Shown here in pieces: positions 1 through 64,000 of a stretch of 64,000 nt of DNA. How positions within the stretch are numbered: position 1 is the stretch's first letter; each line of letters begins with the position of its first letter. Under the pieces are notes generated by a model, which saw only the letters and a list, made by a program, of their open reading frames with translations, was not told where the DNA came from and made no database searches. This stretch comes from Halobacteroides halobius DSM 5150. Lineage in GTDB: Bacteria > Bacillota > Halanaerobiia > Halobacteroidales > Halobacteroidaceae. A program made the position numbers and the translations under genes. The stretch is taken from contig NC_019978.1 in the NCBI RefSeq assembly GCF_000328625.1, positions 248,001-312,000 on the forward strand, read 5' to 3'.

Positions 1-296
1 ATTTAAGATTAATTATCTTCCCTGGAACACAAGAGATTTATCGTCAAGCAATGAAAGAAGGATTAATAGATATCTTCTTAGATGCTGGAGCAGCAGTTAG
101 TACCCCAACGTGTGGGCCATGTTTAGGTGGTCATATGGGTATTTTAGCTAAAGGAGAAAGAGCAATTGCTACAACTAATCGTAATTTTGTTGGTCGAATG
201 GGTCATCCAGAAAGTGAAGTGTATTTATCTAATCCAGCAGTAGCAGCGGCTTCAGCTATTAAAGGAAAAATTGTTAGTCCTAAGGAGGTTTTGTAA
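1..296 (+). CDS. leuC: 3-isopropylmalate dehydratase large subunit, C-terminal part (partial)
   Basis: This is the 3' end of a gene that enters from the left; the reading frame is open from base 3. The visible 97 or so residues carry the aconitase-family tail: [11 protein letters not shown], then [14 protein letters not shown] with a cysteine of the 4Fe-4S cluster site, then [22 protein letters not shown]. The last is typical of the LeuC/HacA group of isopropylmalate or methylmalate isomerases. With the small subunit 92 bp downstream it forms the cytoplasmic dehydratase of leucine synthesis. Because cimA closes this cluster, it may also isomerise citramalate for isoleucine. The ATG at 51 is internal and not the start. 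Confidence 0.95.
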
Positions 297-388
297 AACT
301 CCAAGGAGGACTTTATATTATATAAGTAAGAAGTAAGTATAAGAAAACAATTGCAAAAATATTGAAGTATTAAGGGAGGAAAAGAAAT

Positions 389-883
389 ATGGATATCCAA
401 GGAAAGGCCTGGAAGTATGGAGACGATATAGATACGGATGTTATTATTCCAGCTCGTTATTTAAATACGTCTCAGCCAGAAGAGTTGGCTAAACATTGTC
501 TAGAAGACTTAGATGAAGATTTTGTTGATAAGATGGAGCAAGGAGATTTAATTGTAGCCCAAGATAACTTTGGTTGCGGCAGTTCTCGTGAACACGCTCC
601 ACTAGCTATTAAAGCAGCAGGTGTCTCTTGTGTGATTGCTAATTCATTTGCTCGGATTTTTTATCGAAATTCTATTAATATAGGATTGCCAATTTTAGAA
701 TGTCCTACAGCAGTAGAAGCAATTGCAGAGGGAGACCAGATAGAAGTAGATGTTGAATCAGGAACTATTAAGAATTTAACTAAGGCTGAAGAATATCAAG
801 CGGAAGCTTTTCCTGAATTTATGCAAGAGATTATGGCTAAAGATGGACTTGTAAATTACGTTAAAGAGCGAATTAACAATTAA
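389..883 (+). CDS. leuD: 3-isopropylmalate dehydratase small subunit
   Basis: The 164-residue protein has the normal length of the short LeuD/HacB-type small subunit. It starts [21 protein letters not shown] and contains the swivelling-domain signature [17 protein letters not shown] (about residues 67-83), which shapes the substrate pocket. The ATG follows a GGGAGGA site at 374-380 at good spacing. It works as a heterodimer with LeuC, hydrating and dehydrating 2-isopropylmalate or citramalate. The short-loop subfamily can accept several 2-alkylmalates, so the exact substrate cannot be settled from sequence. Confidence 0.95.
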
Positions 884-887
884 AAAG

Positions 888-929
888 CAATTAACAATGG
901 ACAATGTACAATTGATAATTGAAAAATCA
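888..929 (+). repeat. heptad-periodic repeat, left arm (AATTG type)
   Basis: Six consecutive 7-mers follow each other without a break: CAATTAA, CAATGGA, CAATGTA, CAATTGA, TAATTGA, AAAATCA. The inverted counterpart is at 1119-1146, so the two may bound one element between leuD and leuB. The same kind of repeat recurs at eight other loci in the window. Confidence 0.7.
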
Positions 930-1118
930 AAGCCATAGTTAAACTTAATTAATTTTTTATATAAAGATTAAGTTTGAATCTGAGGTTGATTAAATTTTAA
1001 AACTATTAGATTTAAATAACATGAACCACTATGTGATAAAAGTTTTTCAGACCTGATAGTTATATTCTACATTGATATTATTTTATTTCAGAATTACTTG
1101 GGAATATTTTAATGATGT
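930..1118. other. non-coding spacer between the two heptad arms
   Basis: No open frame with a ribosome binding site was seen in this AT-rich stretch between leuD and leuB. It may be the interior of a small non-autonomous element bounded by the heptad repeats, or simply a leader. No clear terminator or riboswitch fold was recognised. Confidence 0.35.
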
Positions 1119-1146
1119 TTAATTGTCAATTCTAAATTGTAAATTA
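1119..1146 (-). repeat. heptad-periodic repeat, right arm (AATTG type)
   Basis: Four 7-mers in series (TTAATTG, TCAATTC, TAAATTG, TAAATTA) run inverted relative to the copy at 888-929. The repeat ends just before the AGGAG ribosome binding site of the next gene. Confidence 0.65.
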
Positions 1147-1167
1147 AAAAAGGAGTAGTGAGTAGTG

Positions 1168-2220
1168 ATGACAAAAAGAATAGCAGTAATACCTGGTGAT
1201 GGAATTGGCCCAGAAGTTGTAAGTCAAGGGGTAAAGGTTTTAAAGAAGTTAGAAGAGATTAGCGATTTAGATTTTGAATTTAAGGAATTTCCTTTAGGAG
1301 CAGAACACTATTTAAAAACAGGCGAGTTAGTAACAGATGAGGTTAAAGAAGAACTAGCTAATTTTGATGCTATTTATTTAGGGGCAGTAGGAGATCCACG
1401 AGTTGAACCTGGTGTTCTAGAACATGGGATCTTACTTGACTTAAGATTTTCTTTTGATCAGTATATTAATTTACGTCCAATTAGATTATATGATTCTAGA
1501 TTTACTCCACTTAAAGATAAAAGTCCTGCAGATATTGATATGATGATTGTACGAGAGAATACAGAAGGTCTATACTCTGGAGTAGGAGGTTTTTTAAAGA
1601 AGGATACTGAAGATGAAGTAGCTACTCAAGAGATGGTTAATACTTATAAAGGAGTAGAAAGAGTAACTCGTTATGCTTATGAGTATGCTAAAAACCAAAG
1701 TCAAGAACAGAAGTTGACTTTATGTGATAAAAGTAATGTGTTAACTTATGCTCATGATTTATGGCAAAGAGTCTTTGTAGAGTTAGGAAAAGAATATAAA
1801 AGTGTTGACCAAGATCATATGTTAGTAGATGCTATGACAATGAAGCTGGTACGTAATCCAGAAGATTTTGATGTAGTAGTAACCTGTAATATGTTTGGTG
1901 ATATTATTACTGATTTAGGTGCTGAAATTCAAGGAGGCATGGGCTTAGCTGTATCAGGTAATATTAATCCAGAGGGAGTTTCTATGTTTGAACCAGTTCA
2001 TGGCTCTGCTCCAGATATTGCAGGAGAGAATAAAGCTAATCCACTAGCAGCAGTTCTAGCAGCTAGTATGATGGTAGAAATCTTAGGTTATTCTAAAGAA
2101 GCGGCTAAAGTAGAAAAAGCAGTGAAATTATCTTTACAAAATGATCAGACTACTCCTGATATGGGTGGTAGCCTAACTACAGATCAAGTAGGAGATCATC
2201 TGTGTAGTCTATTAGAATAG
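1168..2220 (+). CDS. leuB: isopropylmalate/isocitrate dehydrogenase family, probably 3-isopropylmalate or 3-methylmalate dehydrogenase
   Basis: This 350-residue NAD-dependent beta-hydroxyacid oxidative decarboxylase starts IAVIPGDGIGPEVV. It has the substrate loop VRENTEGLYSGVGG (near residue 129) and the acidic metal site CNMFGDIITDLGAEIQGGMG. The segment PVHGSAPDIAGENKANP binds the cofactor adenosine. Classical LeuB has RENTGG with a longer loop; this ENTEG form is shared with several IPMDH/ICDH paralogues, so the substrate is inferred from the neighbours leuCD and cimA. It would make 2-oxobutyrate from 3-methylmalate, 2-oxoisocaproate from isopropylmalate, or both. A GTG lies three bases upstream at 1165; the ATG is preferred, with AGGAG at 1151-1155. 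Confidence 0.85.
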   Translation: MTKRIAVIPGDGIGPEVVSQGVKVLKKLEEISDLDFEFKEFPLGAEHYLKTGELVTDEVKEELANFDAIYLGAVGDPRVEPGVLEHGILLDLRFSFDQYINLRPIRLYDSRFTPLKDKSPADIDMMIVRENTEGLYSGVGGFLKKDTEDEVATQEMVNTYKGVERVTRYAYEYAKNQSQEQKLTLCDKSNVLTYAHDLWQRVFVELGKEYKSVDQDHMLVDAMTMKLVRNPEDFDVVVTCNMFGDIITDLGAEIQGGMGLAVSGNINPEGVSMFEPVHGSAPDIAGENKANPLAAVLAASMMVEILGYSKEAAKVEKAVKLSLQNDQTTPDMGGSLTTDQVGDHLCSLLE

Positions 2221-2231
2221 AGGTGGAGTAA

Positions 2232-3794
2232 ATGTTAAAGATTTATGACACTACTTTGCGTGATGGAAGTCAACAAGAAGGAATTTCTTATTCTACTGAA
2301 GATAAAATAAATATAACTAAGCAGTTAGATAAACTAGGAGTTAATTATATTGAAGGGGGTTGGCCCGGTTCTAATCCCAAAGATATAGAGTATTTTAAGC
2401 GAGTACAAGATTTAGAATTAAAAAATGCTAAAGTAACGGCTTTTGGTAGTACTCGCCGGGCCAATCTTACTCCTCATGAGGATAAAAACTTAAATGCTAT
2501 TTTAGATTCTGGAGTAGAGGTAGCAACTATCTTTGGTAAGGCGTGGAATCTTCATGTAACTGATGCTTTAGAGACGAGCCTAGAAGAAAATTTAAGAATG
2601 GTAGAAAGTTCAGTATCTTATTTAAAGGAAGAAGGACTAGAAGTTCATTTTGATGCTGAACACTTCTTCGATGGGTATAAAGCCGATGCTGATTATGCGC
2701 TAAAGGTTTTACAAGCTGCCCAACGGGGTGGGGCTGATAGTTTAGTTCTTTGTGATACTAATGGAGGGAGTATGCCTTTTGAAATAAGAAGTATCATTAA
2801 ACAGATTGAGAGTCAGCTAACAACTCCATTAGGAATTCATGCTCATAATGATTCCGATGTAGCTGTTGCTAACTCTCTAATAGCTGTTGAATCTGGTGTA
2901 AAACAGATTCAAGGTACTCTTAATGGATATGGTGAACGTTGTGGGAATGCTAATCTATCTTCTATCATACCCAATTTAAAATTAAAATATAACTATAATC
3001 TTGAAATTGACGATAAGCAGTTAAAGTATTTAACAGAAGTATCACGTTATGCTAGTGAAGTAGCTAATTTAACTCCACCAACTCATCAACCGTATGTTGG
3101 GGATAGTGCTTTTGCTCATAAAGGTGGGATTCATGTTAGTGCTATCTTAAAAGAACCAGAGACTTATGAGCATATTGAACCAGAATTAGTAGGTAATAAA
3201 CGTAATGTATTAGTTTCTGAGTTATCTGGCAAGAGTAATTTGATTTATAAAGCAGAAGAATTAGGAATTAAACTAAATCAGGAAACTACTGACTTACGTC
3301 AAGTGTTAGAGCAGATTAAGGAATTAGAACACCAAGGCTATCATTTTGAAGGGGCTGAAGCTTCATTTGAATTGTTAATAGCTAAAGCTACTGGAACTTA
3401 TAATAAATTATTTGAGTTAGAAGGAGTTAGGATCATTACTGAGAAGCGAGGGGAGTTGGCCCCTGTTTCGGAAGCTACAATTAAAGTTAGAATAGATGGG
3501 CAGCGAGTACATACTGCTGCTGAGGGTAATGGTCCAGTAAACGCCCTTGATAGTGCTTTAAGGAAGGCTTTAGTTAGATTCTATCCTTGTTTAAAAGAAA
3601 TACATTTAATTGATTATAAGGTAAGAGTTTTAGATGGTAATGATGGTACAGAGGCTAAAGTAAGAGTACTAATTGAATCTGGTGATGGACATAATACTTG
3701 GGGTACAGTAGGGGCTTCAACAAATATCATTGAAGCCAGCTGGCAGGCTCTAGTAGATAGCATAGAGTATGGAGTAAGATTAAAGAAACAATAA
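2232..3794 (+). CDS. cimA: (R)-citramalate synthase
   Basis: The 520-residue enzyme condenses acetyl-CoA and pyruvate to citramalate, the threonine-independent entry to isoleucine. The N-terminal HMGL-like TIM barrel opens with [14 protein letters not shown] (catalytic R and metal D), and [13 protein letters not shown] supplies the metal histidines. The C-terminal part, from about residue 385, is the LeuA-type allosteric domain ([16 protein letters not shown]). Length and the SQQEG motif match the long CimA/LeuA-like clade rather than isopropylmalate synthase. It starts 11 bp after leuB with a GAGGTGG site. Its last 13 codons form the beginning of a downstream 112-bp tandem repeat. Confidence 0.92.
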
Positions 3795-3837
3795 ATAATA
3801 AAGAATCACTAGAACGAAATATTAATTAGTTCATGAT

Positions 3838-3861
3838 AGGCTTTCTATTTTTAGAAAGCCT
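3838..3861 (+). terminator. hairpin after cimA (tandem unit 1)
   Basis: The perfect arms AGGCTTTCTA and TAGAAAGCCT enclose a TTTT loop. There is no T-run after the stem, so termination may be weak. The same hairpin recurs 112 bp later in unit 2. Confidence 0.55.
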
Positions 3862-3949
3862 AGAATAGATAGCATAGAGTATGGAGTAAGATTAAAGAAA
3901 CAATAAATAATAAAGAATCACTAGAACGAAATATTAACTAGTTCATGAT

Positions 3950-3973
3950 AGGCTTTCTGTTTTTAGAAAGCCT
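3950..3973 (+). terminator. hairpin after cimA (tandem unit 2)
   Basis: This is a copy of the hairpin at 3838-3861 shifted by 112 bp, with one loop-edge base changed (A to G). It also lacks a following T-run. Confidence 0.5.
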
Positions 3974-4040
3974 AGAATAGATAGCATAGAGTATGGAGTA
4001 AGATTAAAGAAACAATAATTAATAAAATAGCAGTAAAGAA

Positions 4041-4076
4041 AAGCCTATCTAGTTTCCGGATAGGCTTTTTGTTTTT
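4041..4076 (+). terminator. rho-independent terminator of the leu/cimA operon
   Basis: AAGCCTATC pairs with GATAGGCTT around a 9-nt loop and is followed by TTTGTTTTT. This is the classical form, lies in tandem unit 3, and is probably the ancestral terminator. Confidence 0.85.
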
Positions 4077-4132
4077 AGAAACTTTAGAATAAACAGTATA
4101 TTGAATATTCATAAAGACTCCTCTAGCTTCTT

Positions 4133-4161
4133 TTGTAATCATTAATAACCTATGGTATAAT
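4133..4161 (+). promoter_or_regulatory. sigma-A promoter of the GntR-PTS operon
   Basis: A consensus -10 box TATAAT at 4156-4161 lies 17 bp after a -35-like TTGTAA at 4133-4138. An operator-like palindrome begins about 22 bp after the -10 box, a position suited to repression. Confidence 0.65.
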
Positions 4162-4182
4162 TTAATATGAACTTCTATTAAA

Positions 4183-4200
4183 TAGGTATAGACCTATACT
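4183..4200 (+). promoter_or_regulatory. operator-like palindrome, site 1 (GntR/HutC type)
   Basis: TAGGTATAGACCTATAC has the GGT-N4-ACC dyad typical of HutC-subfamily GntR sites. It lies just past the predicted start point of the regulator's own promoter. Close relatives occur at 6692-6704 and 6977-6996, before the ABC operon. Confidence 0.6.
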
Positions 4201-4252
4201 CCTTGATCCCTTGTTTTTAGGAAGAGGAGTTTATCTGTAAGGAGGATGTAAA

Positions 4253-4984
4253 ATGAATAAGATTAGATTAGATGAAGACAGTCCGATACCATTGTATTAT
4301 CAATTAGAAAATTTGATTCGAGAGAAGATTGAGAATGGGAAATATAAAGTAGGAGATAAGATTCCTTCAGAAAGGAAATTTAGTGAAAAAGTTAATTTAA
4401 GTAGAATGACTATTAGAAAAGCTATTGGCAATTTAGTAGAGAAGGGTATTTTAGAAAGAAGAAGAGGACAGGGAACTTTTGTTTCTGATTCTAAATTAGA
4501 TTCTTTTCCAGGATTAATAGGATTCAATGAGCATATTGAAATGAAAAACATGACTCCTTCTAGTAAAGTAATAGAACAAAAAACTATTCCAGCTAATTAT
4601 GAGATTGCAGAGAATTTGAAGATTGAAGAAGGAGAAGAAGTGATTTTAACATCGAGATTGCGATTAGCTGATGGAAATCCAATTGGATTCGAAAAATCTT
4701 ACATCCCTTATTATATTTGTCCTAAGCTAAAGGAAATTGATTTATCTCAAGGTTCTATTTATCAGACTTTAACTGCAGAAGGATATAAACCAAATAAAGC
4801 AAATCAAGAAATTGAAGCTATATTAGCTGATAAACATATAACTGAGTTACTTGGAGGAAAGGTTGACCAACCAATTTTAAAAAATACTAGAGTAACTTTT
4901 TCTGGTAATACTCGAGTAGAATTTAGTTTTAATTTTTATAGGGGAGATAAGTATAGTATACACACGACATTGTCTGATTTATAG
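4253..4984 (+). CDS. GntR-family transcriptional regulator, HutC subfamily (UTRA domain)
   Basis: The 243-residue regulator has an N-terminal winged helix (about residues 10-75) with the family signature GDKIPSERKFSEKVNLSRMT and a wing ending RRGQGTFV. The C-terminal UTRA ligand domain (about 95-235) normally senses a sugar phosphate or related small molecule. It is the first gene of an operon with PTS IIB and IIC, so a phosphorylated beta-glucoside is the likely effector (inference). The start follows AAGGAGG at good spacing. Three matching palindromes nearby suggest that it represses its own operon and the downstream ABC operon. Confidence 0.9.
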   Translation: MNKIRLDEDSPIPLYYQLENLIREKIENGKYKVGDKIPSERKFSEKVNLSRMTIRKAIGNLVEKGILERRRGQGTFVSDSKLDSFPGLIGFNEHIEMKNMTPSSKVIEQKTIPANYEIAENLKIEEGEEVILTSRLRLADGNPIGFEKSYIPYYICPKLKEIDLSQGSIYQTLTAEGYKPNKANQEIEAILADKHITELLGGKVDQPILKNTRVTFSGNTRVEFSFNFYRGDKYSIHTTLSDL

Positions 4985-4994
4985 GAGGGAAAAT

Positions 4995-5297
4995 ATGAAA
5001 ATTTTATTGGCTTGTGTTTGTGGAATGAGTACAAGTATGTTAGCAGAAAAGATGAAACAAACAGCCCAAGAAAAAAATATTGATATTGTTGTTGAGGCTA
5101 ATACGGTCGATAATGTTACAGAAATTATAAAAAAATATGATGTAGTTTTATTAGGGCCACAAGTTGGATATAAAAAGGAAAGTTTACAAGAAGTAGCCAA
5201 TGAGTATAGAATTCCATTAGAAGTGATTGACCCACTGCCCTATGGTAAATTGGATGGAGCAACAGTTTTAGACCAAGCTATAGCTTTGATTAATTAG
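4995..5297 (+). CDS. PTS lactose/cellobiose-family IIB component
   Basis: The 100-residue protein has the family phosphocysteine loop near the N-terminus: LLACVCGMSTSML. Cys9 is the expected phosphorylated residue and the preceding Cys7 is unusual but harmless. It passes phosphate from IIA to the sugar as the sugar enters through IIC. It begins 10 bp after the regulator stop with GGAGGG. The family includes cellobiose, chitobiose and lichenan systems; specificity cannot be read from IIB alone. Confidence 0.9.
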   Translation: MKILLACVCGMSTSMLAEKMKQTAQEKNIDIVVEANTVDNVTEIIKKYDVVLLGPQVGYKKESLQEVANEYRIPLEVIDPLPYGKLDGATVLDQAIALIN

Positions 5298-5395
5298 TTA
5301 AAAGTTATACCCCTTTAAGTAACAAAATAATTTATTAATATACCTTTATTTGTTTTATTTGGTATATTATAATTATTAAAAGAGGGGGAACTAAA

Positions 5396-6637
5396 ATGAA
5401 TTTAGAGATTAATGATTTTTTAAGGACAAGTATAGTTCCAATTATGACTAAGATATCTAATCAGCGCCATATTAAGGCTATTAGAAAAGGATTAATTGAT
5501 ATTATACCTATAACTTTTATAGGTAGTTTGGCATTGATCTTAAATAGTTTGCCTGTTAATTTGGCTATTATAGATAATAATTTACTTCTTAATATTCTTG
5601 AAATAACTTTAGGGATGTTTGGGGTTTTTGTAGTTTTATCAGTCAGCTATAATTTGTCATTAGAATATAAATTGAATCAATTGTTTGTGGCTGCAATCGC
5701 ATTAATAAATTATTTGTTAGTTCTTATCCCATTTAAAGATGCTACTCTGCACTTGAAATATTTAATTAATGGTAATTTATTTACAGCAATTATAGTAGCA
5801 ACTTTAACAGTAGAAATAATTAGATTTATAAATAATATAGAAGTGAATATTCAATTTCCAGAGGCTATTCCTAAGACTACTATTAATTTTTTATTTTCTT
5901 TAATTCCTAATTGTATTGCTATTATATTTTTTTATATTATAACTTTTGTATTACAACATAGTTTTGGCATCTTATTGCCTACGTTAGTCATAAAGTTTTT
6001 TTCTCCTATTAGTAACTTGATTGATAGTCCTCTTGGAGTCTTTTTCTTTGGAATGTTGGCCCAATTATTATGGTTTACAGGAACTCATGGAGTAATAACT
6101 GTAGGTGCAATTTTGAGGCCTTTTTTGGAACAGCATTGGTTGCTAAATGCCAATTCGTATCTTGCAGGTGAACAAATGGCTTATATTTTCACAATGCCCT
6201 TTTGGAATTTTTATATGTTAATTGGAGGGTCAGGCGCAACATTAGTATTATCTTTTTTGTGTAGAAAGAGTAAAGTAAAACAGTTAAGAGAGATAGGAGA
6301 AATTAGTTTGTGGCCTGGTTTATTTAATATTGATGAATCAATTATTTTTGCTTCTCCTCTTGTAGCAAATAAAATAATGTTTATTCCTTTTGTTTTTATT
6401 CAACCTTTTATTGGTGTAATTGCTTATTTTGCTACTAAATGGGGTTGGGTAGGGAAAGCATTTATTAGAGTGCCTTGGGTTATGCCAGCACCAATTGGTG
6501 CTTTGATTTCTACTTTAGATTGGAATGCTTTTATTTTAGTGATGTTATTAGCATTTTTGTCTGGAATAATATATTATCCTTTTTTTAGGAAGTATGAGTC
6601 TTATCTCCTTGAAGAACAAGATAAGGAAAAATGTTGA
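5396..6637 (+). CDS. PTS cellobiose/lichenan-type IIC permease
   Basis: The 413-residue membrane protein has roughly ten hydrophobic segments. It carries lactose/cellobiose IIC hallmarks: WFTGTHGVITVGAI around residue 224 and NIDESIIFASPLVAN near residue 307, which help form the sugar site. Length is slightly below the usual 420-450. It follows IIB by about 100 bp and has its own GAGGGGG site. No IIA gene lies in the operon, so IIA must be encoded elsewhere. The promoter of the next operon overlaps its stop codon. Confidence 0.9.
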   Translation: MNLEINDFLRTSIVPIMTKISNQRHIKAIRKGLIDIIPITFIGSLALILNSLPVNLAIIDNNLLLNILEITLGMFGVFVVLSVSYNLSLEYKLNQLFVAAIALINYLLVLIPFKDATLHLKYLINGNLFTAIIVATLTVEIIRFINNIEVNIQFPEAIPKTTINFLFSLIPNCIAIIFFYIITFVLQHSFGILLPTLVIKFFSPISNLIDSPLGVFFFGMLAQLLWFTGTHGVITVGAILRPFLEQHWLLNANSYLAGEQMAYIFTMPFWNFYMLIGGSGATLVLSFLCRKSKVKQLREIGEISLWPGLFNIDESIIFASPLVANKIMFIPFVFIQPFIGVIAYFATKWGWVGKAFIRVPWVMPAPIGALISTLDWNAFILVMLLAFLSGIIYYPFFRKYESYLLEEQDKEKC

Positions 6638-6662
6638 CAATGATAGTATTGAGTGTTATAAT
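6634..6662 (+). promoter_or_regulatory. consensus sigma-A promoter before the ABC operon
   Basis: TTGACA at 6634-6639 and TATAAT at 6657-6662 are both perfect and separated by 17 bp. The -35 box overlaps the stop codon of the PTS IIC gene. It would give a leader of about 450 nt to the binding-protein gene at 7117, unless a second start exists closer in. Confidence 0.8.
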
Positions 6663-6691
6663 TTAAATAACAAGTGATTTTTGGTTGAATA

Positions 6692-6704
6692 ATGGTCTAG
6701 ACCT
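6692..6704 (+). promoter_or_regulatory. operator-like palindrome, site 2
   Basis: ATGGTCTAGACCTG contains the perfect dyad GGTCTAGACC. It sits about 30 bp after the consensus -10 box, the same offset as site 1 has from its promoter. Confidence 0.6.
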
Positions 6705-6782
6705 GCACACCACAATGGCTTGGATAAAAAAGAAGTCATTGTAATTACAATTTTAATAAGTAGATAACTTAGTGCTAAAGCC

Positions 6783-6915
6783 ACTTATAAGTTTATAACT
6801 TCGATAACATATATAATCTCTCATAATAAAAGGTATGAACTACCACTTTACCAAGTTAATAACCTGGTATTAAAACTCCTTATAAGTCTATAACTTTCCG
6901 TAACGTATAATTCCT
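6783..6915 (+). repeat. pair of diverged direct repeats in the ABC-operon leader
   Basis: The copies at 6783-6821 and 6879-6915 share CTTATAAGT-TATAACTT, then TAAC and TATAAT-like blocks, about 95 bp apart. The rest of the 6638-7116 region shows no open frame. The copies could be regulator sites or remnants of a duplicated promoter. Confidence 0.45.
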
Positions 6916-6976
6916 TGTAGCTAGCTATTAAAGTGATAAGAATATAAGTTTAGAGAAAGCTTTTATTTTCTAGATC

Positions 6977-6996
6977 AGTGGTATAGTCCTATACCC
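6977..6996 (+). promoter_or_regulatory. operator-like palindrome, site 3
   Basis: GTGGTATAGTCCTATACC resembles site 1 closely (GGTATAG-CCTATAC). It lies 120 bp before the binding-protein start, so a second promoter may lie just upstream, though no convincing -35/-10 pair was found. Confidence 0.55.
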
Positions 6997-7116
6997 CTAC
7001 AATTAAGAGATGAATTATTTATAATAATTGTAGATAAGTCAATAAGTTAGTAAAGATTATATAGTAACCAAAAGTTACTATATAGGAGTAAATTAAATTA
7101 ATAAGGAGGCAGTTAA

Positions 7117-8433
7117 ATGAATAACAAAAAAATTATATCAATGGCATTAACTTTAGTTTTATTAGCAGGTTCATTATTCTTTGTTGCAGATACTAGTAAT
7201 GCTTGGTGGATTTTTGGTGATGATGAAGCTAAAGAAGAAAAAAAATCTGGTAAGGTGACAATCGAGGTTGCTACTTGGGCAGATGAAGCTTTAAAAGCAA
7301 AAGGTGGTGTCATTGATCAATTTGAGGAGAAGTATCCAAATATTAATGTAAAAGTTTCTAAAACAGCTTTTGCTGACCATCATAAGACATTAATAACTAA
7401 AATAGCAGCTGGTGGGGATGTTCCTGATGTAGCTTTTATTGAAGTTTCTTATGTTGGTAATTTTGCTGCTAAAGGTGGTTTTGTAGATTTATCTAAGGCT
7501 CCTTACAATGCAGATCAATACAAAGAAAATTATGTTGATTATGCTTATAGCCATGCTAAAACTACTGCTGGTAAATTAATCGCTGTACCTACAGATACTG
7601 CTCCAGCAACTGTTTATTATCGTAAAGATCCTCTTAATAAATTAGGATATACTAGAGCAGATATGCAGACTATGCAAGACTGGATTGAAGCAGGAAAGAA
7701 ATTTGCTAAAGATACAGATGGTGATGGAAGTAATGATAGATGGTTAATAGCTGATGCAGCAAATATTTTCAATATATTTGCTAGAAGTGGTGAGAATCGA
7801 TATTTTGATGAAGAGGGTAACTGTATAGTTACTGCGGAAAGATTTGTAAAGGGTATGAAGATTGCTAAAAAGATAAGAGATTTAGGTCTAGATGCTGGTG
7901 TGCCAGCTTGGAGTGGTGAATGGGTTGCAGCATTGAAAAATGGAACTGTATTAATGGAACCAACAGGAGCTTGGTTAGGTGGACATTTAAAAGGTTGGAT
8001 TGCTCCTAAAGATAAAGGTGAATGGAGAGCAACTAATTTACCTAATGGAATGTACGCTCAAAATGGTGGTTCTTTTGCTGGAATTCCATTAGATGCAAAG
8101 CATAAAGAAGCAGCTTGGAAGTTTATTAAGTTTTATTCTACAAATACAGATATTCAAGTTCAAAACTTTAAGGTAGCTGATACCTTCCCAGCTTGGAAGC
8201 CTGCTTTTGATCATCCTATTATGGATAAACCAGTTGAGTATTTAGGAGGACAAAAAGCTAGAAAAATGTGGGTTAAGGCAGCTAGGAAGATACCAACTGT
8301 TGTGACAAATAAGAATGATATGATTGCTGAGCAAATTGTAGGTAATGCTTTATCAGCAGTTTTAGAAAATGGTAAAGATCCAGTAAAAGCATTAAAAGAT
8401 GCTAAAAAACTAATTGAAAGACGAGTTAGGTAA
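7117..8433 (+). CDS. ABC sugar-binding protein (family 1, MalE-like)
   Basis: This 438-residue extracytoplasmic solute-binding protein starts with a classical Sec signal peptide, residues 1 to about 29, ending TSNA before WW. There is no lipobox cysteine, which suggests a free periplasmic protein and hence an outer membrane. The mature part has the family fold (VTIEVATWADEALKAKGG, later AWKFIKFYS). Aromatic residues near WSGEW and GAWLGG may stack on sugar. It heads an operon with two permeases and GH1/GH94 enzymes, so a beta-gluco-oligosaccharide is the likely ligand (inference). AAGGAGG precedes the ATG. Confidence 0.92.
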   Translation: MNNKKIISMALTLVLLAGSLFFVADTSNAWWIFGDDEAKEEKKSGKVTIEVATWADEALKAKGGVIDQFEEKYPNINVKVSKTAFADHHKTLITKIAAGGDVPDVAFIEVSYVGNFAAKGGFVDLSKAPYNADQYKENYVDYAYSHAKTTAGKLIAVPTDTAPATVYYRKDPLNKLGYTRADMQTMQDWIEAGKKFAKDTDGDGSNDRWLIADAANIFNIFARSGENRYFDEEGNCIVTAERFVKGMKIAKKIRDLGLDAGVPAWSGEWVAALKNGTVLMEPTGAWLGGHLKGWIAPKDKGEWRATNLPNGMYAQNGGSFAGIPLDAKHKEAAWKFIKFYSTNTDIQVQNFKVADTFPAWKPAFDHPIMDKPVEYLGGQKARKMWVKAARKIPTVVTNKNDMIAEQIVGNALSAVLENGKDPVKALKDAKKLIERRVR

Positions 8434-8444
8434 TTTAAATAAAT

Positions 8445-8528
8445 AATTAAGTTATAAGTAATGAGTTATGAGTTAGAAAATATAATAAGATAATAATTTT
8501 CTCATAGCTCATTATAATTTATTAATTG
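8445..8528 (+). repeat. heptad-periodic inverted repeat (ATGAG type)
   Basis: Five 7-mers run in series from 8445 (AATTAAG, TTATAAG, TAATGAG, TTATGAG, TTAGAAA). They are answered by an inverted arm TTTCTCA, TAGCTCA, TTATAAT at 8508-8528. A strong hairpin would form in the mRNA between the binding protein and first permease, possibly protecting the abundant binding-protein message. Confidence 0.65.
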
Positions 8529-8543
8529 AGGAGGGAATAAAGA

Positions 8544-9455
8544 ATGAGACTTAGTAAGAAAGTAGCACCTTATTTATTTGTTTCGCCTTTTTATATACTG
8601 TTTGCTATTTTTGGGGCGTTTCCAATTTTATTTTCATTATTCTTAAGTTTTCATCAATGGAATGGATTATCTCCAATGCAATTTGTTGGATTAGAAAACT
8701 ATATTTTTGCATTAACTGACCCTTGGTTTTGGAAATCTATATCTAATACTTTGATTATCTTTGTATTAACAACAATTCCTCAACATATTATAGCTTTGTT
8801 TTTAGCCTTTATATTAAACTCTGGTGTAGTAAAGTTTAAAGAATTTTTTAGATCATCTTATTTTTTACCCTATATAACTTCTTCGGTGGCTGTTTCTTTA
8901 ATTTTTATGACTTTATTAGGAAAGAATTATGGTATATTAAATGCCATTTTACAATCAATATCTAGTTTTCCACCTATCGAGGTATTATTTAATTTAATGG
9001 GTGTTAAGTTACCTATTGGGTGGTTAAGTGATCCTGAATGGTTAAAAGTAGCTATAGCTAGTTTGGTTACTTGGAAATTTACAGGTTGGAATATGATTAT
9101 ATACTATGCTGGAATTCAAAAAATTCCTAATAGTTTATATGAAGCTGCTAAAGTAGATGGTGCTAGTTTACGAGATCAATTTTTTAATATTACATTACCT
9201 TTATTGCGACCGGTTATTTTCTTTGGAGTAACAATGTCTATTATTGGTAACTTACGTATATTTGCTGAACCAATGATTTTGACGGGAGGTTCAGGTGGAC
9301 CAGGACAATCAGGTTTAACTACAGCAATGTATTTATATAAGACAGGCTTTGAATGGACTCAATTTGGTTTAGGAAGTGCAATGGCTTATATTCTTTGTGC
9401 TATAATAATTATTTTATCAATAATTAATAATAAATTCTTTAGTCAAGATATTTAA
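8544..9455 (+). CDS. ABC sugar permease, MalF/UgpA-like
   Basis: The 303-residue inner-membrane protein has six predicted helices (for example residues 10-30 and 70-95). The cytoplasmic EAA loop reads EAAKVDGASLRDQFFNITLPLLRP, which docks the ATPase. It pairs with the permease 14 bp downstream. No ATP-binding subunit is encoded nearby; family-1 sugar importers often share one MsmK/MsmX-type ATPase encoded elsewhere. Confidence 0.92.
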   Translation: MRLSKKVAPYLFVSPFYILFAIFGAFPILFSLFLSFHQWNGLSPMQFVGLENYIFALTDPWFWKSISNTLIIFVLTTIPQHIIALFLAFILNSGVVKFKEFFRSSYFLPYITSSVAVSLIFMTLLGKNYGILNAILQSISSFPPIEVLFNLMGVKLPIGWLSDPEWLKVAIASLVTWKFTGWNMIIYYAGIQKIPNSLYEAAKVDGASLRDQFFNITLPLLRPVIFFGVTMSIIGNLRIFAEPMILTGGSGGPGQSGLTTAMYLYKTGFEWTQFGLGSAMAYILCAIIIILSIINNKFFSQDI

Positions 9456-9469
9456 AAGGAGGAGAGAAG

Positions 9470-10351
9470 ATGAATATATCAACAAAGCAGGAAGAAGATA
9501 ATAAAATAGAGGTTACAACAAAAGAAAAAGTTATGAGTGTTAGCAAAAAAATATTGTTGTATACTGTTTTATTATCTGGAGTAGCAATAACTTTATTTCC
9601 TTTTTTCTATATGTTAGTGCTAGCTACTAAAACACGAGCAGAAATATTTAATTATCCTCCACCATTATGGTTTGGTGATGCTTTTTTTGCAAACTTAAAT
9701 ACGTTATTAAGTAAAATGCCCTTTTATACAAATGTTTTCAATAGTGTTTTTGTGGCTGTTACTACTACAGCTCTTACATTATTTTTCTGTTCTTTGGGAG
9801 GTTATGGTTTTGCCAAATATGATTTTAAAGGGAAGGATAAATTATTTTTTGCGATGATAGGAACAATGATGGTTCCTATGTTGTTAGGGGTTATTCCTTG
9901 GTTTATTATGATGAGAGAATTTGGATGGATTAATACATTTTGGCCTTTAATAATTCCGGGTATAGCAAATCCATTTGGTATTTTCTTAATGAAACAGTTT
10001 ATGGATAATATTCCAGATAGTCTTATTGATGCTGCTAGAATAGATGGCTGTGGAGAGTTTGAAATTTTTTATAAAATTGCTTTACCGTTAAGTTTGCCTG
10101 GTTTAGGAACTTTAGGGATTTTAACTTTTCTTGCTTCTTGGAATAGATATATGCAACCATTATTAATTTTACAGGAAAAATCTATGTACACTATTCCAGT
10201 AGCACTTTCTAAGTTGCAAGGAAAGATAGACCAGAACTGGGGGGCCCAAATGGTAGGAACCGCCTTAGCAATTGCTCCAATTGTAATTGCATTTGTTTTA
10301 GCCTCAAAACAATTTATTTCTGGTATAACTGCTGGTGCCACTAAAGGATAA
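9470..10351 (+). CDS. ABC sugar permease, MalG/UgpE-like
   Basis: The 293-residue second permease has about six membrane helices and an EAA loop (DAARIDGCGEFEIFYKIALP) near residue 186. An extra charged N-terminal stretch of about 20 residues precedes the first helix; a second in-frame ATG at 9533 (residue 22) could be the true start, but GGAGG at 9457-9463 favours the upstream one. It completes the importer core with the binding protein and MalF-like partner. Confidence 0.92.
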   Translation: MNISTKQEEDNKIEVTTKEKVMSVSKKILLYTVLLSGVAITLFPFFYMLVLATKTRAEIFNYPPPLWFGDAFFANLNTLLSKMPFYTNVFNSVFVAVTTTALTLFFCSLGGYGFAKYDFKGKDKLFFAMIGTMMVPMLLGVIPWFIMMREFGWINTFWPLIIPGIANPFGIFLMKQFMDNIPDSLIDAARIDGCGEFEIFYKIALPLSLPGLGTLGILTFLASWNRYMQPLLILQEKSMYTIPVALSKLQGKIDQNWGAQMVGTALAIAPIVIAFVLASKQFISGITAGATKG

Positions 10352-10395
10352 ATTAGTTAACTAAAGATAAGTTAGTTAGGAAAGGAAAGGTTCAA

Positions 10396-11745
10396 ATGAC
10401 TAAACTACAGTTTCCGCTAGATTTTGTTTGGGGTTCGGCAACTTCCTCCTACCAGATAGAAGGCGCTTATGATGAAGATGGTAAAGGGGAGTCAATTTGG
10501 GATATTTTTAGTCATACTTTAGGGAAGATAAATAATAATGATACAGGTGATGTGGCTTGTGATCATTATCATAGATATAAAGAAGATATAGAGTTAATGA
10601 AGGAAATTGGGCTTGATAGTTATCGCTTTTCTATTTCTTGGCCTAGAATACTACCTAATGGTAAAGGAGAAATAAATCAGAAAGGGTTAAATTTTTATAA
10701 AGAGTTAGTTGATCAGCTTTTAGAAGCTGGGATTGAACCAGTAATTACTTTATATCATTGGGACTTACCGCAGGCTTTACAGGAAGAAGGTGGCTGGGCC
10801 AATCGGGACACAATAAAATATTTTGTTAAGTATGCTGAAGTTTTATTTGATGAATTAGGTGCTAAGGTTTCGCAATGGATTACCCATAATGAACCTTGGG
10901 TAGTATCATTTTTAGGTTATGCTGAAGGGGAGCATGCACCTGGAATTAAGGATAGAAAGCAAGCTTTACAGGTAGCCCATAACTTATTAGTATCTCATGG
11001 TTTAGTGGTGAAAAAATTTAGAGAGTTAGATTTAACAGGAGATATAGGGATTACTCTAAATCTTACATCGGTTTATTCGTATTCGGAGACTGATAAAGAT
11101 CAAGAGGCTGCTCAATTAATGGAAGAGTATATTAATGGCTGGTTTTTAGATCCAGTTTTCAAAGGTAGCTATCCAAAAAAGTTGGCCCAAATTTATGAAA
11201 ATCAGTTTGGAAAAATTGATATTCAAGCTGGGGATATGGATTTAATTAGTCAAGAAATAGATTTTTTGGGGATTAATTATTATAGTCGGGCTTTAATTAA
11301 TTATAATCCAAATTCTAAATTTTATGGAATTGAAAGTATAAAACCTGCTGAAAGTGATTATACAGCTATGAATTGGGAGATATATCCTGATGGTTTGTAT
11401 GATTTATTAACTAAATTAAATCAGGAATATACTAATAAGCCACTATATATTACGGAAAATGGAGCTGCTTTTGATGACCAAATCATTGCTGGGCAGGTGA
11501 ATGACCAACGAAGGATTAATTATTTAAAAGAACATTTTAAGAGTGTTTATAGAGCTATTCAGGATGGAGTACCAGTACGTGGTTATTATGTTTGGTCACT
11601 AATGGATAATTTTGAGTGGGCTTATGGATATAGTAAACGTTTTGGATTAATATATGTAGATTATAATACTCAAAAAAGGACTTTAAAAGATAGTGCCTAT
11701 TGGTATCAGCAAGTGATTGAAGAAAATAGTATAGGAATTGATTAA
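10396..11745 (+). CDS. GH1 beta-glucosidase
   Basis: The 449-residue (beta/alpha)8 enzyme has full GH1 signatures. FVWGSATSSYQIEGA is near the N-terminus, THNEPW holds the acid/base Glu166, and YITENGAA holds the nucleophile Glu354. The conserved WSLMDNFEW lies near residue 400. There is no signal peptide, so it acts in the cytoplasm on imported oligosaccharides. The C-terminal subsite segment WAYGYSKRFG resembles plain beta-glucosidases rather than 6-phospho-beta-glucosidases, so it probably serves the ABC route and not the PTS. It follows the permease by 44 bp and is likely co-transcribed. Confidence 0.93.
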   Translation: MTKLQFPLDFVWGSATSSYQIEGAYDEDGKGESIWDIFSHTLGKINNNDTGDVACDHYHRYKEDIELMKEIGLDSYRFSISWPRILPNGKGEINQKGLNFYKELVDQLLEAGIEPVITLYHWDLPQALQEEGGWANRDTIKYFVKYAEVLFDELGAKVSQWITHNEPWVVSFLGYAEGEHAPGIKDRKQALQVAHNLLVSHGLVVKKFRELDLTGDIGITLNLTSVYSYSETDKDQEAAQLMEEYINGWFLDPVFKGSYPKKLAQIYENQFGKIDIQAGDMDLISQEIDFLGINYYSRALINYNPNSKFYGIESIKPAESDYTAMNWEIYPDGLYDLLTKLNQEYTNKPLYITENGAAFDDQIIAGQVNDQRRINYLKEHFKSVYRAIQDGVPVRGYYVWSLMDNFEWAYGYSKRFGLIYVDYNTQKRTLKDSAYWYQQVIEENSIGID

Positions 11746-11816
11746 TTTTATATAAAATATTTTTTAAGAAAAATGATAATACAAAATAAGCCAAATATAT
11801 AGAAAGGAGAAAGAAT

Positions 11817-14543
11817 ATGTCCAAAAAAAGTTGGGAATTTGTAGAAGGAAATGAAGAGTTTAGTTTAAAAGATCCTGATAAAATAAATTCTCTTTATTTT
11901 CCATTAGCTAATGAAGCTGAAATGATGTCAGCTATAACTCCATCATTACACGGGGATATAAAAACTGGTCAAAATACTTTTGCTATGGAGCCGGTTTCAG
12001 CTATAGATTTACATAATAAGAAATCTAGTCGTAATTTTTGGGTGGTAGTAGATAAAGAAGAAGCATGGTCTGCTACAGGTTATTCTGCCAAACAGGAAGT
12101 GTATAAATTTGATAATGATAATTCAGAAGAAGTAACGCTTGAGGCTGGAATGTTATGGCATAAGATTACTAGAGAAAATAACAAATTAAATTTAAAATCA
12201 GAGGTAACTAATTTTGTTCCTAGTAATGATGATACTGTAGAATTAATGAAAGTTAAAATTACTAATACAGGAAATAAGGCTAGGGAAGTATCACCAACTG
12301 CAGCTATTCCAATATATGGTCGGTCAGCAGATAATTTAAGGGATCATCGCCATGTAACCTCTTTATTAAATAGAATAGAAACAGTTGATAATGGAGTAGA
12401 AGTGAAACCTACTTTATCTTTTGATGAACGTGGTCATAAGTTAAATGCTGTCTCTTATAAGGTTTTAGGTAGAGATGGTGACGGAAAGAGTCCAGTAGGA
12501 TTTTTTCCTATTTTAGAAGATTTTGTTGGTGAAGGTGGATCCTTAGCCTGGCCTGAATCTGTCATATCTAATGCAAATGATTATTGTGAGTCAGGGGAAA
12601 AATTTGAAGGTTTTGAAGCTGTAGGAGCTTTACGATTTGAAGATGTTACTTTAAAACCTGGTGAAGAAAAATCATATATTTTAGCTATTGTAATTGAAGA
12701 GGATGAATATGAAGAAGATCTAGCAGCTAAATATTGTAGTACACAAGGTTTCAATGCTTATTTAGAAGCAAATAAAGACTTTTGGCAAAGTAAAATAAAT
12801 AAAGTTCAATTTGATTCTAGTGATGAAGAATTTGATTCTTGGATGAAGTGGGTTACTTTACAGCCAACCTTAAGAAGGATCTATGGTTGTTCATTTTTGC
12901 CTCATCATGACTATGGTCGTGGTGGCAGAGGTTGGAGAGATTTATGGCAAGATTGTTTAGCCTTATTACTAATGGAACCTGAACCAGTGCGAGATATATT
13001 ATTTAATAATTTTGCAGGAGTTAGAATTGATGGTAGTAATGCTACAATCATCGGTTCTAAACCAGGGGAGTTTATAGCTGATCGAAATGATATTAGTAGA
13101 GTTTGGATGGACCACGGAGCTTGGCCGTTTTTAACTACTAAGTTATATATTGATCGTAGTGGAGATTTAGAATTTCTATTAGAAGAGCAAAATTACTTTA
13201 GGGATGCTCAAATTTATCGTTCTGAGAAGACAGATGAAAGTTGGAGTTCAGAGGATGGAAATAAATTATTAGATGAAGATGGTAATGTCTATTCTGGGAC
13301 TGTTTTAGAGCATATACTAGTTCAGCATTTAACTCTATTCTTTAATGTTGGAGAACATAATAATCTAAGATTAGAGGGTGGAGATTGGAATGATGGATTA
13401 GATATGGCAGAAGATAAGGGAGAAACTGTAGCTTTTACAGGATTATACGGAAGAAATATGTTAGAACTAGCTGATTTACTGCGTAGTTTACAGGAGAAAT
13501 TAGAAATAGATAAGTTAGAGATAGCTAGAGAAATGAAATTATTATTAGATACTTTAAATGATAAGGTAGATTATGATTCTGTTACTGAAAAACATAAGTT
13601 ACTCGATAATTATTTTACTAGTTGTGAATCGGTTATATCTGGTGAGAAAGTTGAAGTTAGTATTGAAGATCTTATTTTGGATTTGGAACGTAAGGGAAAC
13701 TGGATTATTAATCATATTAGATCTAATGAATGGATTGAAAATAAGGAAGGTTATAAATGGTATAATGGTTATTATGATAATGATGCTCAGAGGTTGGAAG
13801 GAGATCATTCTTCTGGAGTAAGGATGACTTTAACTGGGCAAGTTTTTAGTATTATGAGTGGAGTAGCTACTAAAGAGCAAATAGAAAAGATTACCGATGC
13901 GGCTGATCATTATTTAAAGGATGAAAGTGTTGGTGGGTATCGATTAAATACTGAATTTAATGAAGTGAAGCTAAATATGGGTAGAGCCTTTGGATTTGCC
14001 TTTGGAGAGAAAGAAAATGGGGCTATGTTTAGTCATATGGCTGTAATGTATAGTAATGCTCTTTATAAACGTGATTTCTCTAAGAATGGATTTGAAGTTA
14101 TAAATTCAATTTATGAACATTGCAAAGATTTTGAGACTAGTAGAACATATCCTGGTATCCCTGAATATATTGACTCACGCGGTCGAGGTCTATACCACTA
14201 CCTGACTGGTTCAGCTAGTTGGTTACTATTAACAATGGTCAACCAAGTTTATGGAGTACAAGGGATAGTGGGAGATTTAATGTTGGATCCTAAACTAGTT
14301 AAATCCCAGTTTGATAAGAATGGAAGAGCTAACATCACAACTATCTTTGCTGACAGAAATCTTAATATTACTTATGAGAATAGTGAATTTGTTGAGGTTA
14401 ATGACTATAAAATTAAGACGATTACTATTAATAATGAAGAGATTGATTTTAATTTAGAAGATGGAGCTGCTGTTATAGATAGAGAGTTAATTTCTAAGCT
14501 AGATAAAGATAAAGAACATCAACTAGAAGTAAAATTAGGATAG
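11817..14543 (+). CDS. GH94 beta-glucan-disaccharide phosphorylase, candidate laminaribiose phosphorylase
   Basis: The 908-residue glycoside phosphorylase has an N-terminal beta-sandwich (PSLHGDIKTGQNTF and DLHNKKSSRNFW are GH94 hallmarks) and an (alpha/alpha)6 barrel. The barrel bears GGDWNDGLDMA, where Asp526 is the expected proton donor. GH94 cleaves beta-glucosidic bonds with phosphate to give glucose 1-phosphate. Length is about 100 residues above cellobiose phosphorylases (around 810) and close to laminaribiose phosphorylases (around 910). Together with neighbouring GH16, GH3 and GH30 enzymes this favours beta-1,3 specificity (inference). It has no signal peptide and is cytoplasmic. AAAGGAG precedes the start. 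Confidence 0.85.
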   Translation: MSKKSWEFVEGNEEFSLKDPDKINSLYFPLANEAEMMSAITPSLHGDIKTGQNTFAMEPVSAIDLHNKKSSRNFWVVVDKEEAWSATGYSAKQEVYKFDNDNSEEVTLEAGMLWHKITRENNKLNLKSEVTNFVPSNDDTVELMKVKITNTGNKAREVSPTAAIPIYGRSADNLRDHRHVTSLLNRIETVDNGVEVKPTLSFDERGHKLNAVSYKVLGRDGDGKSPVGFFPILEDFVGEGGSLAWPESVISNANDYCESGEKFEGFEAVGALRFEDVTLKPGEEKSYILAIVIEEDEYEEDLAAKYCSTQGFNAYLEANKDFWQSKINKVQFDSSDEEFDSWMKWVTLQPTLRRIYGCSFLPHHDYGRGGRGWRDLWQDCLALLLMEPEPVRDILFNNFAGVRIDGSNATIIGSKPGEFIADRNDISRVWMDHGAWPFLTTKLYIDRSGDLEFLLEEQNYFRDAQIYRSEKTDESWSSEDGNKLLDEDGNVYSGTVLEHILVQHLTLFFNVGEHNNLRLEGGDWNDGLDMAEDKGETVAFTGLYGRNMLELADLLRSLQEKLEIDKLEIAREMKLLLDTLNDKVDYDSVTEKHKLLDNYFTSCESVISGEKVEVSIEDLILDLERKGNWIINHIRSNEWIENKEGYKWYNGYYDNDAQRLEGDHSSGVRMTLTGQVFSIMSGVATKEQIEKITDAADHYLKDESVGGYRLNTEFNEVKLNMGRAFGFAFGEKENGAMFSHMAVMYSNALYKRDFSKNGFEVINSIYEHCKDFETSRTYPGIPEYIDSRGRGLYHYLTGSASWLLLTMVNQVYGVQGIVGDLMLDPKLVKSQFDKNGRANITTIFADRNLNITYENSEFVEVNDYKIKTITINNEEIDFNLEDGAAVIDRELISKLDKDKEHQLEVKLG

Positions 14544-14561
14544 AATTAATAGGAGGGAAAA

Positions 14562-15554
14562 ATGAATTATTTACCAGATGATAATCGATACCAAAAAATG
14601 AAATATAACTATTGTGGAGAAAGTGGATTACAACTACCAGCTATTTCTTTAGGATTATGGCATAATTTTGGTGGTATAGATGATTTTGAAAATAGTAGAG
14701 CTATGATTAGAAAAGCTTTTGATTTGGGGATAACTCATTTTGATTTAGCTAATAATTATGGGTCCCCTCCTGGTTCGGCAGAAGAAACGTTAGGAAAGAT
14801 ATTAAAGACTGATTTAGCTAACTACCGAGATCAACTGATTATCTCTACTAAGGCAGGTTATGGAATGTGGTCAGGCCCTTATGGAGATGGTGGGTCTAAA
14901 AAATATTTAACTGCTAGTTTAGATCAAAGCCTTAAGCGGTTAGGGGTTGATTATGTAGATATATTCTATCATCACCGCCCTGATCCTAAGACACCACTTG
15001 AAGAAACAATGAAAGCTTTAGATACAATTGTTCAACAAGGAAAGGCTCTTTATGTGGGGATCTCTAATTATGATGCGCAGCAGACAAGAGAGGCAGTAAA
15101 AATATTAAAAGATTTAGGAACTCCTTTTATAGTCAACCAAGTTTCCTATTCTATGTTTAATCGCTGGGTTGAGGATGAATTATTAGATGTGTTAAAAGAT
15201 GAAGGTTTAGGATCAACAGTATTTTCTCCTTTATCTCAGGGATTATTAACTGATAAATATTTATCTCAAATACCAGATGATTCTAGGGCAGCTAGTTCTA
15301 ATGAATTTTTAACTGCGAATGATATAACAGAAGAGAAGTTAATAAAGACTCAGAAATTGAATGAATTAGCTAAGAAGAGAGGTCAGAGTTTGGCCCAGAT
15401 GGCTTTAGCTTGGGTACTAAGACAAGAAACTGTAACTTCGGTTTTAGTAGGAGCTAGTAAAGTAAGTCAAATTGAAGAGAATGTTAAAACGATAAATAAT
15501 CTAGAATTTAGTAATGAAGACTTAAAGAGAATAGAAGGAATCTTAACTTCTTAA
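14562..15554 (+). CDS. aldo/keto reductase, YghZ/Gpr-like
   Basis: The 330-residue reductase starts YLPDDNRYQKMKYNYCGESG and has the subfamily block ISLGLWHNFGG, followed by GITHFDLANNYG. This matches the E. coli YghZ (L-glyceraldehyde 3-phosphate reductase) type of NADPH-dependent barrel. The catalytic tetrad is visible: Asp and Tyr in FDLANNYG, Lys in STKAGYG and His in YHHRPD. It starts 18 bp after the GH94 gene with GGAGGG. Its role in glucan use is unclear; methylglyoxal or aldose detoxification during sugar influx is possible. Confidence 0.88.
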   Translation: MNYLPDDNRYQKMKYNYCGESGLQLPAISLGLWHNFGGIDDFENSRAMIRKAFDLGITHFDLANNYGSPPGSAEETLGKILKTDLANYRDQLIISTKAGYGMWSGPYGDGGSKKYLTASLDQSLKRLGVDYVDIFYHHRPDPKTPLEETMKALDTIVQQGKALYVGISNYDAQQTREAVKILKDLGTPFIVNQVSYSMFNRWVEDELLDVLKDEGLGSTVFSPLSQGLLTDKYLSQIPDDSRAASSNEFLTANDITEEKLIKTQKLNELAKKRGQSLAQMALAWVLRQETVTSVLVGASKVSQIEENVKTINNLEFSNEDLKRIEGILTS

Positions 15555-15572
15555 GATAGAAGAGGTGTTAAG

Positions 15573-16090
15573 ATGCTATATCCTAGGACAAGTGAATGCC
15601 GACAATCAGAAGAAGTTAAAATTTATGATGATAAGAAGGGTTCTGGAGGATATAAAATACTGAGCCAGATAGATCAAATGTAGCTCAGTTTTTCGATGTT
15701 ATTTGTTTAAACAAATATTATTCTTGGTATACAGATCCTGGTTAATTAGAAGTTATTGAATTACAGGCAGAAAAAGAATTAAGAAATTGGCGTGAACACT
15801 TTAAAAAGCCATTAATTATGTCTGAGTATGGTGCAGATACAATTGCAGGTTTTCATCAAGATCCTCCAGTAATGTTTAGTGAAGAATATCAGTGTGAGTT
15901 ATTAAAGCGCTATCATAATATTTTTGATAAATTAGATTTTGTTATTGGAGAACATGTCTGGAACTTTGCTGATTTTGCTACTAAACAAGGCGTTACTAGA
16001 GTGCTGGGGAATAAAAAAGGAGTATTTACTAGGCAGCGTCAACCTAAATCGGCCGCTCACTTGTTAAAAGAAAGATGGAATAATAAGTAA
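15573..16090 (+). pseudogene. beta-glucuronidase (GH2, UidA-like), decayed
   Basis: The remnant opens with MLYPRTSECRQ, matching the usual UidA start, with GAGGTG upstream, and stops after 36 codons (15681-15683). Further on, in a different frame, comes the C-terminal part: VAQFFDVICLNKYYSWYTDPG, a TAA at 15743, then [15 protein letters not shown]. It continues open from 15818 with [11 protein letters not shown] (nucleophile Glu), [12 protein letters not shown] and [13 protein letters not shown]. Several hundred central codons, including the acid/base region, are missing. It is therefore a deletion plus stop plus frameshift relic. The 90-codon open stretch at 15818-16090 is not a gene in its own right. 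Confidence 0.9.
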
Positions 16091-16112
16091 AATCAAATAA
16101 GGGAGGCTAAGT

Positions 16113-16538
16113 ATGACTCCAAACTCAGATTTATTAGAGATTAAAGAATATACTGCTGAAGGATATAAACCATTAATTGATTATGGAGAGTGGAGAGTGG
16201 CAATTTTAAAGTATTGTGATGAATTATTGCCACAGAAAATTAATAAAATGCAAAAGCATGATCAAACTGATGAAGTTTTTGTATTATTAGAGGGAGAATG
16301 TATCTTATTTCTTGGCGAAGGAGAGGAAGAAATTATTGATATTCATGCTAAGAATATGGAACCATTGAAATTATATAATATCAAACGTTCTGTCTGGCAT
16401 ACACATACTCTTAGTCAGGATGCTGTAGTCTTAATTGTTGAGAATGAAGATACTTGTTTAGCAAATTCTCCAGAAAAAGAATTGACAGTAGAACAGCAAG
16501 AAAAACTAGTTGAATTGACTAATTCACTATGGGATTAA
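16113..16538 (+). CDS. cupin-fold protein of unknown function
   Basis: This 141-residue small cytoplasmic protein has a single cupin barrel. KHDQTDEVFVLLEGECILFLGEG (about residues 49-71) has the cupin-1 spacing of His and Glu, and WHTHTLSQDAVVLIVEN is the second motif, giving a plausible metal site. Cupins of this size next to sugar genes are often isomerases or sugar sensors, but I do not recognise the subfamily. It lies between the glucuronidase relic and the large phosphorylase, with GGGAGG before its ATG, so it may share a transcript with the phosphorylase. Confidence 0.75.
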   Translation: MTPNSDLLEIKEYTAEGYKPLIDYGEWRVAILKYCDELLPQKINKMQKHDQTDEVFVLLEGECILFLGEGEEEIIDIHAKNMEPLKLYNIKRSVWHTHTLSQDAVVLIVENEDTCLANSPEKELTVEQQEKLVELTNSLWD

Positions 16539-16583
16539 TAATTATAATTTTTTAACTATTTGTAAATTTTAAGGAGGGGAATA

Positions 16584-19500
16584 ATGAAACAGGATTTCTC
16601 ATTAACTAAAGAAGGCTATTTTGTAATAGATGATTATCAGAATAAACCTACTTTTGCTAGTTTCCTACCTGGGATAGCTGGTAAATTAGGTATTCCACTA
16701 TGGGCTTTTTATGTTAATAGAGGCCAAGGACTTGCTAGTTTTGGTATCGAAAGTAAAGAACATCCAATTATGGAGTTTTATCCAGCTAATAAATCTTATC
16801 AGAATGTAGAGACTAAAGGGTTTAGGACTTTTATTAAGATTAAAAATGATAATGGTGAAACTATTTATGAACCTTTTAGAAAAGTAACTGACCAGATCTC
16901 TACTAAGATGACAATTGCTCCTTATAAATTGACTATAGAAGAAGAAAACTTAGATTTAGGCTTAAAGGTACAAGTAAACTACTTTATTTTACCTAATGAA
17001 AACTTTGGGGCTTTAATTCGTCGTGTTAAAGTTAAGAATATTGCAGATAGTCAGCAAAATATAGAAGTATTAGATGGAATGCCAATGTTAATTCCTTATG
17101 GTATTAGTAATGGAGAGTTAAAAGAAGTAAGCCAAACTATTTCAGCTTGGACAAAAGTTTATGCTTTTGCAGACAAGACTCCATTTTACCGTTTGAGAGC
17201 TTCAGCTGAAGATGAGGCAGAAGTTAGTCAAATGGAGGCAGGAAACTTTTATATTCCATTTACTAGAGAAGATAATGAAAATAAATTATTACAACCATTA
17301 GTAGATCCAAAAGTTATCTTTGAAAATCGAACTAGTTTAGAAGATGCAGTAGGATTTAATAAGCAAGAATTAACAGATTTTAAGGGGAAACAAATTTTAG
17401 AGAATAGATTCCCAGCAGCTATGTCTGCTACTAAAGATAGATTAGCTAAGGGAGAAGAGTTAGAGATTAATTCTGCTTATGGGCATCTTGCAGATCAAGA
17501 TATGATGACTGATGTAACTAATAAAGTATTAGCAGATGATTTCTTAGATAATAAAGCAGAAGAGACTGCTCAGTTACATAATTACTATGCTGATCATATC
17601 TTTACAGTTAGTGGCGAGCAGACTTTAGATGCTTATAGTAGCCAAACCTTTATGGATAATATATTGCGAGGTGGTTTTCCAACTAATTTTGGGGAGGAAA
17701 GTGAGACTACTTATCACATTTTTTCTAGAAAACATGGAGATTTAGAGCGTGATTATAATGAATTTTCACTAGAACCTGCTTATTATTCACAAGGGAATGG
17801 TAATTTTAGGGATGTTAATCAGAATCGACGTTGTGATGTATTTTTTAATCCGCAGGTTAAAGATCATAATGTAAAACTATTTGCTAATTTAATTCAACCT
17901 AATGGCTATAATCCATTAGTAATTGAAGGAAGTAAATTTTATATTGAAGATGAGCAAGCTAAGCAAGAGATCATTAGTCAAGTTGCTAGAAAAGATAGAG
18001 AAATGGTTTCAGATAGATTAGAAGAACCATTTACTCCTGGAGCAATAGCAGTCTTTATTGATAATCATGAGCTAGATCTTAAGTTAGATATTTCTGAATT
18101 TGTTGATTTAGTAATTGATAATGCCGAGTTTTGGACTGAAGCTCAATTTGGCGAAGGATATTGGATTGATCACTGGACTTATAATTTAGATTTAATTGAG
18201 AATTATTTAGCAGTTTATCCCGAAAAGTTAAAAGAGTTATTATTAGAAGATGAAAGTTATACTTTTTATGATAATTATGCTCAGGTTCAACCTAGGGATA
18301 AGAAGTATGTTTTAACAGATGCTGGGCCAAGACAATTTAATGCCGTTGTTGAAGATGAAGCTAAAAAAGAGATGATTGAGCAGCGAGATAAGCTACCTTA
18401 TTATGTCCGAGCTGATCAAGGAAGAGGAGAAATTTATCAGACAACACTAATGACTAAGTTATTGACTTTAGTTATTAATAAAGTATCAACTTTAGATCCA
18501 TTTGGAGTAGGTATTGAGATGGAATCTAATAAACCAGGTTGGTATGATGCTTTAAATGGTTTACCTGGGATTTTTGGTTCTTGTACTGCTGAAACAATGG
18601 AGTTAAAAAGGTTAGTTGAGTTTTTACAAGAAAGCCTAGCTCACATAGATATTGTTGATACTAAATCAGTTCTTCTGCCTGTAGAGTTATATCAATTTTA
18701 TGAATCTTTAAGCCAAGTTTTAGATAATTGGATAGCTAAGGAGGATAGTTTTGCTTATTGGGATCAAGCTACTGCCCTTCGTGAAGAATATAGAGCAAAA
18801 GTCTTTGCAGGTTTTGCTGGTGCTGAAGAGGAGTTAACAATTAAGGATCTGAAAAGCTTTTTAGATAGAGTAGAGACTAAATTAAATCGAGCAGTAAAGT
18901 TGGCCCGAGAAGATAATGGATTATTTACAACTTATTTCTCTTATCAACCAGTGGAGTTTGAAAAGACTGGTGAAAAGTCTGCTGATGGTTTAGACCATAT
19001 TAGGGTAACAGAGTTTGAACAACATAGATTACCAGAGTTTTTAGAAGGACAGGTTAGAGCCATGAAAGTATTAGAAGACCAAGATGAAGCTAGTCAATTA
19101 CATGCTACTGTCCATGATAGTCAGTTATATGACCAGCCACTAGGAATGTATCGAGTCAATGGTGATTTATCTAGTGAATCCTATGATATTGGCAGAGCTA
19201 GAGCCTTTAGTCCAGGCTGGTTAGAAAATGGATCTATTTGGTTGCATATGGAGTATAAATACTTATTAGAGTTATTAAAATCAGGCTTATATGATGATTT
19301 TTATCAAGCAATTGATAAAGCCTTAATTCCATTTCAGGACCCTGAAACTTATGGGCGTAGCATTTTAGAGAATAGTTCCTTTATTTTAAGTACTCTTAAT
19401 GATGATGCTGAAAATCATGGCCGAGGTTATATAGCTAGATTAAGTGGTTCTACAGCAGAGTATCTTCATATGTGGTCTTTAATGGCCTTTGGCCCGCAAC

Positions 19501-19853
19501 CATTTACTATAGAAGATGGAAAATTAGTTTATAAACCACAACCAGCTTTAGAAGCTGATTTATTTACTATAGAAACTAAAGAAGTATCTTTGCAAGTTAG
19601 TGAAACTAAAAGAGTAGAAGTAGAGATACCTGCTAATAGTTTTGCTCATCGTTTCTTAGGTAATACACTAGTGATTTATCATAATCCTAATAGAAAGAGT
19701 ACTATTGGTACTAATAAAGCAGAGATTCAAGGTTATAAATTATTAACTGAAGATGGTCAAGAGATTGAAGTGGAAGAGTCAATAATTTCTTCTTCATTAG
19801 CTAAAAAAATTAGAGAGGGAGAAATTAATCAAATAGATATCTTCTTAGACTAG
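16584..19853 (+). CDS. large glycoside phosphorylase (GH94-like or GH161), candidate beta-oligoglucan phosphorylase
   Basis: The 1089-residue cytoplasmic protein is related to cellobiose-phosphorylase-type enzymes but longer. The N-terminal beta domain has SFLPGIAGKLGIPLWAFYVN. The helical barrel carries KPGWYDALNGLPG, whose Asp655 occupies the place of the GH94 catalytic aspartate. The late segment GRARAFSPGWLENGSIW fits the phosphate-binding end. This architecture is known for 1,2-beta-oligoglucan phosphorylases (GH94) and for beta-1,3-glucan phosphorylases (GH161), both around 1100 residues. The laminarin-like context favours the second, but sequence inspection alone does not separate them. 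GGAGGGG precedes the start. Confidence 0.75.
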   Translation: MKQDFSLTKEGYFVIDDYQNKPTFASFLPGIAGKLGIPLWAFYVNRGQGLASFGIESKEHPIMEFYPANKSYQNVETKGFRTFIKIKNDNGETIYEPFRKVTDQISTKMTIAPYKLTIEEENLDLGLKVQVNYFILPNENFGALIRRVKVKNIADSQQNIEVLDGMPMLIPYGISNGELKEVSQTISAWTKVYAFADKTPFYRLRASAEDEAEVSQMEAGNFYIPFTREDNENKLLQPLVDPKVIFENRTSLEDAVGFNKQELTDFKGKQILENRFPAAMSATKDRLAKGEELEINSAYGHLADQDMMTDVTNKVLADDFLDNKAEETAQLHNYYADHIFTVSGEQTLDAYSSQTFMDNILRGGFPTNFGEESETTYHIFSRKHGDLERDYNEFSLEPAYYSQGNGNFRDVNQNRRCDVFFNPQVKDHNVKLFANLIQPNGYNPLVIEGSKFYIEDEQAKQEIISQVARKDREMVSDRLEEPFTPGAIAVFIDNHELDLKLDISEFVDLVIDNAEFWTEAQFGEGYWIDHWTYNLDLIENYLAVYPEKLKELLLEDESYTFYDNYAQVQPRDKKYVLTDAGPRQFNAVVEDEAKKEMIEQRDKLPYYVRADQGRGEIYQTTLMTKLLTLVINKVSTLDPFGVGIEMESNKPGWYDALNGLPGIFGSCTAETMELKRLVEFLQESLAHIDIVDTKSVLLPVELYQFYESLSQVLDNWIAKEDSFAYWDQATALREEYRAKVFAGFAGAEEELTIKDLKSFLDRVETKLNRAVKLAREDNGLFTTYFSYQPVEFEKTGEKSADGLDHIRVTEFEQHRLPEFLEGQVRAMKVLEDQDEASQLHATVHDSQLYDQPLGMYRVNGDLSSESYDIGRARAFSPGWLENGSIWLHMEYKYLLELLKSGLYDDFYQAIDKALIPFQDPETYGRSILENSSFILSTLNDDAENHGRGYIARLSGSTAEYLHMWSLMAFGPQPFTIEDGKLVYKPQPALEADLFTIETKEVSLQVSETKRVEVEIPANSFAHRFLGNTLVIYHNPNRKSTIGTNKAEIQGYKLLTEDGQEIEVEESIISSSLAKKIREGEINQIDIFLD

Positions 19854-19861
19854 ATAGAAGT

Positions 19862-19885
19862 GTTGTTAAATAGCTATTTAACAAC
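19862..19885 (+). terminator. perfect palindrome after the phosphorylase gene
   Basis: Twelve-base arms GTTGTTAAATAG and CTATTTAACAAC abut with no spacer, so a hairpin with a 4-nt loop can form, followed by TTTATAAG. It is probably a weak bidirectional terminator. Confidence 0.6.
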
Positions 19886-19916
19886 TTTATAAGTAAATAA
19901 ATTAAATATTATTCTT

Positions 19917-19990
19917 AAAGGAGGTGATGAAAAAAGAAAGAGCCATCCCTTCTAGGTTACAGGCATCCAACCATCCCTAGAAAGGAATGA
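19917..19990 (+). ncRNA. possible structured leader upstream of the porin gene
   Basis: A strong GGAGGTG is followed by a 17-codon frame (ATG at 19927, TAG at 19978). Within it CATCCCTTCTAGG can pair with CCCTAGAAAGGAATG (19976-19990) around a 19-nt loop. CCATCCC also occurs twice. This compact pattern looks like a structured RNA or leader peptide rather than random spacer. The remaining 19991-20182 shows nothing I can name except the GGGGG ribosome binding site of the porin. Confidence 0.35.
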
Positions 19991-20182
19991 CTATTTATTA
20001 AGTATATCAGATCAGCTAAGATATTAAAAGCAAAATTATTATAAGACTTAGCTGCAGATGAGATGTTTTTAGTCACTCTGGTAAAAATTTATGAGATTAG
20101 TTGTTATATTAAAATTATTTTATAACCCTATAAGAATTTAATATTTATAAATTGAAGATTAAACCTAAAGGGGGAAATATAA

Positions 20183-22054
20183 ATGAAAAAGGTTTCTTTA
20201 TTACTCAGTTTAGTATTAGTTTTAGCCTTAGCTGTACCAGTTTTGGCTGAGTCTAATGTAGAGATTAGTGGTAATTATGGCTTTACATTCTGGGAATTTA
20301 GTGAAAAAGATGGCAAAGCTAATTATTCAATGAATGGTATTCCTGGAGCAGTATTTGGAATAGGTGATTGGAAACAATCTACTAGTGATGGCAATGAAGA
20401 GCAATTTGAAATGGGCTTAAATCTAAATATGAAAGCTACAGTTGATGATACAGTAACTGTAGATGCTGGTTTTATTAAACTTGATGAAGAAATGGATGGA
20501 GAATTAAAAGGTTCTGATAGAACTTTTGCACAGGATTTATCAACAATGCAAGATAATCCTAAACTGAAACTAGAGAATTTAACCCTTACTGCTAAGCCAG
20601 ATTTTGGTGAGGTGATTATTACTAATAACTTTAATTACAACTTTAATAATAAGGTACTTGCTGCTCAATTTGATGGTAACTGGGGAGATATGATGTCTTA
20701 TGGTGAAGGTGTATTAGTTAAAAGTGATATAGTCGGTTTAAATACTCAATTTTTTATTTATAAAACTGATCAAGATAATTGGATGAAACAAGGTGAAAGA
20801 GATACGCCTGTAAAGCAAATGGTATATGGTACAGATTTAAAAAAAGATTTAGGTATGGGTAAAGTAGGTGCTCTTATTGTAAGAACTCATGATCAAAAAG
20901 GAGAAAACGCTAAAATGAGCGATGGTAGTGATAATCCTGCTTATGATAAAGATCTTGATAATACACACATCGCTGTAAATGGTGAATTCAAGCCAATGGA
21001 TATACTAACAGTTAAAGGTGAATTTATCACTGCTAAGTATGGTGATGATGTAGAAGCTATTCACAATACGGTTGCTCCACCGTGGTTATCTCAAGATTAC
21101 TCTGTAGGAACTGATAAGCAAAGAGAAGATACTAATATTATTGAGTTATCTGTTGAGTCAACTCCACTGCCAGGTTTGAGTCTGACTGGAACCTATAAGG
21201 ATGTTGGCGAAGATTATGTAGCAGTACAGGGTAACTCTCATGAAAGACAATCATGGTTTGGAGATGAAACATTTAATCCAGGTACTCAGAGATTTGATTA
21301 TAATGATGGAACTGGTTATGAAAAAGGATTTAAGGTAGACGGTAGTTATATGGTGCCGGTTCCTTTAATGCCCCAGGTAACTGGAATGTTCACTCAATAT
21401 CTAGAAACTCGTAGTAAATTAAATAGGCTTGCTGATGATCAAGTAACTATTGGTAAAGTTGGAGCAAATGTTTCTGGTGATTCCTGGGAAGCTGAGACTT
21501 ATTATCGGTATAAAAATGATAAAAGACCTGTTGAAGAAAATGGTGTAGTATTTAATGAAGTAAATGTAAATGGTAGTTATACTGTCTTAGATAGTGAGGC
21601 CACTACAGTCGATTTAACTGGTGAACTTAGTTATTATACTGGTGATGACGAAGACGCTAAAAAGAATAAAAACTTTTCTAAAGAAACTCGAGTTAGAGCT
21701 GGTGTCAATAGTAGCCATAAGTTAAATGATAAGGTTGATTTAACTGCTAGCTATGACTTTGGTATTGTTCAAGAAAATAGTGACCTATTAAAAGGTAAAG
21801 CTATGCAGAATCTAATTAAGGCTGGGTTAAGCTACAAGGTTAGTCAAAATACTACTTTAAATGTTAACTATCACTATGATGCTTATCAACTTAAGAATAT
21901 TGATGATAAGGAAGATAACTTTGGTGAAGTAATGAATGAAAAAGAGGCTAACCATGTTTGGTATAATGGTCAAGAAAGCTGGCAAGATAGAACTGCTTCT
22001 TATGAAGGTTATACAACTCATTCAGTTAAAGCTACTTACAACGTAAGCTTTTAA
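20183..22054 (+). CDS. outer-membrane beta-barrel (porin-like) protein
   Basis: The 623-residue protein has a Sec signal peptide (about residues 1-22, ending PVLA before E). The mature chain is rich in alternating hydrophobic and polar strands, Asp, Lys, Tyr and Asn, and has almost no hydrophobic helices. It ends TYNVSF: a terminal Phe in a beta-strand is the usual recognition signal of BAM-assembled barrels. No S-layer-homology domain is seen. It sits inside the glucan region, just before four surface lipoproteins, so it may admit oligoglucans through the outer membrane (inference). I do not recognise a named porin family. Confidence 0.75.
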   Translation: MKKVSLLLSLVLVLALAVPVLAESNVEISGNYGFTFWEFSEKDGKANYSMNGIPGAVFGIGDWKQSTSDGNEEQFEMGLNLNMKATVDDTVTVDAGFIKLDEEMDGELKGSDRTFAQDLSTMQDNPKLKLENLTLTAKPDFGEVIITNNFNYNFNNKVLAAQFDGNWGDMMSYGEGVLVKSDIVGLNTQFFIYKTDQDNWMKQGERDTPVKQMVYGTDLKKDLGMGKVGALIVRTHDQKGENAKMSDGSDNPAYDKDLDNTHIAVNGEFKPMDILTVKGEFITAKYGDDVEAIHNTVAPPWLSQDYSVGTDKQREDTNIIELSVESTPLPGLSLTGTYKDVGEDYVAVQGNSHERQSWFGDETFNPGTQRFDYNDGTGYEKGFKVDGSYMVPVPLMPQVTGMFTQYLETRSKLNRLADDQVTIGKVGANVSGDSWEAETYYRYKNDKRPVEENGVVFNEVNVNGSYTVLDSEATTVDLTGELSYYTGDDEDAKKNKNFSKETRVRAGVNSSHKLNDKVDLTASYDFGIVQENSDLLKGKAMQNLIKAGLSYKVSQNTTLNVNYHYDAYQLKNIDDKEDNFGEVMNEKEANHVWYNGQESWQDRTASYEGYTTHSVKATYNVSF

Positions 22055-22100
22055 TAGAGAAGAAAGAGATATCGGTTTGGAGTTTAGTTAGATATTGGTA

Positions 22101-22138
22101 GGTAGTCAGGTAGTAATACTTGACTACCGTTGACTACC
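22101..22138 (+). terminator. hairpin between porin and lipoprotein genes
   Basis: GGTAGTCA at 22101-22108 can pair with TGACTACC at either 22121-22128 or 22131-22138, giving two alternative stems. No T-run follows. Confidence 0.4.
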
Positions 22139-22176
22139 GAAAAGTCTAATCATTAGAGATTACAAGGAGGAGAAAA

Positions 22177-22980
22177 ATGAAGAAATTACCTATTATAATG
22201 ATTTTATTGGCCGGACTATTGCTGGTTGTAGGTTGTTCTGATGTTATGGGGCCCAAAACGTCTACTTTAACAGTTAGTCTTCAAAATGAATTAGGAGAGG
22301 ATATTGAGGGAACCGTAAAAGTTGATGGGAATGAGAAAACCGGTTCATCAGTTCAATTTGAATTACTAAAAGCTGGAGACTATACAGTGAATGCAAATGC
22401 TATTACTTATAAAGAGAAATCCAAGCAAGTAACAATGGATGGAGAAGACACTACTGTATATATAACATTAGAAGCAGCTCCAATAGAGGATCCATCAGAG
22501 CCAGCACAAGAGCCTACTGATTTGAGTGGAGCAACAGTTGTCTATAGTGATGCGACCGGTGGAACAGCAGCGAATGTAGGTACTATGAATCAATTTTGGT
22601 ATGGCTCTATTAATTATTCTGAGATAGACGTAAGCGAAAATAATGTTGCGAAGTATCAATATTCCGGAACAGCCGGAGAATGTGTAGGGATTACGTTCGA
22701 TCCTATAGATGCTAGTAGTGAAGAAGTAATTAAGTTAGATGTATATGTTACAGATAAGATGAAAAAAATTGCGTTTAAACCAGTTGATTCTTCTGATAAT
22801 GGAAAAGAATATTCCTATACTGTCGGGACAGATATTAGTGCAAATGAATGGAATACTGTGACAATTGATTTATCCTCTTCTGACCTTAATACTTCATCTA
22901 TAGCTCAGCTTGGTGTAATTATTAAGAAGGGTGGTTTGGCAGGTCAAGCTATGTATCTTGACAATATATATCTAAAGTAA
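22177..22980 (+). CDS. lipoprotein with PEGA-like N-domain and carbohydrate-binding-like C-domain
   Basis: The 267-residue lipoprotein has lipobox LLLVVGC with Cys20 lipidated. Residues 30-95 form a small beta-sandwich (LTVSLQNELGEDIEGTVKV, then AGDYTVNANAITYKEKSKQV). It also occurs in the three glycosidase lipoproteins downstream. A proline-rich linker follows (EDPSEPAQEPTD). The C-terminal 145 residues form a jelly-roll-like domain ending with AMYLDNIYLK, as in CBM/galactose-binding folds. No catalytic motif is seen, so it may be a surface glycan-binding protein, comparable in role to SusE/F-type proteins (inference). GGAGG precedes the ATG. Confidence 0.75.
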   Translation: MKKLPIIMILLAGLLLVVGCSDVMGPKTSTLTVSLQNELGEDIEGTVKVDGNEKTGSSVQFELLKAGDYTVNANAITYKEKSKQVTMDGEDTTVYITLEAAPIEDPSEPAQEPTDLSGATVVYSDATGGTAANVGTMNQFWYGSINYSEIDVSENNVAKYQYSGTAGECVGITFDPIDASSEEVIKLDVYVTDKMKKIAFKPVDSSDNGKEYSYTVGTDISANEWNTVTIDLSSSDLNTSSIAQLGVIIKKGGLAGQAMYLDNIYLK

Positions 22981-23007
22981 GCAGATAAAAGACTTTAGGT
23001 CTACCAA

Positions 23008-23037
23008 CACCGTCGGACACTTAAGTGTCCGACGGTG
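23008..23037. terminator. GC-rich perfect 30-bp palindrome
   Basis: The arms CACCGTCGGACACTT and AAGTGTCCGACGGTG meet without a spacer. It is far richer in G+C than its surroundings. There is no T-run, so it may act as an mRNA-stabilising hairpin, a bidirectional terminator or a protein site. Confidence 0.5.
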
Positions 23038-23133
23038 GATAATCACTTGATTGGACAGATGAATTTGATGTTAGAGTTACACTAAATTATTATTACTTTA
23101 TAACAGGTGATTTATATTTTAGATAATATAGTT

Positions 23134-23163
23134 TTGAATAATTAATAAGTTGTTCATTATAAT
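23134..23163 (+). promoter_or_regulatory. likely sigma-A promoter of the GH16 lipoprotein gene
   Basis: TTGAAT at 23134-23139 and TATAAT at 23158-23163 are separated by 18 bp, about 90 bp before the start codon. Confidence 0.5.
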
Positions 23164-23254
23164 TTAGGATTTATATTAATATTCATTTTTTGTTTCAAGT
23201 TAGACAGTAATGAAACTATTAATTTGTTTCTTATCAGCTAAGGGAGATAATAAA

Positions 23255-24316
23255 ATGTTTACAACAAAATGGAAACTCTTTTTTGGATTACTTTTGTTTT
23301 TAATAATTATGATTCTGACTGCCTGTGTTAATGAAGGCAGTATTGAAAAGTATACTTTGACTGTAAATGTTGAACAAGCAACATCAACACCAACAATCAA
23401 AGTCTATGATGATCAAGAAGAAATCGCTAGTCAAAAAGGAAATCCAATTCAATTTAACTTAAGTAATGGAAGCTATACTATAGAAATAATAACTGATGGT
23501 TACCCCACTAAAACTAAAGAAATTTTAATTAATGATGATAATGAAACAATAAGTTTAAATCCTGGTAAGGAATGGAGTCTTGCTTGGGCAGATGAATTTG
23601 ACTCACTGACATTAGATTCATCTAACTGGACTCGTCAAGTACTTCCAGCAGGGACATTTAATAATGAATGGCAGGCCTATACTGATAGCTCTGAAAACTC
23701 TTATATCCAAATGGATACAGATGGTAATAATGGGGCAATGGTAATTGAAGCAAAATATAATGATCAAGGACTTGAAATGGGTAATTTCACCTCAGCCAGA
23801 ATGATAACTAATGAAAAGGTAGAATATCAATATGGAAAAATAGCAGCCAGAATTAAAGTACCAGAGGGCCAAGGGATTTGGCCAGCATTTTGGATGCTTG
23901 GTACAAATATTGATGAAACCGGTGGTGATACGTCATGGCCGTACTGTGGTGAAATAGATATTATGGAGAAAATCGGCGGTAGTAATACTAAAGAAAAGAC
24001 AGTTCATGGAACAGTTCATTTTGCCAATGAAGCAAATGCTTATGAATATATTGGAGGAAGTAAGACTATATCAGAATATCTATCTGCGGATTACCATGTC
24101 TATGAAATAGAGTGGAATGCTGATGCAATCATCTGGAGATTAGATGGTGTAGAATATCATAGACAAGATATGACAGATCCAATGTTTGATGAATTTGAAG
24201 CACCATTTTATATTCTATTAAATGTAGCTGTTGGTGGAAATTGGCCAGGTTATCCTGATGCTACAACAATTTTTCCTCAAAAGATGTATATTGATTGGGT
24301 TAGAGTGTATAAATAG
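23255..24316 (+). CDS. GH16 beta-glucanase (laminarinase-type) lipoprotein
   Basis: This 353-residue enzyme has a lipobox, IIMILTAC, then the PEGA-like module seen in its neighbours (about residues 30-100), then a GH16 jelly roll. The catalytic motif is GEIDIMEK, with nucleophile Glu233 and acid/base Glu238. The methionine between D and E is the beta-bulge form used by laminarinases (EIDIME). It cleaves internal beta-1,3 or mixed beta-1,3/1,4 glucan bonds outside the cytoplasm. The ATG at 23255 is preferred over 23210 because AGGGAG lies just upstream and the signal peptide then starts correctly. Confidence 0.9.
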   Translation: MFTTKWKLFFGLLLFLIIMILTACVNEGSIEKYTLTVNVEQATSTPTIKVYDDQEEIASQKGNPIQFNLSNGSYTIEIITDGYPTKTKEILINDDNETISLNPGKEWSLAWADEFDSLTLDSSNWTRQVLPAGTFNNEWQAYTDSSENSYIQMDTDGNNGAMVIEAKYNDQGLEMGNFTSARMITNEKVEYQYGKIAARIKVPEGQGIWPAFWMLGTNIDETGGDTSWPYCGEIDIMEKIGGSNTKEKTVHGTVHFANEANAYEYIGGSKTISEYLSADYHVYEIEWNADAIIWRLDGVEYHRQDMTDPMFDEFEAPFYILLNVAVGGNWPGYPDATTIFPQKMYIDWVRVYK

Positions 24317-24404
24317 TTTACAGTAGACAGTTGACGGTTGACAGTTAAAATTCAAGAACAGAATCAAAACCTTAAATTATCCACTGTAAACTGTTAACCA
24401 TATA
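24314..24404 (+). repeat. heptad-periodic inverted repeat (CAGTTGA type)
   Basis: Six 7-mers (TAGTTTA, CAGTAGA, CAGTTGA, CGGTTGA, CAGTTAA, AATTCAA) are followed by an inverted arm TTATCCA, CTGTAAA, CTGTTAA, CCATATA. A hairpin would form between the GH16 and GH30 genes; it overlaps the GH16 stop codon. Confidence 0.65.
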
Positions 24405-24420
24405 AAAAAGGAGGATTAAA

Positions 24421-25788
24421 ATGACAAAAAAGGACATTAAAATAATTCAAACTGCTAAAGATACAGAAGATAGATTATCAGAAAAAGAAGATTTACAATT
24501 TACAACAGAATATAATAATAATTTACCAACACTTGAAATTAATCAAGAAGAAGAATATCAAGAGATTACTGGTTTTGGTGGTGCTTTTACTGAAGCAGGA
24601 GGTTATACCTTATCCCAGATACCAGAAGAAAAGAGACAAGAAGTAATTGAAGCTTATTTCCATCCTGAAAAAGGAATTGGCTATACTTTATGTCGGACTC
24701 ATATTAATAGTTGTGATTTTTCATTAGGAAATTATGCTTATACTGAAACTGAAGGGGATACAGAATTAGAAGATTTTGATATCTCTCGAGATAAAGAATA
24801 TTTAATTCCTTTTATTAATGATGCTTTAAATGTAGAGGAAGCGGAATTTAAATTATTTGCATCACCTTGGAGTCCTCCAGCTTGGATGAAGACTAATGAA
24901 AGAATGAATCAAGGTGGAAGTTTAAAAGAGGAATATTGGCAGACTTGGGCCAACTATTTTGCTAAATATATTAAAGAATATCGAGAAGAAGGCATAGATA
25001 TGTGGGGAGTAACAATTCAAAATGAGCCAATGGCTGAAACTCCTTGGGATAATTGTATTTACCAAGATGAAGAAGAACGAGACTTTGTTAAAGTACTAGG
25101 GCCAACGTTAAAAGAAGCCGGACTTGAAGATATCAAAATCATGGTCTGGGATCATAATAAAGATATTATGAAATCTCGTGTAGATACTATTTTATCTGAT
25201 GAAGAAGCTGCTCAGTGGGTGTGGGGTGTAGGCTTTCACTGGTATGGTAGTAGTGATAGTAAATCTATTGAAGATGATAAAGTATTAAGTTATACTTATC
25301 AAACTTATGATAAAGAATTAGTCTTTACGGAAGGTTGCAATCCACTCTATGATGAAGATAACTTCTTTGGCGAGTGGTGGACGGGGGAAAAGTATGGTCG
25401 ACATATTATTTCTAACTTAAATCATTATACAACAGGTTGGGTTGATTGGAATATGGTTTTAAATGAAGAAGGCGGGCCAAACCATGTAGAAAATTATTGT
25501 GATGCTCCAATTATAGTTGATACTGAAAATAATGAAATTATTTATGAAAGTCCTTATTATTATTTAGGACATTTCAGTAAGTATATTCGTCCTGGAGCTA
25601 AACGAATTGCTTGTAATTCAGACACTAATCAGTTAAGGGTTACAGCAGCTAAAAATCCTGATGGAAAAATTGCAGTTATAGTGATGAATGAAAGTGATGA
25701 AGAAATTTCATTCAATCTAAAAAATAATGATGGGCAAGCTACTAGAGTAGTCAGTCCAGCTCATTCAATTCAGACATTAATTTATTAA
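24421..25788 (+). CDS. GH30 beta-glucanase, cytoplasmic (candidate beta-1,6-glucosidase/glucanase)
   Basis: The 455-residue protein has the GH30 TIM barrel followed by a beta-sandwich (GKIAVIVMNESDEEISFNL). GFGGAFTEAGG is the family opening. TIQNEPMAETPW supplies acid/base Glu202 and VFTEGC supplies nucleophile Glu304. GH30 subfamilies 1 and 3 include glucosylceramidases and endo-beta-1,6-glucanases. In a beta-1,3-glucan locus, cleavage of beta-1,6 branches is likely (inference). Unlike its neighbours it has no signal peptide, so it would act on imported branched oligosaccharides. GGAGG precedes the ATG. Confidence 0.88.
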   Translation: MTKKDIKIIQTAKDTEDRLSEKEDLQFTTEYNNNLPTLEINQEEEYQEITGFGGAFTEAGGYTLSQIPEEKRQEVIEAYFHPEKGIGYTLCRTHINSCDFSLGNYAYTETEGDTELEDFDISRDKEYLIPFINDALNVEEAEFKLFASPWSPPAWMKTNERMNQGGSLKEEYWQTWANYFAKYIKEYREEGIDMWGVTIQNEPMAETPWDNCIYQDEEERDFVKVLGPTLKEAGLEDIKIMVWDHNKDIMKSRVDTILSDEEAAQWVWGVGFHWYGSSDSKSIEDDKVLSYTYQTYDKELVFTEGCNPLYDEDNFFGEWWTGEKYGRHIISNLNHYTTGWVDWNMVLNEEGGPNHVENYCDAPIIVDTENNEIIYESPYYYLGHFSKYIRPGAKRIACNSDTNQLRVTAAKNPDGKIAVIVMNESDEEISFNLKNNDGQATRVVSPAHSIQTLIY

Positions 25789-25791
25789 GTA

Positions 25792-25826
25792 ATTATCCAT
25801 TATCAATTTTCAATTCTCAATTACAT
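25792..25826 (-). repeat. heptad-periodic repeat, single arm (AATTG type)
   Basis: The series is ATTATCC, ATTATCA, ATTTTCA, ATTCTCA, ATTACAT. The 26 bases at 25797-25822 are identical to 47424-47449 in the glmS ribozyme loop, which shows that the repeat is dispersed. Confidence 0.7.
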
Positions 25827-25932
25827 TTGCTATCAATCAAGTTTTAGAGTTATTAAAAATTTAGAGGATACAAGTTTAATAATTACTAGGGCCACCTAGA
25901 TAAGAACCTCCAATTGAAATAGGAGGAATATA

Positions 25933-28900
25933 GTGAAAAAATTATGGATTATAAGCTTTTTATTACTTAGTGTCTTAGTGTTAGGAGGATGTAAAGCGCC
26001 TGTAGATCAGAGCCAAATAACTAATTTAGCAATTAAAGTTAGAGATACAAATAATCAACAAGTAGCAGCTAATATTAAAGTTTTACATGCTGGAGAGAAA
26101 GTAGCTAGTAAACAGGGGTCAGAAGTTAAATTTGAATTACTAAAAAATAAGAATTATAAGTTAGAAGTAGATAAAGAAGGTTACTTAGCTAAAACAGTTA
26201 ATCTTCCGTTAGAAGAAGATAGTAACCTAACTGTTAAATTGATTAAGGTTGCTAATCTAGTTGGCAATGGGGACTTTACTACTCCCATTTCCAATGCGAA
26301 TCCAAAAGCAAATGGCGAATTAGATAGTGGAGACAGTTGGGTTTATCATCAAAATAGTAATGGGCAAGGTTCAGTAACAATTGAAGGTGGAGAAGCTAAA
26401 GTTAAGGTCAATAATCCCGGAAATAATCCATGGTCGGTTCAATTATTACAAGGGCCAATTACTTTAGAAAAATCTGCTTACTATAAGATTAGTTTTGAGG
26501 CTCACGCAGATCAAAAAGCAAAATTACATCTTAAACTAGGAGCTAATGGAAATAGAGGTTGGGTAGGATATGAAGAACGAGATGTCAATCTAACCACTAC
26601 TCCGCAAACTTATCAATTCAAATTTGTAATGGAAGAAGAAACAGACCAACAGGCTCGATTTGAACTGTGGTTTCTAAATCAAACAGATTATACTATAGAT
26701 AATATTAAATTAATTAAAATAAAATCGGGAACAGCAACAGAACAAAAGGATGAAGTTAAGATAGAAAGTGGAGAAATTATTACTAATGGAAGCTTTGCTA
26801 ATAAAACTGTAGGTTGGGGAAGTGATGGGAATATTGAACTTACCAATCAAGCTGGTAAGCTTAAAGCTAAGATAGAGTCAATTGGTGATAATTCTTATAC
26901 TCCTCAAGTTAATCAAAAAGGGATAAAAATGGTTAAAGATGTAACTTATACAGTTAGTTTTACTGCTAGAGCTAACAAGGCTAGAAAGATGAATGTAGCT
27001 ATTGGAAAGCCTCTTAACCAAGCTCCATGGTATATAGATTATATTGGCGAAGTTAAGACTTTTGATTTAACCACAGAGATGAAGAATTATAAATTTAGAT
27101 TTACAATGAAGGAAGAAAGTTATGATGATGCTAAACTGACTTTTGAATTAGGACAAATCACTGATGGAAGTGCAGCTACAACTGTTTATCTTGATAATGT
27201 AAGAATTACTCCTGATTTAGGTTTTTATACTGATTCTAGTCTAACTATTGATAAGCGAGTAAGTAGAATTATTAGTTTAATGACTCTTGATGAAAAGATA
27301 GGTCAAATGACTCAAGGTGAGAGAAGACATGTTAGTCCCAAACAGGTTAGAAAGTACCACTTGGGTTCAATTTTAAGTGGTGGAGGTTCAACTCCTGGTA
27401 ATAATACTCCACAAGATTGGATTGATATGTATAATAACTTTCAGGAAGAAGCTCTTAGTGGTAGATTAGAGTTACCATTGATTTATGGAGTAGATGCGGT
27501 ACATGGCCACAATAATTTAAAAGGAGCTACTATTTTTCCTCATAATATAGGATTAGGTGCGATGGGGAAAGGATTAATGGAAGTAAATAAATCCAAACAA
27601 GCGCAAAAGTGGATAGAGAAAATTGCTCGTATTAGTGCTCAAGAGACTGCTGCAACAGGAATGGATTGGGATTTTGCTCCAGCTGTTTCAGTAGTTAGAG
27701 ATGAGCGCTGGGGTAGAAGTTATGAAAGTTTTGGCGAAACAGCCGAACTACAGAAGTTATTAGCAGGACCTTATGTCAAAGGACTGCAGGGTACAAAAGA
27801 TATACTTAGCAAAGAGAGAGGACATGTAGTTGCTACAGCTAAGCACTTTATTGGAGATGGTGCTACTAAATGGGAAACAGGAGATGCAGGTTATCAAATC
27901 GATCGCGGTAATGTTAACATTGATTTAAATAAACTTAAAAAATTGCATGGGCAAGGTTATCTGGAAGCAATTGATGAGAATGTAGGAACAATTATGATTT
28001 CTTATAATAGTTATCAAGGTACTAAAATGCATGCTCACCAGGAATTAATTCAAAACTATTTAAAAGCTCCACAAAAAGAGGGAGGACTTGGGTTTGATGG
28101 TTTTGTCATCTCAGATTGGGCAGCAATTCATGAAATAGATGCCCCAACTCATTATGCTAAAGTTGTTAAGTCAGTTAATGCTGGGATTGATATGTTTATG
28201 GAGCCTAGTGATTGGCATAAGTTCATGATAGATTTAAAGACAGCAGTTAAAAATGGTGATGTAAAAGAGAGTAGAATTAATGATGCTGTCAAAAGAATTT
28301 TAAAGATTAAATTCAAGGCTGGATTGTTTAAAAAAGCATTAACAGATAATGATTCAATAGATACAATTGGTAGCCAAGAACACAGAGCTGTAGCTAGAGA
28401 AGCAGTCAGAAAATCACTAGTCTTATTGAAAAATCAAAATCAAATATTACCTTTATCTAAAGATAATAAATTTTATATTACAGGTTCTAATGCCGATAAT
28501 TTAGGCCATCAATGCGGTGGTTGGACAATTAAATGGCAGGGGTTTAGTGGTAACCAAGCTACTACAGGAACTACTATCAAAGAGGGAATTGCTAATCTGT
28601 TACAGGGCCAAAAAGGTCAAATAGTTAATGACTTAAATCAAGCTGATGTAGCTATAGCTGTAGTAGGAGAGAAGGCTTATGCAGAAGGTAAAGGTGATGA
28701 TGCTGATTTAGAATTATCAGTCTCAGATAAGAGAGAATTACAAAGAATAGAAGAATCAGGGAAACCTATGGTAGTAATTTTAGTTTCTGGGCGTCCGATG
28801 ATTGTTAGCCCAAGAATTGAGAATTGGGATGTTTTTGTTGCTGCTTGGTTGCCAGGTACAGCAGGCGGTGGAGTAGCAGATGTTATATTTGGCGATTATA

Positions 28901-29028
28901 ACTTCACTGGTAAGTTACCAGTCTCTTGGCCGCGTAGTGTAGAACAACTGCCGCTAAATGTAGGAGATAAAAATTACAATCCATTATTTAATTATGGATA
29001 TGGATTAAAAATGAATTTAGAAAATTAA
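25933..29028 (+). CDS. GH3 beta-glucosidase lipoprotein with two carbohydrate-binding modules
   Basis: The 1031-residue surface enzyme starts at GTG after AGGAGG and has lipobox LVLGGC. In order it carries a PEGA-like module (residues 30-100), two CBM4/9-like jelly rolls (about 105-270 beginning LVGNGDF, and 280-430 beginning IITNGSF), then GH3. GH3 landmarks are YGVDAVHGHNN, ATAKHFIGDG (the K-H-F sugar site) and FVISDWAAIHE with nucleophile Asp728. The C-terminal alpha/beta sandwich follows (VLLKNQNQILPL, VAAWLPGT). It trims glucose or short units from beta-glucans outside the cytoplasm. Its first CBM is clearly similar to that of the GH16 gene downstream. Confidence 0.92.
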   Translation: MKKLWIISFLLLSVLVLGGCKAPVDQSQITNLAIKVRDTNNQQVAANIKVLHAGEKVASKQGSEVKFELLKNKNYKLEVDKEGYLAKTVNLPLEEDSNLTVKLIKVANLVGNGDFTTPISNANPKANGELDSGDSWVYHQNSNGQGSVTIEGGEAKVKVNNPGNNPWSVQLLQGPITLEKSAYYKISFEAHADQKAKLHLKLGANGNRGWVGYEERDVNLTTTPQTYQFKFVMEEETDQQARFELWFLNQTDYTIDNIKLIKIKSGTATEQKDEVKIESGEIITNGSFANKTVGWGSDGNIELTNQAGKLKAKIESIGDNSYTPQVNQKGIKMVKDVTYTVSFTARANKARKMNVAIGKPLNQAPWYIDYIGEVKTFDLTTEMKNYKFRFTMKEESYDDAKLTFELGQITDGSAATTVYLDNVRITPDLGFYTDSSLTIDKRVSRIISLMTLDEKIGQMTQGERRHVSPKQVRKYHLGSILSGGGSTPGNNTPQDWIDMYNNFQEEALSGRLELPLIYGVDAVHGHNNLKGATIFPHNIGLGAMGKGLMEVNKSKQAQKWIEKIARISAQETAATGMDWDFAPAVSVVRDERWGRSYESFGETAELQKLLAGPYVKGLQGTKDILSKERGHVVATAKHFIGDGATKWETGDAGYQIDRGNVNIDLNKLKKLHGQGYLEAIDENVGTIMISYNSYQGTKMHAHQELIQNYLKAPQKEGGLGFDGFVISDWAAIHEIDAPTHYAKVVKSVNAGIDMFMEPSDWHKFMIDLKTAVKNGDVKESRINDAVKRILKIKFKAGLFKKALTDNDSIDTIGSQEHRAVAREAVRKSLVLLKNQNQILPLSKDNKFYITGSNADNLGHQCGGWTIKWQGFSGNQATTGTTIKEGIANLLQGQKGQIVNDLNQADVAIAVVGEKAYAEGKGDDADLELSVSDKRELQRIEESGKPMVVILVSGRPMIVSPRIENWDVFVAAWLPGTAGGGVADVIFGDYNFTGKLPVSWPRSVEQLPLNVGDKNYNPLFNYGYGLKMNLEN

Positions 29029-29095
29029 TTTAAGTTGTGATGTTTTTTAGTTATCCCCTTAGATTTTATATATAGATTTGTAAAGTTATAAGTTT

Positions 29096-29132
29096 AATAC
29101 TATACAAGGGATAACCTCCCTTGTATAGTATT
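29096..29132 (+). terminator. strong hairpin terminator after the GH3 gene
   Basis: The perfect 15-bp arms AATACTATACAAGGG and CCCTTGTATAGTATT enclose a 7-nt loop. CTATCTTTTT follows, so this ends the GH3 transcript. Confidence 0.8.
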
Positions 29133-29167
29133 CTATCTTTTTAAAATTCGTAATATTTAAAAGATAA

Positions 29168-29196
29168 TTAACATATTAGATTTTTTAATGTGTTAA
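29168..29196 (+). promoter_or_regulatory. inverted repeat upstream of the second GH16 gene
   Basis: TTAACATATTA and TAATGTGTTAA pair with one mismatch across a 7-nt gap, 43 bp before the start codon. It could be an operator, though no confident promoter was seen beside it. Confidence 0.4.
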
Positions 29197-29238
29197 AGAT
29201 ATATTTTGTTAAAGTAAAAATTAAAAGGAGGAATAATA

Positions 29239-31407
29239 ATGAGTTTAAAGACAAGACAAGTTTTAGCTATGGTAATGTTAGTGTCATTAATCTTACTATC
29301 AGTTGTAGGATGTAAACAAGGAGGAGTTCCAGCAGGAACTTCACAGCTAATTGTTAATGTATTAGATGACGAAAGTGCAGTAAAAACAGCTCAAATTACG
29401 ATTTTACAAAATGGAAAAAAGGTAGTAAGTCAAAAAAAGAAGACAGCTAAATTTAAGCTTAATAATGGAGTTTATAAGGTTAAAGTAAGTAATGATCAAT
29501 ATGGTACTAAATCATATGATGTTTATTTAAGTAGTAATAGTAAACTAGATGTTAGATTAGCAGGTAAGGGTAACTTACTTGGCAATGGTAACTTTAATAA
29601 GAAATTATCAACTAATGAACCAAATGCAAAAGGTAAGGTGGATACAGAAGATAGTTGGATTTATCATTTAAATAGTGGAGGAAAAGCAACAGTTAGTATT
29701 AAAGATGGATTAGCACAAGTGATGGTTACTAATGCTGGACAAAATCCTTATTCAGTACAATTAATTCAAGCTCCGGTCAAGATAGAAAGAGGGGCCAAGT
29801 ATAAGGTTACATTTGATGCTAAGTCATCACCAGGCAAGAAAATTCATCTAAAAATAGGAGCAAATGGAAATAGAGGTTGGACAGGATATATAGAATCAGC
29901 TAAAAAATTAACAGGAAACTGGAAATCATATGAATTTAATTTTACTATGGCTCAAGAAACAGATGAGAAGGCTCGATTTGAGTTATGGTTTTTAAATTCA
30001 GGTATGTATTGGTTGGATAATATTAGAATAGTCAAGGTTGGAGAAAGAAAAATGGCTAAAGAAGGAACTAAAACTGAAGTAGATGAGAATAAAGTAGAAG
30101 ATTGGGAGTTAGTTTGGAGTGATGAGTTTAATGGAGATAAGATAAATAAGGATAATTGGAGTTTTGAAGTAGGAAACGGACATAAGCAAGGTATCCCAGG
30201 TTGGGGAAATGGAGAATTACAGTATTATACTGATGGAGATAATGCTAAGATTGAAGATGGAAAGTTAGTAATTACAGCCAAAGAAGAGAAAAGATCAGAT
30301 TCTTATGGTAGTTATGATTATACATCTACTAGAATGGTTACTAATGATAAATTTAATCAGGCTTATGGTAAGATTGAATTTAGAGCTAAACTGCCAGAAG
30401 GACAAGGGATTTGGCCTGCTATTTGGGCATTAGGAGAAGATATTGATTCAGTAGGTTGGCCTAAATGTGGAGAAATTGATATTATGGAGTATCTTGGTCA
30501 TAAGCCTAGTACTGTTCACGGAACAGTTCACGGTCCAGTAAGTGGTGGAGCAGGAATTGGTTCAGGCTATAAATTACCTGAGGGAAAGAAATTTTCAGAA
30601 GAATTCCATACATTTGCTATTGAATGGGATAAAGATGAATTAGAGTTTTACGTTGATGATACATTATATCATGTAGTAAGTAAAGATGAAGTTGGAGATA
30701 GAGAATGGGTTTATGATCACCCTTACTTCTTCATCTTAAATATAGCTGTAGGAGGTCACTGGCCAGGTAATCCAGATGAGACTACAAAATTTCCACAAAC
30801 TATGGAAATTGATTATATGAGAGTTTATGAAGATAAAAACTCTGATACAATAACAGGAGAAGAGAAATGGGATTCTGAATATGAAAAGGAATGGGCTCAA
30901 GCTAAGAAAGAAGAGGCAAGTAGTGGTATAACTAGTGAGAAAGTTGTTAATGGTACTTTTGATAGTGAGATAGCTAATGATACAGAAGATCATCGTGATA
31001 ATTGGTATGTTTGGGCTGGTCAGGGTGGTAAAGTTGGTTCTTTGGCTGTAGAAAATGGAGAATTTGCTATAGATGTAAAGGACATTGGTAGTAAAAGTTG
31101 GAATGTACAATTTAATCAATGGTTAAAATTGAAACCAGGTGTTACTTATAAAATAACTTTTGATGCTCGAGCAAAAAATAGTAGAGATATGAATGTTAAA
31201 GTATTACATCCTACTAACTATACAGTTTATGGAAAAGAAGTTAAAAATCTTACTTCTACAATGAAAACTTATAGCTTTGAAGTTAAAATACCAGCAGATG
31301 CTTATGAGATTGCTAATTTATCTTTTGAGTTAGGTGCTATTAGTAGTAAAAGTAAGATTACTACTGTTTATTTTGATAATGTAAGTATTGAAAAAATTGC
31401 AGAATAG
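29239..31407 (+). CDS. multidomain GH16 beta-glucanase (laminarinase-type) lipoprotein
   Basis: This 722-residue enzyme has lipobox ILLSVVGC and the PEGA-like module (about 33-105). A CBM4/9-like domain (about 110-270, LLGNGNFNKKL to MYWLDNIRIVKV) precedes GH16 (about 290-535). A second CBM-like domain lies at the C-terminus (about 570-720, KVVNGTFDSEI to TVYFDNVSIEK). The catalytic signature is GEIDIMEYLG with nucleophile Glu412 and acid/base Glu417. The flanking binding modules suit insoluble or long glucan. It has its own GGAGG site and lies between two hairpin terminators, so it is probably transcribed alone. Confidence 0.92.
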   Translation: MSLKTRQVLAMVMLVSLILLSVVGCKQGGVPAGTSQLIVNVLDDESAVKTAQITILQNGKKVVSQKKKTAKFKLNNGVYKVKVSNDQYGTKSYDVYLSSNSKLDVRLAGKGNLLGNGNFNKKLSTNEPNAKGKVDTEDSWIYHLNSGGKATVSIKDGLAQVMVTNAGQNPYSVQLIQAPVKIERGAKYKVTFDAKSSPGKKIHLKIGANGNRGWTGYIESAKKLTGNWKSYEFNFTMAQETDEKARFELWFLNSGMYWLDNIRIVKVGERKMAKEGTKTEVDENKVEDWELVWSDEFNGDKINKDNWSFEVGNGHKQGIPGWGNGELQYYTDGDNAKIEDGKLVITAKEEKRSDSYGSYDYTSTRMVTNDKFNQAYGKIEFRAKLPEGQGIWPAIWALGEDIDSVGWPKCGEIDIMEYLGHKPSTVHGTVHGPVSGGAGIGSGYKLPEGKKFSEEFHTFAIEWDKDELEFYVDDTLYHVVSKDEVGDREWVYDHPYFFILNIAVGGHWPGNPDETTKFPQTMEIDYMRVYEDKNSDTITGEEKWDSEYEKEWAQAKKEEASSGITSEKVVNGTFDSEIANDTEDHRDNWYVWAGQGGKVGSLAVENGEFAIDVKDIGSKSWNVQFNQWLKLKPGVTYKITFDARAKNSRDMNVKVLHPTNYTVYGKEVKNLTSTMKTYSFEVKIPADAYEIANLSFELGAISSKSKITTVYFDNVSIEKIAE

Positions 31408-31429
31408 TTATTTTAGAGAACATTTGTAT

Positions 31430-31454
31430 GGGAGAGAAGATAATCTTCTCTCCC
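31430..31454 (+). terminator. hairpin after the second GH16 gene
   Basis: GGGAGAGAAGAT pairs with ATCTTCTCTCCC at nearly zero loop length. It is followed only by a weak AT stretch (ATTAAAAATTC), so it can work from both sides. Confidence 0.6.
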
Positions 31455-31533
31455 ATTAAAAATTCTATAATATATAAGTATGACTTCATTAATTTAATTA
31501 AAGCTGGATTTTAAAAGATAAGGAGGGGGAAAT

Positions 31534-33141
31534 ATGCAGTTAATAAAGAAGCTAAAAAGAAGGTTTGGTGCAATGAGCTTTACAAAAATAACTGTAAATA
31601 GGCAATTTCAAATAGGACTAGCTTCATTATTAATTCTTATATTATTAATTGGTAGTTTTGTTTTATATAATAATCGACAAATGAAGCAAAAAGTAGATTA
31701 TTTAAATAAGAAAGTAATTCCTTCTGTAAAAGTATCTGATCAAATATACCGAAAATTATCTAAAAAAATTAAAATAGTTTATGGGAAAGAAGCTGGAAAC
31801 TTTGTTATAGGGAATGCAGAAATTAGCAATGAGGAATATTTTAATAGTATAGATAAAAGTATTGATAAACTTAAAAAATATATCCAAAATGAAGACACTT
31901 TGCAAGTATTAAATATCTTAGAAAGCTCTAATCAAAAATTTAAGAAATTAAATGCTGATTTACAAAAAACTAATGATAGTATGATGCGCAATATAATTAT
32001 AAAAGATATAAGTAATTTAGATATTCCAGTTACTGAAGCAAACAAGATATTACAAGATTATACTCAAGGTCAACTGGATAGAACAATTAATAAAATTGTT
32101 AAGCAATCACAAAAAAATAGAAATAGGATAATAGTAATAACTATAGTTGGTATGTTAATGAGTTTTGGTTTAGGAATATTTATCAACCGTCAAATTAATA
32201 ACTTAACTACAGGGATTAAAGATAAAACTAATCAAGCTGTTGATAAAGCAAAATTGGTTAGTGATTCAGCCGAAGAAATGAAAGTAATTGCTGATGATGT
32301 AGAAAATAAAATAACCAATGCTTCTAGAAAGATTAAAAGTCTAATAGAAGGTAATAATGAGGTCTCTGGAGCAATTAGTGAGGTTGCAACTGCAATTCAA
32401 GATATATCTAGTTCAATTGAAAATCTATCCTCGCAAGCAGACGATATTGCTGAAGTAGGAGAAGATACTTATCAAACAATGCAAACTACTAATCAAAGAA
32501 TTAGCTCTACGAATGGAATCGTTCAAGAAACAGTTAAAAAGATAAATGACTTACAGGATAGCTTGAGTAAGATTGATCAGATTTCAGATAAAATTATAAA
32601 AATAACGGAACAGACTAATCTTTTAGCTTTAAATGCTTCAATAGAAAGTGCTAGGGCTGGAAAAGCAGGTGAAGGTTTTGCAGTAGTAGCAGATGAAATA
32701 AAAGAATTAGCAGATGAAAGTAAAGAAGCTACCGAAGAAGTTAAGAGTTTTATTGAAGAAATAGAGGGAGTAACTAATGAGGTAATAGAAAAAATGATGA
32801 GTAAGAAAGAAAATAGTGTTATAGGTTCCTTTAAAGAACTTCAAAAATTATCAAATACAGTTACTGAAAAGATGGATAACGTAATTCAGGTTGCAGAAGA
32901 ACAGGCTGATTCTAGTCAACAAGTAAAAGAATTAACAGAACAAATTTCTGCTTCTAGTGAAGAAGTTTCTGCTCAAACTAGTGAAGCTTCTAATTCATCT
33001 ACTGAAATTGCTCAATTTATGGAAGAAGTAATTAATGGTAATAATGATTTATATTTCAAGATCAAAGAACAAGTTAATGTCTCTAAGGAACAGTTAGAAT
33101 TAATTAGTGATATAGTGGATGCTAATAAAAGATTAAAGTAA
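31534..33141 (+). CDS. methyl-accepting chemotaxis protein
   Basis: The 535-residue chemoreceptor has an N-terminal helix (about residues 29-47) and a sensory region of about 140 residues (four-helix-bundle-like, Lys and Asn rich). A second helix is at about 200-217 ([19 protein letters not shown]). The long cytoplasmic coiled coil carries the CheA/CheW hairpin tip [20 protein letters not shown]. It lies between glycan-degrading lipoprotein and GH5 genes, so it may sense released sugars or a loaded binding protein (inference). No conserved ligand domain is recognised. GGAGGGGG precedes the ATG. Confidence 0.92.
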
Positions 33142-33175
33142 ATTATTAAATATTCGATTGAAATAGAGGGGTAAA

Positions 33176-34507
33176 ATGGAAGAAAAGAAGAATTTATATC
33201 AACTTGCAGGACCAATTTTTATTGAAATTTTATTATTTATGTTACTTGGAGTAGCAGATATTTTTATGTTGAGTCAATTTGATGATAAAGCTGCGGGTGC
33301 AGTAGGAGCATCAAATCAGATAATTGCTAACTTAAATATAATATTCATAATAATATCTGCAGGAACAGCAGTATTAGTAGCACAGAATGTAGGGGCAAAA
33401 AGGCAGAACGAAGTAGAAAAGGTCAGTTCCATTTCACTTGTTATAAATCTAATAATAGGAATAATAGTTAGTATAGTTATGATTTTTTTAGGAGATGAAA
33501 TATTAATTAAAATTGGAGTTAGTTCAGGTTTGATGAACTATGCTATTGATTATATTACGATTGTAGGGGGAGCATTATTCTTTCAAGCAATCCTAAATAC
33601 TCTAACAGCTATTATTAGAAGTCATGGTTATACAAAAGAAAGTATGTTGATAACTGCAGCAATGAATATTTTAAATATATTTGGTGATGCAATATTTATT
33701 TTTGGGTTATTTGGTGTCCCTGTTTTAGGAGTCAAAGGGGTAGCAATAGCAACGACCTTTAGTAGGATATGTGCTACAATAGTTGCTTTTGTGTTTTTAT
33801 TAAAAAAATTATTGCCTATAACAATGTTTTCACATTTGACAGAAAAACCCTTAATTGTATTTAAGAAATTGGTTAAGATAGGCTTTCCAGCAGCTATGGA
33901 GAATATGTCTTATAGTTTATCTCAGACGGTAGTAATGAGTATTATATTAGTTAATCTTGGTCAAAATGCTTATATAACTAGAACTTATGTGGGAACAATA
34001 ATTAGATTTGCAATGTTATTTTCATTGGCAGTAGGTCAAGCAAATCAGATTATGATAGGACAGTTAGTTGGAGCTAATGAGATAGAAGAAGCCTATGCGA
34101 GTGGAATTAAGAACTTTAAAGTTGCTATGATTTTTTCAGTTTTAGGTGGAGTGATTTTATTCTTTTTTGGAAAGGAATTCATGGGGATTTATACTACCAA
34201 CCAAGAAATTATAATGATAGGAGCAGCTACTTTAACAGTAGATGCTTTTTTAGAACCTGGCAGAAATTTTAATTTAGTGATGATTAATGGCTTAAGAGGC
34301 GCTGGTGATGTTATCTTCCCTGTGGTTATGGCGATAATCTCTATGTGGGGCTTTGGCGTTTTAGGAGGTTATTTCTTTGGGGTAGTATTGGGATATGGTC
34401 TACCTGGTATTTGGATAGGGTTATTATTAGATGAATGGATTAGAGGCATATGTATGTTACTTAGATGGCGAAGTAAGAAATGGGTTCAAAAAGCATTAGT
34501 TGGATAA
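33176..34507 (+). CDS. MATE-family multidrug/toxin exporter
   Basis: The 443-residue protein has about 12 predicted membrane helices. It has MATE features: LAGPIFIEILLFMLLGVADIFML at the start, QNVGAKRQNEVEKV in the first half, and GQLVGANEIEEAYASG in the second half, an internal repeat of the first. It exports cationic or organic compounds by Na+ or H+ antiport. It begins 34 bp after the chemoreceptor. The following GH5 gene starts 13 bp after its stop. Confidence 0.9.
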   Translation: MEEKKNLYQLAGPIFIEILLFMLLGVADIFMLSQFDDKAAGAVGASNQIIANLNIIFIIISAGTAVLVAQNVGAKRQNEVEKVSSISLVINLIIGIIVSIVMIFLGDEILIKIGVSSGLMNYAIDYITIVGGALFFQAILNTLTAIIRSHGYTKESMLITAAMNILNIFGDAIFIFGLFGVPVLGVKGVAIATTFSRICATIVAFVFLLKKLLPITMFSHLTEKPLIVFKKLVKIGFPAAMENMSYSLSQTVVMSIILVNLGQNAYITRTYVGTIIRFAMLFSLAVGQANQIMIGQLVGANEIEEAYASGIKNFKVAMIFSVLGGVILFFFGKEFMGIYTTNQEIIMIGAATLTVDAFLEPGRNFNLVMINGLRGAGDVIFPVVMAIISMWGFGVLGGYFFGVVLGYGLPGIWIGLLLDEWIRGICMLLRWRSKKWVQKALVG

Positions 34508-34520
34508 AAGGGGAGATATA

Positions 34521-35846
34521 ATGAATGATTCATTCATTCAAGTAAAAGGAGAAAATTTAGTTCGTCAAGGCGAGAAGATAAGATTAAGAGGTTTTGGATT
34601 AGGAACTTGGTTGAATATGGAACATTTTATGACAGGTTTACCTGGTAATGATCAGCAAAAAAGAAGAATTTTTTCTGAGGTATATGGTAAGGAGAAAGCA
34701 GAAAAGTTTTTTGATAATTATTTAGCTAACTTTATTACAGAGGATGATTTTATTTTTTTAAAGGAACTGGGGATTAATGTGGTTAGATTGTCTTTTAGCT
34801 ATCGACATTTTGAAGATGATCAGCAGCCTGGTGAGTATAAACGAGAGGGATTTGAACACTTAGATAGGGTATTAAAACTTTGCGAGAAATATGATATTTA
34901 TGCAATTTTAGACTTGCATGCAGTACCTGGTGGACAAAATCCTGATTTTCACGCTGACAATAATTTAGGGGTCTCATATTTTTGGAAGGATAATTCTTTA
35001 CGAAAAAGGGTAATAAATCTATGGAGATATATAGCTGAATACTATAATGATAACACCAATATTGCTGGATATGATTTGCTTAATGAACCTGTATTTGTAT
35101 CTGATGCGGATATATTCAATAATTTTTTTGACCAGGTTATTAGTGCAATTAGAGAAGTAGATAGTAATCATATCTTATTTTTAGAAGGAGATAGTTGGGC
35201 TCAAGATTTTAGTAAGTTTAAATTGCCACAAGATGAACAGATTGCTTATTCTTTTCATTTTTATCCTCATTATTCTTTAACTAAAGATTATCCTGCTTCT
35301 GTAAATAAAAAAGAAATAAAAGAGGACCTTGAAAGTTTAATAGGAAATTTAAAGGAGAGATTTCAGAGGCCATTATGGTGTGGTGAGACAGGTGCTATCT
35401 TTGGAAATTATGGAATCGAATATAGCAAGGATTTAGTAAAAACAACTTTAGATATATTAGAAAATAAGAATGTTGCTTGGACTCTATGGTCTTATAAGGA
35501 TGCTCAAGCTATGGGCTTAGTTTATCCTCAAAATGATACACCTTGGATGAAATTAGTTGATAGCAGTAGCTGGGATTTATGGGATGAAAAAAAGCAGTCA
35601 AAGGATGTATTTGATTTTTTAGAAGAAAAAGGATATGTTGAACCATTGTCTGAAAAGATGAGATTCAAATTAGACTTTAGATTACGAGCTATGCTACAAG
35701 AAATTTATATAGAACAGAAGTTGAAGAATTTATTAAATAATATTGATTGGGAGGAGATGAAATGTTATACAGAATCTTTTTTATGGAGTAATTGTAGCTA
35801 TTATGAAGAAATAGCAACTTTAGTTAAGGATTATACTGTAAGGTAG
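34521..35846 (+). CDS. GH5 glucanase, cytoplasmic (exo-beta-1,3-glucanase-like)
   Basis: The 441-residue enzyme is recognisable by GFGLGTWLNMEHFM, then NVVRLSFSYRHF, LDLHAVPGGQN, DLLNEPV (acid/base Glu189), YSFHFYPHYS and CGETGA (nucleophile Glu289). The LHAVPGGQN form occurs in GH5 exo-1,3-glucanase-type subfamilies, which suits the locus. There is no signal peptide. The ATG at 34521 with AAGGGGAG upstream is preferred to 34500. The last 100 residues, after the barrel, are helical and not assigned. Confidence 0.85.
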   Translation: MNDSFIQVKGENLVRQGEKIRLRGFGLGTWLNMEHFMTGLPGNDQQKRRIFSEVYGKEKAEKFFDNYLANFITEDDFIFLKELGINVVRLSFSYRHFEDDQQPGEYKREGFEHLDRVLKLCEKYDIYAILDLHAVPGGQNPDFHADNNLGVSYFWKDNSLRKRVINLWRYIAEYYNDNTNIAGYDLLNEPVFVSDADIFNNFFDQVISAIREVDSNHILFLEGDSWAQDFSKFKLPQDEQIAYSFHFYPHYSLTKDYPASVNKKEIKEDLESLIGNLKERFQRPLWCGETGAIFGNYGIEYSKDLVKTTLDILENKNVAWTLWSYKDAQAMGLVYPQNDTPWMKLVDSSSWDLWDEKKQSKDVFDFLEEKGYVEPLSEKMRFKLDFRLRAMLQEIYIEQKLKNLLNNIDWEEMKCYTESFLWSNCSYYEEIATLVKDYTVR

Positions 35847-35867
35847 TCTATAAAAGGAGGAGTTATA

Positions 35868-36803
35868 ATGGATAAGAGAAAACTTGGTAATACAGGATTA
35901 GAAGTTTCAGAGATTGGTTTTGGAAGTTGGCAGTTAGGTAATACAACAGCTTGGAAAGGTGCTAGTCAAAAGGAGGCAATTAAATTAGTCCATCAGGCAC
36001 TTGAATTAGGCTGTAATTTCTTTGATACTGCTCCTAATTACGCGAGGGGTAATAGTGAAAAAATATTAGGTAAAGCTCTTAATGATAGACGAGAAGAGGT
36101 AGTCATTAGTACTAAATTTGGCCATTTTTCTGATGGAACAGTGGACTATGACTTTAATTTAATTCGCGAATCAGTGGAAAATAGCTTGAACTCTCTACAA
36201 ACAGACTATTTAGATAGTGTCTTATTACATAATCCACCTTTTGAATTTTTAACTGGTTCTACACCTCATTTTGAAATATTACAAAAGTTAAAAGATGAAG
36301 GAATTATTAAGGCTTATGGAGCATCAGTAGATACCAGTGAAGAAATGTTGGCTTTGATAGAGAATACAAAAGCGGAAGTTATTGAGGTAATGTTTAATAT
36401 TCTTTATCAAGAACCAAGAAAGGTTTTTGATAAAGCTAAAGAAGCTGGAGTAGGTTTGATTATTAAAGTTCCCCTTGACTCTGGTTGGTTAACAGGGAAA
36501 TATAATAAAAATAGTAATTTCACTGGAATTAGAGCAAGGTGGTCACAAGAAGTAATAGAAAGACGAGCTCAATTAGTAGATAAGATCAAACAAATCAAAT
36601 CTGATCAAAGAGATATGGTTGATGAAGCTTTAAGATTCATTTTAAGTTATCCTGAAGTTTCGACAGTAATCCCTGGTATTAGAAATAGAAATCAGTTAGA
36701 ACAAAATTTAAATGCAAATAATAAAGAAATGTTGAAATCTTTACAAAAAGAATATGAAAGTTTTTATAAAGATAATTTAGCTGGAAATGAACTACCTTGG
36801 TGA
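35868..36803 (+). CDS. aldo/keto reductase
   Basis: The 311-residue NAD(P)H-dependent oxidoreductase starts RKLGNTGLEVSEIGFGSWQLG. The tetrad residues are visible in FFDTAPNYA (Asp, Tyr), ISTKFGH (Lys) and LLHNPP (His). The C-terminal segment STVIPGIRNRNQLEQNL binds the cofactor phosphate. It starts 21 bp after GH5 with AAGGAGG, so it is probably in the same transcript. The substrate is unknown; related genes in sugar loci act on keto-sugars or inositol derivatives. Confidence 0.88.
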   Translation: MDKRKLGNTGLEVSEIGFGSWQLGNTTAWKGASQKEAIKLVHQALELGCNFFDTAPNYARGNSEKILGKALNDRREEVVISTKFGHFSDGTVDYDFNLIRESVENSLNSLQTDYLDSVLLHNPPFEFLTGSTPHFEILQKLKDEGIIKAYGASVDTSEEMLALIENTKAEVIEVMFNILYQEPRKVFDKAKEAGVGLIIKVPLDSGWLTGKYNKNSNFTGIRARWSQEVIERRAQLVDKIKQIKSDQRDMVDEALRFILSYPEVSTVIPGIRNRNQLEQNLNANNKEMLKSLQKEYESFYKDNLAGNELPW

Positions 36804-36852
36804 TAATTATGTTTTAAAAAGGATATAAATATTGAACCTTTATTAGTCAAAG

Positions 36853-36892
36853 CTCTAATTCCTTAATTAGGATTAGAGTTTTTTATTTTTTC
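36853..36892 (+). terminator. rho-independent terminator closing the glucan region
   Basis: CTCTAATTCCT and AGGATTAGAG form a stem with an AT loop, followed by a long T-run (TTTTTTATTTTTTC). Confidence 0.85.
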
Positions 36893-36950
36893 ATAGTTAA
36901 AAGATCAGGGACGTACTATATTATAAGTATTAAAAGAAGGAGGGGCTGAA

Positions 36951-37040
36951 TTGCTAAATTTAAAAATTGGGCCAAGGTTGTATTTAGGCTTTTGGTTGCT
37001 TATAATCCAGAGATCAGCTCCAATCAAATATTATTACTAA
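36951..37040 (+). pseudogene. short relic resembling an MCP N-terminus
   Basis: A 29-codon frame opens at TTG 36951 after a strong GGAGGGG site and reads LKIGPRLYLGFWLLI, like the first helix of a chemoreceptor, then stops. Another frame nearby gives NNQSDRLLLDLG before further stops. I read this as a possible decayed chemoreceptor start; the match is short. The rest of 36804-37131 holds the terminator and no other gene. Confidence 0.3.
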
Positions 37041-37131
37041 TAATCAATCAGATAGGCTTTTACTTGATTTAGGATAATCATTTTCTTGTTAGTTTAAACT
37101 AATATAAAAGAATGTTTAAGCGAGGGATTAT

Positions 37132-38376
37132 ATGGTTAAAGAGCTAGAAGAAAGTAATTGGATGACATTTATAAAACTAGTTTATCAAAAATCTAAAAGA
37201 GTAGATATCTTTGTGAATGCTATGAGTCTGGTATATACTACATTATTATCAATTATTCCGTTATTAATATTTTCATTTTATATATTAACTTTATTTAATT
37301 TTTTTGGTCAAATGAGTATTTTAATTGATCAATTAAAGCATGTGATTTTAAATCACTTAGCAACGGGAACTGGTCAAACAGTACTTAATTATTTACAACA
37401 ACAGATAGAAAATATTGATATTAATCAATTAGGAGCTATTAGTTTTATCTCATTAGGAATGGTTGTTATCTTTTTATTAGCCCGAGTAGAAAGAACTTTT
37501 AATAGGATTTGGGGGGTTGAAAAGCATCGAGATTTATTCAAGCGTTTTGTTTCTTTTTGGACCTTTATTACTTTAGGAACTTTTTTAGTTACTTTATCTT
37601 TAAGTTTAGCTTTAGCAGTAGGAAATATTTACTTTGCTAGTGTTTCCCTAAGTGATACTATTTTTCTACAGTTTTTATCTATGATTGCTTATTTTTTAGT
37701 TTTTTTCATTGCTTATTATTTGATTCCTAATACTGAAGTAGAAGTTTTAGCAGCTATAGTAGGAGGAGTGAGTAGTGGAATTTTATTTTATTTGGCTAAA
37801 AATTTATACACTATCTACACTACTCATGTAGTTACTTATAATCAAATCTATGGTTCTTTAGCTGCTGCACCATTATTTTTAGTCTGGCTTTATTTAATCT
37901 GGATGATTGCTTTATTAGGAGCAGTAATCTCTTATGTCTTTCAACATCGTAATAATCTTTATTATTTTACAGATGTTGAAGATATAACCTTAGGGATTAG
38001 AATTCTTCTCCCTTTAGCAATTATGATTATTTTACATAAAAACTTTATTAAAGAAGGAGAAACGGGAGTTATAATTAAAGAATTAATAGACCGGATTAAT
38101 GTACCATCGGCAGTAATTGAAGATGAACTTGAACGACTAAAAGAAGAGGGGTTAGTAGTCTTAACTAGAGATGGAAAGTATATACCAGCTTGTTCTACTC
38201 CAGAATTACCTTTAGAGCAAATTTGTGAAGTATCACTTTTAAAAGAAGGTTTAGATATTAAACATATCTTTAATGATCAAGAGGTTTGGGGGATTTATAA
38301 TGCGATTCACCAACAACTAGAAAGTGATTTTAGAGACTTAACTGTAGGGGATCTATTAAAAGGAGGGCCAAGATGA
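37132..38376 (+). CDS. YihY/UPF0761-family membrane protein
   Basis: The 414-residue protein has six predicted helices in its first 275 residues, with family motifs (YTTLLSIIPLLIFSFYILTL; YNQIYGSLAAAPLFLVWLYL). The C-terminal soluble part of about 140 residues looks like a winged-helix unit (GETGVIIKELIDRINVPSAVIEDELERL). The family was once called RNase BN, but that assignment is considered wrong and the function is unknown. Its stop overlaps the next start by 4 bp, so they are translationally coupled. Confidence 0.85.
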   Translation: MVKELEESNWMTFIKLVYQKSKRVDIFVNAMSLVYTTLLSIIPLLIFSFYILTLFNFFGQMSILIDQLKHVILNHLATGTGQTVLNYLQQQIENIDINQLGAISFISLGMVVIFLLARVERTFNRIWGVEKHRDLFKRFVSFWTFITLGTFLVTLSLSLALAVGNIYFASVSLSDTIFLQFLSMIAYFLVFFIAYYLIPNTEVEVLAAIVGGVSSGILFYLAKNLYTIYTTHVVTYNQIYGSLAAAPLFLVWLYLIWMIALLGAVISYVFQHRNNLYYFTDVEDITLGIRILLPLAIMIILHKNFIKEGETGVIIKELIDRINVPSAVIEDELERLKEEGLVVLTRDGKYIPACSTPELPLEQICEVSLLKEGLDIKHIFNDQEVWGIYNAIHQQLESDFRDLTVGDLLKGGPR

Positions 38377-39125
38377 AATTAGTACGTTTTCGGAAGGGAG
38401 AAAAGGTTGGTTATGGTATTTTAAAGAAAAGACGAATACAGAAAGTGGAAGGAAAAATTACAGGAGATTATCAAGTTTTAGATGAATACTATACCTTATC
38501 AGATGTAGAGTTATTAGCGCCATGTTCTCCTAGTAAGGTTATTTGTGTGGGGCTAAACTATAAGGATCATGCTCAGGAGTTAGGTATGGAGTTACCTACA
38601 GAGCCAATTATATTCTTGAAGCCAGCTACAACGGTAATTGGGCCAGAAGATATTATCAAGTATCCTAAAATGAGCCAGCAAGTTGACTATGAGGCAGAAT
38701 TAGCAGTAGTAATTAAAGATCAGATTAAGAATATAACACCAGATCAAGCTCAAGAACATATTTTAGGCTATACCTGTGCTAATGATGTTACAGCTAGGGA
38801 TTTGCAACGACAGGATGGACAGTGGACTAGGGCCAAATCATTTGATACATTTGCACCTTTAGGTCCAGTAATTGAAACAGAGCTTGCCCCAGATAGTTTA
38901 AAGATCGAACTATTTAAAAATGGAGAGCTAAAGCAAACTTCTAATACTGCAAAAATGATTTTCTCTATTCCTAAGCTAGTTAGTTTTATTTCTCAAGTAA
39001 TGAGTTTACAGCCAGGTGATGTAATTTTGACCGGAACGCCACCTGGAGTAGGAGCAGTTGATTTAGAAGATCAAATTGAAGTTAAGATTGAAGGAATTGG
39101 TACTTTAAAGAATAAAATAGGTTGA
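38373..39125 (+). CDS. fumarylacetoacetate hydrolase-family protein
   Basis: The 250-residue FAH-fold enzyme has VGLNYKDHAQELGMELPTEP and the metal site DYEAELAVVI. It also has GYTCANDVTARDLQRQDGQW and the C-terminal GDVILTGTPPGVG. Such proteins cleave or decarboxylate oxo-acids with Mg2+ (for example oxaloacetate or acylpyruvates). The exact substrate is not evident. It overlaps yihY by ATGA and is followed closely by cdaA, forming a compact operon. Confidence 0.88.
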   Translation: MKLVRFRKGEKVGYGILKKRRIQKVEGKITGDYQVLDEYYTLSDVELLAPCSPSKVICVGLNYKDHAQELGMELPTEPIIFLKPATTVIGPEDIIKYPKMSQQVDYEAELAVVIKDQIKNITPDQAQEHILGYTCANDVTARDLQRQDGQWTRAKSFDTFAPLGPVIETELAPDSLKIELFKNGELKQTSNTAKMIFSIPKLVSFISQVMSLQPGDVILTGTPPGVGAVDLEDQIEVKIEGIGTLKNKIG

Positions 39126-39151
39126 TTTGTCAGCTAAAGAGGGGTGAGGGG

Positions 39152-39886
39152 ATGGAGTTTAATTTTTTAACTATAATTGATTTAGTAGTAACTGGTTTAA
39201 TCTTTTATAAATTTGTTATGTTAATTAGAGGAACTAGAGCAATTCAATTATTAAAGGGTGTTTTATTTTTATTTTTTATTAGCTTTATTAGTCAGCAATT
39301 AGGATTTCAGATTTTTAATTATTTATTAGAACAGATTAGAACAATAGTTTTAATAGCAATTCCAGTTATTTTTCAACCTGAATTGAGAAGGGCTTTAGAA
39401 AAGATAGGTCGGGATTATTTAACTAGACATGATAAAGTTGAGACCAATATCGACCAGATAGTAGCTGCAATAATTAGATTAAGTGAGAGTCAAACTGGAG
39501 CTTTAATAGTACTTAAACGTCATACAGGGATAAAAGAAATAATTGATACTGGATTAGAAGTAGATGCTATTTTATCAGCAGAATTATTAATTAATATTTT
39601 TACTCCTAAGACTCCCTTACATGATGGGGCAGTAATAGTAGAAAAGAATAGAATTATAGCTGCTAATTGTCTATTACCTTTAACAGAGAAGAGAGGATTA
39701 AGTTCTAGCTTAGGTACTAGACATAGGGCTGCTTTAGGTATTAGTGAAGAAAGTGATGCTTTAGCATTGGTTGTTTCAGAAGAGACAGGTACTATTTCTT
39801 TGGCTAATCATGGAAAGTTTAAATATAATTTGGACGAATTTTCACTTAAAGAGGAATTATTTAAGAGGTTTGAGCATCAAGAATAA
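39152..39886 (+). CDS. cdaA: diadenylate cyclase (c-di-AMP synthase)
   Basis: The 244-residue protein has three N-terminal membrane helices (about residues 8-85) and a DAC domain. Catalytic motifs are complete: HDGAVIV (DGA) and TRHRAALG (RHR). It joins two ATP into c-di-AMP, the second messenger for osmolyte and cell-wall control. The ATG at 39152, with GAGGGG upstream, is preferred to the TTG at 39122. In most Firmicutes cdaA is followed by cdaR and glmM. Here cdaR is absent from the window and glmM is 6 kb away, with the mannitol operon in between. Confidence 0.93.
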   Translation: MEFNFLTIIDLVVTGLIFYKFVMLIRGTRAIQLLKGVLFLFFISFISQQLGFQIFNYLLEQIRTIVLIAIPVIFQPELRRALEKIGRDYLTRHDKVETNIDQIVAAIIRLSESQTGALIVLKRHTGIKEIIDTGLEVDAILSAELLINIFTPKTPLHDGAVIVEKNRIIAANCLLPLTEKRGLSSSLGTRHRAALGISEESDALALVVSEETGTISLANHGKFKYNLDEFSLKEELFKRFEHQE

Positions 39887-39949
39887 TTAAGTTGAAAAAG
39901 AGCCAAGTAATATAGTGTAAAGTATCAAAATTGAAAAGGGAGTGAAAAA

Positions 39950-40252
39950 ATGATAAGTTATGATGAACAGATAACAAAAAACCTTAAAGAGATAAATAAA
40001 ATTCATGAAGATTATAAACAGTTAGCATCAGCATTAAAAGTTGTTAATAAAACATCGGATAAAACATATGGTCTTTCTGTAGGTTTTTTACCCAAGAAGG
40101 GTATATATTGTATTAAAGATGGTTGGGTTAAACTATTAGATTCTGGAGATAATTCTATAGATGATATTGAAAAATTTGAGCTAATAGATCGCAAAGATGG
40201 TAAAATGTTAAAGATTACTTATAAAAACAGCGAATGTCTTAGTATTAAATGA
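39950..40252 (+). CDS. hypothetical protein, 100 residues
   Basis: The small soluble, charged protein starts at an ATG with GGGAGTG upstream and is closed by a good terminator, so it is probably expressed. It has no signal peptide or membrane segment. The N-terminus is helical (DEQITKNLKEINKIHEDYKQL). The C-terminus looks like short beta-strands (YGLSVGFLP, KMLKITYKN). I do not recognise a family. It occupies the place where cdaR would be expected but is far too short and not YbbR-like. Confidence 0.6.
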   Translation: MISYDEQITKNLKEINKIHEDYKQLASALKVVNKTSDKTYGLSVGFLPKKGIYCIKDGWVKLLDSGDNSIDDIEKFELIDRKDGKMLKITYKNSECLSIK

Positions 40253-40272
40253 AGTAGTAACTATTTTTAATG

Positions 40273-40306
40273 GCTCCTAAGTTTTTACTTAGGAGCTATT
40301 TTTTTA
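40273..40306 (+). terminator. rho-independent terminator after the small gene
   Basis: GCTCCTAAG pairs with CTTAGGAGC around a short loop (TTTTTA) and is followed by TATTTTTTT. Confidence 0.88.
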
Positions 40307-40486
40307 TGTTCTTTAACAATTTATTATTCATATTAAAAAATGTCAGTAGTATATGTGGACATAATATTAAAATGCTATTATTGTATTTAATGGTTTTAGG
40401 TATTAAGATGTAAGTAACGGATATAAGAACATAAGTTATATAATATATTTCTCGTTTTTAAAAATCCTAAAGGGGGAATATTAATA

Positions 40487-41905
40487 ATGAAACAAACTAT
40501 TCAAACTACTACTGAAGAAGTATCAACAAGACAACGTATCCAAAAGTTTGGAAGATTTCTTAGTGGGATGGTAATGCCAAATATTGGAGCTTTCATTGCT
40601 TGGGGATTTATTACGGCTTTATTTATTCCAACAGGATGGGTTCCTAACAAGGAATTAGCTTCATTAGTTGGGCCGATGATTACGTATTTATTACCTCTAT
40701 TAATTGGATTTACTGGAGGTAAACAAGTTGCTGGTACTCGAGGCGGTGTAGTCGGTGCTGTGGCAACAATGGGAGTTATTGTTGGAGCTAATGTTCCAAT
40801 GTTTTTAGGGGCTATGATAATGGGACCTCTTGGTGGTTGGACGATTAGTAAATTCGATAAGATGATAGAAGGGAAGGTTAAATCTGGTTTTGAAATGTTA
40901 GTTAATAACTTTTCATCTGGTATTATTTCAATGCTTATTGCTATCTTGGGTTATTTAGGTATTGGCCCAGTAGTTGAAGCCTTAAATAATACTTTAAGAG
41001 CTGGTGTACAAGCAATAGTTGATGCGGGGTTATTACCTTTAGCTTCACTTATTATTGAGCCAGCTAAAGTTCTATTTTTAAATAATGCTATTAACCATGG
41101 GATATTAAGTCCATTGGGTGTACAACAGGTAAAAGAAGCTGGAGAATCAATTTTCTTCTTATTAGAAACTAATCCTGGTCCAGGTTTAGGATTATTATTA
41201 GCTTATTGGTTTGCTGGTAAAGGTAATGCTAAACAGTCTGCACCAGGAGCAACAATTATTCACTTCTTTGGTGGGATTCATGAAATTTATTTTCCTTATG
41301 TACTAATGAAACCAAGTATGATTTTAGCAGTGATTGCTGGTGGAATGACTGGAGTATTTACTTTTGTTGTTACAGGAGCTGGATTAGTTGCTACTCCTTC
41401 TCCAGGAAGTATTTTTGCTGAATTGGCTATGACGCCTCCAGGAAACTTTATCCCAGTTTTATCTGGAATTACTCTATCAGCGATTGTTTCCTTTAGTGTT
41501 GGTTCTATTATCTTAAAAAGATCACCTAATGAAACAGATGAAGGAAATTTAGGTGCTGCTACCAAACAGATGGAAGACTTAAAAGGTAAAGACTCATCTG
41601 TTGCTGGAAATTTAAAAGAAACGACTGGAGAAGTAAATAAAATAGTTGTTGCATGTGATGCAGGTATGGGCTCTAGTGCAATGGCAGCTACTCAACTTAG
41701 AAATAAAGTCCAAGATGCTGGGTTAGATATCGAAGTAGACAATTATGCTGTTAATGAAATCCCAGCAGATGCAGATATTATCATTGCTCATAATGAGTTA
41801 ATGGATAGAGTAAAAGATACTTTACCAGGTAAAGAGTATATTGGTATTGAAAACTTTATGAATAACCCAATTTATGATGAACTTGTTGAAAGATTGAAAA
41901 AATAA
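40487..41905 (+). CDS. mtlA: PTS mannitol-specific IICB permease
   Basis: The 472-residue protein starts QRIQKFGRFLSGMVMPNIGAF, typical of mannitol IIC, with GGIHEIYFPYVLMKP near residue 263. After a linker (about 350-380) comes the IIB domain with VVACDAGMGSSAMAA; this cysteine is phosphorylated. It imports mannitol as mannitol 1-phosphate. A TATAAT lies at 40439-40444 but no good -35 box is present, as expected for a promoter needing an activator such as MtlR. GGGGG precedes the ATG. Confidence 0.95.
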   Translation: MKQTIQTTTEEVSTRQRIQKFGRFLSGMVMPNIGAFIAWGFITALFIPTGWVPNKELASLVGPMITYLLPLLIGFTGGKQVAGTRGGVVGAVATMGVIVGANVPMFLGAMIMGPLGGWTISKFDKMIEGKVKSGFEMLVNNFSSGIISMLIAILGYLGIGPVVEALNNTLRAGVQAIVDAGLLPLASLIIEPAKVLFLNNAINHGILSPLGVQQVKEAGESIFFLLETNPGPGLGLLLAYWFAGKGNAKQSAPGATIIHFFGGIHEIYFPYVLMKPSMILAVIAGGMTGVFTFVVTGAGLVATPSPGSIFAELAMTPPGNFIPVLSGITLSAIVSFSVGSIILKRSPNETDEGNLGAATKQMEDLKGKDSSVAGNLKETTGEVNKIVVACDAGMGSSAMAATQLRNKVQDAGLDIEVDNYAVNEIPADADIIIAHNELMDRVKDTLPGKEYIGIENFMNNPIYDELVERLKK

Positions 41906-41916
41906 TTAATTTTCAT

Positions 41917-41972
41917 ATTAAGCTATGGGTTATGATTTTTAAGTTGTAGGTAGATTCATAGCTCATAGCTTT
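41917..41972 (+). repeat. heptad-periodic inverted repeat (AGCTATG type)
   Basis: Eight uninterrupted 7-mers run from ATTAAGC to TAGCTTT, with the ends inverted: AAGCTATGGGTTATGA (41920-41935) and TCATAGCTCATAGCTT (41956-41971). It forms a hairpin between mtlA and mtlR and resembles the copy at 8445-8528. Confidence 0.7.
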
Positions 41973-42029
41973 TTATTATATAATTATTTGAATTAGATTT
42001 TTATGTATAAAAAGGGGAGAAGATATAGT

Positions 42030-44150
42030 ATGAAATTAAAGAGTTTATCCTCTCGTCAAAAGAAAATCATTAATAAATTAATTAAATCAACTGACTTTAT
42101 AACTATTAAAGAGTTAGCTCAACAACTAAAAATTAGTAAACGAACAGTTCAACGGGAGTTATCTAAATTAAAAACTTTTTTAAAAGAGTTAGATTTAAAT
42201 TTAGAGTCAAAACCAGGAGTAGGAATTACTATCAATGGAGAGGAAGCTTTAATAGCTAAGTTTGAAAAGAAATTATCAACTCCAATATCTAATAGGATGA
42301 ACTTAACTCCCAAAGAAAGAAAAACTCAGATTATTCAGGAGTTTTTAATGGGGGGTAGATTTCATAAATTAACAGCATTGGCTCATAAATTTGCAGTGAC
42401 TGAAGCGACGATTAGTTATGATTTAAATAAAGTATCTAATTGGTTTGAAATGCGAGGGCTTTCTTTAGTTAGAAAGCAAGGGGTGGGGGTTGAATTAGAA
42501 GGTTCAGAAACAGCTTTTAGGAGAGCAGTACTTGATTTTTTATATGAAAATATGGGAGAAGACGAGATACTGACTTTAATCCATGAATCTGAGAAAGAAC
42601 AACCAAAAGATGCAACTTCCAATGCTAGAAATAAAATATTAAACTTTATCAATTTAGATAATTTTGAAAAATTAGAAATAGCAGTTAATGAAAGTTTAGA
42701 AGAAATTGATTTTGATGTTGTTAATAGTTCTTATATTGGATTAATAATTCATTTATCTTTAGCAATTAAAAGATTACAAATGGAAGAGACCATTTATATT
42801 GACCAAGATAAGTTAACTGATTTAAAAGAAACATCTGAGTATGAAGTGGCAGAAAAATTGGCTGATAAATTAGAAGATATTTTTGATTTAACTGTTCCAG
42901 TTGAAGAAAAAGGATATATTACAATGCATTTAAAAGGAGCTAAGCTAAGGAAAAATATTGATTTAATGGATGAACCTTTAGATACAGAAGAACTAGAAGT
43001 TATTAGGTTGGCCCGAGTTTTAGTTCAAGAAGTAGAAAAGGAATTAAATGTTAAACTTGTTGATGATTTTAATTTAATCTCTGGCTTAGTAACCCATTTA
43101 GAACCAGCTTTATCACGCTTAAAAATGGGGATGGAGATTAGGAATCCAATTTTAAAACATTTAAGACTGGAATATAGACCAATTTTTTCAGCTACTAAGC
43201 AAGCTGCCTCTAAGTTAGAACAGATGATTAATAGAATTATACCTGATGCAGAGATTGGTTTTTTAACTATGCATATAGCAGCAGCAGTAGAAAAGTCTGA
43301 TGATTCTAATTGTAAAGCTAGAGTTTTAGTTGTTTGTTCAAGTGGAATTGGCAGTTCTAAAATATTAGCTACTAGATTAAAGAAGACAATTAAAAACTTA
43401 GAAGTAGTTGATGAAGTGTCAGCTTTAGAGTTAAAAAACAATCAGCTGCCTAAAGATATAGATTTTATAGTTTCAACTATTCCGTTGGAAAAACATCAAG
43501 AAGATACAGTTGTAGTAAGTCCTATTTTAATGCCTGATGAGATTGAAAAGATAAGAACTAAAATTAACCAGATAAATTTAAAAGTAAAAGAGAAAAAACA
43601 AGATAATAAAGAAAATAAGTTAGAAGATAAGTTAGCTACAGTAGCTACTATTTCAGAAGATATAATGGGAATAATTCAGAATTTTGAAATAATTAGACTA
43701 GAGAAAGGGCAAAATTATGACCAACTTATCAAGCAGGCTGCTAGTACCGATTTTTTACCTACTGATTCTCATCCAGAGTCTGTTTATCAGGCCTTAAAAA
43801 AGAGAGAAGAAAAAGGAGCTACTATAATTCCTAGTATCAAACTTAGTTTGTTACATGCTCGAACTGATGGAGTTAGACAACCATTTATTGGACTAATTAG
43901 TTTAAAAAAACCAATTTTAATTCCTGATTCAAAAAAAGAAAAACAAGAAGTGGATCGGATTGTTGTATTGTTGGCCCCGCAAGAATTATTAGAGGAAGAA
44001 TTACAGTTGATAAGTGATTTTAGTGCTTCAATTATAGAGAATCAAAAGTTCTATCAAGTTGTAAGAAAAGGAAATAAAGAAGGATTTAGAAATTATTTGC
44101 GCAAATTAATGGATGATTACTACAAAAAATTAGTTACTAAAGGAGGATAA
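42030..44150 (+). CDS. mtlR: mannitol operon transcriptional activator (PRD-containing)
   Basis: The regulator is about 706 residues, with an N-terminal helix-turn-helix (TIKELAQQLKISKRTVQREL) and a second HTH at about 100-150. Two PRD domains at about 190-400 carry conserved His residues. A IIB-like domain follows (VLVVCSSGIGSSKI), then a IIA-like domain (about 560-700, SLLHARTDG). This full order is the MtlR type of BglG-related activators controlled by PTS phosphorylation. The ATG at 42030 has AGGGGAG at 42013-42019, better than 42003. It lies between mtlA and mtlF. Confidence 0.92.
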   Translation: MKLKSLSSRQKKIINKLIKSTDFITIKELAQQLKISKRTVQRELSKLKTFLKELDLNLESKPGVGITINGEEALIAKFEKKLSTPISNRMNLTPKERKTQIIQEFLMGGRFHKLTALAHKFAVTEATISYDLNKVSNWFEMRGLSLVRKQGVGVELEGSETAFRRAVLDFLYENMGEDEILTLIHESEKEQPKDATSNARNKILNFINLDNFEKLEIAVNESLEEIDFDVVNSSYIGLIIHLSLAIKRLQMEETIYIDQDKLTDLKETSEYEVAEKLADKLEDIFDLTVPVEEKGYITMHLKGAKLRKNIDLMDEPLDTEELEVIRLARVLVQEVEKELNVKLVDDFNLISGLVTHLEPALSRLKMGMEIRNPILKHLRLEYRPIFSATKQAASKLEQMINRIIPDAEIGFLTMHIAAAVEKSDDSNCKARVLVVCSSGIGSSKILATRLKKTIKNLEVVDEVSALELKNNQLPKDIDFIVSTIPLEKHQEDTVVVSPILMPDEIEKIRTKINQINLKVKEKKQDNKENKLEDKLATVATISEDIMGIIQNFEIIRLEKGQNYDQLIKQAASTDFLPTDSHPESVYQALKKREEKGATIIPSIKLSLLHARTDGVRQPFIGLISLKKPILIPDSKKEKQEVDRIVVLLAPQELLEEELQLISDFSASIIENQKFYQVVRKGNKEGFRNYLRKLMDDYYKKLVTKGG

Positions 44151-44153
44151 CTT

Positions 44154-44642
44154 ATGGGGATTTTAAACTTTTTTAAAGAAAAAAAGAAAGAAAAAAAGGA
44201 AAAGCTAGATAAAGTTTTGACTAAAGATACAATTGTTTTAGGAGCAGAAGCTGAAAATAAAACTGAAGCAATTGAAATGGGAGGACAATTATTAGTTGAT
44301 GGGGGCTACGTACCAAGTGAATATATAGAAGAAATGAAAGAGCGAGAGGAAAAAGTCTCAACTTATATGGGAAATGGGGTAGCTATTCCTCATGGTACAG
44401 CTGATGCCAAGAAGTATATAAATAAGTCGGGTGTTTCAGTAATCCAATTTCCGGACGGGGTAGATTTTGGTGATGGAAATATGGCTTATTTAGTAATTAG
44501 TATTGCTGGAGAAGGAGATCAACATTTAAAGATTCTCCAAAATTTAGCTACTATCTGTCAAGACGAAGATGAAACAAAAAAAATGATTAAAGCTGATAGT
44601 AAAGAGATTATTTGTGAAAAACTTTTAGCTGAGGAGGTATAA
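44154..44642 (+). CDS. mtlF: PTS mannitol-specific IIA component
   Basis: The 162-residue protein has the IIA-mannitol/fructose fold. The active histidine is in GNGVAIPHGTADAKKYI (about residues 74-90). A charged N-terminal extension (LNFFKEKKKEKKEKLDKVL) of about 20 residues precedes the domain. It receives phosphate from HPr and passes it to the IIB part of MtlA. It starts 3 bp after mtlR with AAAGGAGG. Confidence 0.93.
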   Translation: MGILNFFKEKKKEKKEKLDKVLTKDTIVLGAEAENKTEAIEMGGQLLVDGGYVPSEYIEEMKEREEKVSTYMGNGVAIPHGTADAKKYINKSGVSVIQFPDGVDFGDGNMAYLVISIAGEGDQHLKILQNLATICQDEDETKKMIKADSKEIICEKLLAEEV

Positions 44643-44645
44643 ACC

Positions 44646-45803
44646 ATGAAAAAAGCAGTACATTTTGGAGCAGGAAATATCGGAAGAGGATTTATTGGAT
44701 TGTTACTGAATTTGTCAGGTTACGAAATTGTTTTTATAGATGTCGATCAAAAGTTAGTATCAAGTATCAATAGTAGTGATAGTTATCAGGTTAAAGAAGT
44801 CGGTGGAGACTCAGAAGAAGAATATACTGTAGATAACATCAGAGCAATTAATGGAACTAATATAAATGAAGTAGCAGAAGAAATAAAAGATGCTAATTTA
44901 GTAACTACAGCAGTCGGAGTGTCTAATCTTAAATTTATAACTCCAGCAGTTGTAGCAGGGATTGAACAAAGATTAGAAGCCTGTAATACAGATTATCTTA
45001 ATTTAATTGCCTGTGAGAATGCGGTTAGAGCTACCAGTGAATTAAAAGAACAGGTTTATGAAAAATTAGATACTGCTCAAAAAAAACAGGTTGAGAAATA
45101 TATTGGTTTTCCTGATTCCGCAGTAGATAGAATAGTTCCCCCTCAAGATAATGGAGGTTTAGAAGTAGAAGTAGAACCATTTAGTGAGTGGATAGTTGAT
45201 AAAACACAAATTAAAGGGCCAATTCCTGATATTGAGGGAATGAAGTTAACTACTAATCTACTTGCTTTTGTAGAAAGAAAAATATTCACTTTAAACACTG
45301 GTCATGCCGGAACAGCTTATTTAGGATATCATAAAGGATATAATTATATTCATGAAGCTATTGAAGATCAAGAAATTGAAACTATAGTTAAAAATGCTTT
45401 ATTAGAGTCTGGTAGTAGTTTAATTAAGTTATATAGCTTTGATGAAGAAGCTCACAAACAATATATTAATAAAATAATAAAAAGATTTAAAAATAAAGCC
45501 TTAAATAATTCTGTAATTAGAGTAGGACGAGATCCAATTCGCAAATTAGGGCCAACAGATAGATTAGTTAAACCAGCGATGAGAGCTTTTGAAAACGGAA
45601 CATTTCCTAGTAATTTATGCAAGTGCATTGCAGCAGGATTATTGTTTGATGTAGGAGAAGATAAAACAGCTAAAGAGATTCAAACAGCTATTGAAGAGCA
45701 AGGAATTGAAACTACACTAACAGAAATTACAGGTATCAATCCTAAAGGTGATGTAGGACAAGAAATTATAAAGAAATATTACCAATTACAAGAGAGTAAG
45801 TAG
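44646..45803 (+). CDS. mtlD: mannitol-1-phosphate 5-dehydrogenase
   Basis: The 385-residue NAD-dependent enzyme turns mannitol 1-phosphate into fructose 6-phosphate. The N-terminal Rossmann motif reads HFGAGNIGRGFIG, and the family segments KIFTLNTGHAGTAYLGY and RVGRDPIRKLGPTDRLVKPA hold the catalytic Lys region. It follows mtlF by 3 bp and closes the operon, with a terminator that begins inside its stop codon. Confidence 0.95.
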   Translation: MKKAVHFGAGNIGRGFIGLLLNLSGYEIVFIDVDQKLVSSINSSDSYQVKEVGGDSEEEYTVDNIRAINGTNINEVAEEIKDANLVTTAVGVSNLKFITPAVVAGIEQRLEACNTDYLNLIACENAVRATSELKEQVYEKLDTAQKKQVEKYIGFPDSAVDRIVPPQDNGGLEVEVEPFSEWIVDKTQIKGPIPDIEGMKLTTNLLAFVERKIFTLNTGHAGTAYLGYHKGYNYIHEAIEDQEIETIVKNALLESGSSLIKLYSFDEEAHKQYINKIIKRFKNKALNNSVIRVGRDPIRKLGPTDRLVKPAMRAFENGTFPSNLCKCIAAGLLFDVGEDKTAKEIQTAIEEQGIETTLTEITGINPKGDVGQEIIKKYYQLQESK

Positions 45804-45827
45804 CCACTTTTAGTAAGTGGCTTTTTA
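45802..45827 (+). terminator. terminator of the mtl operon
   Basis: AGCCACTT and AAGTGGCT enclose TTAGT and are followed by TTTTA. The hairpin starts at the second base of the mtlD stop codon. Confidence 0.85.
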
Positions 45828-45890
45828 TGAAAATTAGTTTATATTTTAGCTAATTATAGCAAATAATAATAATAATTTAGAAATAAGCTG

Positions 45891-45919
45891 TTGTAAATCT
45901 AATTAATTTAAGTTATAAT
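45891..45919 (+). promoter_or_regulatory. sigma-A promoter of glmM
   Basis: TTGTAA at 45891-45896 and TATAAT at 45914-45919 lie 17 bp apart. Confidence 0.65.
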
Positions 45920-45927
45920 TGAAGGTG

Positions 45928-45955
45928 GATTTTGTTAATTTTATATCACAAAATC
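45928..45955 (+). promoter_or_regulatory. inverted repeat just downstream of the glmM start point
   Basis: GATTTTGT and ACAAAATC are separated by 12 nt and begin about where transcription would start. It is a possible operator, but no other copy was noticed. Confidence 0.35.
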
Positions 45956-45992
45956 TAATAAGAAAAATATATTATTACTAGGAGGTGAGTAA

Positions 45993-47327
45993 ATGGGAGA
46001 GTTATTTGGAACAGATGGCGTTAGAGGTGAAGCAAATCAAGATATTACAGCAGAACTAGCCTTTAAATTAGGTAAAGCAGGTGCACATTATTTAACTGAT
46101 GGAAAAGAGGCTAAGGTCTTAATTGGTAAAGACACTAGGGTATCTGGGGATATGCTAGAAGCTGCTTTGGTAGCAGGAATTACTTCTTTAGGTTTTGATG
46201 TAATTAAAGTAGGTGTAGTACCTACTCCAGTAGTTGCTTATTTAACAAGGAAGTTAGATGTAGCAGCAGGAGTAATGATTTCAGCTTCTCATAATCCAGC
46301 TTGTGATAATGGGATCAAGTTTTTTGATCAAGATGGTTTCAAATTATCAGACCAGGATGAAGATGAGATTGAAGATGTCTTCTTCAATCAGTTAGATGAA
46401 CTACCTGTTCTTGCTGGTGATAAAGTAGGAATGGCTAAAAGTGTAGATGGATATGTAAAAGAGTATATTGATTATATCCAAACAACAGTTGATAATAGTT
46501 TTGCAGGATTAAAAATTGTTGTTGATACTGCTAATGGGGCTGCATGTGAAGTAAGTCCTCAAGTTTTATCCCAGTTAGGTGCTAAAGTAGTATTGCTTAA
46601 TGATACTCCAACTGGTACAAATATTAATGTAGAATCTGGTTCTACTCATCCAGAAGTAGTTCAGGAAGCTGTAGTAGAGCGTGGAGCAGATTTAGGTATA
46701 GCTCATGATGGTGATGCAGATAGAGTAATTGCAGTTGATGAAAAAGGACAATTAGTTGATGGAGATTATATTTTAGCTATTTGCAGTAGACAGTTGATAA
46801 AAGAAGGAAAATTAGCAGATAATAAAGTTGTAGCAACTAAGTATAGTAATTTAGGTTTACACCAATCTTTAGAAGAAGTAGATGGAGAAGTAGTAGTAAC
46901 TAAAAATGGTGATCGTTATGTGTTAGCTAAGATGCAGGAAAAAGGATATAATTTAGGTGGAGAAAAGTCAGGTCATATTATCTTTTTAGATTATAATACA
47001 ACTGGTGATGGATTATTAACTGCTTTACAACTAATTGACGTTGTACAAAAGACTGGCCAACCACTTTCTAAGTTGCGACAACAGATGGAAGAATTACCTC
47101 AATTATTAGTTAATGTTGAAGTAGAGAGCAAAGCTTGGGAAGCTAATAAGAAAATTCAAGAGGCTATTACAGAGGTAGAAAAAACTTTAGAGGGTGAAGG
47201 ACGAATTTTTGTCAGAGCGTCTGGTACTGAACCCGTAATTCGAATTATGGTGGAAGGTCAAAATAAGAATCAATTAGAAGAATTGGCTAATGATGTAGCT
47301 GAGGTGGTTAAAAAAGAATTAAATTGA
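45993..47327 (+). CDS. glmM: phosphoglucosamine mutase
   Basis: The 444-residue enzyme converts glucosamine 6-phosphate to the 1-phosphate for UDP-GlcNAc. It starts FGTDGVRGEAN. The active serine is in MISASHNPACDNG, the metal loop is HDGDADR, the sugar loop is GGEKSGHI, and the phosphate loop RASGTEPVIRI is near the end. AGGAGG lies 8 bp upstream. It is followed by glmS with its ribozyme, so amino-sugar supply is grouped here. Confidence 0.96.
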   Translation: MGELFGTDGVRGEANQDITAELAFKLGKAGAHYLTDGKEAKVLIGKDTRVSGDMLEAALVAGITSLGFDVIKVGVVPTPVVAYLTRKLDVAAGVMISASHNPACDNGIKFFDQDGFKLSDQDEDEIEDVFFNQLDELPVLAGDKVGMAKSVDGYVKEYIDYIQTTVDNSFAGLKIVVDTANGAACEVSPQVLSQLGAKVVLLNDTPTGTNINVESGSTHPEVVQEAVVERGADLGIAHDGDADRVIAVDEKGQLVDGDYILAICSRQLIKEGKLADNKVVATKYSNLGLHQSLEEVDGEVVVTKNGDRYVLAKMQEKGYNLGGEKSGHIIFLDYNTTGDGLLTALQLIDVVQKTGQPLSKLRQQMEELPQLLVNVEVESKAWEANKKIQEAITEVEKTLEGEGRIFVRASGTEPVIRIMVEGQNKNQLEELANDVAEVVKKELN

Positions 47328-47354
47328 AATTGTAAACTGTAAATTATAATTATA
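47328..47354 (+). repeat. heptad-periodic repeat directly before the glmS ribozyme
   Basis: AATTGTA, AACTGTA and AATTATA are followed by ATTATA in continuous 7-bp phase, ending at the predicted ribozyme cleavage point. Confidence 0.55.
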
Positions 47355-47597
47355 GCGCCCGGACTCACAATTAAACTAATTGATAATGGACAATGGACAA
47401 TTTACAATTAAAAATCTTCTAAACCATTATCAATTTTCAATTCTCAATTGCAGTTAGTTGTGAGTTGACGAGGAAGGGGAATTATCGATCAATCGGCGGA
47501 TGCCCCTAGGTTAGTAGCTATTAACCTAAAGAGGTAAGGAACTTCTTAAACTAAGCTCTTAAAACTTGTGAGTAATTACAAGGATAAAGGAGCTTAG
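47355..47597 (+). ncRNA. glmS ribozyme (glucosamine 6-phosphate-responsive)
   Basis: The core matches the known consensus: GCGCCCGGACT at 47355, GTTGACGAGGAAGGGG, ATTATCGA, TCGGCGGATGCCCC, and a P3 stem built from TAGGTTA and TAACCTA. P4 arms are CTAAGCTC (47551-47558) and GAGCTTAG (47590-47597). Cleavage is expected between A47354 and G47355. When GlcN6P is high it cuts the glmS mRNA. The stem CTCACAA/TTGTGAG (P2 region) is unusual in carrying a loop of about 85 nt filled by a heptad repeat. Confidence 0.93.
47377..47451 (+). repeat. heptad-periodic inverted repeat inside the ribozyme loop
   Basis: TAATTGA, TAATGGA, CAATGGA, CAATTTA and CAATTAA are followed, after 12 nt, by the inverted series CCATTAT, CAATTTT, CAATTCT, CAATTGC. 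The right arm shares 26 identical bases with 25797-25822. Confidence 0.75.
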
Positions 47598-47636
47598 AAT
47601 AGTATTGTAAATTTAAATTTCAGAGGAGGTCAATAT

Positions 47637-49460
47637 ATGTGTGGAATTGTCGGTTATATCGGTAAACAAGATGCTACTTCTATCTTAGTTGATGGACTTA
47701 ATAGATTAGAGTATCGTGGTTATGATTCTGCAGGAGTAGCACTTTTTAAAGATAATGAAATTGATGTTGTTAAGACAGTGGGAAAGTTAGCTGATTTAGA
47801 AGAATTAGTAGCTGATGAACAGCCATCAGGTACAATTGGTATTGGGCATACTCGGTGGGCTACTCATGGTAAACCCTCTACTCCTAATGCTCACCCACAC
47901 ACTAGTGCTAGCGGGAAGTTTGTGGTAGTTCATAATGGAATTATCGAAAACTATGTTGAGTTAAAAGAGGAGTTACAAGAAAAGGGTTACCACTTTGAAT
48001 CTGAAACTGATACAGAGGTTATTCCTCATTTAATTGAAGAAAATTATACAGGAGATTTAGAAGAGACTGTTAGACAGGTAGTGGCTAAATTAGAAGGTTC
48101 TTATGCGTTAGCAATTCTTTCTACTGAAGAACCAGATAAATTAATTGTTGTCAGAGAGGATAGCCCATTAATTATTGGTCTAGGTGATGATGAGTATTAT
48201 ATTGCTTCTGATATTCCTGCTATTTTAGAGTATACAGATGAAGTTTATATCTTAAATGATGGTGAGATGGGTGTTATTACCCGAGAGACTATTGATTTAT
48301 CGACTGTAGATGGTAAACCAGTGGAAAAGGAAGTATTTGAAGTTGATTGGGATCCAGGTATGGCTGAGAAGGCTGGATATGACCACTTTATGTTAAAAGA
48401 GATTCATGAGCAGCCAGAAGCATTAAGTCAATGTCTTGCTGGTCGGTTAGATACTACTGATATTTCCTTAGATGACGTCAATCTAACTGCTGATGAGCTT
48501 AAGCAGTATGACCGGATTCAAGTGATTGCTTGTGGTACAGCTTATAATTCTGGTTTAGTAGGTAAATATGCAATTGAAAAGTTGGCTCGGATTCCTGTGG
48601 AAGTTTATATTGGTTCGGAATATAGGTATCGAGATCCAATTATTGATGATCGAACATTAGTAATTGTAGTTAGTCAATCAGGAGAGACTGCTGATACTTT
48701 AGCTGCTTTACGAGAGGCTCAGGATAAGGGTGCTAAAGTAATTGCTATCTGTAATGTAGTTGGTAGTACTATTCCTCGTGAAGCTGACGAAGTATTGTAT
48801 TTACAAGCTGGACCAGAGATTGCAGTTGCATCTACTAAGGCCTACATTACTATGTTAATGGCGTTTTATATGTTAGCAATCTATTTTGGCCGGGCCAAAG
48901 ATCTCTTAGCAGATGAGGATAGTCGACGTTTGATTACAGCATTAAAAGCTTTACCTAAGCAGACTCAACAGTTAATTGATGAGAATGAAGATAAGATAAA
49001 AGCATTAGCTTCTGAATTTGCTAATCAAGAAAATAGTTTCTTTATTGGGCGAAGTATAGATAATGCAGTAGCTATTGAAGGTGCTCTAAAGCTAAAAGAA
49101 ATTTCTTATATTCATGCTGAGTCTTATGCAGCTGGAGAATTAAAGCATGGTACTTTAGCTTTAATTGAAGAAGGAGTACCAGTAGTAGCATTAGCTACTC
49201 AAGAGTCTGTATTAGATAAGACATTAAGTAATGTAAAAGAGGTTAAAGCTCGTGGTGGAGTTGTGACTGGAGTTACTCTTGCTGGTGAAAGAGAGATTGA
49301 GGATCTTGATTATCGAATTGAGATTCCAGAGACAGAAGAGTTATTAACTAGTATCTTAGCAGTTGTTCCTTTACAGTTGCTTGCTTATTATGTAGCAGTA
49401 GAGCGAGGCTGTGATGTTGATCAACCACGAAACTTAGCTAAAAGTGTGACAGTAGAATAG
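47637..49460 (+). CDS. glmS: glutamine-fructose-6-phosphate aminotransferase
   Basis: The 607-residue protein makes glucosamine 6-phosphate from glutamine and fructose 6-phosphate. The N-terminal glutaminase starts CGIVGYIG, with the nucleophile Cys2 exposed after Met removal, and has GIGHTRWATHGKP. Two SIS isomerase domains follow, with IGSEYRYRDP, SQSGETADTL and the C-terminal DQPRNLAKSVTVE. GGAGG precedes the ATG; the ribozyme controls the message. A perfect terminator ends the gene. Confidence 0.97.
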   Translation: MCGIVGYIGKQDATSILVDGLNRLEYRGYDSAGVALFKDNEIDVVKTVGKLADLEELVADEQPSGTIGIGHTRWATHGKPSTPNAHPHTSASGKFVVVHNGIIENYVELKEELQEKGYHFESETDTEVIPHLIEENYTGDLEETVRQVVAKLEGSYALAILSTEEPDKLIVVREDSPLIIGLGDDEYYIASDIPAILEYTDEVYILNDGEMGVITRETIDLSTVDGKPVEKEVFEVDWDPGMAEKAGYDHFMLKEIHEQPEALSQCLAGRLDTTDISLDDVNLTADELKQYDRIQVIACGTAYNSGLVGKYAIEKLARIPVEVYIGSEYRYRDPIIDDRTLVIVVSQSGETADTLAALREAQDKGAKVIAICNVVGSTIPREADEVLYLQAGPEIAVASTKAYITMLMAFYMLAIYFGRAKDLLADEDSRRLITALKALPKQTQQLIDENEDKIKALASEFANQENSFFIGRSIDNAVAIEGALKLKEISYIHAESYAAGELKHGTLALIEEGVPVVALATQESVLDKTLSNVKEVKARGGVVTGVTLAGEREIEDLDYRIEIPETEELLTSILAVVPLQLLAYYVAVERGCDVDQPRNLAKSVTVE

Positions 49461-49462
49461 AT

Positions 49463-49508
49463 AAAAAAGCTTGGCCCTGAGAATAAATTCTCAGGGCCAA
49501 GCTTTTTT
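49463..49508 (+). terminator. perfect terminator after glmS
   Basis: Arms of 21 bases (from AAAAAAGCTTGGCCCTGAGAA) pair perfectly around the 4-nt loop TAAA. A-run and T-run make it work in both directions. Confidence 0.92.
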
Positions 49509-49575
49509 ATTAGTAAGATTAAATTCAACATAGTGTAAAATAAGTGTAGGTTGTTTTAGTTCAAAAACTAGAAAA

Positions 49576-49634
49576 GGGACTCCTCTTTTGATAAAGTGTT
49601 AAGTGACTAGCAAAACACAAAAAGGAGGAGCCCC
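49576..49634 (+). promoter_or_regulatory. inverted repeat covering the transposase ribosome binding site
   Basis: GGGACTCCTCTTTT (49576-49589) can pair with AAAGGAGGAGCCCC (49621-49634) at 12 of 14 positions. The right arm contains the Shine-Dalgarno sequence of the transposase, whose ATG is at 49637. Read-through RNA would hide this site. Confidence 0.6.
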
Positions 49635-49636
49635 TC

Positions 49637-51028
49637 ATGGATACAATTATACAACAATTTGGAGAAGAAATTAAGGAAAATACAGAAGAATTTTTAGTAA
49701 ATATTGCTATGGATAATGATGAAAGCATTTCAGATTTTATAAGATCGCTTAGAAAAGATATGGATAAGTTAGGAAGAGAGTTGTGCAAGTATTTAATTGA
49801 AAGCTTAGATGAAATGATTATGGAGAGTCCAAATCGCAGGGAGAAATGGGAGATAGTTAAGAAGAAAGATAGAACATTAATTACTGAGTTTGGTGAAGTT
49901 AAGTTTAATCGGAGATACTATAAATCAAAGTTTAATGGTGAATATCAACACCTAGCAGATAAGAAATTAGGTATAGGCAAATATCAAAGAATAGACAGAG
50001 GATTAGAAGCAGAGATAGTAGATTTAGCAGCAGATGAATCCTATGCTAAAACAGGAACTGAAGTAGTAGATAGCTTAGAAATAAGTAAACAAACAGTAAT
50101 GAATAAGATAAGAAAATTAGATAAAATAGAAAATGATGAATTAAATAAGCCAAGTGAAAAGAAAGAAGTAGAATATTTATATGTAGAGGCTGATGAAGAC
50201 CATGTTGCCTTGCAAAATGGTAATAATTCAATTCCTAAATTGGTATATGTACATGAAGGAATTAGTAAAGAACAAGGTAGAAATAAATTAAAAAATAGTT
50301 ATTGTTTTTCAGGTGTATATAGTAAAGCTGAAGATCTTTGGTTAGAAGTAATGGATTATATAGATGCTAATTATAAATTAGATAGTATTAAGCAGATTTA
50401 TTTAGCAGGAGATGGAGCACTTTGGATTAAAGAGGGTTTAAAATGGTTGCCTAAAAGCAAACAGATATTGGATAGATATCACTTGAATAAATATGTTCTA
50501 AAAGCTACAGCACATGCTGAGAAGCTTAGATTTAAACTTTGGGAAGGAATTAATAGTTTAGATAGAGCTAAGGTCAAAGAAACTTTTAGTGAGTTAATGT
50601 CCAAGGCTGAAAAAGAATCAAAGAAGAGAGCTATAAGACGCAGCAGAAGTTATATTTATAATAATTGGGAAGGTATAGTGAATTATTATAAGGATGATAA
50701 TGCTCTTGGATGCAGTGCAGAAGGTCATGTTAGCCATATATTGTCTGATAGACTAAGCTCACGACCAATGGGTTGGTCTAAACAGGGAGTAGACCAGATG
50801 GCAAGATTGAGAGCTTTTAAGTTTAACGGAGGGAAATTAAAAGATTTACAAAAGATGATATTAGAAAAGGAAAGAGAGAAATATAAAGAAGATAATTTAG
50901 TAAAAATAGAATCAAAAGTAGTGAGTAAAAGATTAAAGAAAAAATATAAGGGAAAACATGAGAATATACCCAGCATAAGTAAAGGCATAAGAAGAGGTTT
51001 GTTTAGAGCTGTTAAGTCACTGGTTTAA
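49637..51028 (+). CDS. ISLre2/UPF0236-family transposase
   Basis: The 463-residue protein has the length and motifs of this family: FGEVKFNRRYYKSK in the N-terminal part, EADEDHVALQ near residue 180, YLAGDGALWIKEGL near 254, and ILDRYHLNKYVLKA. The C-terminal block SSRPMGWSKQGVDQMARLRAF is very typical. Acidic residues in EADEDH and AGDGA are candidates for the catalytic set. The frame is intact. It is the sole gene of the element. Confidence 0.9.
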   Translation: MDTIIQQFGEEIKENTEEFLVNIAMDNDESISDFIRSLRKDMDKLGRELCKYLIESLDEMIMESPNRREKWEIVKKKDRTLITEFGEVKFNRRYYKSKFNGEYQHLADKKLGIGKYQRIDRGLEAEIVDLAADESYAKTGTEVVDSLEISKQTVMNKIRKLDKIENDELNKPSEKKEVEYLYVEADEDHVALQNGNNSIPKLVYVHEGISKEQGRNKLKNSYCFSGVYSKAEDLWLEVMDYIDANYKLDSIKQIYLAGDGALWIKEGLKWLPKSKQILDRYHLNKYVLKATAHAEKLRFKLWEGINSLDRAKVKETFSELMSKAEKESKKRAIRRSRSYIYNNWEGIVNYYKDDNALGCSAEGHVSHILSDRLSSRPMGWSKQGVDQMARLRAFKFNGGKLKDLQKMILEKEREKYKEDNLVKIESKVVSKRLKKKYKGKHENIPSISKGIRRGLFRAVKSLV

Positions 51029-51110
51029 TTTATTGAAAGAGGAATCTTAAATTTTCACCTACAAAAACTTGACACAATCAAATTCAAATAGATTATTTAC
51101 AATGCCCTAA

Positions 51111-51160
51111 AAAAAATATAAAATTATATTATTAGCTAATAATATAATTTTATATTTTTT
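51111..51160. terminator. 50-bp AT-rich perfect palindrome
   Basis: Two 25-base arms meet at AGCT with A6 at the left and T6 at the right end, giving a bidirectional terminator form. It lies 24 bp outside the IS target duplication. It may end transcripts coming out of the IS or be an older terminator. Confidence 0.7.
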
Positions 51161-51242
51161 AAGCTTTGCTAGAATAGACTTATATTTAAGTAATATATTG
51201 GTAATAACAAGATTAGTAAATAAGTTAGAAGGAGGCATTAAA

Positions 51243-51884
51243 ATGGAAAATAAAAAAGAATACAATCATAATGAGGAGATTACTAATGCAATTTTACATG
51301 GGGTAGGATTAGGTTTAGCTATTGCTGCATTAGTAATTTTAATTATTTTTGCTGATCGCTCTGATAATCTATTATACATGACTAGTTTTATTATTTATGG
51401 TTCTACTTTAGTAATCCTTTATTTAGCTTCTACGCTTTATCATAGCTTTCCTGAGGGAAAAGTAAAAGATATTTTTCAAATTTTAGATCATTCATCTATT
51501 TATCTATTAATAGCAGGAACATACACTCCAATAACTCTAATAACTTTAAGTGGTAAATTGGGTTGGACTATTTTTGCTATTGTGTGGGGGATAGCTCTAT
51601 TTGGAATTATACTGGAAGTAGCTTTTAGTAAAAGATATAAACTGCTTTCTACTTTGCTTTATGTAGTTATGGGTTGGTTGATTATTTTTGCTATCAAACC
51701 TTTATTATTAATGATGAATGAGACTAGTATTGTATTTTTAGTAATTGGAGGAGCTTTATATACAGTAGGAGCAATTTTTTATCTTTGGCGAAAGTTAAAA
51801 TATAATCATGCTATTTGGCATCTCTTTGTATTAGCGGGTAGTATATGTCATTTCTTTACTATATTGTTTTTGGAATTTAATTAA
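51243..51884 (+). CDS. hemolysin III / PAQR-family membrane protein
   Basis: The 213-residue protein has seven hydrophobic segments and the family signatures: HNEEITNAILHGVGLGLA near the start, YLASTLYHSF, IFQILDHSSIYLLIAGTYTP, and HAIWHLFVLAGSICHF near the end. These conserved His and Asp residues form the PAQR metal site. The physiological role in bacteria is uncertain despite the name. The start at 51243 is preferred to 51198 because AAGGAGG lies at 51229-51235. Confidence 0.9.
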   Translation: MENKKEYNHNEEITNAILHGVGLGLAIAALVILIIFADRSDNLLYMTSFIIYGSTLVILYLASTLYHSFPEGKVKDIFQILDHSSIYLLIAGTYTPITLITLSGKLGWTIFAIVWGIALFGIILEVAFSKRYKLLSTLLYVVMGWLIIFAIKPLLLMMNETSIVFLVIGGALYTVGAIFYLWRKLKYNHAIWHLFVLAGSICHFFTILFLEFN

Positions 51885-51901
51885 GAATAGAAGGTGATTT
51901 T

Positions 51902-52267
51902 GTGAAGGGGTTGGGAATTGATATTATAGAGATTGAACGAATTAAGAAAGCAATCAAGAAACGGGCCAATTTTAAAAAACGTTTTTTTACAGAAATTGAA
52001 ATAGAGTATTGTGAAGAGTACAAAATACCATGGTCTCATTATGCAGGGAGATTTGCTGCTAAAGAAGCGGTAGTTAAGGCTTTAGGGACAGGGTTTCGTG
52101 AGTTTAAGTGGCAGGATATAGAGATTATTAATGATAATTTAGGTAAGCCAGAAGTTAATTTATATAATCAAGCCCAGAAGATAGCTCATAAGAAAGGAAT
52201 TGAAGAGATTATGCTGAGTATTTCTCATAGTCGTGATTATGCTGTAGCTCAGGCAATAGCTTTATAG
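51902..52267 (+). CDS. acpS: holo-[acyl-carrier-protein] synthase
   Basis: The 121-residue enzyme attaches the phosphopantetheine arm of CoA to acyl carrier protein. It starts at GTG after AAGGTG. Motifs are GLGIDIIEIERI (metal Asp), FAAKEAVVKALGTG (catalytic Glu/Lys) and LSISHSRDYAVA. It lies 17 bp after the hemolysin III gene. In bacilli acpS also lies close to the ndoAI-ndoA (mazEF) pair, as it does here at a greater distance. Confidence 0.95.
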   Translation: MKGLGIDIIEIERIKKAIKKRANFKKRFFTEIEIEYCEEYKIPWSHYAGRFAAKEAVVKALGTGFREFKWQDIEIINDNLGKPEVNLYNQAQKIAHKKGIEEIMLSISHSRDYAVAQAIAL

Positions 52268-52285
52268 TGTATAGTTAATAGTTAA
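52265..52285 (+). repeat. short heptad-periodic repeat
   Basis: TAGTGTA, TAGTTAA and TAGTTAA begin at the acpS stop codon. This is a small copy without an obvious inverted partner. Confidence 0.5.
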
Positions 52286-52352
52286 ATCCAAATTATAAAA
52301 TATTAATATAAGTGGTTATAAAGGTTTTACTTGTATTGTAGGGGGGGGTAGT

Positions 52353-53906
52353 GTGAAAGTAGTAACGGGTAAGCAAATGGCAATGATTGACCAGCAAACA
52401 ATTAAAAAAATTGGAGTTCCAGGAGTTGTACTAATGGAACGGGCAGGGGTGAAAGTAGGAAAAGTTATATTAAATCAATTGGATAAATTTGATTCTAATG
52501 TAATTGTTTTGGCTGGAAAAGGGAATAATGGTGGTGATGGCTTTGTTATTAGTCGGTTCTTAGAAGCAAAAGGAATTAAGGTAGAAACAGTATTGCTAGG
52601 AAGTAAAGAGAAAGTTAGCGGAGATGCTAAGATTAATTTAGATGTATTATCTAATCTAGGCTCTCAAGTTAAGGAGATAAATAATAAAGAAGAAGCAGTT
52701 AGTTTAAAGCCTAGGTTGAAGGCGGCTGACTTAATCGTTGATGCCCTATTAGGGACAGGGATTAAGGGAAAGCTAAGGGGCTTATATCCAGATGTAATTG
52801 AGTTAGTTAATCAAGCCCCTACTAAGGTAATAGCAGTTGATATTCCTTCAGGAGTAGAAGCTGCTAGTGGAAAGGTTAGGGATTTAGCTATTGAGGCTAA
52901 TAGGACAGTAACCTTATGCTTGCCTAAATTAGGCTTAATTCTTTATCCAGGGGCAGAGTATACAGGAAATTTAGAGGTAGTGGATATTGGATTACCTAAA
53001 AAAGTGATTAAAGACCAACAGATAGATAGTGAGTTAATTACTAGCCAAGTAGTAGCAGATTTTTTACCTATAAGAGAGAAAAAGAGTCACAAGGGAAGCT
53101 TTGGTAAATTATTGGTAGTAGCAGGGTCTACGGGAATGACAGGAGCAGCAGCTTTAACGGGCCAAGCTAGTTTACGTAGTGGAGCTGGTTTAGTAACAGT
53201 TGGAGTGCCAGCTAGTTTAAATCCTATTTTGGAAGAAAAGTTAACAGAGGCTATGACTTATCCTTTATCTGATAAGCAGGGGACTTTAGCTAAAGAGGCA
53301 CTAACAGAGATTAAAGATTTGTTAAAAAAGAGAGATCTTTTAGCTATTGGCCCAGGTTTAAGAGTGAATAAAGAAATATCCTATCTAATCCATAGTTTAG
53401 TTAAAAATGTCGATAAACCACTAGTAATTGATGCAGATGGCTTAAATGCTTTAGATAATTTGAAATTATTAAAAGAAAGAGAAAAACCAACTATCCTAAC
53501 TCCTCATCCAGGTGAATTGGCCCGCTTAATGGGGCAATCAATTGCCAAGATAGCAGAGGATCGATTAGAAATAGCTCAAAAGTTTGCCATTAAATATCAA
53601 GTTTATTTAGTACTTAAAGGCGTAAGAACAGTAATTGCTACTCCAACAGGAAGATTATATCTTAACCAAACTGGTAATTCTGGTTTAGCTACTGGTGGTA
53701 GTGGAGATATTTTGACAGGGTTAATTGCTGGTTTATTGGCCCAAAAGTCTAGTGTAACTGAAGCTATAGTAGCAGCAGTTTATCTACATGGTTTAGCTGC
53801 CGATTTGGCAGTTAAAGAGTTAACAGAATATAGTTTATTGCCCTCTGATTTAGTTCAGTATTTACCTCAGGCAATAAAGCAAGTAGTTAATGAAGGAGGT
53901 TTTTAA
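52353..53906 (+). CDS. nnr: bifunctional NAD(P)H-hydrate epimerase / ADP-dependent dehydratase
   Basis: The 517-residue repair enzyme recovers damaged NAD(P)H hydrates. The N-terminal YjeF epimerase domain (1-210) has VLAGKGNNGGDGFVISRFL and VDALLGTGIKGKL. The C-terminal ribokinase-like dehydratase (225-515) has KGSFGKLLVVAGSTGMTGAA, TPHPGELARL and GNSGLATGGSGDILTG. GTG start after a G-run. It is placed between acpS and a CBS gene, a common Firmicute arrangement. Confidence 0.94.
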   Translation: MKVVTGKQMAMIDQQTIKKIGVPGVVLMERAGVKVGKVILNQLDKFDSNVIVLAGKGNNGGDGFVISRFLEAKGIKVETVLLGSKEKVSGDAKINLDVLSNLGSQVKEINNKEEAVSLKPRLKAADLIVDALLGTGIKGKLRGLYPDVIELVNQAPTKVIAVDIPSGVEAASGKVRDLAIEANRTVTLCLPKLGLILYPGAEYTGNLEVVDIGLPKKVIKDQQIDSELITSQVVADFLPIREKKSHKGSFGKLLVVAGSTGMTGAAALTGQASLRSGAGLVTVGVPASLNPILEEKLTEAMTYPLSDKQGTLAKEALTEIKDLLKKRDLLAIGPGLRVNKEISYLIHSLVKNVDKPLVIDADGLNALDNLKLLKEREKPTILTPHPGELARLMGQSIAKIAEDRLEIAQKFAIKYQVYLVLKGVRTVIATPTGRLYLNQTGNSGLATGGSGDILTGLIAGLLAQKSSVTEAIVAAVYLHGLAADLAVKELTEYSLLPSDLVQYLPQAIKQVVNEGGF

Positions 53907-54353
53907 ATGAAAGCAGTGGAAATTATGACTGAAAATGTGATTACTGTTGGCCCTAAAATGAAGATTAAGGAAGTAGCTCAGATAATGATAGAGAATAGTA
54001 TTAGTGGTTTACCAGTAATAGAGGATGATAAGTTAGTAGGAATAATCAGTGAAGGAGATTTAATAGTTAAAGAGAAAAAATTAGATCTTCCTGATTATAT
54101 TTATGTTTTAGGTGGTATCTTCTATTTAGAAAGTTTTGATGATTTTGAGCAGGATTTAAAAAAGATGGCAGGAATTGAAGTTGCAGATTTAATGACTAAA
54201 GATGTAATTACTGTTGGCCCTCAAAGTGATGTTATGGATATAGCCACTATTTTTGTAGAAGAAGGGGTTAATAGAGTTCCTGTAGTTAAAGATAATAAGT
54301 TACTAGGGATTGTGACTAGAGCAGATATTATACGATATATGCAAGAAGAGTAA
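53907..54353 (+). CDS. tandem CBS-domain protein
   Basis: The 148-residue protein has two CBS motifs: EIMTENVITVGPKMKIKEVA at the start and DLMTKDVITVGPQSDVMDIA near residue 93. It has the usual VPVVKDNKLLGIVTRADI end. CBS pairs bind adenine nucleotides (AMP, ATP, c-di-AMP in some) and act as energy or messenger sensors. No catalytic domain is attached, so its partner is unknown. The ATG begins directly after the nnr stop codon. Confidence 0.9.
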   Translation: MKAVEIMTENVITVGPKMKIKEVAQIMIENSISGLPVIEDDKLVGIISEGDLIVKEKKLDLPDYIYVLGGIFYLESFDDFEQDLKKMAGIEVADLMTKDVITVGPQSDVMDIATIFVEEGVNRVPVVKDNKLLGIVTRADIIRYMQEE

Positions 54354-54368
54354 AGCGAGTTTATTATT

Positions 54369-54397
54369 TTGACTATATAGGTGCTTTTTGGTATACT
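54369..54397 (+). promoter_or_regulatory. sigma-A promoter of the helicase gene
   Basis: TTGACT at 54369-54374 and TATACT at 54392-54397 are spaced by 17 bp. Confidence 0.7.
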
Positions 54398-54407
54398 CTA
54401 TTAGTGT

Positions 54408-54434
54408 GATTACACCCTAGTCTAGGGTGTAATC
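54408..54434 (+). promoter_or_regulatory. palindrome at the 5' end of the helicase transcript
   Basis: GATTACACCCTAG and CTAGGGTGTAATC flank one T. It begins about 4 nt after the expected start point, so it is either an operator or a 5' stem-loop that protects or regulates the message. A terminator role for the CBS gene is also possible, but only TTGTTT follows. Confidence 0.55.
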
Positions 54435-54454
54435 TTGTTTGAAAGGAGGATAAT

Positions 54455-56707
54455 ATGACTGATTTAATTGTTAGAAATTTACCAGGGCATATTGGCCCAG
54501 GAGATATTGTAGGTGCTTTTACCAATGAAATTGGTATGGATGGAAAGCAAATTGGTAAAATAGATTTTAATTCTGGAGCTGCTATTGTTGAAGTTGAAGA
54601 TAGTGTAGCTCATAAAGCAGCTAAGATTATGGATAATAACCAGATAGCTGGAATTAGGGTACAAGTAGAGGTTGATGATGGATATAAAGAGAAATTAAAG
54701 GAAATTAAAAATTATACTGATAATTATAGGCATTTAGTTCAGTTAGAACGGGAAGAAGAAATGAGACGCCATGAGATAGAAATTAAAGAATTAAGTGCTA
54801 AGCAAAGAGAGAAAAAAGGGCGTGCTATTTTATATTTATCAGGTCGTGATGAAGGTCAAGGTTTTGGTGGTAGAGAATTAATTAAGTTTATTAGACAAAA
54901 AAAGGGAGAAAAGTTACCTGATACTGAAATTAGTGTTGGGGATTTAGTAATGTTAAGTAAAAATCGCCCTTTAGCTGATAATAATCCCACAGGTACTGTA
55001 GTAGAAAAGACTAATTATTCTCTAACAGTTGTTTTTGATAGTAATCCTGCTGGTTTTTTGTATGATAAAGGGTTAAGATTAGATTTATATGTTAATGATA
55101 TTACTTTTCAGCGTATGTTAGATGCTTTAGGTAATTTGGAATCTGCAACGGGTAGATTAAAGGTGCTTAGAGATAAATTATTAGGCTTAGCTGATGTAGA
55201 GTTTAATCAATTACCTAAGATTGACTATTACAATAAAGATTTAAATGATTCTCAGCGTCAAGCTGTACGTTCTGCTTTAGCTGCTAAAGATTTCTTTTTG
55301 GTGCATGGTCCTCCGGGGACAGGAAAAACAATGACTTCTATTGAAATTTTACAACAAGAAGCAGGAGAAAAAAATATTTTAGCTACAGCTGATTCTAATA
55401 CAGCAGTTGATAATCTTGTAGAAAGATTAGTTGCTAGAGGAGTTAAGGTATTACGGGTAGGACATCCCGCTCGAGTTAATTCATTAGTAAGAGAATATAC
55501 GCTAGATCATATTATACAAGAGCATCCTAAATACAAAGAAGCAAGTCAACTAAGAGATAAAGCTTATAAACTTAGCAAGCAACAAGATGATAATCCTCAG
55601 TGTATATTTCCTAGTGGAGAAAATAGAAGAGGATTTAGTAATCAACAAATTAGGGATCTAGGTAGTAAAAATATTAATGGACGCCCGCGAGGATTAAGTC
55701 CTAAAAAGATAAAGGGAATGGCTAAGTGGTTAGAATTACAGGATGAAATTAATCAATTATTTAGTCAAATTGAAAGATTGGAAGATGAAGCAGTTACTGA
55801 GTTAATAGAAGAAGCTGAAGTTGTTTGTACCACTAACTCTACTGCAGGTTCTGAAGTTTTAGCAGAGCAAAATTTTGATTTGTTATTAATTGATGAGGCA
55901 ACTCAATCTACTGAGCCAGCTGCTTTAATACCTGTAGTTAAGAGTAATAAGGTGATTTTGGTAGGAGATCATAAACAACTGCCGCCAACTATTTTAAATG
56001 AAGAGGCAGCTAGGAAGGGATTATCTAAATCACTATTTGAACGTTTATTAGAAGTTCATGGTGCAAAAATTAAAGAGATATTAAATGTACAGTATAGAAT
56101 GAATCAAGCCATAATGAATTTTTCTAGTTCACAATTTTATGATCAGCAGTTGGTAGCAGCTAAAAAGGTTAAGGAATGGAATATAACTGATTTAAATATT
56201 CAACTCCCTAAAGGGAATTCACCTGCTGAAAAAGTCTTAAAAATAAAAGATGCAGTTGTCTTTTTAGATACATCTGGGATGAGTGCACCTGAGTACACTA
56301 AAGGAGATTCAACTTCACTTCAAAACAGAATAGAGGCTGAGTTAGTTTCTGAAATTATTAATCAAACTGTAAATACAAAGATTGATCTATCAGAGGTAGC
56401 AGTAATTACTCCTTATAAAGACCAGGTTGATTTAATTAAACAATTAATTAAGTTAGAAGAAGTTGAAGTAAATACTGTAGATGGTTTTCAAGGTAGAGAA
56501 AAGGAATTGGTGATTCTTTCTTTAGTTAGAAGTAATCAACAAGATAATATTGGTTTTCTAAGAGATATTAGAAGGCTTAATGTTTCTTTGACTAGGGCCA
56601 AGAAAAAATTAATTATTCTTGGTGATTCTTCTACAATAACTAGTCATGAGACTTATCAATCATTAGTAGAATATATAGAGAAGAACGGTTACCTGTATTC
56701 TCTATAA
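54455..56707 (+). CDS. Upf1/IGHMBP2-like superfamily 1 helicase with N-terminal DbpA-type RNA-binding domain
   Basis: The first 75 or so residues of this 750-residue protein (VRNLPGHIGPGDIVGAF, KQIGKIDF, GAAIVEVED, IAGIRVQVEVDD) look like the DbpA/CsdA-type RNA-binding module. A charged helical linker (75-130) and a beta-barrel-like region follow. The SF1 motor has Walker A GPPGTGKT (285-292), motif II LLIDEATQST, motif III VGDHKQLPPTI, NVQYRMN, DGFQGREKELVILSLVRSN and RRLNVSLTRAKKKL. All motifs look intact. It probably unwinds RNA or RNA-DNA hybrids 5' to 3' (inference from family). Start after AAAGGAGG. Confidence 0.88.
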   Translation: MTDLIVRNLPGHIGPGDIVGAFTNEIGMDGKQIGKIDFNSGAAIVEVEDSVAHKAAKIMDNNQIAGIRVQVEVDDGYKEKLKEIKNYTDNYRHLVQLEREEEMRRHEIEIKELSAKQREKKGRAILYLSGRDEGQGFGGRELIKFIRQKKGEKLPDTEISVGDLVMLSKNRPLADNNPTGTVVEKTNYSLTVVFDSNPAGFLYDKGLRLDLYVNDITFQRMLDALGNLESATGRLKVLRDKLLGLADVEFNQLPKIDYYNKDLNDSQRQAVRSALAAKDFFLVHGPPGTGKTMTSIEILQQEAGEKNILATADSNTAVDNLVERLVARGVKVLRVGHPARVNSLVREYTLDHIIQEHPKYKEASQLRDKAYKLSKQQDDNPQCIFPSGENRRGFSNQQIRDLGSKNINGRPRGLSPKKIKGMAKWLELQDEINQLFSQIERLEDEAVTELIEEAEVVCTTNSTAGSEVLAEQNFDLLLIDEATQSTEPAALIPVVKSNKVILVGDHKQLPPTILNEEAARKGLSKSLFERLLEVHGAKIKEILNVQYRMNQAIMNFSSSQFYDQQLVAAKKVKEWNITDLNIQLPKGNSPAEKVLKIKDAVVFLDTSGMSAPEYTKGDSTSLQNRIEAELVSEIINQTVNTKIDLSEVAVITPYKDQVDLIKQLIKLEEVEVNTVDGFQGREKELVILSLVRSNQQDNIGFLRDIRRLNVSLTRAKKKLIILGDSSTITSHETYQSLVEYIEKNGYLYSL

Positions 56708-56776
56708 AGAAAATATTTTAATTGTAATCCCTTAATTTAACAGTCTTATATTTCCTTTTTAAATTACTAGATTTTA

Positions 56777-56785
56777 TGATATAAT
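56777..56785 (+). promoter_or_regulatory. extended -10 promoter before the small MazE-like gene
   Basis: TGATATAAT is an extended -10 element (TG-N-TATAAT) at 56777-56785, with a poor T-rich -35 region. It lies about 84 bp before the ATG at 56869. Confidence 0.5.
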
Positions 56786-56868
56786 GTTAGTGGTTAATGT
56801 GGAAAGTTAAGACCTTATAAGATAGATATCTCTAAGTTCTATAATTCTTAATATGAGGTGATAAGTTT

Positions 56869-57033
56869 ATGGGCCAAGGTCGTCAGCTGGCAAATAAAAC
56901 TCAGGGTGAGCAGGACAAGGCAGATAGTTTAAAAAGGCGCTTAAAGGAAGGGTATGCCCAAATGGCAGAACTCAATTTAAGGTTGGCCCAGGAGGGATTA
57001 ATGGCTGATAGAGAAGCATACCAAAGAATATAG
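56869..57033 (+). CDS. 54-residue MazE-like mini-antitoxin (putative)
   Basis: The small gene starts at ATG 56869 after GAGGTGA and ends at TAG 57031. The second half, RLKEGYAQMAELNLRLAQEG, matches the C-terminal segment of the mazE-like gene 200 bp downstream ([20 protein letters not shown]). This is the part that in Bacillus EndoAI-type antitoxins inserts into MazF. The ribbon-helix-helix DNA-binding part is missing. It has its own likely promoter and terminator, so it is not just a shadow. It may be a DNA-binding-free MazF inhibitor or a degraded antitoxin. Function inferred only from similarity. Confidence 0.6.
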   Translation: MGQGRQLANKTQGEQDKADSLKRRLKEGYAQMAELNLRLAQEGLMADREAYQRI

Positions 57034-57036
57034 AAT

Positions 57037-57065
57037 AAAAAGAGACGCTATTAGCGTCTCTTTTT
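57037..57065 (+). terminator. terminator of the mini-antitoxin gene
   Basis: AAAAGAGACGCTA and TAGCGTCTCTTTT flank a single T and end in T5. It begins 3 bp after the stop codon. Confidence 0.85.
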
Positions 57066-57228
57066 ACTCTATATATTTATGATGTATATTTTAATTATTA
57101 TTTGTGGAGACTACTATTAGATAATATATTAAATAATAAATGTAATTTTGCCGTTAATTTACATTCACAGTATTAGGTGAACTTAAATATATTATCATAA
57201 ATTGTAACAGTATAGGGAGGGGTCCTTT

Positions 57229-57486
57229 TTGAACAATTTGCAAAAGGCCATGGTTACTTTACAGGATAATTTTATAAGGGAAATGGATAAGGCTAAAGAA
57301 GTTCAACATGAGGAGATTAGTAATCGGTTGGTTATTGAGCGATTAAAGGAAAGGAAAGTTAAAGAGGAAATGAAGACAGGATATTTAGATATGGCTAAAT
57401 TGAATCTTAAATTAGCTACTGAAAATTTCAGGTTAGAAAATAAAACTTTTTTTAATTATGAGGCCAGATTAGCGGAGTGTGATTAA
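57229..57486 (+). CDS. MazE/EndoAI-type antitoxin
   Basis: The 85-residue protein starts at TTG after GGGAGGGG. The N-terminal half ([20 protein letters not shown] and [16 protein letters not shown]) has the strand-helix-helix pattern of a CopG/RHH DNA-binding domain, though quite diverged. The C-terminal half, [16 protein letters not shown] to ARLAE, is the MazF-binding segment of EndoAI-like antitoxins. It neutralises the endoribonuclease encoded 2 bp downstream and probably represses the operon as a complex. The two genes are tightly coupled. Confidence 0.85.
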
Positions 57487-57488
57487 AT

Positions 57489-57839
57489 ATGGGGGTTAAA
57501 CGAGGAGACGTTTATTATGCAGACTTGAACCCAGTTGTGGGTTCAGAACAGGGTGGTATTAGACCTGTATTAGTTATTCAAAATGATATCGGCAATAAAT
57601 ATAGTCCTACAGTAATTATAGCGGCTATTACTTCAAAAATAGAAAAGGCTAAATTGCCGACTCATGTAGAGATTGATGGTAGCAAATGTGATTTAAAGTG
57701 TGATTCAGTCGTTCTACTAGAACAAATTAGAACTATTGATAAAAGAAGGTTAAAAAGAAGGGTAACTCGGTTAAATAGTGAAATGGTTGCTAGGGTAGAT
57801 GAAGCCTTGCAGATAAGTTTAGGATTGATAGAGCTTTAG
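57489..57839 (+). CDS. MazF/EndoA endoribonuclease toxin
   Basis: The 116-residue MazF-fold enzyme is close in length to Bacillus EndoA. It has [20 protein letters not shown] at the start (RGD and the GSEQ loop with catalytic Arg near RPVLV), then [13 protein letters not shown] and [17 protein letters not shown]. It cuts mRNA at short sequences when the antitoxin is lost. It is the second gene of the pair and is followed within 35 bp by an unrelated amidohydrolase. Confidence 0.93.
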
Positions 57840-57873
57840 TTTATTTAACCATTCTACTTAAGGAAGTGTTAAA

Positions 57874-59034
57874 ATGAAAAAGATTATCAAGTTTATAGAA
57901 AGTCTAAAAGGTGAATTAGTATCTACTCGGAGAAAATTACATAAATATCCAGAATTAGGATTTGAAGAAGTAAGGACTTCCCAACAAGTAGTCAACTTTT
58001 TGACTGAGTTAGGTTTAGAAGTAGAGCAAAAAGAAGAAACTGGAGTTGTAGGTTTATTGGATTGTGGCCAGGGGCCAACAGTAGCTTTACGCGCTGATAT
58101 GGATGCTCTACCAATTTCTGAGCAAACTGAAGTTAGTTATAAGTCTTCTCATCAAGGAGTAATGCATGCTTGTGGACATGATGGACATATGGCTATTTTA
58201 CTAGAGACAGCTAAAGTGTTAGTTGAATTTCGAGACCAATTATCAGGAAAGGTCAAATTTATTTTTCAACCAGCAGAAGAAGGACCGGGTGGGGCTCTTC
58301 CTTTAATTGAAGCTGGAGTTTTAGAGTCTGTAGATAATATTTTTGGCTTACATATTAATAATCAATTAACTACGGGGGTAATTGGGGTTCAGCCTAAAGC
58401 AGCATCAGCTGCAGCAGATGAACTTGATTTAATAATAAAAGGAGATAGTGGGCACGCATCAACTCCTCATCAGGGGGTGGATGCTATAGTTATTGCTAGT
58501 CAAGTAATAACTGCCCTTCAAAATATTATTAGTCGTCAAGTTAATCCTCATCAAGCAGCAGTAATTAATATAGGGACTATTAAAGGTGGCTATAGAAGAA
58601 ATGTTATAGCTGATAAGGTAAAGTTAACCGGAACAGTAAGAACCACAGAGCCTAACTTAAGAGAGTTTATGCCCGAACGGATAGAACAAATAGTTGAGGG
58701 GATTACAATTAATCAAGGAGCTAGTTATGAATTAGATTATAATTTTGGCTATCCTGTTTTAATTAATTCTAGCTCTTTAGTAGATGAGTTATCGACAGTT
58801 ATTGAATCTATACCTTATGTAGAAGAATTAAGATATTTATCACAGTCTTCACTAGGAGCAGAAGATTTTGCTTATTATTTAGAACAGGTTCCAGGTGTTT
58901 TCTTTAGATTAGGGGCAGCTAAACCAAGTGAAGATTATTATTCAGCCCACCATCCTAAATTTAATTTTGATGAAGAGGCACTTAAGATAGGAGTGGCTCT
59001 TTTTGTATATCTAGTATTTTATAAACTTTCTTAA
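57874..59034 (+). CDS. M20-family amidohydrolase (N-acyl-amino-acid/hippurate type)
   Basis: The 386-residue metallopeptidase-fold enzyme has RRKLHKYPELGFEEVRTSQ, ALRADMDALPISEQT, the metal ligands HACGHDGHMA and QPAEEGPGGA, and near the end SLGAEDFAYYLEQVPG with the last metal His in SAHHPKFN. It hydrolyses N-acyl amino acids or related amides in the cytoplasm. Natural substrate unknown. SD AAGGAAG lies before the ATG. Confidence 0.92.
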   Translation: MKKIIKFIESLKGELVSTRRKLHKYPELGFEEVRTSQQVVNFLTELGLEVEQKEETGVVGLLDCGQGPTVALRADMDALPISEQTEVSYKSSHQGVMHACGHDGHMAILLETAKVLVEFRDQLSGKVKFIFQPAEEGPGGALPLIEAGVLESVDNIFGLHINNQLTTGVIGVQPKAASAAADELDLIIKGDSGHASTPHQGVDAIVIASQVITALQNIISRQVNPHQAAVINIGTIKGGYRRNVIADKVKLTGTVRTTEPNLREFMPERIEQIVEGITINQGASYELDYNFGYPVLINSSSLVDELSTVIESIPYVEELRYLSQSSLGAEDFAYYLEQVPGVFFRLGAAKPSEDYYSAHHPKFNFDEEALKIGVALFVYLVFYKLS

Positions 59035-59109
59035 AGGGATTTTTGAGGTGAGTATGTAATAACTAAAATAATAACTTATGGATAGAATGTAGAAGGGAGG
59101 AAGTTAAAA

Positions 59110-61434
59110 TTGAAAAAATATATACTCTGTTCGTTAATTATTATGATATTAGTCTTAGGTAATTCAGCTTATGCTAATGATATATCAGCTCAAAGTTTAT
59201 TACAGGATATTATAAAGCAAATGGATCAAGTTAAAGACTTTAAGGGTACAATTGTAACTAAAGTTACATCAGCTGATAAAGTGTATAATTTTAAAACTAA
59301 AGTTATGAAGTCAAGAACTAGATTAATGACTCAACATATAAAAGGATCTAAGTTTAGTGCTTCAGCGGGGAGATTATTAAATACAATTCCTTTATTATAT
59401 TTACCACCTGATTATAGTACTATTATGACTACTTTACCTATCGAGGGTCAATTAGATTACCAAAATCCACTACAGAATTTAGATAAATTATATAAGATTA
59501 AGCTATTAGGCGAGGCAATCTATCAAAATCGTGAAGTATATATTCTACAACTAGAGAATTTATTTTCTACTCAGCGAATTTATATTGATAAAGAACGTAG
59601 CTTAATTACTAAAATTAAAGTATTTAATAGTAGTAATATTAAAGTAGCAGATATAAGTTATACTGATTTTGAACTTTTTGCATCGCAAGTATGGTTACCA
59701 ACTAAAATTAAAGTAGATACTTTATTTAATAACAGTAGATTAGAGATTGAATATCAGGATTGGAAGGTTAATTTAGGATTAACAAGTTTTGATTTTGCAA
59801 AAGGATTTCAAAGTGATTATAAAGATAAAATTAACAAATTACAGAATAAGTTAGAAAAGTGGCCTCAAAATGAGGAGTTGTACTGGAAGATTAGTCAGAT
59901 TTACCAAGAAAATGATAAACTCAATCAAGCAATTACTAATTTGCGCAATGCCATATTGATTAATAATCGGATTAAATATCGTGAAGAGTTAGTTAGGTTA
60001 TTATTACTTCAAGGTAAATATAAAGAAGCTTTAGGTGAAGTTAGAGTAGCCTTACAGTTAGATTATAATAATCCAAAGCTTTATTATTTATTAGGAAAGA
60101 CTCAATTACAACTAGGAAGGGTTGAGCAAGCTAGATATTCTTTAGAAAAGGCAGTTAATTATGCTCCTGAAAATATTACTTATTTAGAAAAATTATTTTG
60201 GGTATACTATAATTTAGCTTCAAAGTCTGATAAGTATATGTTAGAGCAAGCAGAAGATACTATTCAAAAGTTAATTAGTTTAGATAAAGATAATGAGAAT
60301 TATAGAATTTATTTAGGAGATGTTTATTTTAAAGAAGGAGAAGTAGTTAAAACAGCTCAAGCATATAATAAAGCAATTTCTTTAGCTCCTAAAGATACTT
60401 GGGGATATATTAAGTTAGCTGAGTTTTATAAAAAGACGGGAAAATATAGTAAAGCTGAAGAATTATACAGATATATTATCTATTTAGATAATTCATTAAG
60501 AAATAGAAAACGTCTAGCTAACTTATATTTTAAATTTAATAAATATAAATTAGCACTAAAACAATATCAAATAATTAATGAAAGAACAGCAGATAATTTT
60601 GATATTAAACTTAAATTAATTGAATGTTATTTAGGAGCTGGAGCTAATATGAAGGCTCGCTTATTAATTCAACAGGTATTAAAAGAACATTCTCAAGGAA
60701 AAATATATTTACAGTTGGCCCAACTAGCAGAAAGGTATAGTTTAGAGACTGCTGTTGATATTTATTATCAAGCACTACAAAGTAATAAAAAATTAACTTC
60801 TCAACAACAAGCCAAGATTTATCGAGCTTTAAATCGGATTCTTTATAATCAAGAAAAAAAGTGGGAGTTAAAATTACTTAAAGATTATTTACACCTTAAA
60901 TCCCAAGGACGTATTTATCAACTTTTGGGAAAGTACCAATTAAAAGATGGTGACTTAGGTCAAGCTATTAATAGTTTTAAATTGGCTATAGAATATAATA
61001 ATAGTGCTGCTAATTATTATAAATTAGCAGTGAGTTATTTATTAGCTGGTAAATTTGATTTAGTAGAGGATGTAAGTAAAAAATTAATTAATCTAGAAGC
61101 AGCTAATAAAGTGGATAAGCTATTATCTGTAAAAAATAGATTAATTAAGTTAAGAGAAGAGTTTCAAAGTAGTTATTTACCAGGGAGAATTAATTATATT
61201 GAAGGGAATAGACTGCGAGAAGATGGTAAGCTAAATCAAGCTTTAATTAATTATCAGGCAGCTATTTCTGAAAATTACGATTATCAAATACCTAGATTTT
61301 ATGTAGCAGTTATTCAAGCTTTACAAGGTAATTGGTTAGAGTATAAACTAGCTAAAAGCAGTTTAGGGGCTAGTAAGTTAAAGTTACTACAAGATTTAAT
61401 TATGGTGTTAAGATCAGCTAATATTATCAGTTAA
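59110..61434 (+). CDS. exported LolA-like domain protein with TPR repeats
   Basis: This 774-residue protein has a signal peptide (about 1-22, ending SAYA before N). Residues 25-240 resemble the LolA/LolB lipoprotein-carrier fold or outer-membrane lipoprotein-sorting family: LLQDIIKQMDQVKDFKGTI, YKIKLLGEAIYQNREVYILQL, VWLPTKIKVDT. From about 250 to the end there are many TPR-like helical pairs (YYLLGKTQLQLGRVEQARYSLEKAV, YIKLAEFYKKTGKYSKAEELY). It is probably periplasmic and consistent with an outer membrane. TTG start after GGGAGG. The exact role is unknown; a chaperone or scaffold for envelope proteins is possible. Confidence 0.75.
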   Translation: MKKYILCSLIIMILVLGNSAYANDISAQSLLQDIIKQMDQVKDFKGTIVTKVTSADKVYNFKTKVMKSRTRLMTQHIKGSKFSASAGRLLNTIPLLYLPPDYSTIMTTLPIEGQLDYQNPLQNLDKLYKIKLLGEAIYQNREVYILQLENLFSTQRIYIDKERSLITKIKVFNSSNIKVADISYTDFELFASQVWLPTKIKVDTLFNNSRLEIEYQDWKVNLGLTSFDFAKGFQSDYKDKINKLQNKLEKWPQNEELYWKISQIYQENDKLNQAITNLRNAILINNRIKYREELVRLLLLQGKYKEALGEVRVALQLDYNNPKLYYLLGKTQLQLGRVEQARYSLEKAVNYAPENITYLEKLFWVYYNLASKSDKYMLEQAEDTIQKLISLDKDNENYRIYLGDVYFKEGEVVKTAQAYNKAISLAPKDTWGYIKLAEFYKKTGKYSKAEELYRYIIYLDNSLRNRKRLANLYFKFNKYKLALKQYQIINERTADNFDIKLKLIECYLGAGANMKARLLIQQVLKEHSQGKIYLQLAQLAERYSLETAVDIYYQALQSNKKLTSQQQAKIYRALNRILYNQEKKWELKLLKDYLHLKSQGRIYQLLGKYQLKDGDLGQAINSFKLAIEYNNSAANYYKLAVSYLLAGKFDLVEDVSKKLINLEAANKVDKLLSVKNRLIKLREEFQSSYLPGRINYIEGNRLREDGKLNQALINYQAAISENYDYQIPRFYVAVIQALQGNWLEYKLAKSSLGASKLKLLQDLIMVLRSANIIS

Positions 61435-61460
61435 AAAGTAATTATTAGGGAGTGAATTAA

Positions 61461-61931
61461 ATGTTAAAAGTAAAGACTGATAATCCAGAAGAGACTTTTA
61501 AACTTGGTAAGAAAATAGGGAATAAACTTAACCCCGGAGATATTGTTTGTTTACAAGGTAGTTTAGGGGCTGGCAAAACTAGTTTAGCTAAAGGGATTTG
61601 TGCTGGATTAGGAGTTAAGGACAAAATTACAAGTCCTACTTATACTATTGTAAATGAATATCAAGGAAGAATGAAAGTTAATCATATGGATTTATATCGA
61701 ATCAAAGCAGAAGAAGAATTATATGATTTAGGATTTGAAGAATATATATATGGAAGTGGAGTAACCATTATTGAATGGCCTGATAAAGCTGGTTCATTAA
61801 TTCCAGATAATTATTTAGATATTAACTTGCATGGAGAAGGTAATTATAGGGAGATTAGATTGATTCCTCAAGCTAATAAATTTATTGAATTGGTATCGGA
61901 GTTGGAAGACAATGTTAGTATTAGGAATTGA
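61461..61931 (+). CDS. tsaE: tRNA threonylcarbamoyladenosine biosynthesis ATPase
   Basis: The 156-residue P-loop protein has LQGSLGAGKTSLAKGI near residue 32, SPTYTIVNEYQG and HMDLYRI, ending the ATP site with TIIEWPDKAG. It is needed for the t6A modification of ANN-decoding tRNAs along with TsaB and TsaD. It overlaps tsaB by 20 bp, so the genes are coupled. Confidence 0.95.
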   Translation: MLKVKTDNPEETFKLGKKIGNKLNPGDIVCLQGSLGAGKTSLAKGICAGLGVKDKITSPTYTIVNEYQGRMKVNHMDLYRIKAEEELYDLGFEEYIYGSGVTIIEWPDKAGSLIPDNYLDINLHGEGNYREIRLIPQANKFIELVSELEDNVSIRN

Positions 61932-62607
61932 TAGTTCAACTAATGTAGGTAGTGTTAGTTTAATTGCTGAAGATAGATTAATTGGAGAGCATTTATTAAA
62001 TTTAGAAGAGACTCATTCCCAAAGATTAATGCCTCAAATAATAAATCTAATTGAAAGTTGTAACTATCAGGTACAGGATTTAGATGGAATAGGTGTTGCT
62101 TTAGGACCTGGTTCGTTTACTGGAACAAGAATTGGAGTAGCTACTGCTAAGAGCTTGGCCCAATCTCTAGAAGTTTCAATTGTAGGTGTTTCTACTTTAG
62201 AAGCTATAGCTTTTAGTTTAAGGTATATATCTGGTTATATCTGTCCTATGATTGATGCTCGGGGAGGAAGAATTTTTACTTCTCTTTATCAAAGCGATAA
62301 GCAATTAAAAATGGTGAGAAAAGAGACTATATTACAAATTGATGATTTGATAACTGAATTAACTGAAGTAAAAGGGCCAATCTATTTTGTAGGTCAAGTA
62401 GCTAAGCAATACCAGGAAAAGATTAATGACCAAATTGAGCAAGCTGAATTTGTAAGAACAATTTTTAATCTTCCCCGGGCTGGGGCTATTAGTGAGATAG
62501 CATTTAATCGTTTACAACAAGGAGCTGAAGACGAATTATTTGCTTTGACTCCTAATTATCTTAAACGATCTCAAGCTGAGATCCAATGGGATAAGAAGCA
62601 TGGATAG
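61912..62607 (+). CDS. tsaB: tRNA threonylcarbamoyladenosine biosynthesis protein TsaB
   Basis: The 231-residue ASKHA-fold protein starts VLGIDSSTNVGSVSLI and has GVALGPGSFTGTRIGVATAKSLA and CPMIDARGGRIFTSLY. It forms the complex with TsaD and TsaE. The ATG at 61912 is preferred to 61885, since the family starts directly with this strand; it overlaps the tsaE end. The following gene starts inside its last codons. Confidence 0.95.
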   Translation: MLVLGIDSSTNVGSVSLIAEDRLIGEHLLNLEETHSQRLMPQIINLIESCNYQVQDLDGIGVALGPGSFTGTRIGVATAKSLAQSLEVSIVGVSTLEAIAFSLRYISGYICPMIDARGGRIFTSLYQSDKQLKMVRKETILQIDDLITELTEVKGPIYFVGQVAKQYQEKINDQIEQAEFVRTIFNLPRAGAISEIAFNRLQQGAEDELFALTPNYLKRSQAEIQWDKKHG

Positions 62608-63043
62608 TCTAAAGATAAAGTCCTTAGAAGATAGGGATTTAGGCCAAGTGTTAGCTATTGAAGAGGAAGCTTTTAGTAACCCTTGGTCATTTTCTACATT
62701 TATTAAAGAATTACATAATAATTATGCATATTATCTAGTGGGCTTGATAGAAGATGAGTTGGTAGGATATTTGGGGTGTTGGTTATTGTGTAATGAGGTT
62801 CATATTACTACCCTAGCGGTAAAAAAAGAGTACAGATGTCAAGGGATAGCTACCCAACTATTAGATGAATTATTTACAAATGTAAAGAAAGCTAATTATC
62901 AAAAAGTCAGTTTAGAAGTTAGGGCATCTAATAACCGAGCCCAGAAGTTATATAAGCAAGCAGGATTTATAAAAGTTGGTAGAAAACAGGAATATTATAG
63001 TGATGACCAAGAAGATGCTATAGTGATGTGGAAACAGCTATAA
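62600..63043 (+). CDS. rimI: ribosomal protein S18-alanine N-acetyltransferase
   Basis: The 147-residue GNAT-family enzyme has VLAIEEEAFSNPWSFSTF at the start, EVHITTLAVKKEYRCQGIATQLL as the acetyl-CoA loop and LEVRASNNRAQKLYKQAGF. It acetylates the N-terminal alanine of ribosomal protein S18 or related targets. It overlaps tsaB by 8 bp and precedes tsaD, an arrangement seen in many bacteria. Confidence 0.93.
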   Translation: MDSLKIKSLEDRDLGQVLAIEEEAFSNPWSFSTFIKELHNNYAYYLVGLIEDELVGYLGCWLLCNEVHITTLAVKKEYRCQGIATQLLDELFTNVKKANYQKVSLEVRASNNRAQKLYKQAGFIKVGRKQEYYSDDQEDAIVMWKQL

Positions 63044-63045
63044 TT

Positions 63046-63066
63046 CAATTGACAGTTAAAATCAAA
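63046..63066 (+). repeat. short heptad-periodic repeat
   Basis: CAATTGA, CAGTTAA and AATCAAA lie between rimI and tsaD. It combines the AATTG and CAGTT types. Confidence 0.45.
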
Positions 63067-63101
63067 AAATATAAACCAAAGTAAATTTGGGAGTGAAATT
63101 T

Positions 63102-64000
63102 ATGTCAGAAGGGTTTTTGACGTTAGGAATTGAAAGTTCTTGTGATGAGACTTCGGCTGCAGTGGTTAAAAATGGAAAACAAGTATTATCTAATGTAATA
63201 GCTTCTCAGATTGATTGGCACCGAAAATTCGGTGGAGTAGTACCAGAGATTGCTTCCCGAAAACATGTAGAGTTAATGAATCCAGTTATTGAAGAAGCTT
63301 TAGTTAAAGCAGGAGTTGATTTTACAGATTTATCAGCAGTAGCAGTAACCTATGGGCCAGGATTAGTAGGAGGTTTATTGGTGGGCATTGCAGCAGCTAA
63401 ATCAATTGCTTATACTCATGATTTGCCTTTAGTAGCTGTTAATCATATTGAGGGGCATATTTATGCTAATTTTATCTCTCATCCTCAATTAGAACCTCCT
63501 GTAGTTTGTTTAACTGTATCTGGGGGGCATACAGATTTATTATATTTTGAAGAATTAGGAACCTATCAAATTTTAGGGCGAACAAGAGATGATGCGGCAG
63601 GAGAGGCTTTTGATAAAATCGCTAGGGTAATGGAGATTGGCTATCCAGGTGGACCAGCAATAGATAAGTTAGCTACAGCAGGAGATGCAGAAGCTATTGA
63701 TTTACCTAGACCTTTAGTTGATGAGGCTAGTTATGATTTTAGTTTTAGTGGATTAAAGACAGCAGTATTAAATTATATTAATAATCAAAAGCAACGTGGG
63801 GAAGAAATATCTAAGCCAGATTTAGCAGCTAGTTTTCAGCAGGCTGTTGTTGATGTTCTTAAAAGCAAAGTTACTAAAGCTGCTTACGATAAAGAAGTTA
63901 ACCAAGTTATTTTATCAGGAGGGGTAGCTGCTAATAGTCAATTGCAAAGAGAATTAGAGAAGGAATTGACAAAGGTAGGTATTGAATTTTGTTATCCTGA
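63102..64000 (+). CDS. tsaD: tRNA threonylcarbamoyladenosine synthase TsaD, N-terminal part (partial)
   Basis: The gene starts at ATG 63102 after GGGAGTG and stays open to the end of the window, so about 299 residues of an expected 340 are seen. It begins [17 protein letters not shown], and has the metal site [33 protein letters not shown] and [16 protein letters not shown]. It transfers the threonylcarbamoyl group to A37 of tRNA. It ends the tsaE-tsaB-rimI-tsaD cluster. Confidence 0.96.

Follow-up and report, generated by a model that had tools for sequence, protein, structure and literature searches.

The window, that is, the whole 64,000-nucleotide stretch of Halobacteroides halobius DSM 5150 DNA analyzed here, carries a short MazE-like gene directly ahead of a mazE–mazF pair (Table 1). 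The 54-residue product of this open reading frame (ORF), MGQGRQLANKTQGEQDKADSLKRRLKEGYAQMAELNLRLAQEGLMADREAYQRI, is identical to the adjacent MazE at 16 of 49 positions by BLASTP (E 2e-8 as a single comparison), and its segment GYAQMAELNLRLAQEG matches a 16-residue segment of that MazE at 10 positions. The NCBIfam model antitoxMazE_Staph (NF041459) also matches the ORF (E 4e-10), at 39.6 bits, a score that does not reach the model's cut-off of 108 bits for staphylococcal MazE. These matches bear out an earlier note on this DNA, which had described a 54-codon ORF with a segment resembling the MazF-binding part of an antitoxin. The note was also right that the small protein has no DNA-binding domain: a Pfam search at E values up to 1 returned no domains of any kind, and AlphaFold2, run with 39 sequences, predicted a single helix over residues 3–53 (mean pLDDT 86). 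The putative MazF-binding helix spans approximately residues 21–42.

Table 1. Coordinates of the short gene, its expression signals, and the neighboring mazE and mazF within the window.
Feature	Position	Strand	Evidence
Short-gene promoter, TTTAAA-16 nt-TATAAT with TG ahead (extended −10)	56758..56785	+	sequence
Ribosome-binding site, GAGGTGA	56855..56861	+	sequence
Short MazE-like gene, 54 aa, ATG start, without RHH domain	56869..57033	+	sequence, profiles
Short-gene intrinsic terminator, GAGACGC..GCGTCTC + T run	57028..57073	+	sequence; position conserved across order
mazE, 85 aa, starting at TTG; MazF-binding segment at the C-terminus intact; six residues deleted in the RHH part	57229..57486	+	
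mazF, PemK/MazF toxin, EndoA-like, probable target of the short protein	57489..57839	+	PF02452, E 8.6e-39

The extended −10 promoter, ribosome-binding site, and terminator that had been assigned to the short gene are all present. Three overlapping terminator-like sites occur at the locus, compared with 0.4 expected from shuffled sequences. No known RNA family scored above its gathering score here, and the weak matches fell mainly on the terminator hairpin. The MazF site UACAU is not seen in the short gene, where only 0.4 occurrences are expected, so there is no signal of avoidance.

The neighboring toxin matches PDB chains 4me7_A and 7bxy_A and is the sole PemK/MazF match in the genome. In its partner MazE, the RHH stretch NRSEFIREAMKLY of relatives is shortened to ISN-RLVI, with six residues missing, and a Pfam search returned no RHH match; one relative with the full region scored above the RHH_1 cut-off and another just under it. 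The Halanaerobacter copy of MazE is likewise diverged. Judged from sequence, neither antitoxin of the H. halobius genome may bind DNA well. Since the MazE of the window has no recognizable RHH domain, autoregulation of mazEF is an assumption at this locus, and the "autoregulated mazEF operon" of the earlier note is unsupported.

Conservation across Halanaerobiia

We surveyed the gene by profile searches of relatives and of 59 genomes of the class, followed by inspection of the sequence flanking mazF in another 58 genomes; orthology across the class was judged by position, promoter, and terminator. A version of 47–58 residues lies directly 5′ of mazE–mazF in 45 of the 59 sampled Halanaerobiia genomes, so the conservation of ORF and position that the earlier note had proposed as a check is found. 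The same profile at relaxed settings recovered no short gene in families f5 and f7 or in genome G034, and no mazF was found in G042 or G054; in G053, the contig ended too close to judge. As it is missing from f5 and f7, the gene is dispensable. The upstream neighbor is a SMUBP2-like helicase gene in most loci, and in family f6, where a different gene stands upstream, the link between the short gene and mazEF is still kept. Pooled over 12 independent pairs, dN/dS is 0.20, indicating purifying selection, and Gly28 and Tyr29 are invariant among the 45 orthologues.

The expression signals are conserved as well. Just upstream of the short gene, 39 of the 45 orthologues carry an 11–12/12 match to TTGACA-(17/18)-TATAAT/TATACT, a score reached by none of the 100 shuffles made per locus, and a GAGGTG-like site precedes nearly all of them. 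A script placed a terminator behind the stop codon, or overlapping it, in 35 orthologues (33 in the main run plus G008 and G010), and visual inspection added several others. Among the Halanaerobiales families, the terminator stem is encoded within the closing codons of the ORF (GATGAGAC..GTCTCATC-T run), and the DET-like C-terminus of these proteins is therefore partly dictated by terminator-encoding codons; loci L121, L122, and L112 provide examples. In genus g22 (L113, L118, L135, and L136), no terminator is left and 14–62 nt separate the short gene from mazE, so that the short gene probably heads an operon of three genes. Separately, the gap between the short gene and mazE at L122 (genome G040) contains a long inverted repeat, GGCACAAATATCT..AGATTTGTGCC, which was not seen in the corresponding gap of the close relative G039.

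Basis for a probable role in MazF inhibition

AimX of phage phi3T is reported to bind and inactivate MazF and to displace MazE; both proteins place the same helix in a groove where the subunits of the partner dimer meet, and Met14, Tyr18, Glu20, and Met21 of AimX are identical in MazE and make contacts (PMC10769878). The short-gene profile matches the AimX chain 8anv_C (E 9.6e-4) and 4me7_E, the B. subtilis MazE in a MazE–MazF structure (E 1.4e-4). The equivalent residues of the window protein, and hence its presumed contacts, are Leu25, Tyr29, Gln31, and Met32, with the M/L, Y, and M positions of the groove helix occupied by Leu25, Tyr29, and Met32. Across the 45 orthologues, the Met14 equivalent, four residues before Tyr29, is Met in 32 and Leu in 13; the Tyr18 equivalent is always Tyr; and the Met21 equivalent, three residues after Tyr29, is Met in 37, Ile in five, Leu in two, and Phe in one. 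The Glu20 equivalent is Lys in 31, Gln in 10, Glu in three, and Arg in one, and this predominance of Lys and Gln speaks against an inhibitor. In favor of one is a single draft genome, G043 (family f10; locus L124), which retains an intact mazF frame along with the short gene, its RHH mazE being reduced to the last few codons ahead of mazF; the genome gives a single profile match. The short protein must suffice in G043 if the MazF there is active.

As a separately transcribed and conserved gene with a MazF-binding helix, the ORF is best read as encoding a stand-alone MazF inhibitor that would add antitoxin independently of the mazEF operon, and we consider this reading likely. The solo inhibitor proposed by the earlier note stands as far as the separate, conserved gene and its helix are concerned; MazF binding, inhibition, and a role in setting the threshold are what we infer from the sequences. 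In the proposed mechanism, the protein would be expressed from a sigma-A-type promoter of its own, with a dedicated terminator closing the transcript, and one long helix would insert its L/M-x3-Y-x2-M face into the MazF dimer groove, blocking the RNase in the manner of the MazE C-terminal tail and AimX. Owing to that promoter and terminator, the protein would provide basal antitoxin irrespective of mazEF transcription and could not repress mazEF, thereby raising the threshold for MazF activity.

We also considered that the helix was recycled from MazE to bind a different target. Halanaerobium and genus g22 have an eroded LNLxLAxE half and keep only the KIAxxMxxGYxK(M) half of the segment, with the contact helix, as a change of target would allow; MazF binding may be weaker or altered in these lineages. 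However, the positions equivalent to known MazF contacts fall within the retained half, and each of the 44 orthologue loci not truncated by a contig end has mazF as a neighbor, leaving a new target unlikely.

The arrangement of the locus also invites the interpretation that the short ORF and its terminator form a leader or attenuator controlling read-through into mazEF in cis, with a peptide of little import. An ORF followed by a terminator just ahead of mazE is indeed what most genomes present, and in family f1, which includes the window, the gap holds no strong mazE promoter, so that read-through could matter there. This interpretation nevertheless strikes us as quite improbable, given the strong purifying selection on the protein and on its MazF-contact residues, the 11–12/12 promoter that mazE has for itself in the gap in 22 of the 38 genomes tested, though in none from f1, and the survival of the short gene in g22, where no terminator remains.

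It is very improbable that the peptide acts as an anti-decoy, shielding MazE by tying up phage or cellular proteins able to capture it, as AimX does with phi3T_93. AimX does use one helix for both MazF and phi3T_93 (PMC10769878), but the short gene is chromosomal, fixed, and linked to mazF. Finally, a decayed duplicate of the antitoxin gene, the alternative that the earlier note itself had raised, is hardly credible and was rejected: the gene lacks an RHH domain and adjoins mazE, yet it has 45 intact orthologues across the class, the low dN/dS reported above, and a conserved ribosome-binding site, promoter, and terminator. The short gene is thus probably a real extra brake on the MazF toxin and not a broken copy.

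Comparison with known systems

The earlier note was aware of no described family of this form, which is incorrect. S. aureus MazE is a 56-residue antitoxin without an RHH domain, and its operon is reported not to be autoregulated (PMC4041440), while phage AimX is a stand-alone MazF-binding protein of 51 residues (PMC11323111, PMC10769878). The short protein resembles S. aureus MazE in lacking RHH and in having the same MazF-binding helix, with 53% identity over 36 residues (15–50). The genetic arrangement differs: in S. aureus, MazE is the sole antitoxin and is encoded by a gene that shares 4 bases with mazF, whereas the two-gene operon directly before mazF that marks staphylococcal MazE is not found here, where a terminator follows the ORF and a second antitoxin gene, mazE, intervenes between it and mazF. 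AimX and YosL are similar in another respect, AimX likewise being a stand-alone, small MazF inhibitor with a MazE-like helix. AimX is, however, phage-encoded, part of arbitrium, and also a ligand of phi3T_93, in contrast to a chromosomal gene fixed beside mazEF in 45 genomes. The toxin-binding tail is shared with B. subtilis EndoAI (PDB 4ME7), and the adjacent MazF closely matches EndoA; EndoAI, though, is approximately 94 residues long, carries an RHH domain, and shares an operon with its toxin, whereas the short protein has no N-terminal RHH domain.

Outside the class, we examined 289 other genomes of the phylum and detected no combination of a short gene and an RHH mazE; the profile matches there are RHH-type MazE, generally a single one per genome. 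Neither the matches listed nor the multi-match genomes include an extra short gene, and the secondary matches look like chance, bar a few in frames of 93–192 residues. In a few Clostridia met in a scan of species genomes (L145, L146, L155, L168, and L202), an RHH-less MazE of 61–75 residues has the same helix as the short protein but replaces the usual RHH MazE directly before mazF, with no second antitoxin. RHH-less MazE therefore occurs in several lineages, and the two-antitoxin layout appears to be particular to Halanaerobiia in this sample.

A phage or plasmid origin was rejected, as just one phage and one plasmid record match, both from Staphylococcus. Viral contigs contained no confirmed relative of the short gene. 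The phage match lies in OR845010.1, an unannotated record named as a staphylococcal phage, where the stretch at 7418–7525 is 53% identical to the query and is probably a staphylococcal mazE.

Conclusions

What is new, on our best reading of the comparative evidence, is a putative second MazF antitoxin that is chromosomal, class-wide, and separately transcribed beside a complete mazEF. We found no paper describing such a second antitoxin in a literature coverage that omitted most subscription journals. We give an even chance to the broader proposal of a three-gene, two-antitoxin MazF module, in which a constitutive, DNA-binding-free antitoxin would set a fixed threshold, mazEF would add the regulated part, and lineages could drop either antitoxin.

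In models of type II toxin–antitoxin systems, a single antitoxin couples neutralization with repression; these functions are seemingly separated here, with a pure toxin-binding helix in a gene of its own kept by selection across the class beside an ordinary operon. Lineages that carry both antitoxins, only the short one (G043), or only the RHH form (f5 and f7) offer a comparison for the contribution of autoregulation. In this context, the short gene would represent a host-encoded counterpart to phage AimX.
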